Positions 1-64,000 of a DNA stretch of 64,000 nt are shown here, one piece after another (the first letter of the stretch is position 1; each line of letters opens with the position of its first letter). This stretch comes from an uncultured Roseburia sp. (lineage in GTDB: Bacteria; Bacillota; Clostridia; Lachnospirales; Lachnospiraceae): positions 51,935 through 115,934 of the forward strand of contig CANDCP010000004.1 of the NCBI GenBank assembly GCA_947383215.1, read 5' to 3'. The position numbers and the translations under genes were made by a program. Under the pieces are notes generated by a model that was not told the origin of the DNA, did not search any database, and worked only from the letters and a program-made list of their open reading frames with translations.

Positions 1-435
1 ATTCACGTCGACGGACGCCACCATTACCGGAATCATATCGGGATCGATCTGCATAATAATCGGCGTCCCCGCAGAATCCGGAAAATCCCCCTCAAGCTGG
101 TCAAGATCTCCCCGCATCTCAATCATAACAGAATCCATGTTCGCGCTCTGCTCATACTCCAGCACCACAACGGAATAACTGTTATATGACATGGAACTGA
201 TATTCTTTATATTTGAAGTCGTCGCCATCGACGCCTCAATCTTCGCGGTCAGCTCCTTCTCCACCTCTTCCGGACTGGCTCCCGGATAAGTTGTAATTAC
301 AATCGCATATGGAAAACTCATATCCGGCAGCAAATCCGTCGTCATTTTTGTCAATGACACCACACCCAACACAATTACGAGCAAAACGCCCACAAACACG
401 GTATAAGGCTTTTTCACACTAAATTTTGAAAACAC
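1..435 (-). CDS. RND-family efflux transporter permease (N-terminal part)
   Basis: Partial gene: 145 codons are visible and the rest lies beyond the left edge. It starts with GTG, preceded by GGAGG seven bases upstream. The N-terminus has a short cytoplasmic stretch (FSKFSVKKPYTVF), one hydrophobic helix at about residues 13-32, and then the TDLLPDMSFP and TTYPGASPEEVE segments. This is the classic opening of AcrB-type RND pumps, where helix 1 leads into the porter subdomain PN1. Such proteins export drugs, lipids or other amphiphiles with proton energy. In Gram-positive clostridia they usually pair with a membrane-fusion-like partner, which would lie outside this window. Family is certain from the N-terminus; substrate is unknown. 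Confidence 0.85.
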   Translation of the reverse strand, partial: MFSKFSVKKPYTVFVGVLLVIVLGVVSLTKMTTDLLPDMSFPYAIVITTYPGASPEEVEKELTAKIEASMATTSNIKNISSMSYNSYSVVVLEYEQSANMDSVMIEMRGDLDQLEGDFPDSAGTPIIMQIDPDMIPVMVASVDVN

Positions 436-488
436 TGCGCTTCCTCCAAAAATTAATTTTAGTAATAGATTTTCTTATGATTTTTTTC

Positions 489-517
489 AGTTTAATCCTT
501 TCTAACCTTTATTTCAA
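489..517 (-). promoter_or_regulatory. Promoter for the RND transporter
   Basis: On the minus strand TTGAAA (512-517) and TAAACT (489-494) are separated by exactly 17 bases, a good sigma-A match. The leader to the GTG start is about 50 bases. Confidence 0.55.
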
Positions 518-563
518 TAACCCCGCGCCAAAGTTTATCTTTTTTTTAGATTCTTTCATAAAA

Positions 564-594
564 TTCACTTTTTCACCAAAAAACATGCTATAAT
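564..594 (+). promoter_or_regulatory. Promoter for the cheC-like gene
   Basis: A perfect TATAAT at 589-594 is followed by about 60 bases of leader to the ATG at 657. The -35 is weak: TTCACT at 564-569 with a 19-base spacer is the best candidate. The promoter is divergent from that of the RND gene. Confidence 0.45.
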
Positions 595-656
595 AGAAAC
601 GTGCTTTGATGTGCACGCAGATAAAACACATAAAATTTTGCAATGGGGGTTACGAC

Positions 657-1265
657 ATGAATGAATTAAACGAAATGCATGTAAGTGTACTGACAGAAAT
701 CGGCAACATTGGTTCCGGTAATGCCGCAACTGCTTTGGCATCACTGCTAAATACATTTGTAGATATTGAAATACCCAATATCCACCTGCCAAACTTCGAA
801 GATGTCCCGGAATTCTTAGGCGGAGCGGATAACCTTGCGCTCGGACTTACCGTCAATCTGACCGGCGACATACAGGGCATGATGCTCGAAATCATCCAAA
901 AGGATTTCGCAAGCCGGCTGATCAATACATTTTACGAAAAAGAAATTTCTTCTCTCTCGGATATTTCCGAAATGGATCTGTCCGTGGTTCGTGAAATGGG
1001 GAACATCACAACGGCCGCATATGTTAATTCTATCGCCAAAATGACAAATACGTTTATCAATATCACTCCTCCGAGGGATTACATCGATACGGTCGGAAAT
1101 ATACTCTCACTCCCGGAACAGCAAATCCATGAGGTCGGAAAAAAGGTATTGTTCATCGACGAACATTTCCGCATTGCGGACACGCAAATCCAAAGCAGTA
1201 TGATACTGATCCTTGAGGTAACCTCCATGGACGTGCTTCTCACAAAACTCGGAATACCTCTCTGA
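657..1265 (+). CDS. cheC: CheC-family chemotaxis phosphatase
   Basis: A 202-residue protein of the CheC/CheX/FliY family, which dephosphorylates CheY-P. Two copies of the phosphatase signature E-x2-N-x22-P are intact: E14/N17/P40 in the N-terminal half (EIGNIGSGNAA) and E113/N116/P139 in the C-terminal half (EMGNITTAAY). Both active sites therefore look competent, as in typical CheC. I chose the ATG at 657 because GGGGG lies nine bases upstream; an in-frame ATG at 606 has no ribosome site and would add a non-conserved 17 residues. No cheD, cheY or flagellar gene is adjacent, so the gene is an orphan here. A chemoreceptor gene lies about 52 kb away in the same window. It has its own promoter and terminator. 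Confidence 0.88.
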   Translation: MNELNEMHVSVLTEIGNIGSGNAATALASLLNTFVDIEIPNIHLPNFEDVPEFLGGADNLALGLTVNLTGDIQGMMLEIIQKDFASRLINTFYEKEISSLSDISEMDLSVVREMGNITTAAYVNSIAKMTNTFINITPPRDYIDTVGNILSLPEQQIHEVGKKVLFIDEHFRIADTQIQSSMILILEVTSMDVLLTKLGIPL

Positions 1266-1293
1266 CAACCGGCGCACCGGACAGATCAAACGG

Positions 1294-1343
1294 CGCAAAA
1301 AGAGCCTGACTTTCACTGCTATATGAAAATCAGGCTTTTTGCG
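1294..1343. terminator. Bidirectional terminator between cheC and the small membrane gene
   Basis: CGCAAAAAGAGCCTGA (from 1294) pairs with TCAGGCTTTTTGCG (ending 1343), with a two-base bulge. T-rich tracts are present in both reading directions, so it can end cheC and the converging small gene. Confidence 0.75.
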
Positions 1344-1384
1344 GGTCCTTTTAAGCACGGCGGACTGAGCTTAACGCCGTCAAG

Positions 1385-1531
1385 CTACATCTCTTCCGAC
1401 GAATCTTCATCCGCAATCGCGGCGGCCGCCCCTGAAACAGCCGAAACAACCGCAATTACGGTAACTACAACAACCAATAACAGCAATGCCCCTAAAAAAA
1501 TAAACAGCCCGGTTTCTGTCATACTTTTCAT
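1385..1531 (-). CDS. Small single-span membrane protein, 48 residues, unknown
   Basis: This short reading frame encodes MKSMTETG, then a strongly hydrophobic helix (about residues 9-33, rich in L/V/I/A) and a short acidic tail ending DEDSSEEM. A second in-frame ATG at 1522 (MTETG) would give 45 residues and has a slightly better ribosome site (GTGAG). Support for it being real: a well-formed promoter (TTGATA-18-TATACT) about 40 bases upstream, a shared terminator downstream, and a composition typical of a one-helix membrane protein with an N-out or N-in acidic tail. I do not recognise the family. Function is unknown. Confidence 0.55.
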   Translation of the reverse strand: MKSMTETGLFIFLGALLLLVVVVTVIAVVSAVSGAAAAIADEDSSEEM

Positions 1532-1570
1532 CTCACTTTTCTTATTCTCAAAATTATGTTTCCGCTACAT

Positions 1571-1600
1571 AGTATAACACATTTGTCCGCTCTCTATCAA
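1571..1600 (-). promoter_or_regulatory. Promoter for the small membrane protein
   Basis: Minus-strand TTGATA (1595-1600) and TATACT (1571-1576) are separated by 18 bases. The promoter points only at the 48-residue frame. Confidence 0.55.
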
Positions 1601-1620
1601 CCGTTTCTTTTGTGTACTAT

Positions 1621-1649
1621 TTGCATATTACAGTAAATACTGCTATAAT
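1621..1649 (+). promoter_or_regulatory. Promoter for the CPBP protease
   Basis: TTGCAT (1621-1626), a 17-base spacer and TATAAT (1644-1649). GGAGG at 1670-1674 then precedes the ATG at 1683. Confidence 0.7.
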
Positions 1650-1682
1650 AAATCATATTTTAAATCATCGGAGGTCTGTTAT

Positions 1683-2558
1683 ATGAAAAAATTCGGACAT
1701 ATTTTATTCTGCGGCGTTCCAATTTTACTTGCATTTGCAGTGCAGTTTCTCGTGTCAATCCCGGCAGTCGGGATCCGCTTTCTCTCTGCGCTGATAAACG
1801 AAAGCCCGGGCGCCTCTTTTTATAACTTTTACAATGATCTGTTATACTCGTTTATGGACAGCTCGTTCACTTCGTGGATCAGCCTGTTTTATTCGATCGC
1901 GACAATCATTATCTTCAGTCTGTGGTATCAGAAACGCTTTCACGCGCTCGATGTAGCGGCTATCCCGTCCCATTTTAACGGGAAACTCATTCTGGGTATC
2001 GTGCTGCTGACGCCCGGACTGCAATACGCCACAACTTATCTGATTAACTTTATTTCCATGCTCAGGCCGCAGTGGCTGCGCTCTTACGAATCGTTGATGG
2101 AGACCGCGGGGCTGACGGACGTATCGCTGATCCTCGCATGTTACGCGGTTGTGCTCGGCCCCATCAGCGAAGAATTAATTTACCGCGGCGTTACTTTGTC
2201 ATACGCAAAAAAAGAGCTGCCTTTCTGGGCGGCCAATCTCACGCAGTCCATTCTGTTCGGCGTGTACCATATGAATATCCTGCAGGGGATCTACGCATTT
2301 TTTATCGGTCTCTTCCTGGGATTTGTCTGTCATAAAACAAAGAGCATCTTTCCGTCTATGCTTCTGCATATCTGCTTTAACCTCTGGGGCGTATTTGCGA
2401 CAAACGAACTCTTTATGTATAAAATCGATACGCCGTTTTTCTTTATTTTTTGGCTGGTTGCGGGGATCCTTCTGACGGTCCTTGGCATGTTTTTCATAAA
2501 AAGCGGTTCCGGGACACGTAACGTCGTCCGCGAGACGGACGGACCTTTTGACATGTAA
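1683..2558 (+). CDS. CPBP-family intramembrane metalloprotease
   Basis: A 291-residue polytopic membrane protein of the CPBP (CAAX protease/bacteriocin-processing, Abi) family. The three conserved motifs are present in order: EExxxR at E163-E164-R168 (SEELIYRG), FxxxH at H196 (FGVYH), and HxxxN at H229-N233. They form the glutamate/histidine active site inside the membrane. About seven or eight hydrophobic helices are visible from residue 8 to residue 280. Clostridial members are linked to bacteriocin self-immunity or processing of small peptides, but no such peptide gene is next to it, so the substrate is unknown. Monocistronic: own promoter, GGAGG ribosome site. It converges on cbiO with only nine bases between the stop codons. 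Confidence 0.85.
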   Translation: MKKFGHILFCGVPILLAFAVQFLVSIPAVGIRFLSALINESPGASFYNFYNDLLYSFMDSSFTSWISLFYSIATIIIFSLWYQKRFHALDVAAIPSHFNGKLILGIVLLTPGLQYATTYLINFISMLRPQWLRSYESLMETAGLTDVSLILACYAVVLGPISEELIYRGVTLSYAKKELPFWAANLTQSILFGVYHMNILQGIYAFFIGLFLGFVCHKTKSIFPSMLLHICFNLWGVFATNELFMYKIDTPFFFIFWLVAGILLTVLGMFFIKSGSGTRNVVRETDGPFDM

Positions 2559-2567
2559 AAATACCTT

Positions 2568-3326
2568 TTATGCAGGCGGAGGCAACGCGCCTCCGTCTGC
2601 CGAAAATCGAAGCGGCAGTTCAAGGCCGCAGCTTAAAAGCAGCTTTTGATCACGCAGGATTTCTTTTGTCTTCCCGTCCTTTTGAATCTTTCCTTCATAA
2701 AGCAATATTGTCCTCTCGCACGTATCCCATATCATATCCAGATCGTGGCTCGCAATGATTTTCGGAAACGAAAACCCGTTCAGCAAATGAATCAAGTTTC
2801 TCCTGTTTCCGGGATCAAGCGCAACCGTAGGCTCATCCAAGAGCATAAAAGACGGCCGCATAGACAAAACGCCCGCAATCGCCGCCAGCTTTTTTTCACC
2901 GCCCGACATTTTATAAATCTGCTTCTTTCGCAGATGCGGAATATGAACCATTTCAAGCGCCGCCTCCACGCGTTTTTTCACTTCCTCCTCCCCCAGTCCA
3001 TAGTTTCTCGGCGCAAACGCGACATCCTCAAATACCGTCGTCAGAAAAAGCTGGCTGTCAGAATCCTGGAATACATATCCCGTCTTCTCGCGTATCTTCG
3101 ATAAATTTTGTTTATTTACTAAGAGCCCGTCTATGCAGATTGTTCCCTCCGCGATCGGACACAGTCCCACCATCAGCTTAAGCAGCGTAGACTTTCCCAC
3201 ACCGTTTGCGCCGATCAAACCGATGCTCTCATTCCCGCTCACCGAAAACGAAATGTGATCCAAAACGTTTTCTCCCGCCTCATACGAAAATGAAACATCC
3301 CTTAACTCCATCGCATTTTGTCCCAT
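2568..3326 (-). CDS. cbiO: Cobalt/nickel ECF transporter ATPase CbiO
   Basis: A 252-residue ABC ATPase. Walker A is GANGVGKS at 39-46, a Q-loop follows at about 87, the signature SGGEK is at 141-145, and Walker B with its glutamate (MLLDEP) is at 161-166. The H-loop histidine (ASHD) follows at about residue 194. The short form and the position after cbiMN and cbiQ identify it as the energising subunit of a group I ECF importer for Co2+ or Ni2+. It is last in the minus-strand operon, 15 bases after cbiQ. The 3' end of the coding region (about the last ten codons, ending LPPPA) itself forms the transcription terminator stem, so the C-terminal residues are constrained by RNA structure. Confidence 0.9.
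   Translation of the reverse strand: MGQNAMELRDVSFSYEAGENVLDHISFSVSGNESIGLIGANGVGKSTLLKLMVGLCPIAEGTICIDGLLVNKQNLSKIREKTGYVFQDSDSQLFLTTVFEDVAFAPRNYGLGEEEVKKRVEAALEMVHIPHLRKKQIYKMSGGEKKLAAIAGVLSMRPSFMLLDEPTVALDPGNRRNLIHLLNGFSFPKIIASHDLDMIWDTCERTILLYEGKIQKDGKTKEILRDQKLLLSCGLELPLRFSADGGALPPPA
2572..2600 (-). terminator. Terminator embedded in the 3' end of cbiO
   Basis: A 12-base stem: 2589-2600 pairs with 2572-2583 around the loop AACGC. In the minus direction it is followed by ATAAAAGGTATTTTT. It overlaps the last codons of cbiO and sits immediately after the converging CPBP stop. Confidence 0.6.
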
Positions 3327-3341
3327 CTTCTTTTCCTTTCT

Positions 3342-4109
3342 CTATCCTATCCGCAACGCAACGAACGCGGCCAGCCACACAAGCAAGTAACCGATATCCC
3401 TTTGCCTGCATTTTGAGACGGCCGCGCAGGAAAACTCGCCCTGATACCCCCGCATAAGCATACTGTCGTATACCCTCGACGCCCTGTCCGCGCTGCGGAG
3501 CAAAAGCTGCCCGGCAAACGAGCCCCACACCTTAAAGTGCACGCCCTTCTGTCCCGGGGACCGCAGCGCGTACGCCTGCGCCATGCGCTGCGCTTCCTCC
3601 AAAAGCACGCTGATATAACGATACGTCAAAAGCAGCTGCGTCACAAAAACAGCCGGCACATGCATTTTTCTTAGAGAAAAGCAAATCTTTTCGACAGGCG
3701 TCGTCGCAATCAGCAGGTAGGAAGCGAGAACGCTATAAACGCCCTTGATCAAAAGCGCGGCCATCGAAACCATCCCCCCTGTAATTCCGATCTCCCCGGC
3801 GTAAAATAGGATCTTGCGGTCAAACAGCGGATTAAAAATTCCAGCCGCGCACACGAACGGCAAAATAAAACGCAGCCTTCTCAACGCGTCAAAGAAAGAA
3901 AGGTCGCCCAGAATAAAAATCACGATCGGATAAACTCCCATCAGAATTAGCCGCGGTAACTGATATTTACCGTAAGACACAACAAACGCGATATAAAAGA
4001 CTGTCAGAATCAATTTGACCGACGGATAAATACGATGAATCCACCGGTCCGCTCCCGCAATACTGTCCACCCGATGAAGCTCTCTTACAGCGCCTTCTAT
4101 TTTACTCAT
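3342..4109 (-). CDS. cbiQ: Energy-coupling transmembrane protein CbiQ
   Basis: A 255-residue membrane protein of the CbiQ/EcfT family, the coupling subunit that joins the CbiO ATPase to the metal-binding CbiM. It begins MSKIEGAVRELHRVDS, contains DRWIHRIYPSVKL near the N-terminus (typical of CbiQ: short helix before TM1), five or six hydrophobic spans, and the arginine-rich coupling segment (AQAYALRSPG, then DRASRVYDSMLMRGY) that contacts the ATPase. The start at 4109 overlaps the cbiMN stop as ATGA, indicating translational coupling. An upstream in-frame start would lie inside cbiMN and is less likely. Confidence 0.87.
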   Translation of the reverse strand: MSKIEGAVRELHRVDSIAGADRWIHRIYPSVKLILTVFYIAFVVSYGKYQLPRLILMGVYPIVIFILGDLSFFDALRRLRFILPFVCAAGIFNPLFDRKILFYAGEIGITGGMVSMAALLIKGVYSVLASYLLIATTPVEKICFSLRKMHVPAVFVTQLLLTYRYISVLLEEAQRMAQAYALRSPGQKGVHFKVWGSFAGQLLLRSADRASRVYDSMLMRGYQGEFSCAAVSKCRQRDIGYLLVWLAAFVALRIG

Positions 4110-5104
4110 TTTATCCTTTTCTTCCCCCAAAACCGAATTGCGTAACACACGCCGACACACAGGGCAAGTACAAAGACGGCTCCCACAATGCCGGAGCAGG
4201 AAGTTCCCATTCTATTCTCCGATTCGGGAAACGCATAGTCCGGCAACAGCGAGGTCGCACTTTGAATTCCCTCCGCCGCGGCATATACGCCGCCCCCTTC
4301 CGCCTCAATTTCCTCCGCTTTCGCCACCTGTTGTATCGACCACTCCAGCCCGTCCGGGTAAGACGAGGCCGCAAGAGAAAGGCCGGCCCCGGTTATAACC
4401 GCAAACACGCCAAGAACCGCAATCGTCCTCTTATAAGAAAACCTGTTTTGCCTGCCGCTTTTTCCCTTGTCATCAAGCAGCTCCGGCCGCGCCTGATATA
4501 CAAATAAAAGCACCGCCGCCGTAATCGCTCCCTCGACAAAGCCGATTGCCAGATGAATCGGCTGCATTACCGCAACAAACGCAGAAAAAGGGAGCTTTGT
4601 GACGCCTGAGAGCAAGGTCTCGACCGCCACGGAAAACGCGCCCAGCTGAAGCGTAAGCATGCTTGCGATCAGCGAACCCGCAAGAATCCTTCCGCCGCTT
4701 AACCGCCGTCTCGTCATCGGCCGCCAGATCAGATAATATCCGACAAAGCACCCGTAAAACGCCATATTCCACACATTACATCCAAGCGCCAGAAGACCGC
4801 CGTCCGCAAAAAGCAGGCACTGTATCAACAGCACGCCGATCATGGTCAAAAAACCTGCATAAGGCCCAAGCAGCGCCGTCGCCATTACTCCACCGCACAG
4901 ATGACCGGAAGATCCCGTCCCCGGAATCGTAAAATTAATCATCTGCGCCGTAAATACGAACGCCCCCATCACTCCCATAAGCGGAATTTTCTTTATATCG
5001 TCCTCATGTTTTACTCTCTTCACCGAATATGCCGCAGCCGCCGTCGACGCGGCGTACATCGCCCCCGCCACAGCCGGCGAGACAAGCGCGTCTGCCATAT
5101 GCAT
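4106..5104 (-). CDS. cbiM: CbiM-CbiN fusion, metal-binding subunit of the Co/Ni ECF transporter
   Basis: A 332-residue fusion. Residues 1 to about 205 are CbiM: the start MHMADALVSP carries the N-terminal histidine that ligates the metal, followed by conserved GTGSSGHLCGG and LFADGGLLALGCNVWNM segments and about six helices. After a basic linker (DKGKSGRQNRFSYKR) comes a CbiN/PDGLE domain: a helix, then SSYPDGLEW (about residue 241), an extracytoplasmic loop, and a last helix at about 303-325. CbiN is usually a separate small gene; here both functions are joined. Start at 5104 is set by AGGAGGG seven bases upstream and by the required N-terminal Met-His; longer frames add 29 unconserved residues. 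Cobalt or nickel cannot be told apart by eye. Confidence 0.88.
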   Translation of the reverse strand: MHMADALVSPAVAGAMYAASTAAAAYSVKRVKHEDDIKKIPLMGVMGAFVFTAQMINFTIPGTGSSGHLCGGVMATALLGPYAGFLTMIGVLLIQCLLFADGGLLALGCNVWNMAFYGCFVGYYLIWRPMTRRRLSGGRILAGSLIASMLTLQLGAFSVAVETLLSGVTKLPFSAFVAVMQPIHLAIGFVEGAITAAVLLFVYQARPELLDDKGKSGRQNRFSYKRTIAVLGVFAVITGAGLSLAASSYPDGLEWSIQQVAKAEEIEAEGGGVYAAAEGIQSATSLLPDYAFPESENRMGTSCSGIVGAVFVLALCVGVCYAIRFWGKKRIK

Positions 5105-5135
5105 AAAATATCCCTCCTTCCGGCTCATACGCCTT

Positions 5136-5164
5136 ATCTTAACACTGTAAAAAGGCATATACAA
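5136..5164 (-). promoter_or_regulatory. Promoter of the cbiMN-Q-O operon
   Basis: Minus-strand TTGTAT (5159-5164), 17 bases, TAAGAT (5136-5141), about 30 bases before the start. The leader is too short to hold a cobalamin riboswitch. Confidence 0.55.
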
Positions 5165-5228
5165 GCCACCCGGGGGGATATTTATAAACACAGAATTATT
5201 ATTTAAGATTCGATATACAAAAGGTTTT

Positions 5229-7700
5229 TTACTCTTCCTCTTTCATCTCCACCGTAATTTTCTTCAGTTTCCAGATATCGTCTACATATTCCTGAATCGT
5301 ACGGTCAGAGGAAAACTTCCCTGATTTTGCCACATTTAAAATCGCGCTTCTCGCCCATCTCTTCTCATCCTTATACGCTTCCATTACACGCTTCTGCGCC
5401 TCGGCGTAGGAACGGAAATCTGCCAAAATGAAATACATATCCGCACGGCTTGTACACTGCGTATTCAACAGAGAATTGTACAGGTCACGGAACATTTCGG
5501 AATCGTTGCGGGAATATGCGCCGTTGATCAGCTGCATTAATACTGTGCGGACATCCTGATCACTGTTAAAGATCTGCATCGGATCGTAATCGCGATTCTG
5601 CTCATGCGCGATAACCTCGTCGGAACTCATACCAAAGATAAACGCGTGCTCCTCGCCTACTTCCTCCACAATTTCTACATTGGCGCCGTCCATCGTTCCA
5701 AGCGTTAACGCGCCGTTTAACATAAATTTCATATTTCCCGTACCGGAAGCCTCTTTGCTCGCCGTCGAGATCTGCTCGCTGACATCCGCCGCGGCAAAAA
5801 TTATTTCTGCGTTCGATACGCGGTAATCCTCGATAAAAACGACCTTAATTTTTCCGTCGATGCTCTTATCATTATTGACGACATCCGCAACGGAGTTAAT
5901 CAGCTTAATGGTCAGCTTCGCATTCTTATATCCGGCCGCCGCCTTTGCGCCGAAAATAAATGTTCTCGGAATAAATTCCATTTCCGGATGCTCTTTTAAC
6001 TGATTATATAAATACATGACATGCAGAATATTCAAAAGCTGACGCTTGTACTCATGCAGACGCTTTACCTGCACGTCAAAGATCGAGCGCGGATTTACCT
6101 CTATACCGTTGTGTTCTAAGATATATTTTGCAAGACGCAGCTTATTCTGATATTTGATATTCATAAATTCCTGCTGGGCCTTCTCGTCGTCCGCATAGAT
6201 TGCAAGCTTGTCAATATGGGCCAGATTCGTAATCCAGTCGTTTCCGATATGATCCGTCACCCATTTTGCAAGCAGCGGATTTCCGTGAAGCAGGAACCGA
6301 CGCTGTGTGATACCGTTTGTCTTGTTGTTGAATTTTTCCGGGAACATCTGATAAAACTCTTTCAGTTCCTGATTCTTTAAAATTTCCGTGTGCAGACGCG
6401 CCACGCCGTTCACCGAATACCCGGCGCAAATTGCAAGATGCGCCATCTTTACCTGCCCGTCATAGACAATGGACATCTTCTGCACTTTGTTGTAATCCCC
6501 CGGGAATTTCTTCTGAATATCGAGAACAAACCGGCGGTTAATCTCCTCCACAATCTGATAGATTCTCGGAAGAAGTCTTGAGAAAATTTCAATCGGCCAT
6601 TTTTCCAATGCCTCTGCCATGATCGTATGATTTGTATACGCGCACGTCTTCGTTGTAAGATTCCATGCGTCGTCCCAATCTAAGCCTTCCTCGTCTACAA
6701 GGATACGCATCAGCTCTGCAACCGCAACCGTCGGATGCGTATCGTTCATCTGAATCGTCACCTTCTCCGGCAGCATATGAATGTCGGAGTGCGCCTTTTT
6801 GAACCTCGCAATCGCGCGCTGCAAGCTTGCGGAGACAAAGAAATACTGCTGTTTTAAACGCAGCTCCTTTCCCGCAATGTGATTGTCGTTCGGATACAAA
6901 ACCTCCACCAGGTTTTTCGCAAGATTCTGCTGCTCTACGGCTTTGTGGTAATCTCCCTTATCAAACGAATCGAGCTGGAACACCTCCACCGGCTGCGCGT
7001 CCCAGATCATCAGCGTATTTACCACATTGTTATCATATCCCACAATCGGCATATCGTACGGCACCGCAAGAATGGACTGGTAATCCTTCTGCACAAACTT
7101 TGTTCTGCCGTCCCCCTGTACTTCCGCGGTTACATACCCTCCGAATTTAACCTCAAAGGAATGCTCCGGTCTGCGCAATTCAAACGGATATCCGTTTTTC
7201 AGCCAGTTATCCGGCACCTCCACCTGATAACCGTCCTCAATCTTTTGCTTAAACATGCCGAAACGGTAACGAATCCCGCACCCGTACGCCGGATATCCAA
7301 GCGTTGCAAGCGACTCCATAAAGCAGGCCGCAAGTCGTCCAAGGCCGCCGTTTCCAAGCGCCGGATCCGGCTCCTGATCCTCAATAATATCCAGGTTCAG
7401 CCCCATCTCCTTAAGCGCCTCCCGAATCTCTTCATCGGCTGTCAGATTAATAAGGTTATTGCCCAGGGCACGTCCCATCAAAAACTCCATAGACATATAA
7501 TAAACGAACTTCGGGTCTTCCTTGTCAAACGCCTGCTGTGTCGCGAGCCACTCGTCAATAATCACGTCCTTCACCGCATATGAAACCGCCTGAAAGATCT
7601 CCTGCTGCGTCGCCTCGTCCAGCGTTTTTCTGAAAAGAATTTTTACACTCTCTGTCACACTTTTTTTGAAAGCTTCTTTTTCAAACATTTTGCTTTTCAT
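5229..7700 (-). CDS. glgP: Glycogen/starch phosphorylase
   Basis: An 823-residue GT35 enzyme that uses phosphate to release glucose-1-phosphate from alpha-1,4-glucans. Diagnostic segments: EDQEPDPALGNGGLGRLAACF near the N-terminus, MNDTHPT in the middle, VKRLHEYKRQLLN, and the pyridoxal-phosphate lysine in EASGTGNMKFMLNGA. Length matches the family. Start at 7700 (MKSKMFEKEAF) is preceded by AGGAGG; the frame stays open for 42 more codons upstream, but that stretch overlaps the ileS terminator and is not conserved. It follows ileS on the same strand but is separated from it by a strong terminator, so it probably has separate transcription. No other glycogen gene is in the window. Confidence 0.95.
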   Translation of the reverse strand: MKSKMFEKEAFKKSVTESVKILFRKTLDEATQQEIFQAVSYAVKDVIIDEWLATQQAFDKEDPKFVYYMSMEFLMGRALGNNLINLTADEEIREALKEMGLNLDIIEDQEPDPALGNGGLGRLAACFMESLATLGYPAYGCGIRYRFGMFKQKIEDGYQVEVPDNWLKNGYPFELRRPEHSFEVKFGGYVTAEVQGDGRTKFVQKDYQSILAVPYDMPIVGYDNNVVNTLMIWDAQPVEVFQLDSFDKGDYHKAVEQQNLAKNLVEVLYPNDNHIAGKELRLKQQYFFVSASLQRAIARFKKAHSDIHMLPEKVTIQMNDTHPTVAVAELMRILVDEEGLDWDDAWNLTTKTCAYTNHTIMAEALEKWPIEIFSRLLPRIYQIVEEINRRFVLDIQKKFPGDYNKVQKMSIVYDGQVKMAHLAICAGYSVNGVARLHTEILKNQELKEFYQMFPEKFNNKTNGITQRRFLLHGNPLLAKWVTDHIGNDWITNLAHIDKLAIYADDEKAQQEFMNIKYQNKLRLAKYILEHNGIEVNPRSIFDVQVKRLHEYKRQLLNILHVMYLYNQLKEHPEMEFIPRTFIFGAKAAAGYKNAKLTIKLINSVADVVNNDKSIDGKIKVVFIEDYRVSNAEIIFAAADVSEQISTASKEASGTGNMKFMLNGALTLGTMDGANVEIVEEVGEEHAFIFGMSSDEVIAHEQNRDYDPMQIFNSDQDVRTVLMQLINGAYSRNDSEMFRDLYNSLLNTQCTSRADMYFILADFRSYAEAQKRVMEAYKDEKRWARSAILNVAKSGKFSSDRTIQEYVDDIWKLKKITVEMKEEE

Positions 7701-7735
7701 TGCTTGCTCCTCCTTTGGATTCTCTCCCTGTTTCA

Positions 7736-7761
7736 GAAAAAAAGGAGAGCGGGCTCTCCTT
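7736..7761 (-). terminator. Terminator of ileS
   Basis: Perfect 8-bp stem AAGGAGAG/CTCTCCTT with a CCCG loop (arms 7754-7761 and 7742-7749). A run of seven U residues follows in the minus direction. Confidence 0.9.
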
Positions 7762-7788
7762 ACTCCTGCTCCTCTTTTTCCGTTTTTC

Positions 7789-10700
7789 TTACTTTTTTTC
7801 AACACCGAGTAATACTTTTTCGCCATTAATATTCCATTCCTTCTGATATCCGGTTACACTGCCAAAAATAATTTCCTCTGCAAGTACGTCGTGGCAGATT
7901 TCACCGCCAAACTTTTCAAAGACTGCCTTCACCTTCTGCTCTGCCGTATAGGATACGCCGATCTTATCCGTCACCTCAAATCCGGCTTCTTTCCTCATAG
8001 TCTGAATTTTGCTTATGATTTCGCGTACGAATCCCTCTTCTAGCAATTCCGGCGTCAAATTTGTGTCGAGAACGACGGTTATCTCATTGTCGCTTTCCGT
8101 CATATAGCCTTCCGTCTGTGTCACGGTGACAAGCAAATCCTCTTCACATAATACTACGTCTTCATTTACACTGTCAAGCTTCAACGCGCCGTTCTTTTTT
8201 AATTCCGTCATCGCCGCGTTGCCGTCAAGCTGTGAAAGCGCCTTCTGAATCTGTCCGAGATATCTGCCGTACTTCGGCCCCACGGTGCGCAGCTGCGGTT
8301 TAAAGGTATAGCTTGTATATTTGCTGACGTCATCCGTAAAAGCGACTTCTTTGACGTTCAGCTCGTCTTCAATAATCTCTGTAAAATACTCGGAAAGCTT
8401 ATACGGCGTTTTTACGTGCATACATCCGATCGGCTGGCGGTTTTTAATATTCGCCGCGTTGCGGCATGCTCTTCCCAGAACGACGATCTTTAAAACTTCC
8501 CGCATGTTTTTCTCTAATTCTTCGTCGACCGCAGTCTCGTCCGCAGTCGGGAAATCGCACAGATGAACGCTCTGCGGCGCTTCTTTGTCAACGCTGCACA
8601 CCAGATTGCGGTAAATTTCTTCGGTCATAAACGGAATCATCGGCGCGGCCGCTTTACATACCGTCACAAGAGCCGTATACAGCGTCATATACGCGTTGAT
8701 TTTGTCCTGTTCCATTCCTTTCGCCCAGAAACGCTCCCGGCTGCGCCTCACATACCAGTTGCTCATCTCGTCGACAAACTCGTCGAGCGCCCTCGCCGCC
8801 TCCGGTATCTTGTAGCTTCCGAGATTTTCGTCCACAGTAGAAACCAGCGTGTTCATTTTAGAGAGAAGCCATTTATCCATAACGGAAAGCTTTTCGTAAT
8901 CTAACGTATATTTAGTCGCGTCAAAGCCGTCGATATTTGCATAGAGCACGAAAAACGCATACGTATTCCACAGCGTGCCCAAAAACTTGCGCTGCCCTTC
9001 CTGCACTGCCTTGCCATGGAAACGGTTCGGAAGCCACGGCGCTGAGTTGATATAAAAATACCAGCGGATTGCGTCCGCGCCGTACGTCTCTAAGGCTTCA
9101 AACGGATCCACGGCATTTCCCTTGGATTTGCTCATCTTCTGTCCGTTCTCGTCCTGCACATGGCCAAGCACAATTACATTTTCATATGGCGCTTTATTAA
9201 ATAAAAGCGTGGATTCCGCCATCAGCGAATAGAACCAGCCGCGCGTCTGATCCACCGCCTCGGAAATAAACTGCGCCGGGAACTGCCGCTCAAACAGCTC
9301 TTTATTTTCAAACGGATAGTGGTGCTGCGCAAACGGCATCGCGCCCGAATCAAACCAGCAGTCAATTACCTCCGGCACCCTGTGCATGAGTTTTCCGCAA
9401 TCCGGACATTTTATCGTCACTTCGTCAATATACGGTCTGTGGAGCTCTACCTTCTCAACATCCGGATTCCCGCTTCTTTGCGCAAGCTCCCTGCGGCTTC
9501 CGACAGCCTCCTGGCGTCCGCATTCGCACTCCCATACGTTTAACGGGGTTCCCCAGTAACGGTTGCGGGAAATTCCCCAATCCTGGATATTTTCCAGCCA
9601 GTCGCCAAAGCGCCCTTTCCCGATCGATTCCGGTATCCAGTTAACCGTGTTATTGTTTCGGATCAGATCGTCTTTTACGGCCGTCATTTTGATAAACCAC
9701 GATTCCCTCGCATAATAGATCAGCGGCGTATCGCAGCGCCAGCAGTGCGGATAATCGTGCTCAAACTTCGGCGCGTCGAACAACAGCCCTTTCGCGTCCA
9801 GGTCTTTTAAGATCATCGGATCGGCCTTCTTTACAAATACCCCCGCATAGCTTGTCTCCTCCGTCAGCTCTCCCTTGCCGTTTACAAGCTGTACAAACGG
9901 AAGCTCATACGCGCGTCCCACCTTTGCGTCGTCCTCTCCGAAGGCCGGCGCGATGTGAACGATACCGGTACCGTCCGTCATTGTTACATAAGAATCGCAC
10001 GTAATGTAATGCGCCTTCTTGCGCTGCTTTGCGATTATTTCATCCGCAAAATCAAACAACGGCTCGTATGCCTTATACTCAAGCTCTTTTCCCTTGTAAG
10101 ACTCAAGCACCTCGTACGCTTCCTGCGCCCCTTCATCCTTCTTTGAAAGAACGCCGAGCGTTTTATCCAACAGGGCCTCTGCCATATAATAAGTATAACC
10201 GTCCGCCGCCTTTACCTTACAATAAATTTCGTCCGGATTCACACAGAGCGCGACATTGCTCGGCAGCGTCCAGGGCGTCGTCGTCCACGCCAGGAAATAG
10301 GCATCCTCGTCCGCCACCTTAAAACGCACGATCGCGGAGCGCTCTTTGACGGCCTTATATCCCTGCGCCACCTCCTGCGACGAGAGCGGCGTCCCGCATC
10401 TCGGACAGTACGGCACAATTTTAAAGCCTTTATACAAGAGCTTTTTATCCCAGATTTGCTTTAACGCCCACCACTCAGATTCGATAAAATTATCGTCGTA
10501 GGTCACGTAAGGGTCGTCCATATCCGCCCAAAAACCGACGGTTCCCGAGAAATCCTCCCACATGCCCTTGTACTTCCAGACGGATTCCTTACACTTTCTG
10601 ATAAACGGCTCCATGCCGTATTCCTCAATTTGCTCCTTGCCATTTAATCCCAGGAGCTTCTCAACCTCAAGCTCCACCGGAAGCCCATGCGTATCCCAGC

Positions 10701-10950
10701 CTGCTTTTCTCGGGACCATTTTCCCTTTCATCGTCTGATAGCGCGGAATCATATCCTTAATTACGCGCGTCAAAACGTGCCCGATATGCGGTTTTCCGTT
10801 CGCCGTGGGCGGTCCGTCGTAAAACGTGTAAACCTCGCCCTCTTTGCGGTTTTCCATACTCTTTTTAAAAATATCGTTCTCGCGCCAGAATTTTTCCACT
10901 TCTTTTTCTCTGTCTACGAAGTTTAAATTGCTGTCAACCTTCTTATACAT
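7789..10950 (-). CDS. ileS: Isoleucyl-tRNA synthetase, IleS2-like
   Basis: A 1053-residue class Ia synthetase that charges tRNA-Ile. The HIGH motif is in PTANGKPHIGHVLTR and the KMSKS loop is in DENGQKMSKSKGNAVD. A full CP1 editing domain lies between them (GWDTHGLPVE before it; WTTTPWTLPSN within it). The context of the HIGH motif (PTANG...GHxLxR, rather than the YANGDIHIGHALNK of the common bacterial type), the length above 1000 residues, and the lack of a C-terminal cysteine zinc knuckle place it with the eukaryote-like IleS2 group. Start at 10950 (MYKKVDSNLNF) has AAGGAGGAG upstream. Expression is controlled by a T-box leader immediately upstream. Confidence 0.95.
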   Translation of the reverse strand: MYKKVDSNLNFVDREKEVEKFWRENDIFKKSMENRKEGEVYTFYDGPPTANGKPHIGHVLTRVIKDMIPRYQTMKGKMVPRKAGWDTHGLPVELEVEKLLGLNGKEQIEEYGMEPFIRKCKESVWKYKGMWEDFSGTVGFWADMDDPYVTYDDNFIESEWWALKQIWDKKLLYKGFKIVPYCPRCGTPLSSQEVAQGYKAVKERSAIVRFKVADEDAYFLAWTTTPWTLPSNVALCVNPDEIYCKVKAADGYTYYMAEALLDKTLGVLSKKDEGAQEAYEVLESYKGKELEYKAYEPLFDFADEIIAKQRKKAHYITCDSYVTMTDGTGIVHIAPAFGEDDAKVGRAYELPFVQLVNGKGELTEETSYAGVFVKKADPMILKDLDAKGLLFDAPKFEHDYPHCWRCDTPLIYYARESWFIKMTAVKDDLIRNNNTVNWIPESIGKGRFGDWLENIQDWGISRNRYWGTPLNVWECECGRQEAVGSRRELAQRSGNPDVEKVELHRPYIDEVTIKCPDCGKLMHRVPEVIDCWFDSGAMPFAQHHYPFENKELFERQFPAQFISEAVDQTRGWFYSLMAESTLLFNKAPYENVIVLGHVQDENGQKMSKSKGNAVDPFEALETYGADAIRWYFYINSAPWLPNRFHGKAVQEGQRKFLGTLWNTYAFFVLYANIDGFDATKYTLDYEKLSVMDKWLLSKMNTLVSTVDENLGSYKIPEAARALDEFVDEMSNWYVRRSRERFWAKGMEQDKINAYMTLYTALVTVCKAAAPMIPFMTEEIYRNLVCSVDKEAPQSVHLCDFPTADETAVDEELEKNMREVLKIVVLGRACRNAANIKNRQPIGCMHVKTPYKLSEYFTEIIEDELNVKEVAFTDDVSKYTSYTFKPQLRTVGPKYGRYLGQIQKALSQLDGNAAMTELKKNGALKLDSVNEDVVLCEEDLLVTVTQTEGYMTESDNEITVVLDTNLTPELLEEGFVREIISKIQTMRKEAGFEVTDKIGVSYTAEQKVKAVFEKFGGEICHDVLAEEIIFGSVTGYQKEWNINGEKVLLGVEKK

Positions 10951-10962
10951 GATTCTCCTCCT

Positions 10963-10999
10963 TAAAAAAAGCTTCCGTCCTGTAAAAAGGACGAAAGCT
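10963..10999 (-). terminator. Regulated terminator of the ileS T-box leader
   Basis: The minus-strand arms AGCTTTCGTCC (10989-10999) and GGACGGAAGCT (10970-10980) pair across an 8-base loop with one G-U pair. A run of U residues follows (10964-10970). The left arm overlaps the region needed for the antiterminator. Confidence 0.85.
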
Positions 11000-11271
11000 C
11001 GCACGATCTTCGTTCACCACCTAATTACGATGTACTTAGAGGACTCCTCCGCATACATGTCTTCCGTAACGTGGAAGTATCGTCAGCCTCTACTCGCCTG
11101 CCTTTAAAACCCTGTCATGCTTTCGGACTGCAACTTGGAAGTGATCTTCGCCAAAGTCTTACTCATACCGGTTCACACCGTATTCCCGGCTCTCTGTGAT
11201 TTTCGGACAATGGTTACTGTCTTCGTCATCGTCTTTCGCTGTCTGTTTTGGGGAATTTCCAATTCCAAAGT
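10963..11271 (-). promoter_or_regulatory. T-box riboswitch leader, specifier AUC (Ile)
   Basis: The 300-base leader of ileS has T-box architecture on the minus strand. The Stem I apical AG bulge/distal loop is CAGAGAGCCGG...GAACCGG. The specifier loop GAAG-AUC-ACUUC places the isoleucine codon AUC at 11143-11145. A Stem III-like hairpin (ACTTCC...GGAAG) follows. The T-box bulge AGGTGGTGAACG lies near 11010-11024, and the leader ends in an intrinsic terminator at 10963-10999. Uncharged tRNA-Ile should pair with the specifier and the UGG of the bulge and prevent termination. The bulge reads UGGUGAA rather than the consensus UGGNACC. The tRNA-Ile in this window has anticodon GAT, matching the specifier. 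Confidence 0.9.
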
Positions 11272-11277
11272 ATAATC

Positions 11278-11306
11278 AGTATAAAACGATCCGATTTGTT
11301 TGTCAA
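11278..11306 (-). promoter_or_regulatory. Promoter of ileS
   Basis: Consensus TTGACA (11301-11306), 17 bases, TATACT (11278-11283) on the minus strand. It sits just upstream of the T-box leader. Confidence 0.85.
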
Positions 11307-11343
11307 TAAATTTTTGCCGTCCGTCTTTCCTGTAACGAGACAG

Positions 11344-12216
11344 TCAGGACTCCCCGCCTGCGACTCCGATTTTCTCTCCAAGCTTTACCGCCGTCTCGAT
11401 CCCTCTCGAGGAATTTACGAGGATATCCGCATCGATTAAAACCTTCCCCTTCTCAAATGCCAGAATCACCGTCGAACCGCCAAATTCAAAACGGCCCTTC
11501 TCCTCCCCGCGTTTTACCGCGGCGTCCTGGTGATAATTCACGATTTTTCCGACCAGAAGCGCCCCCACCTCCATCATAAGAATATTCCCGAAATGCTCGC
11601 TTCTCAGTATGGAGTACTCTCTGGTATTTTCTTTGTAAATCGGGCGGACGTCATTGGCAAGCGGATTCACCGTATGGAAGACTCCCCGGATGCGCCGGTT
11701 TTTGGACTTGATTCCGTCGTCCACATAACTGTATCTGTGATAATCGTCCACGCACAGACGAAATACGAGCAGCGTTCCCCCCTCGTAATGTCCGGCAAGC
11801 TTTTTGTCCCTCAAAAGCTGCGCCATCGTATAATGCGTATTCTTTATGCAAAACTTCGCGCCGTCCGTAATCGCGTACGCGCCAAGCCGACTGTCGCACG
11901 GCGCGGCCAGATGCCCGCCCGTCTCGTCGAACCCTCGCCTGTTTTCTTTTATCTTCCTTGTGAAAAAATCATTGTAGGAACGGTAGTCCCTCGCCTCAAA
12001 CTCGGACATGTCGATGCGGCTGCGCTTAAGGAACGGAGCGATCAGACACCTTGACGCGCGGCTGTCCAGAAACTTCCCCGCCAGGACAGAAACCTGCGGC
12101 TTTATCAGTCCGGAAAGTATCGCCCTGCCGACCGCGGTCTCATACAAAAAGGCAAGTATCTTATTCTGTGTCTCGCTTTGTTCTACCTCATATCCCTCTC
12201 TGTCCACACATGCCAT
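11344..12216 (-). CDS. psd: Phosphatidylserine decarboxylase
   Basis: A 290-residue proenzyme that converts phosphatidylserine to phosphatidylethanolamine at the membrane. Seen: YNDFFTRKIK, the substrate/active-site segment APCDSRLG, CVDDYHRYSYVDDG with the conserved histidine, and the self-cleavage motif FGGST near residue 244 (the GGST variant of LGST used by many clostridial Psd-II enzymes). Cleavage before that serine forms the pyruvoyl group. Start at 12216 has AAGGAG upstream and lies only six bases after the stop of the hybrid histidine kinase, so the two genes form a transcription unit. The pssA gene that makes its substrate lies just beyond the kinase. Confidence 0.93.
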   Translation of the reverse strand: MACVDREGYEVEQSETQNKILAFLYETAVGRAILSGLIKPQVSVLAGKFLDSRASRCLIAPFLKRSRIDMSEFEARDYRSYNDFFTRKIKENRRGFDETGGHLAAPCDSRLGAYAITDGAKFCIKNTHYTMAQLLRDKKLAGHYEGGTLLVFRLCVDDYHRYSYVDDGIKSKNRRIRGVFHTVNPLANDVRPIYKENTREYSILRSEHFGNILMMEVGALLVGKIVNYHQDAAVKRGEEKGRFEFGGSTVILAFEKGKVLIDADILVNSSRGIETAVKLGEKIGVAGGES

Positions 12217-12222
12217 CGGCGT

Positions 12223-14781
12223 CTACTCCTTTTTTGATTCATTTATATATTTTTTCAGCAGGCGCGATACCTCCTGCATATCGATCGGCTTGGCGACATG
12301 GGCGTTCATGCCGCAGTCAAGGCAATGCTTGATATCTTCCGAAAAAGCGTCCGCGGTCATCGCGATAATCGGAATATCGCGGTCGTCGCGCTCTAACGCT
12401 CTGATTGCACGCGCCGCCTCATATCCGGTCATTACAGGCATCCGAATGTCCATAAGAATCACGTCGTAAAAGCCCGGAGAAGACTGGCTGAACTTATCCA
12501 CGCATATCTGTCCGTTTTCCGCCCTCTCCAGCTTAAGCCCTATCGCGGAGAGCAGTTCATTTGCAATCTCCCAGTTTAAATCATTATCCTCTGCCAGAAG
12601 AATGCGCCTGCCGTCCAATCCGTGGCTCTCTTCCGTCGAAGTCTCCTCACCGTCCTCCTTGTGGCCGGCAAACGGCCGAAGTCCGTAAAACAGCGTAGAC
12701 TTAAACAGCGGTTTCGATATAAAGCCGCTGACGCCGGCCTCCTTCGCGTCGTCCTCAATCTCAGACCAATCGTAGGCGGAAATCAACAAAATCGGCATCT
12801 CATCTCCGATGCGCTTACGAATCTGCCGCGCCGCCTCAATCCCGTCAATTCCAGGCAGCTTCCAGTCCAGGAGAATCACATGGTAATCATTATGCTGCCT
12901 GTGGCGCTCCTCTACCATTTCCACGGCCGTCTCGCCGTCCAGCGTCCATTCCGCCTTAACGCCGATATTTTTAAGCGACTCAACCACACTTTGACACAGC
13001 TGTTCGTCGTCGTCCACCACCAGCATATTCCAGTCCGGCAGAACCATGTCGATTTCCTGCTCCAAGGCCTTTTCCATATCCAGCGTCACATGGAACTCGG
13101 TCCCCTTTCCGACCTCGCTGTCCACCTCAATCGTGCCGCCCATCGTGTCTATAATATATTTTGTAATCGCCATTCCAAGACCGGTTCCCTCTGTCTTATG
13201 GACGCGCATACTGTCTTCCCTTGTAAAAGACTCAAATATTTTTTCCTTAAATTCCGGCGCCATCCCGATGCCGTTGTCCTTCACCCTCAAATGAACTCGA
13301 ACGAAGCTCTCCCCCTTCGGCGATTCCTCCTCATACAGCAGAACCTGAATCTGTCCCCCCTCCGGGGTAAATTTTATCGCGTTCGAGAGGAAATTCAAAA
13401 GCACCTGATTCAGCCTCACGCTGTCGCAGCACACGTTTTCCTCTGAAATATCGCGGATAATCACGTCAAACTGCTGCCCTTTTGTCTTTACCTGCGGCTG
13501 CACAATGCTTACGATACTGTCCATCACCTCGCGCAGCGATACCAGATCCATATTTAAGGTCATCTTTCCGCTCTCAATCTTAGACATATCCAGCACGTCA
13601 TTGATAAGACCGAGCAAATGCTTGCCGGAGAGCGAAATTTTCCTGAGACAATTTTGAACCTGCTGGGTATTATCTATATTGGCCGTTGCAATCGCCGTCA
13701 TGCCGACAATCGCATTCATCGGCGTGCGGATATCATGCGACATATTGGAAAGGAACTCGCTCTTGGCCTTGTTGGCATGAACCGCCTCCTGCCTCGCGGC
13801 CTCCATCTCCCGAAACTGTCTTCTCGTCAGTCTCGAATATCCGAAAAAGATCAAAAGCAGAGGAATCAAGATGAGCACGCACGTGATCAGAACCACGCGT
13901 ACCCACTGCGCGCTTAAATCATTGATTGTCTCGTCTAACGTGCCAAACGGCATAACCGTAATCAGATACCACTCGGAATCCGGCAGCGGACTTGCGTACA
14001 GATACCGCCGCTCTTCGTCGACGCGAAACACACTGCTGTAATCTTCGTCCACGGCAATGGCATCCTTAAGCTCCCGCACATACTGCTCGGCCGTCTTCCC
14101 GTCCAATTCCAGATACGTATTCATAATCCGGTCAAAGTAATTCTCCCGAAACGCGCCCCCGTTGCGAATGACAAACACGCCGTCCTTATTGATCACATGG
14201 GAAAACGCCATCGCATTCGTCTGATCCAGGGAAAGCAGCTCCCCGATGTAGTCGGCCGAAAGTCCCGCCACCAACGCGATACTCTCCTTGCCGTCCCCAA
14301 GCGGATAATTCGCAGAAACGCCAAGGAGCACAATCTTGTCTCCCCCCGCGTTGACCGCCGCCGCCACCTTATTCTCCTTATTATTCATAGATTTCAAAAA
14401 GAGATCCGGATTCATAAGCTCCACAGACTCCCCGTATATCATATCAAACGATCCGTCGCCGGTATAAAACGCCAAATATTCGAACCCTCTGGCCTGCGCG
14501 TGAAACTGCAGATCCTCGCGCAATTTGGCGGCGTCATCCGCACGTTCCGGAGGAATTGTATGCACAAGCGCGTCAACCTGCTCCAAACGCAGGTCAATCG
14601 TCGTCTCAAAATGCATCGAAATCTGTTCGTTTGTCCCCGACATATAAAACTTGCCAATCTCACGAATGGCGTCCGAACTTTTGTCAGTCATAAACAGCGC
14701 CAGAAATAAGAAAATGAAAATACAAAGAATAAATACAAAGATGAAGCTGACCGTCAAATACCTCATCGTTTTCTTGTTCAT
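12223..14781 (-). CDS. Hybrid sensor histidine kinase with two receiver domains
   Basis: An 852-residue membrane sensor. Order: helix 1 (about 10-31), an extracytoplasmic sensor of about 265 residues (dCache-like), helix 2 (about 296-318), then the HisKA H-box SEFLSNMSHDIRTPMNAI (phosphorylated His), and an HATPase domain with N-box LLNFLSNAIKFTPEGG, DNGIGM and GTGLGMAI. Receiver 1 has MLVVDDDE and phospho-Asp LLDWKLPG; receiver 2 has LLAEDNDLN and phospho-Asp LMDIRMP. No HPt or DNA-binding domain is present, so phosphate must pass to an unseen partner. Start at 14781 has GGAGG nine bases upstream; a TTG three codons earlier is less likely. It sits between pssA and psd and is cotranscribed with psd. 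Ligand unknown. Confidence 0.92.
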   Translation of the reverse strand: MNKKTMRYLTVSFIFVFILCIFIFLFLALFMTDKSSDAIREIGKFYMSGTNEQISMHFETTIDLRLEQVDALVHTIPPERADDAAKLREDLQFHAQARGFEYLAFYTGDGSFDMIYGESVELMNPDLFLKSMNNKENKVAAAVNAGGDKIVLLGVSANYPLGDGKESIALVAGLSADYIGELLSLDQTNAMAFSHVINKDGVFVIRNGGAFRENYFDRIMNTYLELDGKTAEQYVRELKDAIAVDEDYSSVFRVDEERRYLYASPLPDSEWYLITVMPFGTLDETINDLSAQWVRVVLITCVLILIPLLLIFFGYSRLTRRQFREMEAARQEAVHANKAKSEFLSNMSHDIRTPMNAIVGMTAIATANIDNTQQVQNCLRKISLSGKHLLGLINDVLDMSKIESGKMTLNMDLVSLREVMDSIVSIVQPQVKTKGQQFDVIIRDISEENVCCDSVRLNQVLLNFLSNAIKFTPEGGQIQVLLYEEESPKGESFVRVHLRVKDNGIGMAPEFKEKIFESFTREDSMRVHKTEGTGLGMAITKYIIDTMGGTIEVDSEVGKGTEFHVTLDMEKALEQEIDMVLPDWNMLVVDDDEQLCQSVVESLKNIGVKAEWTLDGETAVEMVEERHRQHNDYHVILLDWKLPGIDGIEAARQIRKRIGDEMPILLISAYDWSEIEDDAKEAGVSGFISKPLFKSTLFYGLRPFAGHKEDGEETSTEESHGLDGRRILLAEDNDLNWEIANELLSAIGLKLERAENGQICVDKFSQSSPGFYDVILMDIRMPVMTGYEAARAIRALERDDRDIPIIAMTADAFSEDIKHCLDCGMNAHVAKPIDMQEVSRLLKKYINESKKE

Positions 14782-14854
14782 TTTACCCAACCTCCAATTG
14801 ATCCTGATTTCTCGTAATTGTATAAACCCAACGCATCTAACCGGCTATGATGTC

Positions 14855-14883
14855 ATTATATACAATCCGATTCTTAAAATCAA
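14855..14883 (-). promoter_or_regulatory. Promoter of the kinase-psd unit
   Basis: Minus-strand TTGATT (14878-14883), 17 bases, TATAAT (14855-14860). The -35 overlaps the last codon of pssA, so kinase and psd can be transcribed independently of the pssA operon. Confidence 0.7.
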
Positions 14884-15578
14884 TAGGCTTGCCCGTTCCC
14901 GGCGGACGCTTCCTCAATCAGCGGCTTCTCGATCACAGGAATTCTGATAATCCGGTATCTGGAAAACAGGAGGATGACCACAACCGCCGTCCCGACAAGC
15001 AGCACGAGCAGCGCAATCAATCTGTTGGAAGGCTTTTTAAGCCTGAAGTTTACAATAAATAACGTTCCTACAATTAACAGCGTCGCCAGCAGTATCCACC
15101 GGAAAATATTCTCCGAAATACAGAAGTTCAGCAAAAACACAAGCGGCAGCACAATCGCCATTGTGGTAATCGGGAGGCCTCTGTAATATTTGTTCGCCCC
15201 TTCCTCCTCCTGCTGCCGGTTCGTCTCCAACACGTTAAAGAACCCTAAACGGATCACGGAGCAAATGCAGTAATACCCGATGACGCATCCCCCGACAATT
15301 CCCCGCACGCCGAGCAGATAACAGATCATTGCCGGAAAAACGCCGAAACAGACGACGTCGCAGAGAGAGTCGATCTGAATACCAAACAACTTCTCATCCT
15401 TCGTCCTGTTCTTTTTGGTCCTCGCAATCTTCCCGTCAAACATGTCGCAGAGCCCCGACAACGCAAGGCAGACAATCGCCGTGCGGAACCTTCCGTCGAT
15501 CGCCTGCGTCATTCCGAAAACCGAACATGCCAGGCTAATATATGTGAGCAGCACCGTATAATCATAAAAACCAATCAT
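14880..15578 (-). CDS. pssA: CDP-diacylglycerol-serine O-phosphatidyltransferase
   Basis: A 232-residue membrane enzyme that makes phosphatidylserine from CDP-diacylglycerol and serine. The CDP-alcohol phosphotransferase signature D-x2-DG-x2-AR...G-x3-D-x3-D is intact, from CDMFDGKIARTK through FGIQIDSLCD (about residues 44-75). About six to eight hydrophobic helices follow. It is third in a minus-strand operon after a PAP2 phosphatase and a flippase-like protein, six bases after the latter. Together with psd it gives a complete route to phosphatidylethanolamine. Confidence 0.93.
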   Translation of the reverse strand: MIGFYDYTVLLTYISLACSVFGMTQAIDGRFRTAIVCLALSGLCDMFDGKIARTKKNRTKDEKLFGIQIDSLCDVVCFGVFPAMICYLLGVRGIVGGCVIGYYCICSVIRLGFFNVLETNRQQEEEGANKYYRGLPITTMAIVLPLVFLLNFCISENIFRWILLATLLIVGTLFIVNFRLKKPSNRLIALLVLLVGTAVVVILLFSRYRIIRIPVIEKPLIEEASAGNGQAY

Positions 15579-15583
15579 TTTCC

Positions 15584-16612
15584 CTATCTTCCCTTCTCTT
15601 TTCGCCCAATTGTCAAGTGGGCAACTATCGTAAGCAGCGCGCTGATTATCAGCTCCGTATAGTAACTAAGGCTTCTGCTGACAACCATCGCCGAAAGCGT
15701 AAGACTTCCGCATATGGGGGCAAATATCCCCATAAACAGCCTCTCGCTGATTCCCATTCCCCCCGGAAGCGGCAGCATATCAACCGCCACGGATATCATT
15801 CCCTGCAAGATCACAATCGTAGCCATTTCCGTCCCGCTCATCCCAAAGGAACGGTACACCAGATACGTCACATAAAAGAGCAGCAGTCTCTGCACAACCG
15901 TAATGACAAATACATTCCACACCACCAGCCTGTGTGTTGCAAAATAAGATGCCACATCCTGATATTGCTGCATTGCACGTCCAATCTTTTCAAGATAATG
16001 GTCCGTGCGTTTGATCAGACGAATCTTACTTAATCCCCGGATAATCGACAAAAGCATATTTTTCGCCATCGTCGGATGAAATACCAAAAGCATCATAAAG
16101 CTGACGCAAAACACATTGAGAGCCAGCCCCAGATAGCACCATCCGATTACAGGCTGTAAGTACGCCATTACCTGCGGCGGCCGAATCAAAACGACCGCCG
16201 CTCCCAGCACGACAAGCACCAGCTTATATGTAATCGTAACAATCATCAATACAAGCGTAGATACCGGAACCGGAATCCTATCCTTGCGCATATAATAGAT
16301 CTGCGCGGGCTGACCGCCCGTCGCCGACGGCGTAATACAGCTGAAAAAGAAACCGACAAACGAATATAAAAAACAGTGAAGAAGCTTTGCCTTCTGTTTG
16401 ATTGTATGCATCATATAATAGATGATAACCGATTCGCTTCCGATAAAAAACACCACGCAGACGACCGCCACGAGCCAATAGCGTATATCCGCGCTCTTTA
16501 TATAGAACAGCAGCTCCCCCATATCCTGTCCGTGAAACACACAGTAAACGGTAATCAGAAACACCGCCGCCAAAAATACTGCGTTTATCATTCCTTTTTT
16601 CTTATTCATCAT
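15584..16612 (-). CDS. Flippase-like (LPG synthase TM / YbhN family) membrane protein
   Basis: A 342-residue protein with about eight hydrophobic helices. Family marks: SCITPSATGGQPAQIYYMRK in the first third and LPLPGGMGISERLFMG near the C-terminus, both typical of the lysylphosphatidylglycerol-synthase transmembrane (UPF0104/YbhN) family. There is no C-terminal aminoacyl-transferase domain, so it is not MprF itself. Members are thought to move or act on lipid-linked substrates; the exact role is not known. The start at 16612 (or the ATG at 16609) overlaps the 3' end of the PAP2 gene by 11 bases, so the two are translationally coupled. Context suggests phospholipid metabolism. Confidence 0.82.
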   Translation of the reverse strand: MMNKKKGMINAVFLAAVFLITVYCVFHGQDMGELLFYIKSADIRYWLVAVVCVVFFIGSESVIIYYMMHTIKQKAKLLHCFLYSFVGFFFSCITPSATGGQPAQIYYMRKDRIPVPVSTLVLMIVTITYKLVLVVLGAAVVLIRPPQVMAYLQPVIGWCYLGLALNVFCVSFMMLLVFHPTMAKNMLLSIIRGLSKIRLIKRTDHYLEKIGRAMQQYQDVASYFATHRLVVWNVFVITVVQRLLLFYVTYLVYRSFGMSGTEMATIVILQGMISVAVDMLPLPGGMGISERLFMGIFAPICGSLTLSAMVVSRSLSYYTELIISALLTIVAHLTIGRKEKGR

Positions 16613-17321
16613 AATAACATACCCCAAAAAGTCTTTTTCCAACCGCCTCAAAAAAACGCCGGATGATCTGGTCGCATTTTGTATGATTCGAAATAAACCA
16701 GCACAACTCCGCAATCAAAATTCCCCCCGGAATATCGACCAGATAATGCTGTTTCGTAAACTGGGTCGACGCACAGATCAGCAACGCAAAAATAAGGGTA
16801 AACGCTTTATACCATGCAGGAAGCTTTTTGCTCCTTCTCACCCCGATAAAGCAAAACCAGCTTACCAGACAGTGAATGGACGGAAACAGGTTGGTCGGCG
16901 CATCCAAAGCATAAATAAGGCGCATCAGCCATGCGATAAATCCGTCCCCCACAACCTGCGGGCGGATATTTGTCGTAGGCCAAAAAACAAAAAATACCAT
17001 GCAAAAAAGCCGTGACATCATATCGGCCGCCGCAAAGCGATACCATTTCTCCTTCCCCTCCCTGGCAATTACGATATAACTTAACGCCCAGAACGCAAAG
17101 CTCAATACATAGATCAACACCCATTCCGGAACAAACGGAATTTTCCGGTCCAGCGCGCTTGTCAGATCATAGTGATAGGCATTCTTTAATGTAAGCTGCG
17201 TTCCCGTATATATCATACTGTTAAACAGACAGCAGCCAATCAGCGGCAGCAGCCCGTACATGGGAATCCATTTTCCGATATACCTCTGATACCATCTCCC
17301 CAGACTTGTTTCCTGTTTCAT
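16602..17321 (-). CDS. PAP2-family membrane phosphatase
   Basis: A 239-residue integral membrane protein with about six helices. The PAP2 signatures are LFPSIHC (domain 2, PSxH form, about residues 138-144) and TKQHYLVDIPGG (domain 3 with the catalytic His and Asp, about residues 180-191). Such enzymes dephosphorylate phosphatidic acid, phosphatidylglycerol phosphate, undecaprenyl pyrophosphate or inositol-type lipids; the substrate cannot be told from sequence. Start at 17321 (MKQETSLG) has AAAGGAA upstream. It is first in the PAP2-flippase-pssA operon, which favours a phospholipid-precursor role. Confidence 0.82.
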   Translation of the reverse strand: MKQETSLGRWYQRYIGKWIPMYGLLPLIGCCLFNSMIYTGTQLTLKNAYHYDLTSALDRKIPFVPEWVLIYVLSFAFWALSYIVIAREGKEKWYRFAAADMMSRLFCMVFFVFWPTTNIRPQVVGDGFIAWLMRLIYALDAPTNLFPSIHCLVSWFCFIGVRRSKKLPAWYKAFTLIFALLICASTQFTKQHYLVDIPGGILIAELCWFISNHTKCDQIIRRFFEAVGKRLFGVCYYDE

Positions 17322-17353
17322 AATTGCAATTCCTTTCGGTAACATACTTTTCT

Positions 17354-17359
17354 ATTATA
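17354..17359 (-). promoter_or_regulatory. -10 box of the PAP2-flippase-pssA operon
   Basis: A minus-strand TATAAT lies about 33 bases upstream of the start. The AT-rich upstream DNA has no convincing -35. Confidence 0.4.
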
Positions 17360-17436
17360 CTACCAATTTCTTAATATTTTATAAATATTAATTTTAATTT
17401 CTTTAAGGATACGGTAAAGGCTTTCCTGCTGACAGG

Positions 17437-17478
17437 AAAAGGCATAATGACCAGAATTTTCCAATCATTATGCCTTTT
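17437..17478. terminator. Bidirectional terminator after ilvE
   Basis: Perfect 14-bp stem AAAAGGCATAATGA (17437-17450) with TCATTATGCCTTTT (17465-17478). It ends ilvE on the minus strand and is symmetric enough to work both ways. Confidence 0.85.
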
Positions 17479-17498
17479 AGAACTTATTTCAACTGTCG

Positions 17499-18524
17499 CT
17501 AACAAATCGTTCTGATCCATCCCTCCGGCGCTTGAATATGACCCATTTGGATTCCAGTTAAGGTATCGTATAATTTCTTTGTCGTTTCGCCCATCTCGTT
17601 CATGCCGCTCGGGAAGCAGATTTCCTCATTCTGACGGACAACCTTTCCGACAGGAGAAATTACGGCCGCCGTTCCGCAAAGCCCCGCCTCCTCAAAGTCT
17701 TTTAATTCGTCAAAATAAACCTCCCTGTGCTCCACAGCCATATTGAGATAATGCTCCGCCACATACATGATCGAACGGCGCGTAATCGAAGGTAAAATAG
17801 AGTCGGACTTCGGCGTCACCAGTCTGTGATCTTTTGTGACAAATATAAAGTTCGCCCCGCCGGTCTCTTCCACTTTCGTGCGTGTCTGCGGATCCAGATA
17901 CATATTTTCGTCAAATCCGTCTCTGTGCGCGCCAACAATTGCATGAAGGCTCATGGCATAATTCAAGCCGGCCTTGATATGCCCCGTTCCGTGAGGCGCG
18001 GCACGGTCGAAATCACTCACACGGATGGTAAGCGGCTTTGCGCCGCCCTTAAAGTACGGGCCCACCGGCGTGACAAACACGCGAAACTGATACTCGTCCG
18101 CCGGCTTTACGCCGATTACAGGATTCGTCCCCATCATATACGGACGGATATAAAGCGTCGCCCCCGAACCGTACGGCGGGACATACTCCACATTCGCCTT
18201 CACCACCTGCTCGATGGCGTCCAGAAACCGATCCTCCGGAAATACCGGCATCTCGAGCCGCTTCGCGGAATCTGCGAGACGGCTGGCATTTAAATCGGGG
18301 CGGAACGTCACAATACGGCCGTCCTCCGTCGTATAGGCCTTAAGACCTTCAAATATCGTCTGCGCGTACTGAAACACGCCTGCGCACTCATTCAGCACGA
18401 TATTGGCGTCCTCCGTAATGGTTCCCTCATCCCACGCCCCGTCTTTATAATTGGACACATATCTCTTTTCCGTCTGCATATAGCCGAATCCGAGATTTGC
18501 CCAGTCCAACTGCTTTTTCTCCAT
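17499..18524 (-). CDS. ilvE: Branched-chain amino acid aminotransferase
   Basis: A 341-residue class IV PLP aminotransferase interconverting Leu/Ile/Val and their 2-keto acids. Features: QTIFEGLKAY near residue 60, RPYMMGTNPVIGVKP, and the Schiff-base lysine in HIKAGLNYAMS. The EETGGANFIFV and GTAAVISPVG segments bind the cofactor phosphate. The size and the MEKKQLDWANLGFGY start match the long bacterial BCAT type. Start at 18524 has GGAGGG eight bases upstream. Monocistronic between its own promoter and terminator. Functionally it links to the liv transporter at 41-47 kb. Confidence 0.95.
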   Translation of the reverse strand: MEKKQLDWANLGFGYMQTEKRYVSNYKDGAWDEGTITEDANIVLNECAGVFQYAQTIFEGLKAYTTEDGRIVTFRPDLNASRLADSAKRLEMPVFPEDRFLDAIEQVVKANVEYVPPYGSGATLYIRPYMMGTNPVIGVKPADEYQFRVFVTPVGPYFKGGAKPLTIRVSDFDRAAPHGTGHIKAGLNYAMSLHAIVGAHRDGFDENMYLDPQTRTKVEETGGANFIFVTKDHRLVTPKSDSILPSITRRSIMYVAEHYLNMAVEHREVYFDELKDFEEAGLCGTAAVISPVGKVVRQNEEICFPSGMNEMGETTKKLYDTLTGIQMGHIQAPEGWIRTIC

Positions 18525-18550
18525 ACTAAATCCCTCCATTGCTTTATCCT

Positions 18551-18579
18551 ATTGTAGTACAGCGAATATCATTTGTCCA
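18551..18579 (-). promoter_or_regulatory. Promoter of ilvE
   Basis: Minus-strand TGGACA (18574-18579), 17 bases, TACAAT (18551-18556), about 27 bases before the start codon. Confidence 0.7.
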
Positions 18580-18653
18580 GACTTTCTTAAACCGGCTATT
18601 ATATGATTTTTCTATCTCTGATATTCCTTAAAGTTATCAGAAGAACACAAACC

Positions 18654-19832
18654 TTACAGGTACATAATCTTTTCACTGTCAAACATTTTGGCAAGTCCGG
18701 CCGCAAGAATCATCACATAAACCAGATTGCTTACGACTGTGATCACGATATTTACCGGCAGCGCCGCAAAGGCGAAAATGCCGTTCATACACTGCACGCT
18801 GTTATAAAACGGAAGCAGATACCAGTACCACTGCGTCGGCGCCCCGTCGCCCAACATCGAAGAAAACGCTATGACCATAACGATAACCATAAGCGGCAAA
18901 ATTGCCGTCGACGCTTCCTTTACGCTCTTGGCATATGCCGAAATCACAGATAACGCCGCAACCATTATAAGCACTGTCGCAAGGATGACAAACAAAAGCA
19001 TCACATAATCGCCGGCGCCGTATACGTCGACTCCGATTGAACCCGACTCGCCGCCCATCATTTTAGGAAGCGAAAGCATCGTTCCGATGAAACTGGAAAG
19101 GCCGCTCAATAATCCGATTACGCCAAGGCTTATAATTTTCCCAAGCGCCAGATGGCTTCTCTTCATCGGGGTGACAAGCAGAGTCGCAATCGTTCCTCTC
19201 TCCTTCTCTCCCGCAATGGCCTCCGGCGCGATTCCCATACACCCGCTGAAGAGAAAAATCATCAAAAGCATCGGCAGCATCATAGAAAAAAACATTCCGG
19301 TTTCATCCTTATCGGACGCAAGATCATACGTTCCCTCCCTGCCGTTTACGTCAAATTTGTTCGCCAGCATGCTTTCATACGAATCGAACGCGGCTATCAT
19401 CATCTGATATCCCTCGGATGATTCCGGCTTCGTAGAATTATAATACATTTCAATTTGCGGCGCGGCCCCCTGCGACGTCTCCGAGTCATAAGATGCGACC
19501 GCCCCGTCAAAGTCTTCCTGATAAACAAGGAAAAGATCTGTCTCTTTATCGGCGACCTTTGCCATCTCCCCCTCGTTCTTCTCCGAAACATTTTCAATCT
19601 GAACAGGCATATTTTCCATCATCGTCTCCATGGACTGCGGCATATTTACCACGGAAACATGATAGACATAATCTTCATCCGCGGACATCCGCCCCATCAT
19701 TCCCTCTCCCAAAATGGAATACATTACATAAATCATAAGGCCCGGCAGCAAAATCGTTGTAAGCGCCATCCGCTTATCTCCGAAAAAACGGACAAATTCC
19801 TTCTTTATAATCGCTAAAATATTGTTTCTCAT
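18654..19832 (-). CDS. ABC-2 type exporter permease (NatB-like)
   Basis: A 392-residue permease. One N-terminal helix (about 22-42, after KKEFVRFFGDKRMALTT) is followed by a large extracytoplasmic domain of about 150 residues and then five or six helices, the layout of NatB/ABC-2 membrane components. The segment GIAPEAIAGEKERGTIATLL is the conserved coupling helix of this family. Its start overlaps the stop of the ATPase gene as ATGA, so they are coupled. Family members export sodium, peptides or drugs; the substrate is unknown. No clear terminator follows. Confidence 0.85.
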   Translation of the reverse strand: MRNNILAIIKKEFVRFFGDKRMALTTILLPGLMIYVMYSILGEGMMGRMSADEDYVYHVSVVNMPQSMETMMENMPVQIENVSEKNEGEMAKVADKETDLFLVYQEDFDGAVASYDSETSQGAAPQIEMYYNSTKPESSEGYQMMIAAFDSYESMLANKFDVNGREGTYDLASDKDETGMFFSMMLPMLLMIFLFSGCMGIAPEAIAGEKERGTIATLLVTPMKRSHLALGKIISLGVIGLLSGLSSFIGTMLSLPKMMGGESGSIGVDVYGAGDYVMLLFVILATVLIMVAALSVISAYAKSVKEASTAILPLMVIVMVIAFSSMLGDGAPTQWYWYLLPFYNSVQCMNGIFAFAALPVNIVITVVSNLVYVMILAAGLAKMFDSEKIMYL

Positions 19833-20605
19833 ACCGCCTCACCTGCCGTTTCCTCATAGATTTCAAAAAATCGCTCTTCCAGTGTCTTTTCGCCCGTAAC
19901 GCCCTTTAAATCATCGCACACAATCATTTTTCCCTGAATGATAATGCCCACGCGGTCACAAATTTTTTCTATCAGATTAAAAATATGCGTAGACACAATA
20001 ATGCTCTTTCCGTCTTTTTTCAGCTCCTGCAAAAAATCCGTCACAACTTTGGCCGTGATAACGTCAAGCCCGTTTGTCGGCTCGTCAAAAATAATAATCT
20101 GCGGATCATGCACAAGCGAAATTACAAGCGAAACCTTCTGCTTCATACCCGTAGAAAGATTTCCCACCTTCACCTCGGCAAACTCCGAGATTCCAAACCG
20201 GTCAAACATTTTGCGCTTCCGCTCGTCCCTCACCTCCGGCTTTACCCCGTACAGCATAGAAAAAAAATCGTACAGATAATTCGGCGTGAAAAACTGCTCC
20301 AGCTTAAGCTCGCTTGTCAAAAACCCGATTTTACTCCTGACCTGCTGCGGATCTCGCACAATGCTGCTCCCGTCGATCACCGCGTCCCCTCTGTCCGGCT
20401 TAATAAGCGTCGCCAGCATTCGAAGCGTCGTCGTTTTTCCCGCGCCGTTCGGCCCGAGAAGCCCGAAAACCTCTCCCTTGTACGCGGTAAATGTCAGTCC
20501 GTCCACCGCCACCCGCTTTTTTTCTTTTGTCTTTTCCAGCTTCTGCTGTTTCTTGGAAAGCGTAAAGGTTTTCCCTAAACCCTCTACCTTTAAAATCTCT
20601 TCCAT
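19829..20605 (-). CDS. ABC exporter ATPase (NatA-like)
   Basis: A 258-residue ATPase. Walker A GPNGAGKTTT is near residue 52, the signature is LSTGMKQK, Walker B is IIFDEPTNGLD, and the H-loop is STHIF. The MKQK form of the signature is typical of the NatA/CcmA group. Start at 20605 (MEEILKVEG) follows GGTGGG; an ATG seven codons upstream lacks a ribosome site. An insertion of basic residues (KKQQKLEKTKEKK) lies between the first strand and the core. It is first of a two-gene operon with the NatB-like permease. A palindromic operator-like sequence covers the promoter start region. Confidence 0.88.
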   Translation of the reverse strand: MEEILKVEGLGKTFTLSKKQQKLEKTKEKKRVAVDGLTFTAYKGEVFGLLGPNGAGKTTTLRMLATLIKPDRGDAVIDGSSIVRDPQQVRSKIGFLTSELKLEQFFTPNYLYDFFSMLYGVKPEVRDERKRKMFDRFGISEFAEVKVGNLSTGMKQKVSLVISLVHDPQIIIFDEPTNGLDVITAKVVTDFLQELKKDGKSIIVSTHIFNLIEKICDRVGIIIQGKMIVCDDLKGVTGEKTLEERFFEIYEETAGEAV

Positions 20606-20638
20606 AGATCGTCCCACCTTTATCATTTATTTCGGATA

Positions 20639-20693
20639 GTAAAGTTTCCTTTACATTATACTATACAACAAGGAAATGTCAAGTTGGCTTTAC
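20639..20693 (-). promoter_or_regulatory. Promoter and candidate operator of the NatAB-like operon
   Basis: Minus-strand TTGACA (20677-20682), 16 bases, TATAAT (20655-20660). Immediately downstream of the -10 lies the palindrome GTAAAGTTTCCTTTAC (20639-20654). A third GTAAAG half-site lies just upstream of the -35 (20688-20693). The arrangement looks like repression by an unlinked regulator. Confidence 0.6.
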
Positions 20694-20756
20694 TTTTTTC
20701 TGCGCACAGGCCTGTGTCATCGAGCAGGGAAGATTCCCTCTGTGGGGGCTGTACAT

Positions 20757-20793
20757 AAAAAACTCCCTCCGCCATCTCGGCAGAGAGAGTTTT
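20757..20793 (-). terminator. Terminator of the DUF4190-like gene pair
   Basis: A minus-strand stem of ACTCTCTCTGCC with GGCGGAGGGAGT (G-U pairs allowed) is followed by six U residues. It lies 11 bases after the stop at 20804. Confidence 0.75.
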
Positions 20794-20803
20794 CCCACGT
20801 CAT

Positions 20804-21205
20804 CTAAAATGTATCGTCATCATCATAATAATACTCGTCAAAATCATCGTCTAAGTCGTCAAACAATTCCGGATACATCCGCTCATACTGCTGCAGATAA
20901 GAATCCATATCGGAAAGCTTTGACATATTCAGCCCCATCACAAGATAGAACACGATTAACGCAAGTACAGAGAATCCGGAGGTAATCAGGCCTCCGATTG
21001 CCATCCCTTTTCCACTCCCCCGCACAAGCTGTATGATACCGAATACAATTGCAAGAATCGCAAGCGGTATATTGATACAAGTACAAAATAATAACAGCGA
21101 AATGATACCGAGCACAAGCGATGCGATACCAAACCCCACGCCGGGTTCCTGCTCCTTTACCATGCTGACATTATCGCTCTCATATCCATTCATTTCATCA
21201 TACAT
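20804..21205 (-). CDS. DUF4190-like small membrane protein 1
   Basis: A 133-residue protein with a short polar N-terminus, two hydrophobic helices (about residues 25-60, GIASLVLGIISLLLFCTC and IPLAILAIVFGII) separated by a tight turn, a third at about 68-92, and a very acidic tyrosine-rich tail (DDLDDDFDEYYYDDDDTF). The GxASLVLGIIS...GKGMAIGGLI pattern is that of DUF4190. Function unknown. It shares this pattern with the gene just upstream (20 bases away), so the pair probably arose by duplication and is cotranscribed. Confidence 0.75.
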   Translation of the reverse strand: MYDEMNGYESDNVSMVKEQEPGVGFGIASLVLGIISLLLFCTCINIPLAILAIVFGIIQLVRGSGKGMAIGGLITSGFSVLALIVFYLVMGLNMSKLSDMDSYLQQYERMYPELFDDLDDDFDEYYYDDDDTF

Positions 21206-21225
21206 AATGATTTCTACTCCTTAGA

Positions 21226-21552
21226 CTATTGATACATATTCTGCAGATCGTTCAAAGTAATTCCTGAGGAATCCAGCATACTAAGTCCCAGCGCCACCAA
21301 AACAATTGCGAGCACCGCGATTACAATTGCGACAATGCTGCAGACAATTCCGGCAATCGCCATGCCGTTTTTACCGCTTTTTTTGATATGCAAAATACCA
21401 AGTACCAGGCCGACAACCGCACAGGCGATTCCGATATATGTATTGCAGCACATTAAAACGATCGATACGATTCCAAGCACCATCGACGCAATCGCCATGC
21501 CCGCCCCGCCCTGCGGCTCGTTATAGCTTCCGTTAAAATTATCCTCGCTCAT
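21226..21552 (-). CDS. DUF4190-like small membrane protein 2
   Basis: A 108-residue protein. A polar N-terminus (MSEDNFNGSYNEPQGG) is followed by GMAIASMVLGIVSIVLMCC, a second helix ending in HIKKSGKNGMAIAGIV, and a third helix before a short polar tail. It has the same layout as the following gene but lacks its acidic tail. Start at 21552 is set by GGAGG seven bases upstream. First gene of a two-gene unit with its own promoter. Function unknown; such proteins often carry N-terminal zinc-ribbon or polar segments and sit near other membrane proteins. Confidence 0.75.
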   Translation of the reverse strand: MSEDNFNGSYNEPQGGAGMAIASMVLGIVSIVLMCCNTYIGIACAVVGLVLGILHIKKSGKNGMAIAGIVCSIVAIVIAVLAIVLVALGLSMLDSSGITLNDLQNMYQ

Positions 21553-21584
21553 TTTTAACCTCCATTGTACATTATTTTTTTCTA

Positions 21585-21613
21585 AGTGTAACAAATGTAC
21601 TCCGCCTTTGCAA
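21585..21613 (-). promoter_or_regulatory. Promoter of the DUF4190-like pair
   Basis: Minus-strand TTGCAA (21608-21613), 17 bases, TACACT (21585-21590). Divergent from the pncB promoter. Confidence 0.65.
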
Positions 21614-21647
21614 GAAAATTATTAAATTTCTATAAATTTTTCATCAC

Positions 21648-21677
21648 TTTACAAATTTCCGTCAAAGTGAGTATAAT
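21648..21677 (+). promoter_or_regulatory. Promoter of pncB
   Basis: TTTACA (21648-21653), 18 bases, TATAAT (21672-21677). About 75 bases of leader to the ATG. Confidence 0.65.
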
Positions 21678-21707
21678 AATGACATCCATGTATTACCTGT
21701 TCGAAAG

Positions 21708-21741
21708 AAAGGAGACGGGCTGCCGGACAGCTGCGCAGCTC
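21708..21741 (+). promoter_or_regulatory. Displaced ribosome site and hairpin before pncB
   Basis: The only good Shine-Dalgarno (AAAGGAG, ending 21714) lies 38 bases before the ATG at 21753. Between them GGGCTGC (21717-21723) can pair with GCAGCTC (from 21735), and the stretch contains the perfect palindrome AGCTGCGCAGCT (21729-21740). Folding would bring the ribosome site near the ATG. An in-frame CTG at 21720, five bases after GGAG, is an alternative start. Confidence 0.4.
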
Positions 21742-21752
21742 CCAATAAGAAT

Positions 21753-23207
21753 ATGAGCACATTAAACCTAACCTTACTGACCGACCTGTATGAAATGACC
21801 ATGATGCAGGGCTACTTTAAATCCGGAAAAAAAGATCTCGCCGTCTTTGACGCGTTCTACCGCGCCAACCCATGCGACGGCGGCTACGCGGTCTGCGCCG
21901 GCTTAGAGCAAATGATCGACTATATCGAAAATCTTCATTTCGACGAGGACGATATCTCTTATCTGCGGGGGCTTAAAATTTTTGACGAGGATTTCCTCGA
22001 CTACCTGCGCTGCTTTCACTTCTCCGGCGACATTTATGCCGTTCCGGAGGGAACCGTAGTTTTTCCCCGCGAACCGCTCGTCAAAGTAATCGCCCCGATT
22101 ATGGAGGCGCAGCTCATCGAAACGGCCGTACTAAATATCATCAACCATCAAAGCCTGATTGCCACCAAAGCGGCCCGCGTCTGCTACGCGGCCAAGGGAG
22201 ACGGCGTAATGGAATTCGGACTCCGGCGCGCACAGGGACCGGACTCCGGCACCTACGGGGCGAGAGCTGCCGTTATCGGCGGCTGCAAAGGCACGTCAAA
22301 TGTGCTTGCCGGGCAGATGTTTGACGTTCCCGTACTCGGCACGCACGCCCATAGCTGGATTATGAGCTTTAAGGATGAATACACCGCATTTTCCACATAC
22401 GCAAAGCTCTACCCTTCCGCCTGCATTCTGCTGGTGGATACCTATGACACGCTAAAATCCGGCGTTCCAAACGCAATCCGCGTATTTCAGGAAATGCGCG
22501 CCCAGGGCATTCCGCTGACCTACTACGGAATCCGCATGGACAGCGGCGACCTCGCCTACCTCTCAAAGGAAGTGCGAAAAATGCTGGATGCGGCGGGATT
22601 TACAGACGCGGTCATTTCCGCCTCAAACGACCTCGACGAATATCTGATCGAAACCTTAAAAATCCAGGGAGCGGCAATCACCTCCTGGGGCGTCGGAACG
22701 AACCTGATTACCTCGAAGGACAACCCTGCATTCGGCGGCGTGTATAAGCTTGCCGCCATCGCAGATGAAAACGGAACGTTTGTCCCGAAAATCAAAGTGT
22801 CCGAAAACATTGAAAAAGTGACAAATCCGGGAAACAAAACGGTTTTCCGTATCTATGACAAGAAAAGCGGCAAGATCCGGGCCGATTTGATCGCACTCGC
22901 CGACGAAACCTTTGACGAATCCAGAGATATCAAACTGTTCGATCCGAACGCGCCATGGAAGAAAACGACGGTAAAAGCCAATTCATACACCCTGCGCGAG
23001 CTTCTCGTTCCGATTTTCAAAAACGGTTCCCGCATCTATGAATCGCCAAGCGTAATGGAAATCCAGGCGTTTTGCAACAAAGAAAAGGAGACCATCTGGG
23101 ATGAGACAAAACGCTTCGTAAATCCCGCCGAAATATACGTCGATTTATCCGACCAGCTCTACCGGATGAAAACCGACTTACTAAATAAAGACCACGCGGA
23201 GGCTTAA
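21753..23207 (+). CDS. pncB: Nicotinate phosphoribosyltransferase
   Basis: A 484-residue enzyme converting nicotinate and PRPP to nicotinate mononucleotide in NAD salvage. Seen: LLTDLYEMTMMQGYF at the N-terminus, the family motif EFGLRRAQGPDSG, the autophosphorylated histidine in GTHAHSW, and the phosphate-binding SGDLAYLS and ISASNDLDE strands. Length fits the long bacterial NAPRTase. The ATG at 21753 gives the conserved MSTLNLTLLTDLYEMT start, but its ribosome site is displaced (see leader feature). Monocistronic, with a terminator overlapping its stop codon. Confidence 0.94.
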   Translation: MSTLNLTLLTDLYEMTMMQGYFKSGKKDLAVFDAFYRANPCDGGYAVCAGLEQMIDYIENLHFDEDDISYLRGLKIFDEDFLDYLRCFHFSGDIYAVPEGTVVFPREPLVKVIAPIMEAQLIETAVLNIINHQSLIATKAARVCYAAKGDGVMEFGLRRAQGPDSGTYGARAAVIGGCKGTSNVLAGQMFDVPVLGTHAHSWIMSFKDEYTAFSTYAKLYPSACILLVDTYDTLKSGVPNAIRVFQEMRAQGIPLTYYGIRMDSGDLAYLSKEVRKMLDAAGFTDAVISASNDLDEYLIETLKIQGAAITSWGVGTNLITSKDNPAFGGVYKLAAIADENGTFVPKIKVSENIEKVTNPGNKTVFRIYDKKSGKIRADLIALADETFDESRDIKLFDPNAPWKKTTVKANSYTLRELLVPIFKNGSRIYESPSVMEIQAFCNKEKETIWDETKRFVNPAEIYVDLSDQLYRMKTDLLNKDHAEA

Positions 23208-23232
23208 AGCCTCCCGCACGGTCTTTTCTTTT
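23187..23232 (+). terminator. Terminator overlapping the pncB stop codon
   Basis: AAAGACC...GCGGAGGCTT pairs with AGCCTCCCGC...GGTCTTT around a tiny loop, then TTCTTTT. The TAA (23205-23207) lies in the loop. Confidence 0.75.
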
Positions 23233-23260
23233 CTGCTCATCTGATCTCCCCAAACGTTCC

Positions 23261-24277
23261 TTAATTAAATCCGACTACCTTCTGTGAAATCTTATAAGCC
23301 GCCACAGAAATCTTTCGCCCGCCCTTTCCCGGCAGATTCATAGTCTGTCCCATAATGCCGTTTCTGAGGCGGTGGAACAGCCTGATATCGTGCTCCTTCA
23401 GATAATGCCACAGCTCGCGCTTTTTCTCCAGGTTCTCTTCCGTGCCGGACCGGATGCACATAATCGTAGACACCACCGTGATGATCTCCAGATAGTTAAA
23501 CATGTATTTCCGAAGCTTCCGGTTTCCGATTTTCCAAAGGTCGATATCTTCAATCATTATTTTATTTACCTTAATCTGCTGGTCGATCCTTCCGATCATC
23601 ACCTTTTCATTGACCGACTGATCTTCCCTGCCAATAAAATAGCGGTAAAAATCGACGTCCAGATAATACATCGTCTGTACCCACGGCAGCGGCTTGTACA
23701 CGAAGATATTGTCTACGTAAAACGTGTGGCTCGGCAGCTTCAGACCGCACTCATGCAACAGCTTCGTCCGGTATATCACAGAGTGCATCAGGATATATTT
23801 GCCTTTTTTGAAGTGACGGACGTCGTTCCATGTAAAAATTTTCCCCTGCGGAAACTCTTTCCGGTAGCGCATTACTTTTTTATGCTTGGCGCCCTGTTTT
23901 TCATAGACAAAATTGCTGATAAACATATCGAGCGTCTGATTTCCGCCCGCGATCTCCGAGAGCTTGGATAAGATCTGCCTGTATGCGTCTTCGTCCACCC
24001 AGTCGTCGCTGTCCACAACCTTAAAATACATTCCGGAGGCATTCGCCATGCCCGTATTGACAGCCTCCCCATGTCCCCCGTTCTCCTGGTGAATCGCCCG
24101 CACAATCGACGGATAGCGCTTTTCGTAGGAATCCGCGATCTCGCCCGTCGCATCTTTCGAACCGTCGTCCACAATTAAAATCTCAACGTCTTCTCCGCCT
24201 ATCAGCAATGAATCGATACACTTTTCCATGTAATCCTGCGAATTGTAACACGGAACCGCAATTGATAATAATTTCAT
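23261..24277 (-). CDS. Glycosyltransferase family 2
   Basis: A 338-residue GT-A fold enzyme with no clear membrane helix. N-terminal LLSIAVPCYNSQDYMEKCIDSL is the GT2 nucleotide-binding start; ILIVDDGSKDAT and the metal-binding VVDSDDWVDED follow at about residues 35 and 87. The C-terminal half (YKPLPWVQTMYYLDVDFYRYFIG) is conserved in clostridial GT2 proteins that transfer sugars to glycolipids or polysaccharides. Donor and acceptor are unknown. Monogenic, own promoter; no other polysaccharide genes lie nearby. Confidence 0.88.
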   Translation of the reverse strand: MKLLSIAVPCYNSQDYMEKCIDSLLIGGEDVEILIVDDGSKDATGEIADSYEKRYPSIVRAIHQENGGHGEAVNTGMANASGMYFKVVDSDDWVDEDAYRQILSKLSEIAGGNQTLDMFISNFVYEKQGAKHKKVMRYRKEFPQGKIFTWNDVRHFKKGKYILMHSVIYRTKLLHECGLKLPSHTFYVDNIFVYKPLPWVQTMYYLDVDFYRYFIGREDQSVNEKVMIGRIDQQIKVNKIMIEDIDLWKIGNRKLRKYMFNYLEIITVVSTIMCIRSGTEENLEKKRELWHYLKEHDIRLFHRLRNGIMGQTMNLPGKGGRKISVAAYKISQKVVGFN

Positions 24278-24307
24278 TTCTTTCCTCCGTTTCTGCTCAT
24301 GTTAACT

Positions 24308-24336
24308 ATTATACACACCTGTCTCCAAAAAACCAA
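24308..24336 (-). promoter_or_regulatory. Promoter of the family 2 glycosyltransferase
   Basis: Minus-strand TTGGTT (24331-24336), 17 bases, TATAAT (24308-24313). It lies between mutY and this gene. Confidence 0.65.
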
Positions 24337-24346
24337 TCGCTTTTTC

Positions 24347-25438
24347 TTATAAACCGGCCTCTCTTGCTTTTCTGCTCCCCAAAAGAATATTGACATAATC
24401 CGCATATGCCAAAAACGCGGACGGAATCGGATAGCGCTCCCGCGTCTCCTGCGGCTCGACAAACAGAACCGGCCCCTCCTCCGACAACGCGGCCACCTTT
24501 ATCGCATATCCCTGCATCTGCCATTCCACATGGGAAAAAATATGTCTGGCGTCGTGAATTTTCTGAATATGAAGCGGCTGCAGCCCCATCTCTTCTACAA
24601 ATTTCAGCGCCTCTTTTTCACTAAAGTATCCCTCCGCGTTCGGAAACTCATACATCCCCGCCAAAAGTCCGCGGACGGATCTTTTCTGCAAAACAAACCG
24701 CTCCCCGTCCTGTATCACAAATACGGTTTTTCGCTCTATTTTTCTTGTCTTTGCGCGGGTCTTGACCGGAATCTTGTCAATCAGCCCTCTCTTTTTCGCC
24801 GCGCAAATACATTCCCACGGGCATTCGGCGCAGTGCGGCTCGCCGTTTGGCACGCAGACGACGGCGCCGAGCTCCATCAACGCCTGATTAAATGCTCCGG
24901 CCTGTCCTTTCGGCATAACTTCGCGCAGCGCCTGCTCTATCTCATTTTTTACCGACTGCTTTCCGATATCCGACTCGTCGGCGCTCACTCTTGTGATGAC
25001 GCGCAGTACATTACCGTCTACGGCCGGCTCGGCTATCCCGTATGCGATAGACGCGATCGCGCCCGCCGTATAACGCCCGATTCCCTTAAGCGCCAAAAGC
25101 TTTTCATAATCCGCCGGGAGCTCGCCTCCGTGCTCCTCCATCATCTGCCTCGCCGCAGCCTGCATATTGCGCGCGCGGTTGTAATACCCAAGCCCCTCCC
25201 AGAGCTTAAGCAGCGTCTCTTCCTCGCAATCCGCAAGGCGCCTTACATCCGGAAGCTTTTCAACAAACCGCTCAAAGTACGGCTTTACCGCCTCCACCCG
25301 CGTCTGCTGGAGCATAATCTCCGAGACCCATACCCGATACGGCGTCGGCTCCTCTCTCCAGGGGAGAACGCGCGCGTGATCCGAAAACCAGGCGAGCAGC
25401 GGTTTTACAAGCTGTCCAAAATCAAAATCTTTCTGCAT
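24347..25438 (-). CDS. mutY: Adenine DNA glycosylase MutY
   Basis: A 363-residue enzyme that removes adenine mispaired with 8-oxoguanine. Catalytic glutamate in VSEIMLQQTRVEAV, helix-hairpin-helix LKGIGRYTAGAIASIAYG, catalytic aspartate in PAVDGNVLRV. Four cysteines for the iron-sulphur cluster lie in VCVPNGEPHCAECPWECIC; the first spacing is seven residues rather than the six of E. coli. The C-terminal third (VFVIQDGERFVLQKR) is the NUDIX-like domain that reads 8-oxoguanine. The start has AGGAG nine bases upstream. Monogenic. Confidence 0.94.
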   Translation of the reverse strand: MQKDFDFGQLVKPLLAWFSDHARVLPWREEPTPYRVWVSEIMLQQTRVEAVKPYFERFVEKLPDVRRLADCEEETLLKLWEGLGYYNRARNMQAAARQMMEEHGGELPADYEKLLALKGIGRYTAGAIASIAYGIAEPAVDGNVLRVITRVSADESDIGKQSVKNEIEQALREVMPKGQAGAFNQALMELGAVVCVPNGEPHCAECPWECICAAKKRGLIDKIPVKTRAKTRKIERKTVFVIQDGERFVLQKRSVRGLLAGMYEFPNAEGYFSEKEALKFVEEMGLQPLHIQKIHDARHIFSHVEWQMQGYAIKVAALSEEGPVLFVEPQETRERYPIPSAFLAYADYVNILLGSRKAREAGL

Positions 25439-25534
25439 CTGAAACTACTCCTGCCATAAATTCTTATTCCTATATGCTATCACACCGCAGGTGGATTGTA
25501 AAACCCGTTTTTACCCTGACGCCATTCTTTTTTA

Positions 25535-25563
25535 TTGACAAAATCATACATAAGCGATAAATT
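25535..25563 (+). promoter_or_regulatory. Promoter of the crotonase gene
   Basis: Consensus TTGACA (25535-25540), 17 bases, TAAATT (25558-25563). Confidence 0.65.
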
Positions 25564-25619
25564 ATTAGTATGAATTTTCGTTAAGAATTTATCAAAAATA
25601 ATTAGGAGGGCTTTATCAA

Positions 25620-26414
25620 ATGAATAACTTAAAGTTAGAAGTGGAAAATGAAATTGCAGTTCTCTCCATCTCAAGACCTGCAGCCTTAAACGCTTTAAAT
25701 TCCGAAACATTGGACGAGCTTACGGAAGTTCTCGCCGAGATCGAAGGCAGAGACGACATTAAGGTCGTAATCTTAACCGGCGGACCTGATAAGAAGGGAA
25801 ATGAGTTCAAGTCATTTGTTGCCGGCGCAGATATCGCGGAAATGGTTAATTTCTCCGCTGCCGAGGCGAGAACCTTCGGCATGAAGGCTTCCGTGCCGTT
25901 TTTCAAGTTAATGAATATGAGACAGGTCACCATCGCCGCAGTCAACGGATTTGCCCTTGGCGGAGGATGCGAGATTTCTATGGCGTGCGATATCCGCATT
26001 GCAAGCGACAATGCGCTCTTCGGCCAGCCGGAATGCGGCCTTGGAATTATCCCGGGCTTCGGCGGAACCCAGAGGCTTGCCCGCCTCGTAGGTATGGGAC
26101 GCGCAAAAGAAATGATCTTTACCTGCGATAATATCGACGCAAACGAAGCGTACAGAATCGGCCTTGTAAACAAAGTAGTCGCAAAAGAAGAACTGATGCC
26201 GACCGCAAAGGCGATGGCCGCAAAGATTATCTCCAAGGGAAGCTATGCGGTTGCGATTGCAAAAGCGGCGATCAACAACGGTTACGATATGGATATCAAG
26301 AACGCCGTTGAGATGGAAGCCAACCTTTTCGGCGTAACCTGCTCCACAGACGATAAAAAAGAAGGGATGACGGCATTCTTAGAAAAAAGAGCCGCAACTT
26401 TAACGGATTTTTAA
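25620..26414 (+). CDS. crt: Enoyl-CoA hydratase / 3-hydroxybutyryl-CoA dehydratase (crotonase)
   Basis: A 264-residue crotonase-fold enzyme. The oxyanion-hole segment FVAGADIAEM is at about residues 64-73. The two catalytic glutamates of true enoyl-CoA hydratases are present, in LGGGCEISMACD and FGQPECGLGIIPGFGG. This argues for hydratase activity (crotonyl-CoA/3-hydroxybutyryl-CoA) as in butyrate synthesis. The usual partners (bcd, etfAB, hbd, thl) are absent here, so pathway assignment is inference. Ribosome site AGGAGGG; own promoter; a GC-rich hairpin follows before proC. Confidence 0.88.
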   Translation: MNNLKLEVENEIAVLSISRPAALNALNSETLDELTEVLAEIEGRDDIKVVILTGGPDKKGNEFKSFVAGADIAEMVNFSAAEARTFGMKASVPFFKLMNMRQVTIAAVNGFALGGGCEISMACDIRIASDNALFGQPECGLGIIPGFGGTQRLARLVGMGRAKEMIFTCDNIDANEAYRIGLVNKVVAKEELMPTAKAMAAKIISKGSYAVAIAKAAINNGYDMDIKNAVEMEANLFGVTCSTDDKKEGMTAFLEKRAATLTDF

Positions 26415-26434
26415 TTTCCAACAATGCAAAAGAG

Positions 26435-26475
26435 CTGCCGCGCGGACAAGTTTAAGGTTTGTGCGGCAGTTTATT
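26435..26475 (+). terminator. Hairpin between the crotonase gene and proC
   Basis: CTGCCGC (26435-26441) pairs with GCGGCAG (26463-26469), followed by TTTATTTG. Weak-tailed terminator or attenuator. Confidence 0.5.
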
Positions 26476-26514
26476 TGTAACTGGCCTGACATTTTTTTCC
26501 AATGGAGGATTGCT

Positions 26515-27324
26515 ATGTTAAAGAAGACGATTGGTTTTGTCGGCGGCGGAAATATGGCGGGAGCGATGATCGGCGGGATCCTCTCCTCCGGCCTTTTAGA
26601 AGCTTCGAATATTATCGCAAGCGCAAAAACCGGAAAGACGCTGACAAAATTAAAAGAAACGTTTGGCATCCGCGTAACTTTGTCTAACACAGAGGTTGCC
26701 GAAAACGCGGACATTATTTTTCTGGCTGTCAAACCTTATCTGTACGAATCGGTAATTAAAGAGATCCGCGGCGCCGTCACCGAGAAACAGATTATCGTTT
26801 CGATTGCGGCCGGCCAGAGTATCGAGCGCATTGAGAGCGCATTCGGAAAGCGCGTTAAGCTTGTGCGCACAATGCCGAACACCCCGGCTACGGTGATGGA
26901 GGCAATGTCGGCGCTCTCGCCGAACGACGATATTTCGGACGATGAATTGTCGGATATCCTTTCGATCTTTGAAAGCTTCGGCAAGGCGGAAATTATCCCG
27001 GAATCTCTTATGGACGCCGTAACCGGGGTCAGCGGCTCCTCCCCCGCCTATGTCTATCTGTTTATCGAGGCAATGGCGGACGCCGCGGTAAAGGACGGAA
27101 TGCCGCGCGCACAGGCATACAAATTTGCCGCGCAATCCGTGCTTGGAACCGCCAAAATGGTTTTAAAAACCGGCAGGCACCCGGGCGAATTAAAGGATGC
27201 GGTCTGTTCCCCCGGCGGAACGACAATTGAAGCGGTTACGCGTTTAGAAGCCGGCGGTTTTCGCAATACTATTATCACAGCGCAGAATGCATGTACTGCC
27301 AAATCAAAAGAAATGAGCAAATAA
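26515..27324 (+). CDS. proC: Pyrroline-5-carboxylate reductase
   Basis: A 269-residue NAD(P)H-dependent enzyme for the last step of proline synthesis. The Rossmann start KKTIGFVGGGNMAGAMIGG binds the cofactor. The ProC signature is ELKDAVCSPGGTTIEAV near the C-terminus, with VTGVSGSSPAYVY in the dimer region. Start at 26515 is set by GGAGG five bases upstream. Its stop is 17 bases from the alpha-amylase-family gene, so the two are likely cotranscribed despite unrelated roles. Confidence 0.94.
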   Translation: MLKKTIGFVGGGNMAGAMIGGILSSGLLEASNIIASAKTGKTLTKLKETFGIRVTLSNTEVAENADIIFLAVKPYLYESVIKEIRGAVTEKQIIVSIAAGQSIERIESAFGKRVKLVRTMPNTPATVMEAMSALSPNDDISDDELSDILSIFESFGKAEIIPESLMDAVTGVSGSSPAYVYLFIEAMADAAVKDGMPRAQAYKFAAQSVLGTAKMVLKTGRHPGELKDAVCSPGGTTIEAVTRLEAGGFRNTIITAQNACTAKSKEMSK

Positions 27325-27341
27325 AGAAAAGAGGACATATT

Positions 27342-28652
27342 ATGTGGGCTTACGAAAGTGTTTTTTATCAAATTTATCCGCTTGGATTTTGCGGCGCGCC
27401 TTTTGAAAATGACGGACAATTAGAGCATCGCATTTCAAAGGTAAACGACTGGATTCCCCATATCAAAGATCTTGGGGCAAACGCCATTTACTTTTCTCCT
27501 GTGTTTGAGTCAGATACGCACGGATACAATACAAGGGACTACAAAAAAATTGACGTGCGCCTGGGCACGAACGAAGATTTTATCGAAGTCTGTGAAAATC
27601 TCCACAAAGAAAAGATCCGCGTCGTGCTCGACGGTGTGTTTAACCATGTCGGCCGTGGATTCTGGGCGTTTCAGGACGTTTTGGAAAAACGGTGGGACTC
27701 TCCTTACAGAGATTGGTTCCACATTAATTTCGACGGGAATTCCGGCTACAATGACGGCCTCTGGTACGAAGGCTGGGAAGGCAATTACGACCTTGTGAAG
27801 CTAAATCTTCGAAACGAAGAAGTGATTCGCCATATCCTTGACTGTGTGGCGTACTGGATAGACACCTTCGACATCGACGGTCTCCGCCTGGATGTGGCTT
27901 ACTGCCTCGACCACGATTTTATCCGCCGCTTAAGAAGCTTTTGCGACAGTAAAAAGAAAGACTTTTTCCTGGTCGGAGAGACGCTCCACGGCGATTACAA
28001 CCAGATTATGAATGACAGTATGCTGCACTCTGTGACAAACTACGAATGCTATAAGGGGCTCCACTCCAGCTTTAACAGCATGAATATGTTTGAAATCAAC
28101 CACTCTCTTCTCCGTCAGTTTGGCCCTGAAAACTGGACGCTCTACAAAGGAAAACATCTTCTTTCTTTTGTAGACAATCATGACGTGACAAGAGTTGCGA
28201 GTATCCTCTCCAACGAAAAACACCTCCCGCTTATCTATGCGCTCTGCTTTGGCATGCCCGGCATCCCGTGCATATACTACGGAAGCGAATGGGGCGCCAA
28301 AGCAAAAAAAGAAGAGGGCGATCCCGCGTTGCGCGCCTGCTTCGATAAGCCGGTGGAAAATGATTTATCCGACTGGATTGCAAGGCTTGCGGCAGCGAAA
28401 AAGGACAGCGCGGCATTAAACTACGGCGCGTTCTCTTCGGTCGTACTGACAAACAAACAGTGTATCTTCGAGAGAAAAACAGACGCCGAACGCGTCCTCG
28501 TCGCCATCAACGCGGATTCCGAAAGCTATACGGCCCACTTTAACGCGGGCTGCGGTACCGCAATCGACCTGATCACGGGCGAAAAACACGACTTTGGCGG
28601 AGGAAGCGAGCTTGCGCCTTACAGCGCATATTTCTGGAAAATGGAGAAATAA
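27342..28652 (+). CDS. GH13 alpha-amylase-family glycosidase
   Basis: A 436-residue cytoplasmic enzyme (no signal peptide) of the alpha-amylase clan. The four conserved regions are present: VVLDGVFNHVG (I), GLRLDVAYCLD with the nucleophile Asp (II), FLVGETLHGD with the acid/base Glu (III), and LSFVDNHDVTR with the stabilising Asp (IV). A C-terminal beta domain follows. Small size and the compact start WAYESVFYQIYPLGFCG resemble intracellular maltodextrin glucosidases or cyclomaltodextrinase-like enzymes lacking the N-terminal domain. It probably acts on maltodextrins, which fits glgP in this window. Start at 27342 has GAGGA upstream. Confidence 0.88.
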   Translation: MWAYESVFYQIYPLGFCGAPFENDGQLEHRISKVNDWIPHIKDLGANAIYFSPVFESDTHGYNTRDYKKIDVRLGTNEDFIEVCENLHKEKIRVVLDGVFNHVGRGFWAFQDVLEKRWDSPYRDWFHINFDGNSGYNDGLWYEGWEGNYDLVKLNLRNEEVIRHILDCVAYWIDTFDIDGLRLDVAYCLDHDFIRRLRSFCDSKKKDFFLVGETLHGDYNQIMNDSMLHSVTNYECYKGLHSSFNSMNMFEINHSLLRQFGPENWTLYKGKHLLSFVDNHDVTRVASILSNEKHLPLIYALCFGMPGIPCIYYGSEWGAKAKKEEGDPALRACFDKPVENDLSDWIARLAAAKKDSAALNYGAFSSVVLTNKQCIFERKTDAERVLVAINADSESYTAHFNAGCGTAIDLITGEKHDFGGGSELAPYSAYFWKMEK

Positions 28653-28666
28653 GAGCGATAACGACT

Positions 28667-28717
28667 AATCCCCCGAAATAATGCATAAACTGTACAAATG
28701 CATTATTTCGGGGGATT
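28667..28717 (+). repeat. Perfect 20-bp inverted repeat enclosing the tspO ribosome site
   Basis: Left arm 28667-28686 and right arm 28698-28717 are exact reverse complements over 20 bases, with an 11-base loop (AAACTGTACAA). The right arm contains GGGGGA (28709-28714), the only Shine-Dalgarno for the ATG at 28720. No U tract follows, so it is a poor intrinsic terminator. It could block tspO translation or protect the amylase mRNA 3' end. Confidence 0.8.
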
Positions 28718-28719
28718 CT

Positions 28720-29217
28720 ATGTCCGTACATACCTTTCAAAACGATAAAAAAATAAACCTTCCCTCTCTCGCGCGCAATCTGGCTTTTCCTCTTTTTTGC
28801 GGACTTTTTGCCGGATTTCTGTCACGATCACATTTCTGTGCCTATGAGACCCTGCAAAAACCGCCGTTCGCGGCGCCCGCCGCCGTATTTCCGATTATAT
28901 GGACCCTGCTTTATCTGATAATGGGGATCAGTTCCTACCTGCTTTTTCAGGCGGATCGTCCGTATATTGCGGACGCGTTCGGCATCTATCTCATGCAGAT
29001 GTTTTTTAACTTCATCTGGCCCCTAGTATTTTTTAACCTCGGAAATCATCTGCTCGCCTTCATTTTGCTCGCGGCGCTCTGGTTTGCAATCCTTCAGATG
29101 ATCAATGAATTCTATGCCGTCTCGCGCGCCGCGGCCCTGCTTCAGCTCCCTTATCTGCTCTTCGTCACATATGCGGGATACTTAAACCTCGGCGTCGTGC
29201 TTTTGAATAAAAGGTAA
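28720..29217 (+). CDS. tspO: TspO/MBR-family membrane protein
   Basis: A 165-residue protein with five hydrophobic helices, the length and topology of the TspO/peripheral benzodiazepine receptor family. Typical segments: YETLQKPPFAAPAAVFPIIW (start of helix 2), LLYLIMGISSYL, and MQMFFNFIWPLVFFNLGN with the tryptophan/proline pair. Family members bind porphyrins and other tetrapyrroles and are often stress regulators. Start at 28720 is set by GGGGGA six bases upstream, which lies inside a 20-bp stem. Its 3' end converges on mecA with five bases between the stops. Confidence 0.88.
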   Translation: MSVHTFQNDKKINLPSLARNLAFPLFCGLFAGFLSRSHFCAYETLQKPPFAAPAAVFPIIWTLLYLIMGISSYLLFQADRPYIADAFGIYLMQMFFNFIWPLVFFNLGNHLLAFILLAALWFAILQMINEFYAVSRAAALLQLPYLLFVTYAGYLNLGVVLLNKR

Positions 29218-29222
29218 GCGCG

Positions 29223-29942
29223 CTATATCTGCTGCATAAGCTGAACGGCATTCTCTGTGATGCGCTCGCCGTGCTCTCTGATATAAGCCTCCAGCGGGCC
29301 GCTGCAAAAAATACCGGACGCAAATTCCAAAGCCGCGCTCAGCAGACGGCAGAGCTGCCTCTCATCCATCTCTCCCTTTTCAATCAGCAAAAAAAACGCC
29401 TGCTCGCTTTCCAGCTTATACAAACAGTTTTCAACCGGAATCTCAAGCGTTATTGCCGTACAATAATCCGCGACAATATCCAGGGAGTCGAAACATAACT
29501 GGTATTTGCCGTCCCTTCCCGAAAGGGCGTTCGACGAAGGCTCCTCCTTCTCTTCCGAAGCTGCGCCCGCCGTCTCTCTGGCCGCGCGAAAGACATCCAT
29601 CGCGTGATCGCCGCTGCCGCCGCTCTCCTCCTTCATGCTTTTCGAAAAATTCTCCACCGCCGACTTCAGATTTTCCAGCATGCCAAGAATCCCGGCGTCC
29701 GGCTTCTCTGAAAACGTCAGGGCTAACACATGGTCCGGGAGAACCGAAACCTGTATCGAAATATTACCGCCTTTTACTTTATATCCGACTTCCTCCTCCG
29801 CCTGCGAAATCACCCTTCGCAAAAACGCCTCCGTCTTACTGTCATTCTGCAAAAAATCCTCCACCGCAAGACCGTTTTCCATAAGCTCCTGCTCGCTCAC
29901 AAGGCACCTGACCGTATCAACGTCAATTCTCTTAAACTTCAA
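29223..29942 (-). CDS. mecA: Adaptor protein MecA
   Basis: A 239-residue adaptor that delivers substrates to ClpC. It starts KFKRIDVDTVRCLVSEQEL, the conserved MecA N-terminal substrate-binding domain, and includes DFLQNDSKTEAFLRRVISQA. After a variable polar linker rich in E/G/S (about residues 95-135), the C-terminal ClpC-binding domain follows (YQLCFDSLDIVADYC, YCTAITLEIPVENCLYKLE). Start: no ATG fits; TTG at 29942 has GGTGGAG five bases upstream and gives the family N-terminus. A longer frame from another TTG adds 13 odd residues. Own promoter. Confidence 0.9.
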   Translation of the reverse strand: MKFKRIDVDTVRCLVSEQELMENGLAVEDFLQNDSKTEAFLRRVISQAEEEVGYKVKGGNISIQVSVLPDHVLALTFSEKPDAGILGMLENLKSAVENFSKSMKEESGGSGDHAMDVFRAARETAGAASEEKEEPSSNALSGRDGKYQLCFDSLDIVADYCTAITLEIPVENCLYKLESEQAFFLLIEKGEMDERQLCRLLSAALEFASGIFCSGPLEAYIREHGERITENAVQLMQQI

Positions 29943-30020
29943 CGCAACTCCACCTACGCTTTCTCCTGCAATATCGTCCAAAGCGCCCCCTCAGACGCGC
30001 TCGGTCTCCTGTTTTCTCAT

Positions 30021-30049
30021 ACTATACAATAAAATCAAATTTTTTTCAA
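30021..30049 (-). promoter_or_regulatory. Promoter of mecA
   Basis: Minus-strand TTGAAA (30044-30049), 17 bases, TATAGT (30021-30026), about 80 bases before the TTG start. Confidence 0.6.
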
Positions 30050-30098
30050 TATTAAGACCCAGTGGATATCTGGAAAAGAAGCCACAAATATACCAGCC

Positions 30099-30118
30099 GC
30101 CGCGCTTAAACGCGCGGC
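30099..30118 (-). terminator. GC-rich hairpin after znuB
   Basis: Perfect stem GCCGCGC (30099-30105) with GCGCGGC (30112-30118), loop TTAAAC. It lies eight bases after the znuB stop; the downstream DNA is only moderately U-rich in the minus direction. Confidence 0.5.
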
Positions 30119-30126
30119 CGAAACGT

Positions 30127-30939
30127 TTACCCGATCTTCTTCCCGTAAAAATATGTACAGAAATAGATGACCGAAGCCAAAATTACGATCATAGGCCCCG
30201 TCGCTACATTTGTAAAATACGAAATAATAAGCCCAAGCATCCCGCAAAACAGAGAAAATACAATCGAAAAAAAGTGATATTCCCGCATATTTACGGCAAT
30301 ATTGCGGCTGCTGGCCGCCGGAAGGATTAAAAGCGCATTGATAATCAAAATTCCTACCCATTTGATTGACAGCATGACAATCAACGCGAGGAAGACCGCA
30401 AACAGGTTTTCAATAAGATTAACGTTAATTCCCCTGCTCTTGGCCAGCGTTCTGTTCAGGCTGACGGCGTTCAATTTATTAAAGGCAAAAAACCAGAAAC
30501 CAAGCGTCGCGGCAAAGATCAAAATGAGATAGAAAATTTCTCTGCCCGTGATACTTAAAATGTCGCCCACCAGAAGGCCGGAATACTTACTGAAATTCCC
30601 GCCCTTTGAGAGTATCGCAAGACCCACCGCAATGCTGCACGAGGAAAACACCGATATAATCGTATCCGTGGAAGCCGCGCTCTTTTTGCTGATTTTATTT
30701 AATAACAGCGCGAATACCACTGCAAATAATACCATAGACAGCGACGTATCCGAGATGCCGAGCACAACCCCGACCGCGATTCCGGTCAGCGCGCAGTGTC
30801 CGAGCGCGTCAGAGAAAAACGCCATCTTGTTGTTGACAATCATCGTTCCAAGAAGCGCAAACAGAGGCGTAATAATCAGGATTGCAAAAAACGCGTTTCT
30901 CATAAATCCGTACTCCCACCATACGGTAAACATTTCCAT
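30127..30939 (-). CDS. znuB: Metal ABC transporter permease (ZnuB-like)
   Basis: A 270-residue ABC-3 family permease with about eight helices. Conserved DALGHCALTGIAVG early and the coupling segment LAKSRGINVNLIENLFA are typical of ZnuB/MntB. It imports Zn2+ or Mn2+ with the preceding ATPase and binding protein. Its start overlaps the znuC stop by one base (TAATG), with GGAGG upstream inside znuC. Last gene of the run lon-ysxC-znuA-znuC-znuB. Confidence 0.88.
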   Translation of the reverse strand: MEMFTVWWEYGFMRNAFFAILIITPLFALLGTMIVNNKMAFFSDALGHCALTGIAVGVVLGISDTSLSMVLFAVVFALLLNKISKKSAASTDTIISVFSSCSIAVGLAILSKGGNFSKYSGLLVGDILSITGREIFYLILIFAATLGFWFFAFNKLNAVSLNRTLAKSRGINVNLIENLFAVFLALIVMLSIKWVGILIINALLILPAASSRNIAVNMREYHFFSIVFSLFCGMLGLIISYFTNVATGPMIVILASVIYFCTYFYGKKIG

Positions 30940-31685
30940 TATATCTGCACCTCCGTTTCCGCAAACGTCTTTTGAAACGCTTCGCCGGAATAAACTTCCC
31001 CCGGGCTCCCCTGCGCCAGGATCCTCTCGTCCAGCAAGACTACGTGATCCGCATACTTTTTCACGTACCCCAAATCGTGCGATATCAGAATAATCGCCAG
31101 ATCAAAATGTTCCTTAAGATACTCGATCCGTTTATAAAATAATTCCATCCCATTCTGGTCAATTCCCGAAACAGGTTCATCGAGAAGCAAAAGATTCGGT
31201 TCATCCATCACCGCCATGGACAGCAGCACCCTCTGCAGCTCGCCCCCGGAGAGATTGCACACCTGCTTGTCGATTAACGCTTCGGCCTCAAATACCCGCA
31301 GGCTCTCCTTAATTTCCCCGTAAAGCCTCCTGCTCTTTCGAAAAAACACCGGATAATTTGACTGGTAGCTGGCGATCATATCATATACGCTCACCGGCGT
31401 ATGCTTTTCAATGTTTAAATTTTGAGGCACATAGCCGATTCGAAGCTTCTGCACATGTCCGTTTTCCCTGTCCTTAAATTCAATTTTTCCCGTATGGCGA
31501 ACGTCATTGAGCATCGCCTTGATCAGCGTCGACTTTCCCGCCCCGTTCTTCCCGATAATCGCCGTCAGTGTCCCGCAGTGAATATGAAGATTAATATCTT
31601 TAAGAATAACCTGGCCGCCGATTTCTACGCCCAGATCTTTTACTTTAATACAGTGAAGCCCGCACGGTTTTATTATTTTTCTCAT
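30939..31685 (-). CDS. znuC: Metal ABC transporter ATPase (ZnuC-like)
   Basis: A 248-residue ATPase. Walker A GKNGAGKST is near residue 44, the signature is LSGGELQRVLLSMAV, Walker B is LLLLDEPVSGID, and the H-loop is LISHDLGYV. The LGYV after the H-loop and the short C-terminus with a gene pair of metal-type permease and binding protein mark it as ZnuC/MntA-like. Its start overlaps the znuA stop as ATGA. Confidence 0.9.
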   Translation of the reverse strand: MRKIIKPCGLHCIKVKDLGVEIGGQVILKDINLHIHCGTLTAIIGKNGAGKSTLIKAMLNDVRHTGKIEFKDRENGHVQKLRIGYVPQNLNIEKHTPVSVYDMIASYQSNYPVFFRKSRRLYGEIKESLRVFEAEALIDKQVCNLSGGELQRVLLSMAVMDEPNLLLLDEPVSGIDQNGMELFYKRIEYLKEHFDLAIILISHDLGYVKKYADHVVLLDERILAQGSPGEVYSGEAFQKTFAETEVQI

Positions 31686-32608
31686 TGGACAAACGCCTCC
31701 CGAAGCAGACGGATATTTTCACGCATTCCGTCCAAATAGCTGTTTTTCTCATAATCCCCACGGACAAGCGTATCCAGATAAATCACCCGGACATCCGTCT
31801 CTCTAAGAAGCATATCCCCCATCTCTTTTCCGTAAATTTCTTCGGCAAGAACGAATTTTACGCCGTTCTCCCCGATCGCCGCAAGGACATCCGCAACCTC
31901 CCCGGCGCTTACCTGGCGCTCCTCGTCAAGGTTTAACGTGTACGCCACCTGAAGTCCCATATCCTGCGCCACGTACGCATACGCCTCATGAAGTGAGACG
32001 ACCGCGCCACCGCCCGCGTTCTCCTTTAGCGCTTCCATCTCTTTTTGAAGCGGCAGCAGTCTTTGGCGGTAAGCCTTGGCATTCTCGTTATAAAGCTTTG
32101 CGCGCGCCGTATCCGCCGCCGCAAGCCCTCCCGCGACCGTATCGACAAGCTGCATATAGCGGGAAACGCTCATCCACGCGTGCGCGTTCCCTTCCTCCTC
32201 GTGCGAATGCTCCCCCTCTTCGGACCCGCTCTCAAGCAATTCTATGTCCCCGCAGGCGCTTATAATCTGAAGCTTCGGATATTCGGCGGCGACGTCCGCC
32301 AAAAACGACTCGATTCCCCCGCCGTTTACAATAAAAACATCCGCGTCCGACAACAGCTTCATGTCCGCGGGCGTAAGTTGGTAATCGTGAAGGCATCCGG
32401 TCTTGGGCTCGCTTAAGTTCTCAAGGCTCACCTGCGCGGCGTCGCCGACGATATTTTCCGCAATGACATACATCGGGAAAAAGGAAGTTACAATCTTAAA
32501 CGCGCGTTTGCCGCCCTTCTCCTGCCCTGTATAAAGCGCCGTCAATCCTAAGCTGAGCAGCAATATTACGGAAAGCATCGCAGCGACAAATCCATATTTA
32601 CGCCTCAT
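31682..32608 (-). CDS. znuA: Zinc/metal ABC transporter substrate-binding protein (ZnuA-like)
   Basis: A 308-residue secreted binding protein of the cluster 9 family. The N-terminal helix (about residues 7-27) lacks a lipobox cysteine, so it is probably membrane-anchored by an uncleaved or signal-I type leader. Metal ligands: histidine in TGCLHDYQLTP, histidine in NAHAWMSVSRY after a His/Glu-rich loop (GEHSHEEEG), histidine in VSLHEAYAY, and a C-terminal acidic ligand. The histidine-rich loop favours zinc. Start at 32608 (ATG) follows GAGG and overlaps the ysxC 3' end by 11 bases. Confidence 0.87.
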   Translation of the reverse strand: MRRKYGFVAAMLSVILLLSLGLTALYTGQEKGGKRAFKIVTSFFPMYVIAENIVGDAAQVSLENLSEPKTGCLHDYQLTPADMKLLSDADVFIVNGGGIESFLADVAAEYPKLQIISACGDIELLESGSEEGEHSHEEEGNAHAWMSVSRYMQLVDTVAGGLAAADTARAKLYNENAKAYRQRLLPLQKEMEALKENAGGGAVVSLHEAYAYVAQDMGLQVAYTLNLDEERQVSAGEVADVLAAIGENGVKFVLAEEIYGKEMGDMLLRETDVRVIYLDTLVRGDYEKNSYLDGMRENIRLLREAFVQ

Positions 32609-33191
32609 ATCCAATAACCTCGTCCATCAGCCTCCAAATTTCTTCTCGCCCCTGTTTCGTCTCCGCCGAAAACGGTAAAATCTTCGTCCCCGGCTTCACG
32701 TTAAGTCCGATTCGGATCGCCTTCACGTTTTTTTCAATCTGACTGCGCTTAATCTTATCCAGCTTCGTCGCGACGATAATCGGATCGTAACTCTGGTGCA
32801 CAATCCAGTCATACATCATCTTATCGTTTGCCGACGGATCATGGCGGATATCGATCAGAAGAAACACCGCCCGAAGCTGCCTGGACGACTGCAGATAACT
32901 TTCAACCATCTTTCCCCACTTCTTTTTCTCCGACTCAGACGCCTTCGCATAGCCGTAGCCGGGCAAATCCACAAGATACATCGCGTCGTTAATATTATAG
33001 AAATTGATTGTCTGCGTCTTTCCCGGCTGCGAAGATGTCCGCGCCAATGATTTCCGATTCATCAGCGCGTTTATCAGGGAAGATTTTCCCACGTTAGATT
33101 TCCCCGCAAACGCAACCTCTGCAAGCTGATTATCCGGAAATTTGCTCGTGACGCCGCAGACCGTTTCCAGGCTGACATTTTTAATTACCAT
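32598..33191 (-). CDS. ysxC: Ribosome biogenesis GTP-binding protein YsxC/EngB
   Basis: A 197-residue essential GTPase for 50S subunit assembly. G1 AGKSNVGKSSL, switch region SQPGKTQTINFYN, G3 VDLPGYGYAKAS, G4 ATKLDKI, and G5-like LPFSAETKQG are all in order. The start is one base after the lon stop (GCG TAA T ATG), a usual firmicute lon-ysxC pairing. Its last codons contain the ribosome site and start of znuA. Confidence 0.95.
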   Translation of the reverse strand: MVIKNVSLETVCGVTSKFPDNQLAEVAFAGKSNVGKSSLINALMNRKSLARTSSQPGKTQTINFYNINDAMYLVDLPGYGYAKASESEKKKWGKMVESYLQSSRQLRAVFLLIDIRHDPSANDKMMYDWIVHQSYDPIIVATKLDKIKRSQIEKNVKAIRIGLNVKPGTKILPFSAETKQGREEIWRLMDEVIGYEA

Positions 33192-33192
33192 A

Positions 33193-35517
33193 TTACGCTC
33201 CTTTTTTCTTTCCCATTGCGGTCTTTAAGACCTCTTCCATTGTCTCCGCATAGAGGATCTCCAGCCCCTTTTTTATTTCAGGCGAAATCTCTTCCAAGTC
33301 TTTCTCGTTTTTCTTAGGAACAATTACCGTCGCGATTCCCGCATTCTTCGCGGCGAGCAGCTTCTCCTTGAGCCCTCCGATCGCAAGCACGCGCCCCCGC
33401 AGCGTGATCTCCCCGGTCATGGCTACATCCGCGCGAACCTTTTTCTTTGTGATCGCGGAGAGCATAGCCGTAGCCATTGTAATGCCGGCGGAAGGTCCGT
33501 CTTTTGGCACCGCTCCCTCCGGTATATGAATATGGATATCGTGCGTCTCAAAAAATTTCTTCGGTATGTCATATTTCTCGCTGACCGAGCGAATATAGCT
33601 GATTCCCGTCTGCGCCGACTCTTTCATCACATCGCCGATCTGCCCGGTCAGGCTGAATTCTCCCTTTCCGGGCATCACATTGACCTCTATCTCCAACGTA
33701 TCGCCGCCCACACTCGTCCATGCCAGCCCTCTTACAATACCGATCTCATCCTTCTCATTTTTTAAATCAAAGCTGTACTTTTCGCGCCCAAGATAGGCGC
33801 TTAAGTTTTTCTCGGTGATACGGACTTTCTTTTTGTCCCCCTCATAAATTTCACGGGCGGCCTTCCTGCATATCTCGCCGATCCTCCGCTCCAAACCGCG
33901 CACCCCGGCTTCCCTTGTATAGCTTCTGATAATCGCCGCGACGGCTTTGTCGTCAAACGAGAGCTGTCCCCCGGTCAGTCCGTTGCGCTTTATCTGTTTT
34001 TCAATCAGATGCTCTTTCGCAATATGGGCTTTCTCATTTTCGGTGTAACTCGTAACCTCTATCAGTTCCATACGGTCAAGCAGCGGCCGCGGGATATCTT
34101 CTATGGAATTTGCCGTCGCGATAAACAACACCTCCGACAAGTCGATCGGTATTTCTATATAGTGATCCCGGAATTTCCCGTTCTGCTCGCTGTCCAAAAC
34201 TTCAAGCAGCGCCGAGGAGGTATCTCCCTTATAATCGCTGCTGACCTTGTCAATCTCATCCAGGAGCATCAACGGGTTTTTCACGCCGGCGCTCTTTAAC
34301 CCCGCCGCAATTCTTCCCGGCATCGCGCCAACATAAGTCCTTCGGTGTCCCCTGATTTCCGCCTCGTCGCGCACGCCGCCAAGGCAGATTCTGATATACT
34401 CTTTGTCGAGCGCCTTCGCCACGGAGCGGGCAATGCTCGTCTTTCCGGTTCCCGGCGGTCCCACCAGGCAAATAATCGGGCTCTCGCCCTTCTTCGTCAG
34501 ATTGCGCACGGCGAGAAATTCCAGCATGCGCTCCTTGACCTTTTCCAGCCCATAGTGATCTTCATCCAAAATATTCTTCGCATTCTTTAAATCCGTATTG
34601 TCCTTTGATGCTTTATTCCACGGCAATCCCAAAAGCGTCTCAATGTACCCGCGAATTACCGCGCTCTCCGAAGAATTCATGCTGACATTTTTAAAACGAA
34701 CGATTTCTTTTTTTATCTTTTCTTTTACCGACTTGTCGGCCTTCAGTTTTTTCAACTCTTCCAGAAAACGATCCGCGTCCGACTCCGCGTTATCCTCCCC
34801 TAATTCCTCCCGGATTACCTTCATCTGCTCGCGGAGCAGATATTCTCTCTGATTCTTGTCTACCCGCGCCTTGACCTTTGCCTGAAATTCATTCTTTATA
34901 TTCAATATATTAATTTCCGTCAGAAGAATTCCCATCAGCGTCTCATACTGCTCCGCAATTTCCACCGCCTCTAAAAAACGCTGCCGGCTCTCAAACGGCA
35001 GAGGAAGATGGTTCCCGATCTGCTCTAACAAAACCTCAATCGAATCTATATGCTCGATCTGACGCGCGAACTCTTTTCCTACCTTGGGATGAATCTGCCC
35101 GTAGGAAAAACACGTCTCCTTCAGACTTCGAAGCATCGCTTCCTTTTCCTCAGGCGCCGTCTCTTTTGTCCCCTCAACGCAGACCGCCTCCACAAATAAA
35201 AATTCATCCTTTTCTATCACCATTAAAAGCTCCGCGCGTTTTTGCCCTTCCACGAGGACGCGCACAACGTCGTTTTGCAGCTTAATGACCTGTTTTACCT
35301 CCGCGATTACTCCCATCTTGTACAACTCTTCATAATCGGGATCTTCCTGATTTGGATCCCTCTGCGCTACAAGAAATATCTTCTGCTCTCCCATCATGGC
35401 CTGCTCTACGGCATGAACGGACTGCGCCCTGCTCACGTCAAAGTGCGCCACCATCCCCGGCAGTATCACTAAGCCGCGAAGCGCAATCGCCGGCAGTTTC
35501 TTTACAACTTCTTCCAT
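33193..35517 (-). CDS. lon: ATP-dependent protease Lon
   Basis: A 774-residue LonA protease. It has the N-terminal substrate domain ([15 protein letters not shown] start), a coiled coil at about 180-260, and an AAA+ core with Walker [11 protein letters not shown] and Walker B MLLDEIDK. The protease domain has the catalytic serine in PKDGPSAG and the lysine in [12 protein letters not shown]. It degrades misfolded and regulatory proteins. AGGAG precedes the ATG at 35517. It follows clpX after a short hairpin. Confidence 0.96.
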
Positions 35518-35538
35518 TTTTTTCTCCTATATGACAAA

Positions 35539-35574
35539 GAAAGAGCTGCGCAGGAAAATTCCTACGCGCTCTTT
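35539..35574 (-). terminator. Hairpin at the clpX-lon junction
   Basis: The minus-strand stem AAAGAGC-GCG...CGC-AGCTCTTT with loop TTTT overlaps the clpX stop codon. A short U-rich tail (TTCTTTG) follows. It may be a partial terminator that adjusts lon level. Confidence 0.5.
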
Positions 35575-36815
35575 GTCTCGCTATATTCAATCAATGCCTT
35601 TTTCCGCTCTACCGTATCCTTTGTTATGATACAGCGAACAATGCTTTCATCCGAAGGAAGACGATACATCAAATCCATCAACGTGTCCTCCATTATCGCG
35701 CGAAGCCCTCTGGCCCCGGTCTTGCGCTCTAAGGATTTGTCCGCAATGGCCTCCACCGCATCCTCCTCAAACCGAAGATCTACGCCGTCTATCTCAAACA
35801 ATTTCTGATATTGGCGTATCAGAGAATTTTTAGGCTCCCTCAAAATACGGATCAACGCCGTCTTATCCAGGCTCTCTAACGATACGGTCACAGGCACGCG
35901 CCCCACAAACTCGGGAATCAGCCCAAATTTGACAAGATCCTGCGGAAGCGCCTTTTTAAATACCTCGCCCACATTGATCTCCTCCTTCGCGACTACCTCC
36001 GCGCCGAATCCGATCGCGCTCTTGTCCGTCCGGTCCTCAATAATTTTCTCGAGACCGTCGAACGCTCCTCCGCAGATAAAGAGAATATTCGTCGTATCGA
36101 TCTGAATCAGCTCCTGCTGCGGATGCTTCCTGCCTCCCTGCGGCGGTACGGAAGCGACCGTCCCCTCTAAAATTTTTAAGAGCGCCTGCTGCACTCCCTC
36201 GCCCGAAACATCCCTTGTAATCGACACGTTTTCAGACTTTTTGGTGATTTTGTCAATCTCGTCGATATAGACAATTCCGCACTGCGCGCGCTCAATATCA
36301 TAATCCGCCGCCTGTATCAGTTTCAAAAGAATGTTTTCCACATCCTCTCCCACATATCCCGCCTCGGTCAACGTTGTGGCGTCCGCAATCGCAAACGGCA
36401 CATTCAAAACGCGCGCGAGCGTCTGCGCCAGAAGCGTTTTACCCGATCCAGTCGGCCCGAGCATCAGGATATTGCTTTTTTGCAGTTCCACGTCGATCTC
36501 CACGTCCGTCGTAATTCTCTTATAATGATTATAAACTGCCACAGAAAGAACTTTTTTGGCTTCCTCCTGTCCAATCACGTAGTCGTCCAGGAATGCCTTC
36601 ATCTCCTCCGGTTTTATCAGGTTAATTTCCTGAACCTCCCGCTCCTCGTCTATGCCGTCCTCCTCAAATTCCTCTTCGATAATCTCCGAGCAGATATCTA
36701 CGCACTCGTCGCAGATATACGCGCCGTTCGGACCGGCTATCAGCTTTCGCACCTGTTCCTGCGACTTGCCGCAAAAGGAGCATCTGATCTTCTCTTCACT
36801 TAATCTTCCTGCCAT
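35562..36815 (-). CDS. clpX: ClpX, ATP-dependent unfoldase of ClpXP
   Basis: A 417-residue AAA+ unfoldase. The N-terminal zinc-binding domain has C12, C15, C35 and C38. Walker A is GPTGSGKT, the pore loop is GYVGED, Walker B is IVYIDEIDK, and the ClpP-docking IGF loop is in [15 protein letters not shown] and [11 protein letters not shown] are near the C-terminus. It lies 19 bases after clpP on the same strand and forms ClpXP with it. Confidence 0.97.
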
Positions 36816-36834
36816 CTCTACCTCCAGTGACTAT

Positions 36835-37428
36835 TTATTTCTGTTTGCTGCTTCTTTGAATCACGTCGTCCACCAGCCCGTACGCCTTAGCCTCTTCCGC
36901 CGACATATAATAGTCTCTCTCCGTATCCTGCGCAATAATCTCATATGGTTTTCCGGTATTCGCCGCAAGAATTTCATTCAGCTTTTTCTTGGTCTTTAAA
37001 ATATTCTCCGCGGCAATCTGAATTTCGGTCGCCTGACCCTTCGCCCCGCCGGACGGCTGATGTATCATAACCTCCGCGTTTGGAAGCGCAAATCTCTTTC
37101 CTTTTGCTCCGCCGGCCAAAAGAAACGCACCCATGCTCGCCGCCAGGCCGATACAGATCGTAGACACATCGCACTTCACATACTGCATCGTATCATAGAT
37201 TGCAAGTCCCGCCGTAACTACCCCTCCCGGCGAATTGATATACAAATTTATGTCCTTCGACGGATCCTCCGACTCTAAAAAAAGCAGCTGCGCAACGACA
37301 AGGCTTGCCGTCGTCTCGTTTACTTCTTCTCCCAAAAAAATAATTCTATCCTTCAACAATCTGGAATAGATATCGTAATTGCGTTCTCCTCTGCTCGTCT
37401 GTTCAATGACATAAGGCACTAAACTCAT
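36835..37428 (-). CDS. clpP: ClpP, protease subunit
   Basis: A 197-residue serine protease. The catalytic triad is S98 (GLAASMG), H123 (MIHQPSGG) and D172 (TERDYYMS). Length and [16 protein letters not shown] start are standard. Start at 37428 has GGAGG upstream; a longer open frame would run back through the tig-clpP spacer. The 108-base spacer after tig carries a GCCGC-GAAA-GCGGC hairpin and a longer G-U-rich hairpin, neither with a U tract. Confidence 0.97.
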
Positions 37429-37536
37429 GGTATGACCTCCGTTCTCTCTTTCAAATATGCTAACAGACCAGCGCCAAACAACGCCAGTCTGCCTTAACAG
37501 TCCGCCAAAGATACGCCGCTTTCGCGGCAAATCCGT

Positions 37537-38871
37537 TTACTCCTCTTCGGCCTCTGCTTCCTTTTCTTTCTTTGTCTTTGCTTTCGCCCGTTCCTTAACG
37601 TTATCCATAATCAAAGCAACCGCTTTCTGGACGCTTATATCACGTTTGATGGAATCCTTTTCCGCCTCTCCCATATAATCTTTCAGCTTTTGCGCTTCCA
37701 TACCGTACATTGCCGCCATCCGCTCAACTTCCGCGGCAATCTCTTCCTCTGTGACCTCAATATTCTCTTCTTTTGCAATCTGCTCTAAAACAAGGCTGCT
37801 CTGAATACGCGTAACCGCCTCCGGGCGAAGCTGCTCTTTTAATTTATCCATCGTCATGCCGGAAAACTGCATATACTGGTCTAAGCTTAAGCCCTGGCTC
37901 GCCATTCTCTGCGCAAACTCCTGAAGCATGTTCTGAACCTGCGTGTCAATCATCGCGTCCGGAATTTCCATCTCGGACTTCTCTATAATCTTCGAAATCG
38001 CTTCGTCTTCCTTTGCGCGCTTCGCATTGTCCTCATTCGCTTTTTCCAGCTCTTTTTTTACGCTCGCCTTGTACTCTTCCAATGTATCAAATTCCGAAAC
38101 ATCCTGCGCAAACTCGTCATTGAGCTCCGGAAGCTCTTTTGTCTTAATTTCATGAATCTTTACTTTGAACAGCGCCGGTTTTCCAGCCAGCTCTTTGGCG
38201 TGGTATTCGGCCGGGAAGGTTACGTTAACCTCTGCGTCGTCCCCGGTGTTTTTGCCGATCAGCTGATCCTCAAAGGTATCGATAAAGGAATGGGAACCGA
38301 TCTCTAAGGAATGATTTTCGGCCTTGCCGCCCTCAAAAGCCTCGCCGTCGACGAATCCCTCAAAATCGATCACCGCCGTATCGCCGTTCTCTATTGCGCG
38401 TCCCTCTACGGCTACCATTCTCGCATTGTTATTTCTCTCTTTTTCAATTCTTTCCATAACCGCTTCGTCCGATACTTCCGTATCCACCTTTGTCACGGTT
38501 ACCCCTTTATATTTTCCGAGCTTTACCTCCGGCCTTACCGCCACCTCCGCGGTAAAAATAAACGGTTTCCCTTTTTCAATCTGTGTAATGGATACGGTCG
38601 GCTGAGAAACCACGTCGGCCTGGCTCTCCTCCACTGCCGTCGGATAAGCTTCTTTTACTAAAATGTTTGCCGCCTCCTCATAGAAAATCTCCGGCCCATA
38701 CATTTTCTCAACCATTGCCATCGGAACTTTTCCTTTACGAAATCCCGGAACGCTGATTTTATTTTTTTGTTTTGCGTATGCAGCTTTTAATGCCTCGCCA
38801 ACCTTATCCTCCGCCACTTCAATAGTAAGCTTTACCATATTTTTTTCTAAATTCTCAACCTGTACGCTCAT
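37537..38871 (-). CDS. tig: Trigger factor
   Basis: A 444-residue ribosome-bound chaperone and peptidyl-prolyl isomerase. The ribosome-binding signature GFRKGKVPMAMVEKMYG is near residue 42. A central FKBP-type domain follows (NGDTAVIDFEGFVDGEAFEGG, about 150-230) and then the long helical C-terminal arms, ending in a Lys/Glu-rich tail. First gene of the quality-control cluster tig-clpP-clpX-lon. The ribosome site GGAGG is 12 bases from the ATG, a rather long spacing. Confidence 0.96.
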   Translation of the reverse strand: MSVQVENLEKNMVKLTIEVAEDKVGEALKAAYAKQKNKISVPGFRKGKVPMAMVEKMYGPEIFYEEAANILVKEAYPTAVEESQADVVSQPTVSITQIEKGKPFIFTAEVAVRPEVKLGKYKGVTVTKVDTEVSDEAVMERIEKERNNNARMVAVEGRAIENGDTAVIDFEGFVDGEAFEGGKAENHSLEIGSHSFIDTFEDQLIGKNTGDDAEVNVTFPAEYHAKELAGKPALFKVKIHEIKTKELPELNDEFAQDVSEFDTLEEYKASVKKELEKANEDNAKRAKEDEAISKIIEKSEMEIPDAMIDTQVQNMLQEFAQRMASQGLSLDQYMQFSGMTMDKLKEQLRPEAVTRIQSSLVLEQIAKEENIEVTEEEIAAEVERMAAMYGMEAQKLKDYMGEAEKDSIKRDISVQKAVALIMDNVKERAKAKTKKEKEAEAEEE

Positions 38872-38978
38872 TACTGCTATTTTCCTCCTTCAATTTATCT
38901 TAAACAGAAGTATGTTTTACATGCTTTTACATGCCTGCTTAAAAAAGGGCAAACTACGACCTTTGCAATCATTTAGTG

Positions 38979-38987
38979 ATTATAACA
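38979..38987 (-). promoter_or_regulatory. Extended -10 promoter of tig
   Basis: Minus-strand TGTTATAAT, with TATAAT at 38979-38984 and the TG of an extended -10. The upstream DNA is AT-rich without a clear -35. The leader to tig is about 100 bases. No CtsR or HrcA operator was seen. Confidence 0.5.
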
Positions 38988-39044
38988 CATGATATTCAAA
39001 AATAAAAGCATTTTTTTTATTTTTATCGGCCCGAAACTGTACGC

Positions 39045-39073
39045 TTGTCTTATCCCGTTTTTTGCATTAAAAT
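39045..39073 (+). promoter_or_regulatory. Promoter of the DJ-1 family gene
   Basis: TTGTCT (39045-39050), 17 bases, TAAAAT (39068-39073). A second TATAAT lies at about 39079-39084 with a poor -35, so the exact start is uncertain. Confidence 0.45.
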
Positions 39074-39114
39074 AATGACTATAATAATTTTTGAATCAGG
39101 AGGAACTATATAAT

Positions 39115-39660
39115 ATGAAGAAAATCGGAATTTTTATGGCCGACGGGTGCGAGGAGATCGAGGGACTTACCGTGGTAGATATTATGAGGCGGGCCGGAAT
39201 GGAAATTGATATGATATCCGTAAGCGGCAAAAAAGAGGTGACGGGTTCTCACAATATCACCTTTTTTGCCGATATTTCCATCGATGAAGCGGATTTCTCC
39301 TCTTACGACGGACTGGTTCTGCCGGGGGGAATGCCGGGAACCCTTAAACTTAGCGCAAACGAGACGGTGACCGCGCAAATCAAAAAATTTGCAGAGGACG
39401 GAAAGCTTGTGGCGGCAATTTGCGCCGCTCCGAGCGTATTGGGGGAAGCCGGTATCCTTCAGGGCAAATGCGCCACCTGTCATCCGGGGTTTGAAGAAAA
39501 ACTTGCCGGCGCAAAATTTCTCGCCGACAATGTCGTCTCGGACAAAAATATCATTACCAGCCGCGGAATGGGGACCGCAATCGATTTCGCACTGGAAATG
39601 GTAAAATATTTTGCGGACGACTCCGCCGTCGCTAAAATAAGACAGGGACTGATCTATTAA
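39115..39660 (+). CDS. DJ-1/PfpI family protein
   Basis: A 181-residue class I glutamine amidotransferase-like protein. It opens KKIGIFMADGCEEIEGLTVV, with the conserved glutamate of the DJ-1 active site (E15). The nucleophilic cysteine lies in the elbow AAICAAPSVLG at about residue 103, and a partner histidine is in ATCHPGFE. Members include YajL/DJ-1 stress proteins and ThiJ-type enzymes. Start at 39115 has AGGAGG upstream. Monogenic. Confidence 0.88.
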   Translation: MKKIGIFMADGCEEIEGLTVVDIMRRAGMEIDMISVSGKKEVTGSHNITFFADISIDEADFSSYDGLVLPGGMPGTLKLSANETVTAQIKKFAEDGKLVAAICAAPSVLGEAGILQGKCATCHPGFEEKLAGAKFLADNVVSDKNIITSRGMGTAIDFALEMVKYFADDSAVAKIRQGLIY

Positions 39661-39679
39661 AGCTTCCATAAACTACCAA

Positions 39680-39707
39680 CATATTTTTTCCTTGGAAGGT
39701 CATACTA
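39680..39707 (+). promoter_or_regulatory. Sporulation (sigma F/G-type) promoter of the SASP gene
   Basis: CATAT (39680-39684), 16 bases, CATACTA (39701-39707). The -10 matches CATnnTA of forespore sigma factors, and the -35 region resembles GYATA. No sigma-A boxes are seen here. Confidence 0.6.
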
Positions 39708-39710
39708 AAA

Positions 39711-39736
39711 GCAGGATAAGCCAAAAGCTTATCTGC
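39711..39736 (+). promoter_or_regulatory. 5' leader hairpin of the SASP mRNA
   Basis: GATAAGC and GCTTATC pair around CAAAA, extended by GCA/TGC. It lies at the predicted 5' end of the transcript and could stabilise a long-lived spore mRNA. Confidence 0.5.
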
Positions 39737-39775
39737 GATATAGATAACACAGGAAAAGTATGGAGGTAGAAACGA

Positions 39776-39994
39776 ATGAGTGGATCTAACAGTTCTAGTT
39801 CAAACAGCAGCAAGATGGCAGTGCCGCAGGCAAAGGAAGCAATGAACCGTTTTAAACAGGAAGTTGCATCTGAGATCGGCGTACCTTTGAAAGAGGGTTA
39901 CAACGGCGACTTAACAAGCGCGCAGGCTGGTTCCATCGGCGGCGAGATGGTTAAGAAAATGATCATGAGACAGGAAGAACAGATGACAAAATAG
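39776..39994 (+). CDS. Small acid-soluble spore protein, alpha/beta type
   Basis: A 72-residue DNA-coating protein of spores. After a Ser/Asn-rich lead (MSGSNSSSSNSSK) it has the first family motif MNRFKQEVASEIGVPL, which includes the GPR protease cleavage-type sequence EVASE, and the second motif DLTSAQAGSIGGEMVKKM. Such proteins bind and protect spore DNA and supply amino acids on germination. The presence of this gene shows a spore-forming lineage. GGAGGT ribosome site; strong terminator downstream. Confidence 0.95.
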   Translation: MSGSNSSSSNSSKMAVPQAKEAMNRFKQEVASEIGVPLKEGYNGDLTSAQAGSIGGEMVKKMIMRQEEQMTK

Positions 39995-40037
39995 TGTCTC
40001 TGACACAAAAAGGCTCCGGCAGCCGTTCGGGGCGGAT

Positions 40038-40088
40038 AAAATCCCCCATAAAAGTAACATAGTCCTATGTGCTTTTATGGGGGATTTT
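40038..40088 (+). terminator. Strong terminator of the SASP gene
   Basis: AAAATCCCCCATAAAAG pairs with CTTTTATGGGGGATTTT, with an inner CATAG/CTATG pair, then U residues. Confidence 0.92.
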
Positions 40089-40135
40089 TCGTACGATTTC
40101 CCTCGTTTCGATTCCCGGATGCCAATAAAATATGG

Positions 40136-40141
40136 TATGAT
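40136..40141 (+). promoter_or_regulatory. -10 box of the CYTH gene
   Basis: TATGAT at 40136-40141, about 40 bases before the ATG. No good -35. Confidence 0.35.
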
Positions 40142-40182
40142 TGAGAAAGAACAGAAATACGATAAAAAGGAAGGAACTTCTT

Positions 40183-40644
40183 ATGGAAATCGAACGCAAA
40201 TATCTAATCAGCCGGCTTCCCGACAATCTAAAACGCTTTACATGCCTGCACATCGAACAGGGCTACCTTTGCTCCAACCCCGTCGTGCGCATCCGCCGCC
40301 AGAACGACTCTTATTTTCTGACCTACAAGGGCAGCGGCCTTATGGTGCGCGAAGAGTACAATCTTCCCCTCACGGAAGAAAGCTACGCGCATATGCGGCC
40401 GAAAACCGACGGCATCCTGATTCGAAAAAAACGTTACCTCATCCCCTATCAGGACAAGCTGACCATCGAGCTTGACATTTTTGAGGGCGAGCTTGCCGGG
40501 CTGATTCTTGCAGAGGTCGAATTTGCGTCCGAGGAAGAAGCGCAGGCCTTTCTTCCGCCGGACTGGTTCAGAGAAGACGTCACCTTTTCATCACGCTACC
40601 AAAACAACACGCTAAGCCGCCTCGGTCTTCCCGAAAACAACTAA
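40183..40644 (+). CDS. CYTH-domain protein
   Basis: A 153-residue protein starting MEIERKYLISRLP, the ExExK signature of the CYTH (CyaB/thiamine triphosphatase) superfamily. The tunnel-fold strands carry VVRIRRQ, FLTYKGSG, IRKKRYLI, and ELDIFEGELAGLILAEVEF, which provide the basic and acidic residues that bind triphosphate and metal. Small bacterial members hydrolyse tripolyphosphate or similar; actual substrate unknown. Start at 40183 has AAGGAAGGA upstream. Two GC-rich hairpins follow. Confidence 0.88.
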   Translation: MEIERKYLISRLPDNLKRFTCLHIEQGYLCSNPVVRIRRQNDSYFLTYKGSGLMVREEYNLPLTEESYAHMRPKTDGILIRKKRYLIPYQDKLTIELDIFEGELAGLILAEVEFASEEEAQAFLPPDWFREDVTFSSRYQNNTLSRLGLPENN

Positions 40645-40687
40645 GGCCGCGCTTTTCGCGCGGCCCCTTGGCCGGGCGGCGCCCGGC
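40645..40687. terminator. Tandem GC-rich hairpins between CYTH and DUF1653 genes
   Basis: Hairpin 1: GGCCGCGC (40645-40652) with GCGCGGCC (40658-40665), loop TTTTC. Hairpin 2: GCCGGGC (40671-40677) with GCCCGGC (40681-40687). No U tract follows either. They lie between converging genes. Confidence 0.5.
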
Positions 40688-40722
40688 TGGCTCAACAGTC
40701 TTATGTCGGCTCCCTTCGCCCG

Positions 40723-41154
40723 TCAGCGAAGTCTCGTCGTCTCATAGCGCGCCATCGTCGCCACGCACTGTTTCAGCTGTTCATAACGCTTTGACAGCTC
40801 TCCCTCCGGAATCACAACGTCTAGTATCACGGCAAAATCGTTGATGAGCCGCTCGGTAATCGTATTCTCCAGACTCAAAAGCATCTTATATTTTTCCTCG
40901 TACGTCTCTGCCTCAATAAAGCGAAGCAGACGCGGATCCGCCTGCTCACCGCCGCATTCCGTCTCCTCCTGCGGCAGCTTTTCCTCCAAAAACGCGGACA
41001 GCGGTCTGGCACACACTTCAAAATTCCCGTATAGTTCCTGATAAATCACCAGCTCTTCTCCCGTCTCAAAGTGTTTTGCAATCGTCACAATCTGGTACGG
41101 CTGATCTTGCGTATTCCGGTATCTCTCGCCGGACTTCGGTCTAATGTCCGCCAT
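40723..41154 (-). CDS. DUF1653 domain protein
   Basis: A 143-residue protein. Residues 8-58 match the DUF1653 pattern: GERYRNTQDQPYQIVTIAKH, then FETGEELVIYQELYG and CARPLSAFLEE. The C-terminal part is helical and charged, with no recognised domain. Function unknown. It is 14 bases downstream of the cytidylate-kinase-like gene and appears to end the livHMGF transcription unit. Confidence 0.8.
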   Translation of the reverse strand: MADIRPKSGERYRNTQDQPYQIVTIAKHFETGEELVIYQELYGNFEVCARPLSAFLEEKLPQEETECGGEQADPRLLRFIEAETYEEKYKMLLSLENTITERLINDFAVILDVVIPEGELSKRYEQLKQCVATMARYETTRLR

Positions 41155-41168
41155 CTCTATCTCCCCCT

Positions 41169-41789
41169 TTATTTTTTACAGATATCCATATAGGCTTTCA
41201 CGGCCTGTATCAGTTTTTCGTAGCTCATGGAAGTCGTATTCAGGCAAAAATCATAATTCCTCGCATCGTTCCAGTCGCGTCCCGTATAGTATCTGTAATA
41301 TTCGCTGCGATATTTATCGGCCTTCTCGATTTTCTTGAGAATCTCTTTTCTGGTGCCTCCGTTCTGCTCCTGCACCCGCGCGATGCAGTCCTCCAGCGGC
41401 GCATAGAAATACAGCCGGATGACGTTTTCGTAATCTTTTAAAATATAATCCGCACAGCGTCCGATAATCACACAGGATTCCTCTCTCGCCAATTCTCTGA
41501 TCACCTTCGCCTGATAATTAAAAAGGTTATCGTTCGATACAAAATCATCGCTCTCCGGGGACAGCACCTCTCCCTTATAGACCTTTTTGGCAATTTTAAA
41601 CAGAGGAAGCCCCTTCCGTTTCTCGTCCGCCTGTCCGAAGAGCGCCTCGTTAATGCCGCTCTCGTCGGAGGCCATGCGCAAAATTTCCCTGTCATAGCAG
41701 TTTACATGAAGCTCTTTCGCGAGCAGGCCGCCCAGAGTCTTTCCGCCGCTCCCATAGCTTCTGGCAATCGTAATCACTGTTCTATCCAT
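41169..41789 (-). CDS. Cytidylate kinase-like P-loop protein
   Basis: A 206-residue P-loop kinase of the cytidylate-kinase-like family. The phosphate loop is ITIARSYGSGGKTLGGLLAK at the N-terminus, followed by CYDREILRMASDESG, VIIGRCADYIL, and RVQEQNGGTRKEI. These proteins are common in clostridia and their true substrate is not established; they differ from essential Cmk. Start at 41789 (MDRTVITIAR) has GGTGG upstream. It directly follows livF (9 bases), so it is probably cotranscribed with the amino acid transporter. Confidence 0.82.
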   Translation of the reverse strand: MDRTVITIARSYGSGGKTLGGLLAKELHVNCYDREILRMASDESGINEALFGQADEKRKGLPLFKIAKKVYKGEVLSPESDDFVSNDNLFNYQAKVIRELAREESCVIIGRCADYILKDYENVIRLYFYAPLEDCIARVQEQNGGTRKEILKKIEKADKYRSEYYRYYTGRDWNDARNYDFCLNTTSMSYEKLIQAVKAYMDICKK

Positions 41790-41798
41790 ACAAACCAC

Positions 41799-42509
41799 CT
41801 ACTCTCCCAGATATGCTTTCTTAATTGATTCGTCATTCATAAGTACCTTCGCGTCTCCGCTCAACACAATATTCCCGGTCTCCAGCACATAGGCGCGGTT
41901 CGCAATTGCGAGCGCCTTTTTCGCATTCTGTTCCACAAGGAGCACGGTAGTGCCGGACGATGAGATTTCCCTTATAATATTGAAAATCTCTTCCACAAAA
42001 ATCGGGGAAAGGCCCATCGACGGCTCATCCATCAAAATAATCCTCGGACGGCTCATCAACGCCCGGCCCATTGCAAGCATCTGCTGCTCCCCGCCGCTTA
42101 ACGTTCCGGCCAACTGGTTTTTCCTCTCCTTAAGCCTTGGAAAGCTCTGATAAACGCGCTCTAAGGTCTCCGCGACCTCCGCCTTATCCCGCCTCGTATA
42201 CGCGCCGAGCTTTAAATTCTCAAACACGGACAGTTCCGCAAATACGCGCCGCCCCTCCGGTACATGCGCCATACCCATAGATACAATCTTATGTCCCGGA
42301 ACCTTCGTAATATCCTGCCCTTCAAACAGAATCGTCCCCGATTTCGGCGCGAGCATTCCCGTAATCGTCTGAAGCGTCGTGGTTTTCCCCGCCCCGTTTG
42401 CGCCGATTAACGCGATGACTTCCCCCTCGTTTACCTCAAAGGAAATACCCTTGATGGCCTGAATCATCCCATAAAACACCTTTAAATCCTTAATTTCAAG
42501 CATTGCCAT
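41799..42509 (-). CDS. livF: Branched-chain amino acid ABC transporter ATPase LivF
   Basis: A 236-residue ATPase. Walker A GANGAGKTTTLQ, signature LSGGEQQMLAMGRALM, Walker B ILMDEPSMGL. The MGLSP after Walker B and LLVEQNAKKAL at the H-loop region are hallmarks of LivF, where the H-loop histidine is replaced (VEQN). It energises import of Leu/Ile/Val with LivG, LivM, LivH and LivJ. AGGAGG precedes the ATG. Confidence 0.95.
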   Translation of the reverse strand: MAMLEIKDLKVFYGMIQAIKGISFEVNEGEVIALIGANGAGKTTTLQTITGMLAPKSGTILFEGQDITKVPGHKIVSMGMAHVPEGRRVFAELSVFENLKLGAYTRRDKAEVAETLERVYQSFPRLKERKNQLAGTLSGGEQQMLAMGRALMSRPRIILMDEPSMGLSPIFVEEIFNIIREISSSGTTVLLVEQNAKKALAIANRAYVLETGNIVLSGDAKVLMNDESIKKAYLGE

Positions 42510-42522
42510 AAGTCATTTCCTC

Positions 42523-43281
42523 CTATTCGCCAAGATATGCCGTAATTACCTGCGGGTCGCTCAACACCCCGGACGTATCTCCCTCCGAGAGCACCTGTCC
42601 GAAATTGAGCACCGTCAGTTTTTCGCAGATTCCCGCCACCAGCTTCATATCATGTTCAATCAGAAGAATCGTCATGTCAAACTTATCCCGCACAAAACGA
42701 ATCGTCTCCATCAGCTCTTTCGTCTCATTCGGGTTCATGCCAGCCGCCGGCTCGTCGAGAAGCAAAAGCTTCGGATTTGTCGCCAGCGCTCTGGCAATCT
42801 CCAATTTTCTCTGGTCACCGTACGGAAGATTGGAGGAGAGAACGTCTTTCTTGTCCTCCAGGTGAAATACCGACAGCAGCTCTAACGCCCTCTCATTCAT
42901 CTTCTCCTCGGCCCGCCTGTACTTCGGCAGACGCAAAATTCCCGCCGCCGTGGAATACGGATATTCGTTGTGAAGTCCGATTTTTACATTGTCAAGCACG
43001 GATTGTTCCTTGAACAGCCGGATATTTTGAAACGTCCGCGCAACGCCGGCCTTATTAATCTCTATGGTCTTTGCGCCCGCAATGTTCTTCCCGTCCAGCT
43101 CGATCACGCCGTTGTCCGGCTTATAAACTCCGGTCAGCATATTAAAGACCGTCGTCTTTCCAGCTCCGTTCGGACCGATCAGCCCATAGAGCTGTCCTTT
43201 CTCAATCGACACATGAAACCCGTCGACCGCGCGGAGTCCGCCAAATGAGATACCAAGATTCTTTACCTCGAGCAACGCCAT
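42523..43281 (-). CDS. livG: Branched-chain amino acid ABC transporter ATPase LivG
   Basis: A 252-residue ATPase. Walker A GPNGAGKTTVFN, signature LPYGDQRKLEIARALA (the LSGG replacement typical of LivG), Walker B LLLLDEPAAGMNP, H-loop LIEHDM. It pairs with LivF. GGAGG lies just upstream in the livM end; the livM stop is one base before the start. Confidence 0.95.
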   Translation of the reverse strand: MALLEVKNLGISFGGLRAVDGFHVSIEKGQLYGLIGPNGAGKTTVFNMLTGVYKPDNGVIELDGKNIAGAKTIEINKAGVARTFQNIRLFKEQSVLDNVKIGLHNEYPYSTAAGILRLPKYRRAEEKMNERALELLSVFHLEDKKDVLSSNLPYGDQRKLEIARALATNPKLLLLDEPAAGMNPNETKELMETIRFVRDKFDMTILLIEHDMKLVAGICEKLTVLNFGQVLSEGDTSGVLSDPQVITAYLGE

Positions 43282-43282
43282 A

Positions 43283-44365
43283 TCACCGTACCTCCTTTGT
43301 TCTGCCGTTTTTTATCTTGTCTCTTATCGAATGCCGCTCCCTCCATTCAATCGCCTTCGGCGCCCAGTTAAACAGCATCATCGCAATCAACACAACCGCA
43401 TAGATCAGCATCCGGTAATCGGAAAGTCCCCTTAGAACCTCCGGCAGCATGGTAAGCAGTACGGCCGATATGATAGAACCGCGGAAGCTTCCCATCCCTC
43501 CCAGTACCACGAATACAAGAATCATTATGGACATATTATAGCCAAAGTTCGCAGGAAGCGCCGTCAGCGTGGAGAGGTTATGCGCATAGAGCACGCCGCC
43601 CGTTCCGGCAATCGCCGCGGATATCGTGAATCCGAGAAGCTTGAATTTCGTGATATTAATGCCTACGGATTCCGCCGCGATACGGTTATCGCGAATCGCC
43701 ATAATTGCCCGTCCGCTCCTTGAATCAACCAGGTGAAACACGACAAAAAGGCTGACCAGTATCAGGAGCACGCCGATCGTAAATGTCGACTGGTGCGGCG
43801 TCCCGGTAATCCCTTTCGCGCCGTTGATAATCATCTCGCCGTCCTCCGCCATATTCAGGGACGCGGCGTCCTTTATGGAGAAATGAAATCCGTTTCCGTC
43901 TTTTCCCACATACAGTACATTCATGATATTTTTTATGATCTCGCCGAAAGCGAGCGTCACGATCGCCAGATAATCTCCGCGAAGGCGCAGCACCGGTATT
44001 CCGATCAGAAATCCAAACAGCGCCGCCACGAGCGTCCCGACTATGATCGCAAGCAGGAAACGCAGCGCCTCATGCATACCGGTATGCTCCATACACTTCG
44101 TAAAAAACGCGCTGGAAAACGCGCCCACACACATAAAGCCCGCATGCCCAAGGCTAAGCTCTCCCAGATAGCCCACGCACAGATTCAGCCCGATCGCCAC
44201 AATCGAATAGATGGTAAGCGGCACAAGAAGCCCCTGCATCAGGGATGAAAGACTTCCCGACGCCAACATAATCTGCACAATCACATACGCGGCAAGCACC
44301 ATCCCGTAGGTAACCAAATGATCTTTCGTCACTTTTTTCATCTTTTTCATATCTGTCTTTCTCAT
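43283..44365 (-). CDS. livM: Branched-chain amino acid ABC transporter permease LivM
   Basis: A 360-residue permease with about nine helices. Conserved LNLCVGYLGELSLGHAGFM early, RLRGDYLAIVTLAFGEI, and the coupling segment DNRIAAESVGINITKFKLL fit LivM. Start at 44365 (ATG AGA) is nine bases after the livH stop; a GTG three codons upstream is also possible. Confidence 0.92.
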   Translation of the reverse strand: MRKTDMKKMKKVTKDHLVTYGMVLAAYVIVQIMLASGSLSSLMQGLLVPLTIYSIVAIGLNLCVGYLGELSLGHAGFMCVGAFSSAFFTKCMEHTGMHEALRFLLAIIVGTLVAALFGFLIGIPVLRLRGDYLAIVTLAFGEIIKNIMNVLYVGKDGNGFHFSIKDAASLNMAEDGEMIINGAKGITGTPHQSTFTIGVLLILVSLFVVFHLVDSRSGRAIMAIRDNRIAAESVGINITKFKLLGFTISAAIAGTGGVLYAHNLSTLTALPANFGYNMSIMILVFVVLGGMGSFRGSIISAVLLTMLPEVLRGLSDYRMLIYAVVLIAMMLFNWAPKAIEWRERHSIRDKIKNGRTKEVR

Positions 44366-44374
44366 ATCCGGCAC

Positions 44375-45256
44375 CTACACTTTCTCATGAATCGGCTTTC
44401 CGAAAATACCGGTAGGCCTCACAAGCAGAACAAGAATCAATACCGCAAACACAATCGCGTCCGACAGCTGGGACGATATGTAAGCCCTCCCCATGATTTC
44501 GATAACGCCAAGTAAAATTCCGCCGACAAACGCGCCCCAGATAGAGCCAATCCCGCCGAACACCGCAGCGGTAAACGCCTTGATCCCGGGCATGGAACCC
44601 GTATAAGGCGTCAGCGTCGGATAGGCGGAACATAAAAGCACGCCCGCAACCGCGGCAAGCCCGGATCCGATCGCAAACGTCAGGGAAATTGTCCCGTTCA
44701 CATTGACTCCCATCAGCTGCGCCGCATCTTTATCCTCGGAAACCGCAAGCATCGCCTGACCGGCTTTCGTCTTTTTAATAAATGTCAAAAGCGCCGCTAC
44801 AATGACAATACAGAGAATTACCGTCACAATCGTTACGCTCGGAATCACAAGCTCGCCCCCGGCCAGCCTCAACGGAGGAATCGCCACGATCGACTGAAAA
44901 GACTTCGAATCCGCCCCAAAAACGAGCAGCGCGATATTTTGCAGCAGATAGCTGACGCCGATCGCCGTAATCAAAACCGCGAGCGGGGACGCCTTGCGCA
45001 GCGGCTTATAAGCCACCTTCTCAATCACAATGCCAAGCACGGTACACACCGCAATCGCAATCGCTACGCTGACCGTAGCTGGAAGCTTCAGGCTGCTCAT
45101 AGACATAAAAACCGCATAGCAGCCAATCATAATTACATCGCCGTGGGCAAAATTAAGCATTTTTGCAATACCGTACACCATCGTATAGCCCAGCGCAATA
45201 ATCGCGTAAATGCTTCCCAGGCTGATCCCGTTAATGAAATGTGTCAGAAATGTCAT
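44375..45256 (-). CDS. livH: Branched-chain amino acid ABC transporter permease LivH
   Basis: A 293-residue permease with about eight helices. It starts MTFLTHFINGISLGSIYAII, the typical LivH N-terminus, and has AHGDVIMIGCY, the coupling segment AVSEDKDAAQLMGVNVNG and ALLFGGIGSIWGA-like ending (AAVFGGIGSIWGAFVGG). Start at 45256 has AGAGG seven bases upstream; a longer frame of nine residues is not conserved. First gene of livHMGF, with its own promoter after the livJ terminator. Confidence 0.93.
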   Translation of the reverse strand: MTFLTHFINGISLGSIYAIIALGYTMVYGIAKMLNFAHGDVIMIGCYAVFMSMSSLKLPATVSVAIAIAVCTVLGIVIEKVAYKPLRKASPLAVLITAIGVSYLLQNIALLVFGADSKSFQSIVAIPPLRLAGGELVIPSVTIVTVILCIVIVAALLTFIKKTKAGQAMLAVSEDKDAAQLMGVNVNGTISLTFAIGSGLAAVAGVLLCSAYPTLTPYTGSMPGIKAFTAAVFGGIGSIWGAFVGGILLGVIEIMGRAYISSQLSDAIVFAVLILVLLVRPTGIFGKPIHEKV

Positions 45257-45298
45257 AACTATACCTCTTACTTTCTTCATCAATAAAGTGTATTTTTT

Positions 45299-45326
45299 AT
45301 TATATCACATTTTTTTATTTTGTCAT
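45299..45326 (-). promoter_or_regulatory. Internal promoter of livHMGF
   Basis: Minus-strand ATGACA (45321-45326), 16 bases, TATAAT (45299-45304), between the livJ terminator and livH. Confidence 0.6.
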
Positions 45327-45342
45327 ATATGAATCTTTGCGG

Positions 45343-45383
45343 CAAAAAAATAGAGCATATAGATTTTCGGTCTCTATATGCCC
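45343..45383 (-). terminator. Terminator of livJ
   Basis: A minus-strand stem of GCATATAGA with TCTATATGC around GACCGAAAA is followed by TATTTTTTT. It separates livJ from livHMGF. Confidence 0.85.
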
Positions 45384-45480
45384 TAACGCTATTATTATAT
45401 TTGATTTTGATCGGTTAAGCCAACCGCGTAACCCCGGCTTTAAGCGTCCGTTTCCTTTTCAAATGCCCTGTATGAAACGA

Positions 45481-46644
45481 TTACATTCCGACATACACGC
45501 CGTTTTCAATTTTTACGGCCTTAGGCTCTTTGTTTACTTCCCCTGTCTCGGCCCACTTTAAGCCGTCCTCGCCGCCGGTCAGACCGTTAACGTTAATTTT
45601 TGTCATCGCCGCCTTCAACGCGTCGCAGATATCGGAAGACGCTGTCTTTGGCGTAATCTCGGTTCCGTCCGCAGCAGCCTGCTCGATGGCCGCTTTAATT
45701 GTATAAACCGCATCGTAAGCGTCCGCCGCAAACTGATTCGGCGTATCGCCATATTTCTCTTTATATGTGGACACAAACTTCTTCGTCGCCTCGTCGTCCG
45801 CATCCGCGGCAAACGGCGTAAGCAGCATAACGCCTTCCGCAAGGCTGGTGTCAAAGTTCTCCATAGTAAGGATTCCGTCCATTCCGTCGCAGCTAAAGAA
45901 AATCGGATCAAATCCCATCGCATCCGCCTGTGTCAGGATAATCGAAGATTCCTGATAATAAATCGGAAGAAATACAAGCTCCGCGCCCGCATCCTGCGCC
46001 TTTTTTAACTGCGTGGAAAAGTCCGTCTTGGAATCCGCCGTAAAGGCCTCCGCAGACACAATCTCAAGCCCCTGATCCGCCGCTTCTTCCACAAACTTTT
46101 CTTCGATACCGGAAGAATATACGTCAGAGCTGTCGTAAATAATCGCAACCTTTTTTGCAAGATTATTCTCACCTATGTACTGCGCCGATTTCGTCCCCTG
46201 ATTCGGATCCGTAAAACAAATCTGGAATACGTTATCTCCTTTGATGACGTCCGTGGAGGAAGCCGACGGAGTTACCTGAAACATATTATCCGCCCCGGTC
46301 TTATCTACAACGCCCACGCAAGGAAGCGTCGTAACCGTTCCCATAAGAATCTGCATTCCCCAGTCCTTCAACGTATTGTATGCGTTTACCGCCTTTTCCG
46401 CGTCGTTCTGGTCGTCCTCAAATTTGTATTCAATCTGGTATCCGCTGATGCCGCCCGCCGCATTGATTTCATCGACCGCCAGCTGCGCCCCGTTCTTTAC
46501 CGCTGTTCCGTAAATCGCAGTTCCTCCCGTCGTCGGTCCGATTCCGCCGATATAGAGAGCATCCTTTTTTTCCTCCGAACCGCAGCCCGCCAACATAGAA
46601 AACGCCATAGCTGCCGTCAACAACACACTAATCACTTTTTTCAT
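45481..46644 (-). CDS. livJ: Branched-chain amino acid binding lipoprotein LivJ
   Basis: A 387-residue extracellular binding protein. Signal peptide with lipobox LAGC, cysteine 21, followed by a short acidic linker. The mature part starts LYIGGIGPTTGGTAIYG, the type I periplasmic-binding fold of the Leu/Ile/Val family, with INAAGGISGYQIEYKFEDDQND and QVTPSASSTD. It delivers the amino acid to LivHMGF. AAAGGAGGA ribosome site, strong promoter, own terminator, so it can be made in excess over the membrane parts. Confidence 0.94.
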   Translation of the reverse strand: MKKVISVLLTAAMAFSMLAGCGSEEKKDALYIGGIGPTTGGTAIYGTAVKNGAQLAVDEINAAGGISGYQIEYKFEDDQNDAEKAVNAYNTLKDWGMQILMGTVTTLPCVGVVDKTGADNMFQVTPSASSTDVIKGDNVFQICFTDPNQGTKSAQYIGENNLAKKVAIIYDSSDVYSSGIEEKFVEEAADQGLEIVSAEAFTADSKTDFSTQLKKAQDAGAELVFLPIYYQESSIILTQADAMGFDPIFFSCDGMDGILTMENFDTSLAEGVMLLTPFAADADDEATKKFVSTYKEKYGDTPNQFAADAYDAVYTIKAAIEQAAADGTEITPKTASSDICDALKAAMTKINVNGLTGGEDGLKWAETGEVNKEPKAVKIENGVYVGM

Positions 46645-46674
46645 AGTACTGTCCTCCTTTAAATTATGAAGCTA

Positions 46675-46703
46675 ATATTACTACACAATTTTCGCAAAGT
46701 CAA
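46675..46703 (-). promoter_or_regulatory. Promoter of livJ with a CodY-like site
   Basis: Minus-strand TTGACT (46698-46703), 17 bases, TAATAT (46675-46680). The spacer and -35 hold AATTTTCGCAAAGTC (plus strand 46687-46701), 11 of 15 matches to the CodY box AATTTTCWGAAAATT. Promoter is well supported; the CodY reading is tentative. Confidence 0.65.
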
Positions 46704-46721
46704 CAGCGCCCTGTCTGTAAT

Positions 46722-47453
46722 CTACGTCCGGTTCGCCTTCCTGTACTCTGACGGCGACTGCCCCATCACCCGCTTAAACACTTTTGAAAAATACTTTTCA
46801 TCATGAAATCCCACCTTATAGGCAATCTCATACGTCTTAAGATAATTCTGCCTCAGATAAGTACACGCATGATCGATCCGAAGCTCATTCAGATAATCCA
46901 CAAACCCTTTCTCCTGTGAAAAAAGCGTGGAGAGATAGCCTGCCGTTATTCCGACCTTTCCCGCCACCTCCACAAGCGTAAGATTTTCAAAATAATGCTC
47001 CCCCATATATTCTTTGGCCCGCTCGACAAGATTATTTTTTCCGTCCGAAACACAATCCCCCGCATCCCGCTCCACCTTCTCAATCCCGTTGGCCGCCGCA
47101 TTGAGCCTCTGCAAAATATCAGAAGAGCGGACCGGCTTTAACAGATAATCCTTCGCGCCAAGGCGCATCGCCTGCTGGCAGTACCGAAATTCATCATAAC
47201 CGCTTAGAATCAGCGTATACGGCAAAATTTCCGCCCTCCTCGCCTCCTGCATCACCTCTATACCGTTCTTTAACGGCATCTGTACGTCTATCAGCATAAT
47301 ATCCGGCTTACTGCGAAATATGATATCGACGGCCTCCGCGCCGTTCGCAGCCAGATAAACCTTATCAAAGCGGTCCGTATGCAATTGTATATATTTTGCA
47401 ATTCCATTGCGGATCACATCTTCATCATCTGCGATTAATAGTTTCACGCTCAT
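46722..47453 (-). CDS. YesN-type response regulator with AraC DNA-binding domain
   Basis: A 243-residue regulator. Receiver: VKLLIADDEDVIRNG, phospho-Asp in IMLIDVQMPLKNG, conserved Lys in DYLLKPV. After a short linker, a C-terminal AraC-type double helix-turn-helix (NLTLVEVAGKVGITAGYLSTLF and TYEIAYKVGFHDEKYFSKVF). ATG at 47453 has AAGGAG upstream and overlaps the kinase 3' end by 29 bases. In this family the regulator usually activates the sugar ABC transporter encoded beside it; here that is the gene set at 49-52.5 kb. Confidence 0.93.
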   Translation of the reverse strand: MSVKLLIADDEDVIRNGIAKYIQLHTDRFDKVYLAANGAEAVDIIFRSKPDIMLIDVQMPLKNGIEVMQEARRAEILPYTLILSGYDEFRYCQQAMRLGAKDYLLKPVRSSDILQRLNAAANGIEKVERDAGDCVSDGKNNLVERAKEYMGEHYFENLTLVEVAGKVGITAGYLSTLFSQEKGFVDYLNELRIDHACTYLRQNYLKTYEIAYKVGFHDEKYFSKVFKRVMGQSPSEYRKANRT

Positions 47454-49272
47454 CAATCTGCAACTCCTTTAATCCGCACGGTATCCTTATCATTACCGTG
47501 GTACCGCGCCCCTCTTCGCTTTCGATTCGGAGCTCAAAGTCTTCTCCATACATAAGCTCCAAACGCTCTCTGACATTTTTTATCGCGTATCTTCCAATTC
47601 TCTGGCTGGCATATTCTCTGGTATCCGGCTCCACAAAAATTGCCGCAAGCTGCTCTTTGTTCATGCCGACACCCGTATCCCGAATATAAAACACCATATG
47701 ATTCCCGTCTTCTTCGCCGCTGACCGAGAGATGAAAAAGATCGCCCACTTTCTCAAACCCGTGTACGATTGCGTTCTCCACAAAAGGCTGCAAAATAAGC
47801 TTCGGTATCTCCCGCTCCAAAATCGCCTCGCTCATTGATACCTTATATTCCAGACGTTTGCCGAAACGCATTTTCTGAATATGCAGATACCGCTCTAATA
47901 GCTCTCCCTCACTGCGGACTGAGACAATACTGTTTCCTCTGTTTAACACGAGTCTGAAAAGCTGCGACAGCGTCAGAATATCCTCCGCCGCCTCCTCATT
48001 TCCGTCTTCCAGCACACGCCAGTAGAGAGTGTCCAGCGTATTATACAAAAAATGAGGGTTAATCTGAGCCTGAAGCACATCCAGCTCACTCTCACGCTCC
48101 TTTAACGCCATCACGTAATTTTTGTCAATTAGCTCTTTGATATCGTCTACCATGCCGTTAAAACAGGCCGAAGCCTCCCCCACCTCATCCGACGTTATCA
48201 CTTCCACCTTCTGCCCGAAATCTCCCCTCTTAAATTTTTCCATCGCCGCACACAGCGAGTGCAGCGGCTTTGAAACAATGTTGGATACCAGTATCATAAT
48301 CGGATATAAGCCGACCAGAAATCCGATTAAAAACGCAAGCGGCGTATAGACGACGGAACCGAGCGAACTCAAAATTCCGCTCTTGGGAACCAGCTTATAG
48401 ACAACCGTCCCCGTCTCTTCGCTCCTGCACCGGTAAACATGGTAATCCGCGTACTCGCTGTCCGTACTGACCGTCCTCCCGTCAACGGGCTTTTCCTGTT
48501 CTTCTTTAATGATCTCCGATATCCTCTTTTTTGGAACGTTTCCGACGCACAAAAGCTGCGCCCCGTACTCGCTCACCACGACAACCGCCTCCGCGTCGCT
48601 TCGCAGAGAATTTCGAGCAAGCTCGTCAAATTTATCGGCCTGGGCTCCGATCACAAGAAATCCCCGCCTGTTTTTCCTTGCAAGATCATAGATTTCCCTG
48701 TACATCACAATTTTATCATTGCGGTTCATCTCGTAAGTGTCCGACTTGTACTTTCCGACCCTCTGCCAGATCATCTTCCCCTTCTCGCCGGCCGCGAGCG
48801 CATAGACCTTCTGCTTTCTGACCTCCTCAATATCCGCAATATGCGCAGAAAAATCGATGCTGCGCAGATATGGATTAACGCCGTTCTCCGGATAAATGGC
48901 AACCGTCTTAATCTGTCCGTTCAACGCTACCATATCCTGAATAATTTTCATCGGCGCATCGTGAAGCCATAACTGCGAATCCCGGTTAATCTCCGTCGGA
49001 TCCTGCGCGCTTAAAATCCTGGTAATATCATGGTTAATGCAGATATACGTCCCGAACTCCATTATCCTCGTCTGCATCACTTCTATACTGTCGGAAAGCC
49101 CAAGCACGCTCTGATAACACGTCTCCTCCTCCGCTTCCTGCGCCAGATTATAATTATATAAAAACAAGAGTACGCTAACCAGCAGCAAAATCGGGGTAAT
49201 AATGACGTAGCTGTAAAAAATCAGCTTTTTTCGAATACTCAATCCCAAAACCCAATATTTCAACCGCTTCAT
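47425..49272 (-). CDS. YesM-type sensor histidine kinase
   Basis: A 615-residue kinase. Helix 1 at about 15-36, a large extracytoplasmic sensor, helix 2 at about 300-325, HAMP (SNIVSKPLHSLCAAMEKFKRG), then the His_kinase domain with QINPHFLYNTLDTLYW (phospho-His) and ATPase motifs (LILQPFVENAIVHG, RDTGVGM, GRGTTVMI). This is the LytS/YesM class. Start at 49272 has GAGG upstream. It is downstream of the two sugar permeases and overlaps the regulator gene. Ligand probably a sugar or its binding protein. Confidence 0.93.
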   Translation of the reverse strand: MKRLKYWVLGLSIRKKLIFYSYVIITPILLLVSVLLFLYNYNLAQEAEEETCYQSVLGLSDSIEVMQTRIMEFGTYICINHDITRILSAQDPTEINRDSQLWLHDAPMKIIQDMVALNGQIKTVAIYPENGVNPYLRSIDFSAHIADIEEVRKQKVYALAAGEKGKMIWQRVGKYKSDTYEMNRNDKIVMYREIYDLARKNRRGFLVIGAQADKFDELARNSLRSDAEAVVVVSEYGAQLLCVGNVPKKRISEIIKEEQEKPVDGRTVSTDSEYADYHVYRCRSEETGTVVYKLVPKSGILSSLGSVVYTPLAFLIGFLVGLYPIMILVSNIVSKPLHSLCAAMEKFKRGDFGQKVEVITSDEVGEASACFNGMVDDIKELIDKNYVMALKERESELDVLQAQINPHFLYNTLDTLYWRVLEDGNEEAAEDILTLSQLFRLVLNRGNSIVSVRSEGELLERYLHIQKMRFGKRLEYKVSMSEAILEREIPKLILQPFVENAIVHGFEKVGDLFHLSVSGEEDGNHMVFYIRDTGVGMNKEQLAAIFVEPDTREYASQRIGRYAIKNVRERLELMYGEDFELRIESEEGRGTTVMIRIPCGLKELQIDERETINRR

Positions 49273-49302
49273 AGTGCACCTCATACGTTTTTTATTTTTA
49301 TT

Positions 49303-50139
49303 TTATCCTTTTACGGCCCCCATTGCAACGCCCTTTGTGATGTGCTTATTTAAAATAATATACACAATCACCGCCGGGGCGGCCGTCAATGCCATGACCG
49401 CAAACTGGACCGCATAATTCGAGGAATATTCCCCGGTAAATTCCAGCACGGAAAACGGCAGCGTCTTCCATGTCGGCGAGCTTAAATATGTACTCGCCAT
49501 CATAAACTCATTCCAGTTATTTAAAAACGTCATAATCGCGACCGTAGCTATGGAAGGCTTTAAAAGCGGCGTTACCACCTGGAATACAATCCGGTAAATC
49601 CCGCAGCCGTCCATCACAGCGGCCTCCTCGAGTTCCATCGGGATCGACTCGATAAAACCGGTCATCAGAAACAAGCCCTGCGGAAGCGAGAACGCCACAT
49701 ACGGAATCAAAAGCGCCCATATCGTGTCCGTGACTCCGATTGTATTATAAATCTTATAATTCGGAAGCAGCGTCGCATGAATCGGTATCATCATCCCAAG
49801 CAGCAGCATGGTTTTGACAAAATTATTCAGCTTCCATTTCATTCTGCGGCACGCGTATCCCGCCATAATAGATATGATAACAACCAGTATCACCGCAAGC
49901 GTGTTAATTAATACGCTGTTTTTCAGATAGAGCAGAAAATTGCCGTCCACAAATGCCTTTGCGTAATTGTCCCATCGAATTTTCTCCGGGATAATCAAAA
50001 GCCCGTTCGTAAACATTTCGTTGCTGCTTCCAAGGGAAAAATCGATCAGCCAGATAAGCGGAAAGAGCTGAATAACCGCAACCGCAATCAGTATCGTCCA
50101 CAAGACTACCTTGCCTATTTTCTTTCTTCCTGTTTTCAT
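49303..50139 (-). CDS. Sugar ABC transporter permease 2 (MsmG/MalG-like)
   Basis: A 278-residue permease with six helices. The coupling EAA motif reads EEAAVMDGCGIYRIVFQV, followed by TPLLKPSIATVAI. N-terminal KVVLWTILIAVAVIQLFPLIW is typical of MalG/MsmG. AGGAGG precedes the ATG. It works with the upstream permease and binding protein in CUT1 type oligosaccharide uptake; no ATPase gene is present, so a shared MsmX-type ATPase encoded elsewhere is expected. Confidence 0.92.
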   Translation of the reverse strand: MKTGRKKIGKVVLWTILIAVAVIQLFPLIWLIDFSLGSSNEMFTNGLLIIPEKIRWDNYAKAFVDGNFLLYLKNSVLINTLAVILVVIISIMAGYACRRMKWKLNNFVKTMLLLGMMIPIHATLLPNYKIYNTIGVTDTIWALLIPYVAFSLPQGLFLMTGFIESIPMELEEAAVMDGCGIYRIVFQVVTPLLKPSIATVAIMTFLNNWNEFMMASTYLSSPTWKTLPFSVLEFTGEYSSNYAVQFAVMALTAAPAVIVYIILNKHITKGVAMGAVKG

Positions 50140-50149
50140 CTCCTACCTC

Positions 50150-51025
50150 CTATGCTTCCTGCTTATCCCGGAATACCGTATTTAACAACACGGTTACCGC
50201 CACACAGATAATGATAAAAACAACGCCGATCGCATTGCCGTATCCGTACTTAAACGCCTTAAACGCCTGCTGATACAAGTAATTTGCCGCAAACTGCGTA
50301 CTGTTTGCAGGACCGCCGTTCGTCAACAGATAAACGGTCTCCATCTGCTTTAAGGCGGAAATAATCGCCATTGTCACATTAATCATGATCACCGGCTTCA
50401 TAAGCGGCAGCGTAATTCTGGAAAATGTCGTCCACCATCCGGCGCCGTCAATCGAGGCCGCCTCATAGAGAACCGGATCAATATTTTTAATACCGGTATA
50501 GTAGATTAACATTCCCCACCCGAATCCGTGCCAGATCAGCACGACGAGCACCGACCAGATCGCATTCTCCTGCGAGAGCCAGTTGACCTGCCCCTCAAAC
50601 CCGAACACTTTTAAAACGTTGTTCAAAAGCCCGAAATCCGGATTGTAAATAAATTTCCACAGGTACGCGATGACTGCCACGGAAATTACGTTCGGTATAA
50701 AATAGATGCAGCGGAAAACTCCCTCCGCCTTTCCCTGAAGCTTGTCGAGAACCGCAGCCACGATCATCGCGAGCGGATGCTGAATGCAGATAAATCCGAT
50801 TGCCAATAGCAGCGAATTTAACAGAGAACGCCCAAACGCCGGATCGTGGAACAGCTTTACATAATTATCAAGCCCGACAAAACGCGCTTCCCCCATACCG
50901 GAATAATCCGTAAACCCATAATAAACGCTAAGGCAGATCGGAGCCAATATCGCAAACAGGAACACCAGCACGCCGGGCAGAACCAGGGTAAAAATCACCC
51001 ACTTATTGCTGTATAATTTCTTCAT
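50150..51025 (-). CDS. Sugar ABC transporter permease 1 (MsmF/MalF-like)
   Basis: A 291-residue permease with six helices. The coupling segment is YEAASIDGAGWWTTFSRI followed by TLPLMKPV. It has the family feature VIFTLVLPGVLVFLFAILAPI. Start: ATG at 51025 (MKKLYSNKW), one codon after a TTG, with AGGAG upstream. It is ten bases before the second permease. A terminator separates it from the binding-protein gene, giving binding protein in excess. Confidence 0.92.
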   Translation of the reverse strand: MKKLYSNKWVIFTLVLPGVLVFLFAILAPICLSVYYGFTDYSGMGEARFVGLDNYVKLFHDPAFGRSLLNSLLLAIGFICIQHPLAMIVAAVLDKLQGKAEGVFRCIYFIPNVISVAVIAYLWKFIYNPDFGLLNNVLKVFGFEGQVNWLSQENAIWSVLVVLIWHGFGWGMLIYYTGIKNIDPVLYEAASIDGAGWWTTFSRITLPLMKPVIMINVTMAIISALKQMETVYLLTNGGPANSTQFAANYLYQQAFKAFKYGYGNAIGVVFIIICVAVTVLLNTVFRDKQEA

Positions 51026-51085
51026 CAAAATCTCCTTTCAGGCTGAAACAACATATTTCGCCCCTTCTCCTATGCCGATCACAGA

Positions 51086-51127
51086 GAAAAAGGATGTCTC
51101 AAAAGTAAGCCGCTTTTGGGACATCCT
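51086..51127 (-). terminator. Terminator after the sugar-binding protein gene
   Basis: AGGATGTCTCAAAAG (51091-51105) pairs with CTTTTGGGACATCCT (51113-51127), with U residues following in the minus direction. Partial read-through would feed the permease genes. Confidence 0.8.
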
Positions 51128-51156
51128 CTCTACGTGTCTCTTATCTGATCTGCATC

Positions 51157-52548
51157 TTACTTACATGCTGCGCCGATTGTCGTAAGGAAATCATCTACGC
51201 TTGTCGAACCGTTCGATACACCCTGAATCTCACTCTCAATTGCCGTTTTAAATGCGGATGGTCCACAATCGTTAATCGGAGTTCCCGAAACACTTGTTGC
51301 TTTATTTAAGATTTCGATAATCTGTTTTTGTAACTCTGTCTCATTTCCCGTCATATATTCGCTCTGATCCTGCGCAGACATTCCTACGCCGTTCTCCCAG
51401 CCATATTTCGAGAGCTTATCCGGCTGATACATAAAGTTCAAGAATTTAATAGCCTCGTCTTTCACCGCCGAATTTGCCGATACCGCATATCCGCCGCCGT
51501 TCCATGCCGCAATATCATTCGCTCCGCCTTTTCCGTCCTTCACAACCGGCATCGTAAACGCGCGGATATTGGTTCTGATCTCTTCGGAAATATCCTCGTT
51601 CAACGCCATGGAAGAATCCCAGCTTCCCATGCAGTACATTGCCGCCTGTCCGTTTGTAAATAAGTTCTGCGTTGTTCCGTAATCCTGGGAATCATATCCG
51701 GTCTGGAACATTCCCGCCGCCGCCGAGTCAACCAGAAGCTGTGTCGCGGTCTTTAACTCCGGCGCGGAAAAATCGCCGGTCGAAATCGCGTTGCTAATTA
51801 TATTTGAATGCTCTGTTCCCGCAACCTTTACAAGAAGGTCCGTCAAAAAGCACGCCATCGGCCAACCGTCGCCGCCGTCCATTGCAATCGGCGTGATGCC
51901 CGCATCTTTAATCGTCCCGCACAGTGTCATCAAATCCTCGTATGTAGACGGAACCTCCCAGGAATTATCCTCAAACATTTTCTGGTTGTAATAAATTAAC
52001 ATAATATCGGTATTTCTCGGAAGCCCGTAAAGCTTTCCGTCCTTTTTAAAGCCTTCCAGCGAGCCGGATATAAACTTGTAATCCGCATAATCGCCCTCGT
52101 TTAACTCTGCAAGCACGCCCGCGTCGAGTACCTCGTCAAGGAAAGAAGGCTGTCCCCAGATGCTTACCACATCCGGCATTCCGTCCATCGCGTACGCCTT
52201 AAACTTTGTCTTATATGCTTCCTCGTCAAGCGCCTCCACCTCGATTTTTACGTTCGGATTTGCCTCCATATACTCATCGATAATCATCTGCTCTACAAGA
52301 CCCTGTCCGTTTTTGCGGTCCGGAAGATTCGAAAACAGCTTGAGCGTTACATCCTCGCCGGAAGCTGTGTCGTCGCCGCTCTTATCATCCTCTTTGTCAT
52401 CGGCCTTATCGCCCTTTGCATCGGCCGAAGCGCTTGTCTTGTTATCCGAGCCTGTCTTCGTACTTTCCTTCTTGCTATCGCCGCAGCCCGCCAGCACAGA
52501 CACTGACATTGCCGCTACCAACAACGCTGCAATCAACTTTTTCTTCAT
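51157..52548 (-). CDS. Sugar-binding lipoprotein of the ABC transporter
   Basis: A 463-residue family 1 extracellular solute-binding protein. Signal peptide with LAGC (Cys22), then a long acidic Lys/Asp/Ser linker to about residue 65. The mature domain has LKLFSNLPDRKNGQG, DEYMEANPNVKIEVEAL and AMYCMGSWDSSMALNE, as in clostridial oligosaccharide-binding proteins. Sugar unknown. GGAGGT ribosome site. Its promoter carries an 18-bp element shared with the chemoreceptor gene. Confidence 0.93.
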   Translation of the reverse strand: MKKKLIAALLVAAMSVSVLAGCGDSKKESTKTGSDNKTSASADAKGDKADDKEDDKSGDDTASGEDVTLKLFSNLPDRKNGQGLVEQMIIDEYMEANPNVKIEVEALDEEAYKTKFKAYAMDGMPDVVSIWGQPSFLDEVLDAGVLAELNEGDYADYKFISGSLEGFKKDGKLYGLPRNTDIMLIYYNQKMFEDNSWEVPSTYEDLMTLCGTIKDAGITPIAMDGGDGWPMACFLTDLLVKVAGTEHSNIISNAISTGDFSAPELKTATQLLVDSAAAGMFQTGYDSQDYGTTQNLFTNGQAAMYCMGSWDSSMALNEDISEEIRTNIRAFTMPVVKDGKGGANDIAAWNGGGYAVSANSAVKDEAIKFLNFMYQPDKLSKYGWENGVGMSAQDQSEYMTGNETELQKQIIEILNKATSVSGTPINDCGPSAFKTAIESEIQGVSNGSTSVDDFLTTIGAACK

Positions 52549-52586
52549 TCTTTCTACCTCCCATTTGGTTGAATTTGTATATTCAA

Positions 52587-52647
52587 ATCATACCATCCGC
52601 CAAACAGGGATAACAGATACCAGAATTCCAAAATAGTGTAAAATTTT
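52587..52647 (-). promoter_or_regulatory. Promoter of the sugar ABC genes with shared 18-bp element
   Basis: The -10 TATGAT is at 52587-52592 (minus) with no good -35, as expected of an activated promoter. Upstream, AAAATTTTACACTATTTT (minus strand, 52630-52647) lies 37 bases from the -10. A 16/18 identical element at the same distance precedes the chemoreceptor gene. Confidence 0.7.
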
Positions 52648-52653
52648 CGGATA

Positions 52654-54705
52654 TTATTCCACCTGAAAACTGCTTACCTCTCCCGTCAGTCCGCACATAT
52701 TTTCATTTAACACCTCGGCCAGGGAATCAAGCTGCTTTACGTGAAGCATAAGCTTTTCCGCAATTCCCCCGACAGTCTCGACCGAGGCCGTAGTCTGCTC
52801 GATCACGCTGGATATCATCGCGATAGCGGTAAGCGTTCCCTCCCGGTCCGCGTCCGCGTGCGAAACCTTCCCCGCAATCGTATTCAATCCCTCAAACATC
52901 CGCTCCATATCCGTCTTCATCTCCACAAAAGCGCTTAATAGCCCGCGGACGCTGTTCGTCTGGGCGCGCACGATTTCCCCCGCGTCCTTTGTGCTCTCAA
53001 CGCTCGCCTCCATCTGCCGCTGTATGGTCTCAACGCTCCCTCTGATCTCATTCGCCGCATTTGACGACGCCTCCGCAAGTTTTCGGATTTCCTCCGCAAC
53101 AACGGAAAATCCCTTTCCGGCCTCCCCCGCGCGCGCCGCCTCTATGGAAGCGTTCAGCGATAAAAGATTTGTCTGCCCCGATATCTCATTTATCATATCC
53201 ACGAACTCTTCGATAAGGGCCGTCTGTTCCTTCAGCCCGTAAATGCTTCTCTCTACGTCCCCCGTTTTCTCATCCGCAAGCTCCGATTTCTCATTGAGCG
53301 CATTCATCGCCTCCATCCCCTGCTCTATCATCTGTCCGGTCCTGTCAATCTGGCGCTGCGCCCTTGTCACTTCCTCGCTGACCGCGCGGATATCCTCCGA
53401 GAGACGGTTGGATTTATCGAGGCATTCGGCCGCGCTCACCGCCTGGGATTCCATACCGATGCGAATCTCCTCAAGCGCTTCCGTAATGCTGCTGGAATAA
53501 CGCCCGATTTCATCGGAAGTTCCGCTCACCTGGTTTGTCGAATCCTCAAGCTGCCTCGTGGCGTTTTTCACCTTGCAGACAAGCTTTTTCGTTCCGTGCA
53601 CCATCCCGTTCATAGAATCCGCAAGGCTGGAAAATTCGTCTTTCCCCTTGACGCGCACTTCCACCGTCAGGTTTCCCTGGGCCACTTCCTCGACTTCCCT
53701 TACAACGCGCTTCATATTGCGCTGGATTCTCTCGGAAATCCAAAATCCCAAAAACAACGCCAAAAAAGACGCCGCTATCACGAGTACGAACGTCACGTTT
53801 CGTATCTCATATGCCTGGCTGACCACCGTACTCTCCGGCACCAGCGCGCACACAGCGGCGCCCGTCTTTTCACTCCGGCTGTATAAAAACAGATATTTTT
53901 CTCCCTCCATCCAAATAAAATCCGCTCCCGAAAGCTCTTCCGACTGCATGGCATCCTGGTAGAAATCCCACTCATAAAAATAAAATTCATTTTCCGGATC
54001 CGCGCATACCTCTCTTCCGTTCTCGGTAACAAACGCTACCGCCGCTTCCTCGCCGGCATCGAGCTTTTTTAATATCTCCCCGATTTCGGATTTTTTGATA
54101 TCGATCGTGACGCACGCTTTCCCGCCGTCAGACATACAGTTATAATTTAAAATATAATCTTCGTCCGAAATCCCGATCTGCTCGTCCGCGTACGCATGGC
54201 CGTCGTACCAGCCCGCGCTCACCTTCTCCTGCTCGTTCCACGCTTCCAAAAAGCCTTTCCTCTGGCTCTGATTTCCGCTGGTAAGCATCTCCACCTGTTC
54301 GCCCGTGATAATATAAATTCCGCTGATCATCGGGTTAACCACCGCGGATGTCCTAAGAGAATCTTTCGCCGTATTCAGCGCCTCGGCTCGTTTCGTCGGA
54401 TTATTTTCATACAATCCGAGATAATACTGCGAGAGCTGCGTATCATAGGCGTATTTAAACGCCTCCGACTCAATCAGCTTGCATCCGTAATCAATATATT
54501 CCACAATCGTGTTTAACGTCTGCACCGTGGATTCCGTATATTTCTCTTCCATACCGGCCGCCGCCTTCCGATAAGAAAAAAAACCTACGAGAATTACGCA
54601 GACGATCGGCACGATAAAACAAATCGCAATTTGCCTGCGAATACCGAATTTTCTGCCTCTGCGCCTCTTAACTTTCATTCCCTTATTTTTCTTTTGTCTC
54701 TTCAT
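52654..54705 (-). CDS. Methyl-accepting chemotaxis protein
   Basis: A 683-residue chemoreceptor. Very basic N-terminus ([18 protein letters not shown]), helix 1 at about 24-46, extracytoplasmic sensor of about 260 residues (Cache-like), helix 2 at about 307-327, HAMP ([19 protein letters not shown]), then a long cytoplasmic coiled coil. The signalling tip is [18 protein letters not shown], with the usual [15 protein letters not shown] after it. No C-terminal CheR pentapeptide. AGGAGGG ribosome site. It sits between the sugar ABC/two-component cluster and dlt, and shares the promoter element of the sugar-binding gene. Confidence 0.95.
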
Positions 54706-54758
54706 ACCTGAACCCTCCTGATATCGCCCCGGGCCGTTCGTCCCGTTATCCCACTTTT

Positions 54759-54819
54759 ATTATCAGGCGTTTTTTCTCAAATAAGAAGGGTATAATATTC
54801 GAAAATGGTGTACAATTTT
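54759..54819 (-). promoter_or_regulatory. Promoter of the chemoreceptor gene with shared 18-bp element
   Basis: The -10 GATAAT is at 54759-54764 (minus). The element AAAATTGTACACCATTTT lies at 54802-54819, again 37 bases upstream. It touches the stop codon of dltX and adjoins a CAATTTTAAAATTG palindrome. Confidence 0.7.
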
Positions 54820-54979
54820 AAAATTGCTCGTAAATAAACACAGGCGCGGATGAATCCTTTGACGTCAGAAAATAAATCCACAGCGCGACGAAAATCAGGT
54901 AAAAAACGAGCGTTCTTCCCGCAAACGCAAGCTTTTCGTTATTTTTCCAACGCTTTATAAAAACGATAAATCTGTTCAT
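54818..54979 (-). CDS. dltX: DltX, small teichoic acid D-alanylation protein
   Basis: A 53-residue protein: basic N-terminus (MNRFIVFIKRWKNNEK), one hydrophobic helix (about residues 22-38, RTLVFYLIFVALWIYFL), a short polar stretch, and the C-terminus FIYEQF. The aromatic C-terminal motif FxYxxF and a single helix are the known hallmarks of DltX, which works with DltB and DltD in moving D-alanine to teichoic acid. The start lies inside dltD in another frame, with a 41-base overlap. Usually dltX precedes dltA; here it ends the operon. Too short for common gene-size cut-offs. Start choice is the only uncertainty. Confidence 0.8.
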   Translation of the reverse strand: MNRFIVFIKRWKNNEKLAFAGRTLVFYLIFVALWIYFLTSKDSSAPVFIYEQF

Positions 54980-56096
54980 TCATATCCACCAGTCCTTTCA
55001 ACGCCGGATGCGAGTTATCCTCAAAATAATAAGGCTCATACTCATTCGAAGACAAATCCGCGTACGACGCCCCAAAAGCCTCTGCGAGCTCTTTCGTCCT
55101 GTCATACAGCGCGCTTCTCTCTTTCTGTTCCAGCTCAAGATAATCGTACCAATATCCGTTAAACGGAAGCATCACGACAAGCACGTCAATCCCATTGTCG
55201 CCGCATACCTGAAGAAAACATTCCAGATCCTCAAATTCCTTAGAATCCACGCAATACGCCGGCTTTTTCACCCCGCCTTTCTCTATCAAATCCCGGTATT
55301 CTTTTTCATATACAGCGTCTAACATGCCATATTCATTGTTATCTGCAATTTTTTTGCCGTTCTCCTTTGCCTGCTTATACAGAGCGTTCCAGTCAATTTC
55401 TCTCTGCCGCCGTTCTTCTTTGCGGGCCCGATTGCTTACCACGCTCTTCAAAAACAGCCCCGTGTCCGTGCGTTCCTTCACCAAAAACTCGCGCCAACGG
55501 CCAAGGCTCTCTTTTTGATCTTCCCCGCCGTACAGCTTAATATCCGTCTCTATTTTCTCAAGCAGCGCGCAATTGTCCGACGCAAGCTCTCTCGCCCGCT
55601 CTGTCACATACCGCTTTGTCTCTCTCCCAATCTTATCATTTTTCAGAAACGTGAGAAACGCATCCTCCGAAAAGGAGGCGCCGAACGCGCTCTTTTTCAC
55701 CCCGCCGTCTTTAAACCACTGCGGAGACACGATAATAACGGCTTTTTTTTCGCTTAACGCTTCCCCCAGCGCTCCCGCCGTTATGGCGTGCGTGAGCGAC
55801 TGATAACCCGCCTGCCCGATACAGACCGGATCCATATCGCTATCTTTGAAAACAGAATTTACGCCGAATTCCGTATTCTGTCCATGCCGAAGCTCGGACG
55901 AACCGAAGATAGCGACCGCATTTTCACTCCTGAGGAGCTGCGCCAGCCCGTCTGTGCACATAAATTTCGACGGCTCGATCCATGTCCCCAGACGGATCGT
56001 ATATTCCGGCAGCCCTCCGTGCGCCGTCATATGAATCCCCGCGGCCGTCAGAAAAAACAGTACGAACGCGGCTATAAACGCTTTTATATTTTTCAT
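54939..56096 (-). CDS. dltD: D-alanyl transfer protein DltD
   Basis: A 385-residue membrane-anchored SGNH-type hydrolase. N-terminal helix at about 5-25. The active-site serine is in AIFGSSELRHG at about residue 67, and the Asp/His pair is in YFEDNSHPALKG near the C-terminus. It acts outside the cell to pass D-alanine to lipoteichoic acid. The ATG overlaps the dltC stop (ATGA), so it is coupled. Confidence 0.93.
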   Translation of the reverse strand: MKNIKAFIAAFVLFFLTAAGIHMTAHGGLPEYTIRLGTWIEPSKFMCTDGLAQLLRSENAVAIFGSSELRHGQNTEFGVNSVFKDSDMDPVCIGQAGYQSLTHAITAGALGEALSEKKAVIIVSPQWFKDGGVKKSAFGASFSEDAFLTFLKNDKIGRETKRYVTERARELASDNCALLEKIETDIKLYGGEDQKESLGRWREFLVKERTDTGLFLKSVVSNRARKEERRQREIDWNALYKQAKENGKKIADNNEYGMLDAVYEKEYRDLIEKGGVKKPAYCVDSKEFEDLECFLQVCGDNGIDVLVVMLPFNGYWYDYLELEQKERSALYDRTKELAEAFGASYADLSSNEYEPYYFEDNSHPALKGLVDMNEQIYRFYKALEK

Positions 56097-56338
56097 AATC
56101 CAGGCTCCTGCATCTTTTTTTCCAAAAGCGCAAGAATCTTGTTCGGCGTATTCATATCTTCCCTCTTTACCTCGGACGGCGCAATTACAATCGAAAATTC
56201 CTCCTCAATCCGGACAAGCAGCTCCGCAAACCCAAGAGAATCGAGCAGATCCTCCTCAAATAAATCGATCTCTCTCTCTTCCCTCACAACCTCGTCCTCA
56301 CAGATTTCCTCGAGTATATCCATAAGCTTCTCTACCAT
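56093..56338 (-). CDS. dltC: D-alanine carrier protein DltC
   Basis: An 81-residue acyl-carrier-like protein. S34 in EEDLLDSLGFAEL is the phosphopantetheine site. It carries D-alanine from DltA to DltB. 35 bases follow dltB. Acidic, as usual. Confidence 0.94.
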   Translation of the reverse strand: MVEKLMDILEEICEDEVVREEREIDLFEEDLLDSLGFAELLVRIEEEFSIVIAPSEVKREDMNTPNKILALLEKKMQEPGL

Positions 56339-56373
56339 AATTCTATTCCTCCATTTTTATCCGAATCCGGGCG

Positions 56374-57522
56374 TTAAAATAAATGTCCCGAAAAAATTAA
56401 AAACCCAAACATAACAAGATTTAATGTCGCAAACCAGGACAGTATGCCATACCACCGCTTTTTCTTGTTTCTTTTATAAAACTTCGACTTTTTCTGATAG
56501 ACCTCTGTTCCCGCCAAAAGCAGGCCGTGATACAGACCGTACGCGACATAATGCAGGCTTAATCCGTGCCATACTCCCATCAGAAGCATATTGACAAGAA
56601 ATCCCACGGCCGCTCCCCGCAGCCGGTCTTTAAACCACTTATTTTTCATCCCAAGCATCACAAAACGCGAAAAGACAAAATCCCGAAACCACTCTGACAG
56701 CGAAATATGCCAGCGCGCCCAAAAATCTTTCATATCAACGCTCACAAACGGTTTCCTGAAATTATCCGGCACACAGATCCCAAGCATATATCCGCTTCCT
56801 ACGGCCATCAGGCTGTATCCTGCAAAATCAAAAAACAGATAAAATCCGTAACTGTACGCGTAGCCTGCCAGATGCATAAAACTTCGCCCGTCGAACACCG
56901 TCATAATCTGATAGAAAATATCAGCAAGCACAAATTTATAGAGCAGTCCCTGCATCAGCTTCATAAGACCCGCCCCGAAAAGCTCTAAAAATTCCCCTCT
57001 CTCATAGTCTCTGCAAAAATCCGCCTCAAATCTGCGGCTCCTGTCGATCGGCCCGCAGCTGAAGGTAGGAAAAAACAAAAGATACGCGCAAAAATTCATC
57101 ACACTGATATCTTCTATCACGCCGTCGTACATTTCTATAATGATCTGGACGACGCGAAAGGTAAGATAGGAAATTCCCACAAACTGAAACCAGCCCGTCT
57201 CTTTGAAATACGGCAGCTCACAGAGCTTTAAAAGTATCAGCGGCAAAATTGAAAATAACACGAACGTCCGGTAGCGCCACGCGCTTCTTTTATACCTTCT
57301 TCGAACCATCCCGTACAGCTTTACCAACGTAAGCTCCAACAGAAAATATATCAGAAAATACAGAAGCTGACGCGGACTTTTTATCAGCACCGCCCCCGTG
57401 ATCAGAACGGACGTCCCTAAAATATAAATTCTGCGAAACCGTCCGCGCTCTCCCATGACAAGGGCGCCAAGCAGCGCGAGCGTAAGCGGCGCAAAGAACG
57501 TTATCCCACTGTAAAAGCTCAT
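56374..57522 (-). CDS. dltB: D-alanyl transfer membrane O-acyltransferase DltB
   Basis: A 382-residue MBOAT-family protein with about eleven helices. The conserved VGISYLTFRVVQIIIE, FFPTFSCGPIDR and FFDFAGYSLMAVGSGYMLG segments are present, and the catalytic histidine is in MGVWHGLSLHYVAYG. It accepts D-alanine from DltC. Start overlaps the dltA stop as ATGA. Confidence 0.95.
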   Translation of the reverse strand: MSFYSGITFFAPLTLALLGALVMGERGRFRRIYILGTSVLITGAVLIKSPRQLLYFLIYFLLELTLVKLYGMVRRRYKRSAWRYRTFVLFSILPLILLKLCELPYFKETGWFQFVGISYLTFRVVQIIIEMYDGVIEDISVMNFCAYLLFFPTFSCGPIDRSRRFEADFCRDYERGEFLELFGAGLMKLMQGLLYKFVLADIFYQIMTVFDGRSFMHLAGYAYSYGFYLFFDFAGYSLMAVGSGYMLGICVPDNFRKPFVSVDMKDFWARWHISLSEWFRDFVFSRFVMLGMKNKWFKDRLRGAAVGFLVNMLLMGVWHGLSLHYVAYGLYHGLLLAGTEVYQKKSKFYKRNKKKRWYGILSWFATLNLVMFGFLIFSGHLF

Positions 57523-59054
57523 GAAACCAGTCCTCCGAGATATTTGCGGTCTGCCTTCCCGTGGTTGGTCATAGGGATTTCGTCAATATATTTAATTTTT
57601 TTCGGTATCATATAAGACGGGAGCAGCTCCTTTAACTCCTTTTTCACTTCCCTGGCAAACTCGTTCGTGCTTTTCCCGCTGATCTCTCCGGTCACAAACG
57701 CCGTCAGGCTGTTCACCTTCCCCTCTTTTATCGTCGGCACCACAACCGCGTGGCGGATCTGCGGAAGCCTGGCCATATTGTTCTCAATATCTTCAATCTC
57801 AATCCGGTATCCGTGCAGCTTGACCTGAAGATCGATTCGCCCGTTATAATAAAGCAGCCCGTTCTTTTGATACCCCGCGTCTCCCGTGCGGTATGCGCGC
57901 CAGTCGTCCCCGTTCCTGTTACAGACGGTAAACGCCTTTTCGGTCAGGTCGGGTCTGCGGTAATATCCCGGACTGACCGTATTTCCGATAATCACAATTT
58001 CCCCCTGCTCTCCCTCCGGCAGGCTCTGTCCGTTTTCATCCCAAATTTCAATCCAGGTATTCGGCTTTTCGTATCCGACCGGAAGCGATTTCCCCTCTCT
58101 TACCGTCCGCTCAAGCAGTTCTTTTGTTATTTCCACCTCCGTCACGGCTACGGTAGACTCTGTCGGACCGTATGTATTGATAATTTTCGCTCCCGGAAAC
58201 CGCTCTGTCAGCCTCTGCGCCGTAGCCGTCGTCAGCACCTCGCCGCAGAACAGAAACGTCTTAAGATTCGGCAGCAGCTCCCGGTTAAATTTCCTGTCGC
58301 TTAAGCATACGTCCGCAAAGGAAGGCGTAGACACCCACACCTGAATATCCGCACGCTCCATGAAGGAATACATCGCGTTATAATCGCTCTGCAGTTCTTT
58401 TTCCATTGTATAGAGCGTCCCTCCGCAGGCAAGGCAAGTATACAAATCCATCACGGACAGGTCAAAGGAAAACGGAGCCTGATTTAAAAAGTGCGCCCCT
58501 CTTTTCTCCCCGCTGCCGCCTCCAAGCTCCACGGACCACTCCAGATAGTGATTCAGACAATCGAGCGTAATCTGCACCCCCTTCGGCTTTCCGGTGCTTC
58601 CCGATGTGAAAATAATATAATAATTATCCCCGCCCGTCACCTGCCGGTTTCCGTTATCACTCTCCGGGAAAGAACGCGCGATTTCCCGTATCTTCTCCAT
58701 CCCGACCAGAGGCCTTCCGAAAGCTTCCAGCTCTCCCTCCACTGCAAAAATCAGCTCCGGCTCCACACTCTCAATCGTCTCATTTACACGCGACATCGGT
58801 ATGGAAATATCCTGCGGACAATATGCGCGTCCCGCTTTCACACATGCCAGAAAACAAACAATCATATATGGATTCTTATGACCATAGACAATCACGGGCG
58901 TCTTACTCTGTCCGTAATTGCGGTATATCCACGCCGCCAGACGGTTCGAGTATTCCTCCAGCTCCATATATGTAAGCGCCTCCCCGCTTCCCTGTATGGC
59001 GATCCTCTCCCCCTGCGTCCCGGCAAGCTCTTTGATCCTTTCCAGTATGTTCAT
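57519..59054 (-). CDS. dltA: D-alanine-carrier protein ligase DltA
   Basis: A 511-residue adenylating enzyme that activates D-alanine with ATP and loads DltC. The phosphate-binding loop is IIFTSGSTGKPKG (about 148-160), followed by NTYGPTESTVAVTE, YRTGDAGYQKNGLLYYNGRID and the C-terminal lysine in TNHGKADRKYL. Start at 59054 (MNILERIKEL) has AAGGAA upstream. First gene of dltA-B-C-D-X, behind an extended -10 promoter with tandem repeats. Confidence 0.95.
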   Translation of the reverse strand: MNILERIKELAGTQGERIAIQGSGEALTYMELEEYSNRLAAWIYRNYGQSKTPVIVYGHKNPYMIVCFLACVKAGRAYCPQDISIPMSRVNETIESVEPELIFAVEGELEAFGRPLVGMEKIREIARSFPESDNGNRQVTGGDNYYIIFTSGSTGKPKGVQITLDCLNHYLEWSVELGGGSGEKRGAHFLNQAPFSFDLSVMDLYTCLACGGTLYTMEKELQSDYNAMYSFMERADIQVWVSTPSFADVCLSDRKFNRELLPNLKTFLFCGEVLTTATAQRLTERFPGAKIINTYGPTESTVAVTEVEITKELLERTVREGKSLPVGYEKPNTWIEIWDENGQSLPEGEQGEIVIIGNTVSPGYYRRPDLTEKAFTVCNRNGDDWRAYRTGDAGYQKNGLLYYNGRIDLQVKLHGYRIEIEDIENNMARLPQIRHAVVVPTIKEGKVNSLTAFVTGEISGKSTNEFAREVKKELKELLPSYMIPKKIKYIDEIPMTNHGKADRKYLGGLVS

Positions 59055-59093
59055 TCGTATTCCTTCTTTCTCCACTTGGTTTATTTTTTATGA

Positions 59094-59152
59094 ATTATAG
59101 CATAAATTAATTACAGTAAGGCAATTCTTAAGAATTCTTAAACAATCTTAAG
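59094..59152 (-). promoter_or_regulatory. dlt promoter with three 10-bp direct repeats
   Basis: Extended -10 (TGC-TATAAT, core at 59094-59099) with a poor -35 region (GCCTTA, about 59117-59122). Immediately upstream, CTTAAG, CTTAAA and CTTAAG recur at 59127, 59137 and 59147 on the plus strand, a strict 10-bp period, in a fuller unit AATTCTTAAR. This is the pattern of an OmpR-family response-regulator site. Confidence 0.7.
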
Positions 59153-59248
59153 CATTTGTACTTATTTGACTGTAAATCTTTAATTGAAGGGAAAATTGGG
59201 GAAGATATGAGTATAAGGCAGATGAAGTTATTGATGGAAGAGCTCTCT

Positions 59249-59326
59249 TTAAAAACAAAAAATATGAGACAGTTCCGCAGAAATCTTAGGCCTTGAAAAA
59301 GCCTAAAATTCCGCGAACTGTCTCAT
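59249..59326 (-). terminator. Long terminator of the tRNA operon
   Basis: ATGAGACAGTTC...GCCTAAGA-type arms (59264-59291 and 59301-59326) form a long near-perfect stem. In the minus direction it is followed by ATTTTTTGTTTTT. Between it and the tRNA genes (59327-59434) I see only unstructured spacer. Confidence 0.8.
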
Positions 59327-59434
59327 CCCTGTATCGTCGGGTTAAAAACCGGTATGAACCGACAACCCTTTCCGATCTCCATACCCAACCGCCTGTCAAA
59401 ATTCTTTACAGCAATTGAAGCAAGAGTATCCAAG

Positions 59435-59508
<74 letters not shown>

Positions 59509-59532
59509 ATAGACACAATTCCTGTGTCTTCA

Positions 59533-59612
59533 TACAGGCAACAGGACTTGAACCTGCACGGTCTCCCACCAGAACCTAAATCTGGCGCGTCTGCCAATTC
59601 CGCCATGCCTGC
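59533..59612 (-). tRNA. tRNA-Leu (TAG)
   Basis: An 80-base class II-like tRNA. Anticodon stem CCAGA/TCTGG encloses TTTAGGT (TAG, reads CUA/CUN). D region GGCGGAATTGGCAGACGC is typical of tRNA-Leu; short variable arm; T loop TTCAAGT. The first acceptor pair is G-U. Confidence 0.9.
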
Positions 59613-59633
59613 CCGCCATATGATGACTTTTAA

Positions 59634-59662
59634 ATTTTACCCTATATCACCGTCCCCGTCAA
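59634..59662 (-). promoter_or_regulatory. Promoter of the tRNA-Leu/tRNA-Ile unit
   Basis: Minus-strand TTGACG (59657-59662), 17 bases, TAAAAT (59634-59639). Confidence 0.7.
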
Positions 59663-59672
59663 GAAGTTTTCC

Positions 59673-60962
59673 TTATCTCTTCCATAAACTTCCGCGAAAC
59701 GCGCGGTCTATGCGCATCCCTGCCCGTGAAAAGTAACTAAGTTCTTCTGATGTCACCGTCTCCTCGGAATACCGCGCCTTCTCGTAAATCCTCCGTATTT
59801 CCTCGCACTGTTCCTCCGACAAATTGCCGGGCCGGCCGCCTCCGTCGGAATCATTCTCCCGCATAAGCGCCCTCGCATACGCAATCTGCTCCGCGGGATC
59901 TAATGCCCCCGGCACATCTGCATTTTTTCCCCAGAAACGATTCATAGATTTTTTATAAATCCTTCGAATCTTATTCGACGGACCGCGTTCGGAAATTTTC
60001 CAAACCTTCTTCCGCTTTTTTCTGACGCTCCACTCCACCCTCAACGTCTCCGTCTCATCTTTCCCGCTTATTTTTCTGTTTTCCTTCCGATAAAACCTTC
60101 GGTACACCGCCAAAAAAAATGCTGCCAGAACAGCAAGCGCAATTGCCGCAAGTACGGCCGCAGTTGTGATCCTTATGATCTCATTTAATATTTTAGCAAG
60201 AAGCGACGGCTCCACGACAAGCGTTTCACTCGCGGGCGTTTCCGGAGAAACGGTCATTTCCTCTGTAAACTCCTGCGCTTTTGTCCCGCTCCGCTCCAGA
60301 AACCGGAAGAAAAAGCGTAAGATCGCTTTTATTCCCTCCCAAATTTTATCAAACAAAACGCCCGCATGTATCCGGCCTGTCAGCGAGAGCAACATACCGA
60401 GCGCCGCCACATATAAAACGGAAACCCAACGGCTCTTCGCATAAAAATCTTCTCTGTCCATTTTAGTGGACGCTTCTCTGTTAAAAACAAACGCTTCCGC
60501 CGATTTTAAATTGGCATACAAAATTTTAGCCAGAATCATTGCAAAGAAGAATAACAAAGTTACAGACGCTTCCCGATCCATCTCGAGATAACTGTCCATT
60601 GCAAAAACAACCGCCAGCACGGCAAGCTGAAGATACCCCGGCTCCTCCGCCGCCGCTAAGGAGGGAACGAGCCGAATGAGGACCGAGCCTGCGGCCAGAA
60701 CCACCGCAAGTACAAAATATCCCTCTGACACCGAAAAAAAACGCGCCAACAAAAACGCGGCAGACGCGAATGCGATATGGGCTGCAAGAAACAAAAAAAG
60801 CCTGCGCAGCTTTTCTCTTGCGAAATGACCGCCCGCGCATCCCGCCGCAATCACCGGAAAATACCAAAATCTTTCCGCTCCGTTCCCATAAATCCCCGCG
60901 ATCGAATACGCCAGCGCGCAGAGAAACGCAATCTGGCTGCAAACGCCAATCATTTTTTTCAT
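59673..60962 (-). CDS. DUF4129-like membrane protein of a MoxR/DUF58 cluster
   Basis: A 429-residue protein with about five to seven N-terminal helices (to about 190), one more at about 265-287, and a basic cytoplasmic C-terminus. The end (CEEIRRIYEKARYSEETVTSEEL) matches the DUF4129 pattern found in proteins encoded beside MoxR ATPases, where it is often fused to a transglutaminase. No transglutaminase domain is seen here. Its start overlaps the DUF58 stop (ATGA). Function unknown. Confidence 0.7.
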   Translation of the reverse strand: MKKMIGVCSQIAFLCALAYSIAGIYGNGAERFWYFPVIAAGCAGGHFAREKLRRLFLFLAAHIAFASAAFLLARFFSVSEGYFVLAVVLAAGSVLIRLVPSLAAAEEPGYLQLAVLAVVFAMDSYLEMDREASVTLLFFFAMILAKILYANLKSAEAFVFNREASTKMDREDFYAKSRWVSVLYVAALGMLLSLTGRIHAGVLFDKIWEGIKAILRFFFRFLERSGTKAQEFTEEMTVSPETPASETLVVEPSLLAKILNEIIRITTAAVLAAIALAVLAAFFLAVYRRFYRKENRKISGKDETETLRVEWSVRKKRKKVWKISERGPSNKIRRIYKKSMNRFWGKNADVPGALDPAEQIAYARALMRENDSDGGGRPGNLSEEQCEEIRRIYEKARYSEETVTSEELSYFSRAGMRIDRAFRGSLWKR

Positions 60963-62098
60963 ATCATCTGCTCCATCACAAGATATTCCATACGAATATT
61001 TCCATATCGCTTCCCCGCAGCCCTGCCATCCTTTTTCATATCCTTATGTACCGGGATTATCCATTCCGCGCCGCCCGCACCCTTAACGTACTCCCGGTAT
61101 GCCGCCGCCAGCTCTTCGTTTTCCTCCGCCGAAATCAAAACCGCGACAGAATCCGAACGCCCTCTATCCCTTTGCTCCCGAATCACTTTTTCCATCTCAC
61201 GGACATCCGCGCCTGTCTCCAGTCTTGCAAGCTGCTTTAAGCAAACGGTAATATGTCCGCCTCCCGCCCCCTCCTCAATCAAAATCTCCCGATGCGTCAG
61301 CCTGTCGCATCCATTGCTGACTACCCGAACCGGCACGCCCTTCTTCACAAAATCCTCCACAAAATTGCGCGTTATGCGAATAGATTCTTCAATCAGATCC
61401 CACCGCTTTAAAATACTCCTCAGCTCCACATTCAGAAAAATTGTGAGATGGTATTTTGCCGTGTCATAAAACTGATTGACCTTCAGGTTCCCCGTCCTTG
61501 CGGACGCTTTCCAATTTATCTTCCACATCGGATCCGCAGACGTATAATCCCGAATCCCTTTAAATTCAAACGGATCCTCCTGCACCAGACGGTTCGTCAA
61601 ATACTCGCCATACAGCCTCTGAAACGCTTCCGGCAGCCTCTTTAAACGCGAACGCGCCGGATATACATACAGCCGCGTCTGATTCTCATAATCCCTGACG
61701 TATCGCTTCTGAAAAAACAGATCGGATGCAACGACACTGATCTCGTCTACACTGTAAAACCCCCTTGCCGTTCCGATAAGCTCCAGCGAACGGATCACCC
61801 TCTGATACGGCATAATCGGAATACAGTCATTGCGATACTGGCGGTCTGTCCGATTTGTGTTTTCCGTCTCGACATACTGCATCTCTCTGTCCATCTGAAA
61901 TTTTACGGTCAGCGTCAACAACGGCAAAATTTTTCTGTTCTCCACTTTTTCCTGCAAAACAACATGCTGCCCCTCCTCAATCTGCCGCTTTTGAAAAGCC
62001 ACGGAAACATTCAGCCCATGCTTCCAGTACTTATCATAAATCAGCGTGGTAAGCATCAGACATGCCAAAGCCGCCGCACACAAAATAATTAGTGACAT
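60959..62098 (-). CDS. DUF58 domain protein
   Basis: A 379-residue protein with an N-terminal helix pair (about residues 3-25), a beta-rich middle part, and the DUF58 core FKGIRDYTSADPMWKINWKASARTGNLKVNQF at about 195. The C-terminal half is von Willebrand A-like (LTIFLNVELRSILKRW) but lacks a clear MIDAS. It forms a conserved pair with MoxR ATPases; role in assembling or activating surface complexes is inferred only. Confidence 0.88.
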   Translation of the reverse strand: MSLIILCAAALACLMLTTLIYDKYWKHGLNVSVAFQKRQIEEGQHVVLQEKVENRKILPLLTLTVKFQMDREMQYVETENTNRTDRQYRNDCIPIMPYQRVIRSLELIGTARGFYSVDEISVVASDLFFQKRYVRDYENQTRLYVYPARSRLKRLPEAFQRLYGEYLTNRLVQEDPFEFKGIRDYTSADPMWKINWKASARTGNLKVNQFYDTAKYHLTIFLNVELRSILKRWDLIEESIRITRNFVEDFVKKGVPVRVVSNGCDRLTHREILIEEGAGGGHITVCLKQLARLETGADVREMEKVIREQRDRGRSDSVAVLISAEENEELAAAYREYVKGAGGAEWIIPVHKDMKKDGRAAGKRYGNIRMEYLVMEQMI

Positions 62099-62107
62099 CC
62101 TCTTCTC

Positions 62108-63052
62108 CTACGCCCGCTTCCCCCACTCCTCGGTCGGCAGGGCAACCTCATTTAAAATTGATACTATCTGTTCTTTCGCCGCGTCCTCTCCGAAATAGCC
62201 TCCCTCAGGCACAATGCGGTGCGCCATAACCGGAACGGCAAGCTCTTTGATATCTTCCGGCACTACATAGCCCCGTCCCTGTAAGTATGCGTACGCCTGC
62301 GCGCTCCGCATCAAGGCCAGCGTGCCCCTGACACTGACGCCGACACGTATTTCTTTCTTTTTCCGCGTCGCCATGCAAACCTGCTGCAAATAATTGATAA
62401 GCTCCTCATGGATATACACGTTTTTACATTCCTGCTGCATCCTGCAAAGCTCTTTGCCATTCATGACAGGCGCAAGCTCCTCAAGCGGACTTTTTAACAT
62501 ATAGCGTCTTAAAATCTCCTTTTCCTGTTCTGCTTCAATCTCTCCCATCGAAAGCTTCAGCAAAAAACGGTCCGTCTGAGCCTCCGGCAGCGGAAACGTT
62601 CCTGCCGTCTCAATCGGATTCTCCGTGGCCAGGACAAAAAACGGCGTATCCAATTTGCGCGTCACGCCGTCAACCGTCACCTGCCACTCTTCCATGCACT
62701 CTAACAAGCTTGACTGTGTCCTCGGTGTCGCACGGTTAATTTCATCCGCAAGAAGAATATTTGCAAAAACCGGACCCGCATGAAATTCAAATTCACTGTT
62801 CTTCGGATTATAAATATTTAATCCTGTGACATCAGACGGCAGCAGATCCGGCGTCATCTGTACACGGGAAAATGTAAGCTCCATGGAACGCGCCAATGCT
62901 TTTGCGAGCATTGTTTTTCCCGTTCCCGGCATATCCTCCAAAAGCACATGCCCGCCGGAAAGCATCGCGGTAAGCACAAGATCGATGACATGCCCTTTTC
63001 CGATGATTACTTTTTCAATATTACTTTTTATCTTCCGCATTTCTTCGTTCAT
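62108..63052 (-). CDS. MoxR-family AAA+ ATPase
   Basis: A 314-residue ATPase. Walker A LEDMPGTGKTMLAKALA, Walker B ILLADEINRATPRTQSSLLE, sensor 1 FVLATENPIETAGTFPLPEAQ, arginine finger in QTDRFLLK. The ATG at 63052 has GGGAGG seven bases upstream; a TTG one codon earlier is less likely. First gene of the MoxR-DUF58-DUF4129 run. Acts as a chaperone-like ATPase. Confidence 0.93.
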   Translation of the reverse strand: MNEEMRKIKSNIEKVIIGKGHVIDLVLTAMLSGGHVLLEDMPGTGKTMLAKALARSMELTFSRVQMTPDLLPSDVTGLNIYNPKNSEFEFHAGPVFANILLADEINRATPRTQSSLLECMEEWQVTVDGVTRKLDTPFFVLATENPIETAGTFPLPEAQTDRFLLKLSMGEIEAEQEKEILRRYMLKSPLEELAPVMNGKELCRMQQECKNVYIHEELINYLQQVCMATRKKKEIRVGVSVRGTLALMRSAQAYAYLQGRGYVVPEDIKELAVPVMAHRIVPEGGYFGEDAAKEQIVSILNEVALPTEEWGKRA

Positions 63053-63065
63053 CAAAAACCTCCCT

Positions 63066-63112
63066 TAGAAAAAACGTCCCATGCAGGCTTTTCCTCCAAG
63101 CTGCATGGGACA
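63066..63112 (-). terminator. Terminator of the LRR protein gene
   Basis: GTCCCATGCAG (63076-63086) pairs with CTGCATGGGAC (63101-63111). In the minus direction GTTTTTTCT follows. Confidence 0.9.
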
Positions 63113-63138
63113 TCTTTTCACAAACTGATATGTTCCGA

Positions 63139-64000
63139 TTATTTCTTAATGGAAGCCTTTCTGCCGATTCCCTTCTTAATAAGCAGAGTTTTGTACGCCT
63201 TTAGCTTCTTCTTCGGCACCTTCACCGTCGCTTTTCTATATATTTTCGCAAATGCTTTAGAGCCGACCTTCTTTGATTTCAGCTTACTCGTCTTAATATA
63301 AATCTTTGCAAGCTTCTTATCTCCATAGAACGCCTTCGCTCCAATTTTCTTTACATTCTTTCCAATCGTAACGCTCTTTAACCTCGTACAGCCCATAAAT
63401 GCGCCTGACCCAATCGTCTCGATATTACTGCCCACCACCGCTTTCGTAAGTTTCTTACAGTTTTTAAATGCGTTCTTTGCAATGCTTATCACCTTACAGC
63501 TGATTCCGCCAATGTTTACCGTATCCGGTATGGAAACAGTTCTTATGTCTTTATCTATCGGTCCCGCATATTCCACCGTTTTGACACTGCCGTTTATAGA
63601 AAGCACAATATAGTTTCCTCCGGTTTCCGTATCTGTCCAGATCTCACCCGCCGACGGGAGCTTCGGCTGCTGCCCCGGCGTCCCGGACGCGCCTCCCTGA
63701 GGCTTCTGCGGCTGCTGTGGCTGCTGATTCTCGGCCTTATACGTCTTTTCGTATGTCTCATGGCACACCGTACAGGTATACGTAATCACGCCTTCTTTCT
63801 CTTTCGTTGCCTCTATTGTCACCTTTCCGTCGTCCCAGCGGTGTCCCGTCTTTTCTATGACGCTTCCCCGGGTAAGCAGCGTATCACAGATCACGCAATA
63901 TTCATCTCCCGTATACCCGTCCTCTACGCATGTCGCCTCTTTTTTATTTCTTCTCTCTGTCTCTTCATGGCGGCACGAGCCCACGCACGGAATCGATTCC
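63139..64000 (-). CDS. Leucine-rich-repeat (BspA-type) surface protein, C-terminal part
   Basis: Partial gene open to the right edge; 287 residues are visible. Visible order: Cys-pair repeats (CVICDTLL, TGHRWDDGKVT, TCTVCHETYEKT) typical of clostridial secreted proteins; a Pro/Gln/Gly linker (QQPQQPQKPQGG, about residues 92-117); then LRR_5-type repeats (NAFKNCKKLTKAVVGSNIET, GAFMGCTRLKSVTIG, KAFYGDKKLAKIYI), and a very lysine-rich C-terminus. No sorting motif at the end. Probably extracellular; function unknown. Confidence 0.8.
   Translation of the reverse strand, partial: ESIPCVGSCRHEETERRNKKEATCVEDGYTGDEYCVICDTLLTRGSVIEKTGHRWDDGKVTIEATKEKEGVITYTCTVCHETYEKTYKAENQQPQQPQKPQGGASGTPGQQPKLPSAGEIWTDTETGGNYIVLSINGSVKTVEYAGPIDKDIRTVSIPDTVNIGGISCKVISIAKNAFKNCKKLTKAVVGSNIETIGSGAFMGCTRLKSVTIGKNVKKIGAKAFYGDKKLAKIYIKTSKLKSKKVGSKAFAKIYRKATVKVPKKKLKAYKTLLIKKGIGRKASIKK

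Follow-up and report, generated by a model that had tools for sequence, protein, structure and literature searches.

Are the uptake of a sugar and a chemoreceptor encoded next to the transporter controlled by one and the same regulator? The question is raised by a locus from an uncultured Roseburia sp., which we analysed in a 64,000-nucleotide stretch of contig CANDCP010000004.1 (the window), part of a genome of 2.86 Mb in 77 contigs. On the minus strand of the window, the genes for DltA, DltB and DltD are followed by those for a methyl-accepting chemotaxis protein with HAMP and MCPsignal domains (the chemoreceptor; 52654..54705), an extracellular sugar-binding protein of the SBP_bac_8/SBP_bac_1 kind (SBP; 51157..52548), two sugar ABC permeases of the MalF/UgpA type (50150..51028) and the MalG/UgpE type (49303..50139), a YesM-type histidine kinase (HK; 47425..49284) and a YesN-type response regulator of 244 amino acids (RR; 46722..47456). 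The HAMP, His_kinase and HATPase_c domains of the HK (PF00672, PF06580, PF02518) and the receiver and AraC-type HTH domains of the RR (PF00072, PF12833, PF00165) all score above the Pfam cut-off; by its domains, the pair is a YesM/YesN-type two-component system. The outer domain of the chemoreceptor is weakly Cache-like at 22.4 bits, below the Pfam cut-off of 45, and a profile search matched it to two receptor structures with weak E-values (0.004 and 0.0095). We refer to this group of genes as cassette 1. It departs from a three-component (SBP-HK-RR) arrangement such as CuaDSR, in which a separate SBP gene dedicated to sensing adjoins the HK and RR genes, since here the permease genes intervene. 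Within the named genome collection, its SBP is closest (92% identity) to that of another uncultured Roseburia, locus L009.

Two further genes border on the cassette. The one after the RR gene (window 45481-46644, minus strand) encodes a binding protein of the branched-chain amino acid type (Peripla_BP_6), a different transporter class. At the other end, a 53-aa open reading frame (window 54818-54979, minus strand) with the C-terminus APVFIYEQF overlaps the end of dltD, with its stop codon reaching into the chemoreceptor element described below; we take its product to resemble the small DltX protein.

Two promoters with a common element

The first-pass annotation had pointed to two minus-strand 18-mers, AAAATTTTACACTATTTT before the SBP gene (52630..52647) and AAAATTGTACACCATTTT before the chemoreceptor gene (54802..54819), which agree in 16 of 18 positions and each lie 37 bases from a -10 hexamer, TATGAT (52587-52592) and GATAAT (54759..54764, minus strand), respectively. 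Both the sequences and the distances are present as claimed. It had further held that such agreement is hard to explain by chance, a view for which the window itself gives only suggestive statistics: a scan allowing up to 3 mismatches returned 2 matches where 0.31 were expected, and two or more matches arose in 3 of 100 shuffles. Across the whole 2.86 Mb, the two window 18-mers are the only exact matches and the next best differ at 2 positions; when up to 3 mismatches were allowed, 38 matches were found, against 31 for the reversed pattern. The weight of the claim is carried instead by conservation across species.

The same comparison across species corrects the extent of the element. While the 18-mer is real, it forms only the upstream one of two halves in a signature of about 38 bp; the second half, TATCTGT, follows about 21 bp beyond the first. 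At the SBP promoter, the putative downstream half-site is TATCTGTTAT (52610..52619, minus strand), about 21 bp past the upstream half and at the place of the -35, and the hexamer TATGAT is part of an extended -10, TGGTATGAT (52587..52595, minus strand). With its putative half-sites separated by about 21 bp, the second of them lying over the -35 position, and with the -10 at a fixed distance, the SBP promoter matches the layout of an AraC-type activator-dependent promoter. An AraC-type activator bound beside the polymerase would need such a layout. The chemoreceptor promoter has the upstream half and the 37-base distance and is a weaker site than that of the SBP gene. The extended TG is absent, and the second half, TACCCTTCTTATTT (54779..54792, minus strand), is weak, although by-eye comparison with L009 and a further, more distant relative, L027, indicates that the CT of positions 32-33 is retained; at the place aligned with the proposed GATAAT, L027 has GACAAT.

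Conservation before the transporter and before the receptor

Is the signature conserved before the SBP genes of other genomes, as a functional operator should be? One scan yielded 78 loci encoding relatives of the SBP, mostly from Lachnospiraceae and including the cultured Kineothrix alysoides and Anaerocolumna aminovalerica, and 70 of their SBP promoters were examined together with that of the window. The element (up to 3 mismatches to a widened pattern) occurs in 67 of these 71 promoters, window included, and is absent from four (L054, L058, L061, L073), so that conservation upstream of orthologous binding-protein genes, which the first-pass annotation had put forward as a check of its proposal, is found. 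Spacing is conserved just as strictly: TAnnnT lies exactly 37 bases past the element in 64 of the 67 rows, with at most 6 at any other distance from 30 to 44, and the extended form TGnTAnnnT is found at the 37-base spacing in 63. Rows that align without gaps share the block AAAATATTMCACYWTTTT, then TATCTGT some 21 bases on, and finally an extended -10, TGnTAnnAT. The downstream half corresponds to consensus positions 29-38, and 64 of 67 rows have CT at 32-33. The absence of a good -35, likewise part of the original proposal, extends to the relatives: none of the 67 aligned rows comes within 1 mismatch of TTGACA at spacers of 15-19, and with 2 mismatches the rows number 4, 0, 0, 1 and 3 at these five spacers. 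Plasmids searched with the SBP promoter gave no match.

Might such a block simply help the polymerase to bind, without any regulator? An A+T-rich element whose inferred position, judged from the -10 distance, is about -50 to -67 would suit an UP element for the polymerase alpha subunit. C10, A11 and C12, however, are each found in at least 94% of the 67 rows and C32 T33 in at least 95%, and neither such fixed bases nor the exact spacing are features of UP elements, which makes this explanation highly improbable. We treat the signature as a candidate activator site.

A regulator reading this site ought to travel with the gene that it controls. SBP, both permeases, HK and RR are found together in 57 of the 78 loci, in the same order in all 57, and HK and RR accompany the SBP in 66, as would be expected of a cognate regulator; neither is found in 5, some on short contigs. 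Eight loci have an HK but neither permease (L013, L054, L070, L073, L074, L075, L079, L082), the HK match of L013 lying on the opposite side of the SBP gene. In L054, L073, L075 and L079, which lack permease matches, the HK gene directly follows that for the SBP, with the RR gene next in L073, L075 and L079, as if the SBP were a sensor only; assembly faults are also possible.

To rank sites within genomes we used a sequence-only model, R1, built from 53 promoters that included neither the window nor L009. It places a site upstream of the SBP gene in 74 of the 78 loci scanned, namely in all 53 training loci and in 21 of the 25 others, some of which are near-copies of training rows; none was found there in L048, L054, L058 and L079. 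Of the 150 candidates scored in the genome of the window, out of 1688 from a first look, the SBP promoter (55.9 bits, E 8.6e-15) ranks highest and the chemoreceptor promoter (18.8 bits, E 0.003) next. The third match (C1:8018, 17.8 bits) overlaps coding sequence, and we dismissed it as a chance match. The two promoters likewise rank first and second within L009 (54.3 and 22.9 bits) and within L027 (57.3 and 11.6 bits), while the 11.6-bit site is not among the 16 matches listed for the whole genome of L027, where 150 of 2539 candidates were scored. The E-values of R1 are optimistic, in that a threshold of 0.01 should let through about 3 of 299 genomes and lets through 57, and the argument therefore rests also on place, strand and spacing. 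Nor is the score decisive by itself, because a match of at least 18.8 bits occurs, under stricter filters, in 29 of 299 family genomes, some of these matches being true cassette sites.

Is the site before the chemoreceptor gene, then, an operator in its own right? At E 1e-70, close relatives of the receptor's outer domain occur in 2 of 395 genomes, that of the window and G007; G007 and L009 carry the same locus and are counted once. A third copy of the receptor, in L027 (genome G305), has matches in two frames and lies in convergent orientation past a glycoside hydrolase (GH30) gene that follows the RR gene. In both of these, the only close orthologues found, the element is kept before the receptor gene at the same 37-base distance, as the shared-activator proposal predicts. 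Although the gene is placed elsewhere in L027 and the sequence upstream of the block differs, the block from element to -10 is retained: the best ungapped 62-mer between the window and L027 receptor upstream regions has 45 of 62 identical positions, whereas the best among 2000 Markov-resampled pairs has 36. The receptor evidence thus comes from no more than two independent lineages, whose common ancestry may account for some of the similarity.

Receptor homologues at large are different. Among 27 receptor loci of about 4 kb each (26 and the window's own), only L096 has matches to the widened pattern at up to 2 mismatches (two), and the match that precedes the receptor gene was discarded, as it appears to fall within the preceding reading frame. 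Because the 26 other loci are nearly devoid of the element, it tracks the orthologue and not the receptor family as a whole. Around the receptor homologues (28 loci, L092-L119), an SBP gene is found in L118, the G007 orthologue, permease genes of the cassette kind in L106, and weak HK or RR matches alone in L094, L110 and L112; these loci have flanks of 1.5 kb, which miss wider linkage, including that of the second cassette described below.

It is conceivable that only the SBP site is real and that its counterpart before the chemoreceptor gene arose by chance or has decayed, the gene being transcribed from another promoter, for example one for sigma-28, or by read-through from dlt. Sigma-28 (FliA/SigD) promoters have the -10 GCCGATAA with TAAA 15 bases upstream, and the window sequence GCCTGATAA resembles that -10, with one extra base. 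The weak second half-site, the missing extended TG, the poor fit of GATAAT and GACAAT to a -10, and the overlap of the element with the stop of the small open reading frame at the end of dltD all speak for this possibility. Against it, the second-best site of the genome lies before the adjacent gene, with strand and spacing both as expected; the block persists in L027 despite differing upstream sequence, while the GCC is gone there (AGTTGACAAT at the aligned place, by eye); and the pairing of SBP and receptor is repeated in a second cassette. We regard a chance or decayed site as unlikely, and take the chemoreceptor element to be a probable, if weaker, copy of the operator before the transporter.

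A second cassette and the candidate regulator

The genome of the window (G000) contains a second such cassette (cassette 2) on contig 1, in L187/L188 (C1:63772-82412), all on the minus strand. Its genes are, in order, a second chemoreceptor, whose outer domain is 31% identical to that of the first, a GH94-type and a GH149-like gene, a GH30 gene that is the only PF02055 match of the genome, an SBP, two permease-like genes, a short open reading frame, another SBP-domain gene directly before the HK, the HK and an RR of 494 aa. The permeases and HK are assigned by order and by the start of their sequence only, and the GH149 assignment falls below the NCBIfam cut-off (111.8 versus 1150 bits). Upstream of the chemoreceptor and of the first SBP lies another element, AACTAAAAAAATRACACC; these are the only 2 matches in the genome at up to 2 mismatches, the reversed pattern having 1. 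From element to -10 the distance is 41 bases before both genes, and across four genomes (G000, G007, G002, G105) it is 41 bases in 6 of 7 promoters and 42 in the seventh.

In G002, of the same genus, the element precedes both the SBP (1 mismatch) and the receptor (2 mismatches), the best two sites in the stretch and strand compared; in G007 it precedes the receptor with 2 mismatches, the SBP side lying outside the stretch compared. In G105, which belongs to another genus, there is an element with 2 mismatches before the SBP; another, with 5, precedes the gene that opens the receptor's operon, and no good element lies directly before the receptor. Apart from the receptor, the cassette-2 genes of G002 and G105 were recognised by the start of their sequence and by order only. 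Homologues of the cassette-2 receptor (E 1e-60) occur in 5 of 395 genomes, and in the fifth of these, G052, no such cassette was found in the 15 kb examined. The same pairing thus appears twice in one genome with different predicted operators, which chance does not easily explain.

Which protein reads these elements? The first-pass annotation had named the YesM/YesN-type pair encoded with the transporter, and that choice gains support from the linkage of HK and RR to the SBP and from a second cassette with its own regulator and its own element. The cassette's own regulator appears to be the best candidate for three reasons: it accompanies the element, the variant of the element differs from one cassette to the other, and CuaR, a YesN/AraC-family RR of Ruminiclostridium cellulolyticum, is described as recognising the region upstream of cuaA and inducing the neighbouring sugar-transporter operon (PMC5663094, PMC10384115). 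A different and more global regulator of carbon use might conceivably read the sites, which are A+T-rich and, in both cassettes of the genome, share the core ACACC. Such a regulator would have to be reconciled with the finding of only two good sites per element in the genome, both at cassette genes, with the pairing, in each cassette, of a distinct element variant with a distinct RR, and with the presence of HK and RR genes alongside the SBP in most relatives. Moreover, G002 (86% complete) has no cassette-1 SBP at E 1e-60, yet it carries cassette-2 elements before both SBP and receptor. A global regulator is, on balance, quite improbable; we consider it rather probable that each cassette's own YesN-type regulator activates both transporter and chemoreceptor through a shared type of operator.

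How might such a switch operate? We envision that the sugar is sensed, through the SBP or directly, and that the YesM-type kinase then phosphorylates the RR, which would bind both halves of the tandem site, spaced by about two helical turns. Binding at the downstream half would cover the place of the missing -35, so that RNA polymerase could use the -10, and start transcription at the predicted position, only with the help of the activator. Since the same site stands at the same distance before the chemoreceptor gene, receptor synthesis would follow transporter synthesis, and a cell that has met the sugar would add a receptor, presumably for that sugar or for its complex with the SBP. The genome has matches to the CheA dimerisation domain, and a chemotaxis pathway is therefore likely to be available. 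The earlier idea of a single two-component system for uptake and chemotaxis stands as regards the shared sites, their spacing, conservation and rarity in the genome, the linkage of the genes and the repetition of the design, whereas the binding and action of the regulator, the start sites, the sugar and the ligand of the receptor are what we infer.

Substrate, further genes and known systems

What might the sugar be? Among the best named solved-structure matches of the SBP are XylA, a xylo-oligosaccharide binder, and binders of chitin oligosaccharides. We did not adopt these as substrates, because a GH30 gene follows the RR gene in 24 of the 78 loci (best piece at least 47% identical to the GH30 of L166) and R1 sites precede glycosidase genes. 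In other genomes, such sites lie before the GH30 genes of L166 and L170, and in L165 before a permease gene and before the gene for a secreted protein that carries a catalytic core domain of glycosyl hydrolases (PF11790); in L166 a GH3 gene without an R1 site of its own adjoins that for GH30. Among the 78 loci, R1 sites precede permease genes in L039, L040 and L071 and genes for long secreted proteins in L073 and L075. The GH30 of the relatives, together with the GH94-type and GH149-like genes of cassette 2, suggests that beta-glucan oligosaccharides are transported.

In five loci the cassette-1 signature also precedes a gene whose product, of about 175-185 aa, resembles type IV prepilins: L022 (16573-17251), L023 (13840 onward), L024 (13734-14363), L025 (15225-15850) and L028 (15183 onward). 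All three of the proteins tested (L022, L024, L025) have an N_methyl motif, and those of L023 and L028 were recognised by sequence likeness. This suggests that in these five loci a pilin is under the same regulator. Strong R1 sites in L021 (14440-14505) and L082 (10195-10259) have no prepilin-like gene directly after them, and are perhaps left over from a lost gene.

Co-regulation of a chemoreceptor with the uptake of its presumed ligand has a parallel outside the Firmicutes. PcaY of Pseudomonas putida is reportedly a proteobacterial example in which receptor, transporter and catabolic genes are under one regulator. The proteobacterial cases differ in that the regulators belong to other families, the ligands are others and the hosts are Gram-negative.

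Closer in kind is the CuaDSR system with cuaABC-cbpA (PMC5663094, PMC10384115), where a YesN/AraC-family RR and an HK are encoded beside a sugar ABC transporter. Cassette 2 resembles it further in the second SBP gene before HK and RR and in the GH94-type gene, whereas in the window cassette the SBP of the transporter is the only one and the HK and RR genes come after the permeases. No chemoreceptor is mentioned for CuaDSR in the text available, the word 'chemotaxis' being absent from that of PMC10384115 and confined to a reference title in that of PMC5663094. The Gram-positive polysaccharide utilisation loci (gpPULs) of Roseburia and E. rectale likewise combine an ABC transporter, glycosidases, an HK and an RR with an AraC-like domain, and the tabulated genes of gpPUL Ros-7 include a methyl-accepting chemotaxis sensory transducer; in the excerpts at hand, the transducer is given as a member of the locus, a shared operator is not mentioned and 'GH30' does not occur (PMC5320581). 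The beta-1,3-glucan clusters with GH94, GH149, GH161 and GH30 share with our cassettes the phosphorylases, the glucosidases (GH30 or GH3) and the ABC transporters, most of which lack an ATPase gene, but the words 'chemotaxis' and 'two-component' are absent from the accessible part of their description (PMC6484121). The literature searched (top-ranked papers, with few subscription journals) contained no YesN-type regulator common to a sugar transporter and a chemoreceptor. The step from regulator to transporter is therefore ordinary, given the precedent of CuaR, and the link to the chemoreceptor is the new part.

A broader reading, which we offer tentatively and hold to be somewhat less than an even chance, is that in some Lachnospiraceae the sugar-sensing YesN-type regulators are portable control modules that attach genes for surface behaviour to a transporter, be it a chemoreceptor, as in both cassettes of the genome studied here with their different predicted operators, or a prepilin-like protein, as in other members of the cassette-1 family. 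Taxis or adhesion would then be induced by the substrate, and a receptor for a glycan would be gained only after that glycan has been sensed. The 38-bp signature can be used for tracing YesN-type regulons across Lachnospiraceae.

To our knowledge, most chemoreceptors of gut Firmicutes have no assigned ligand. An operator shared with a sugar transporter would point to the probable ligand class of such a receptor and predict when it is made, and orphan receptors would become testable. If the proposed regulation is true, it would provide Gram-positive gut bacteria with a simple coupling of feeding with movement or adhesion, and a cell may turn on the uptake of a sugar and swimming towards that sugar together.
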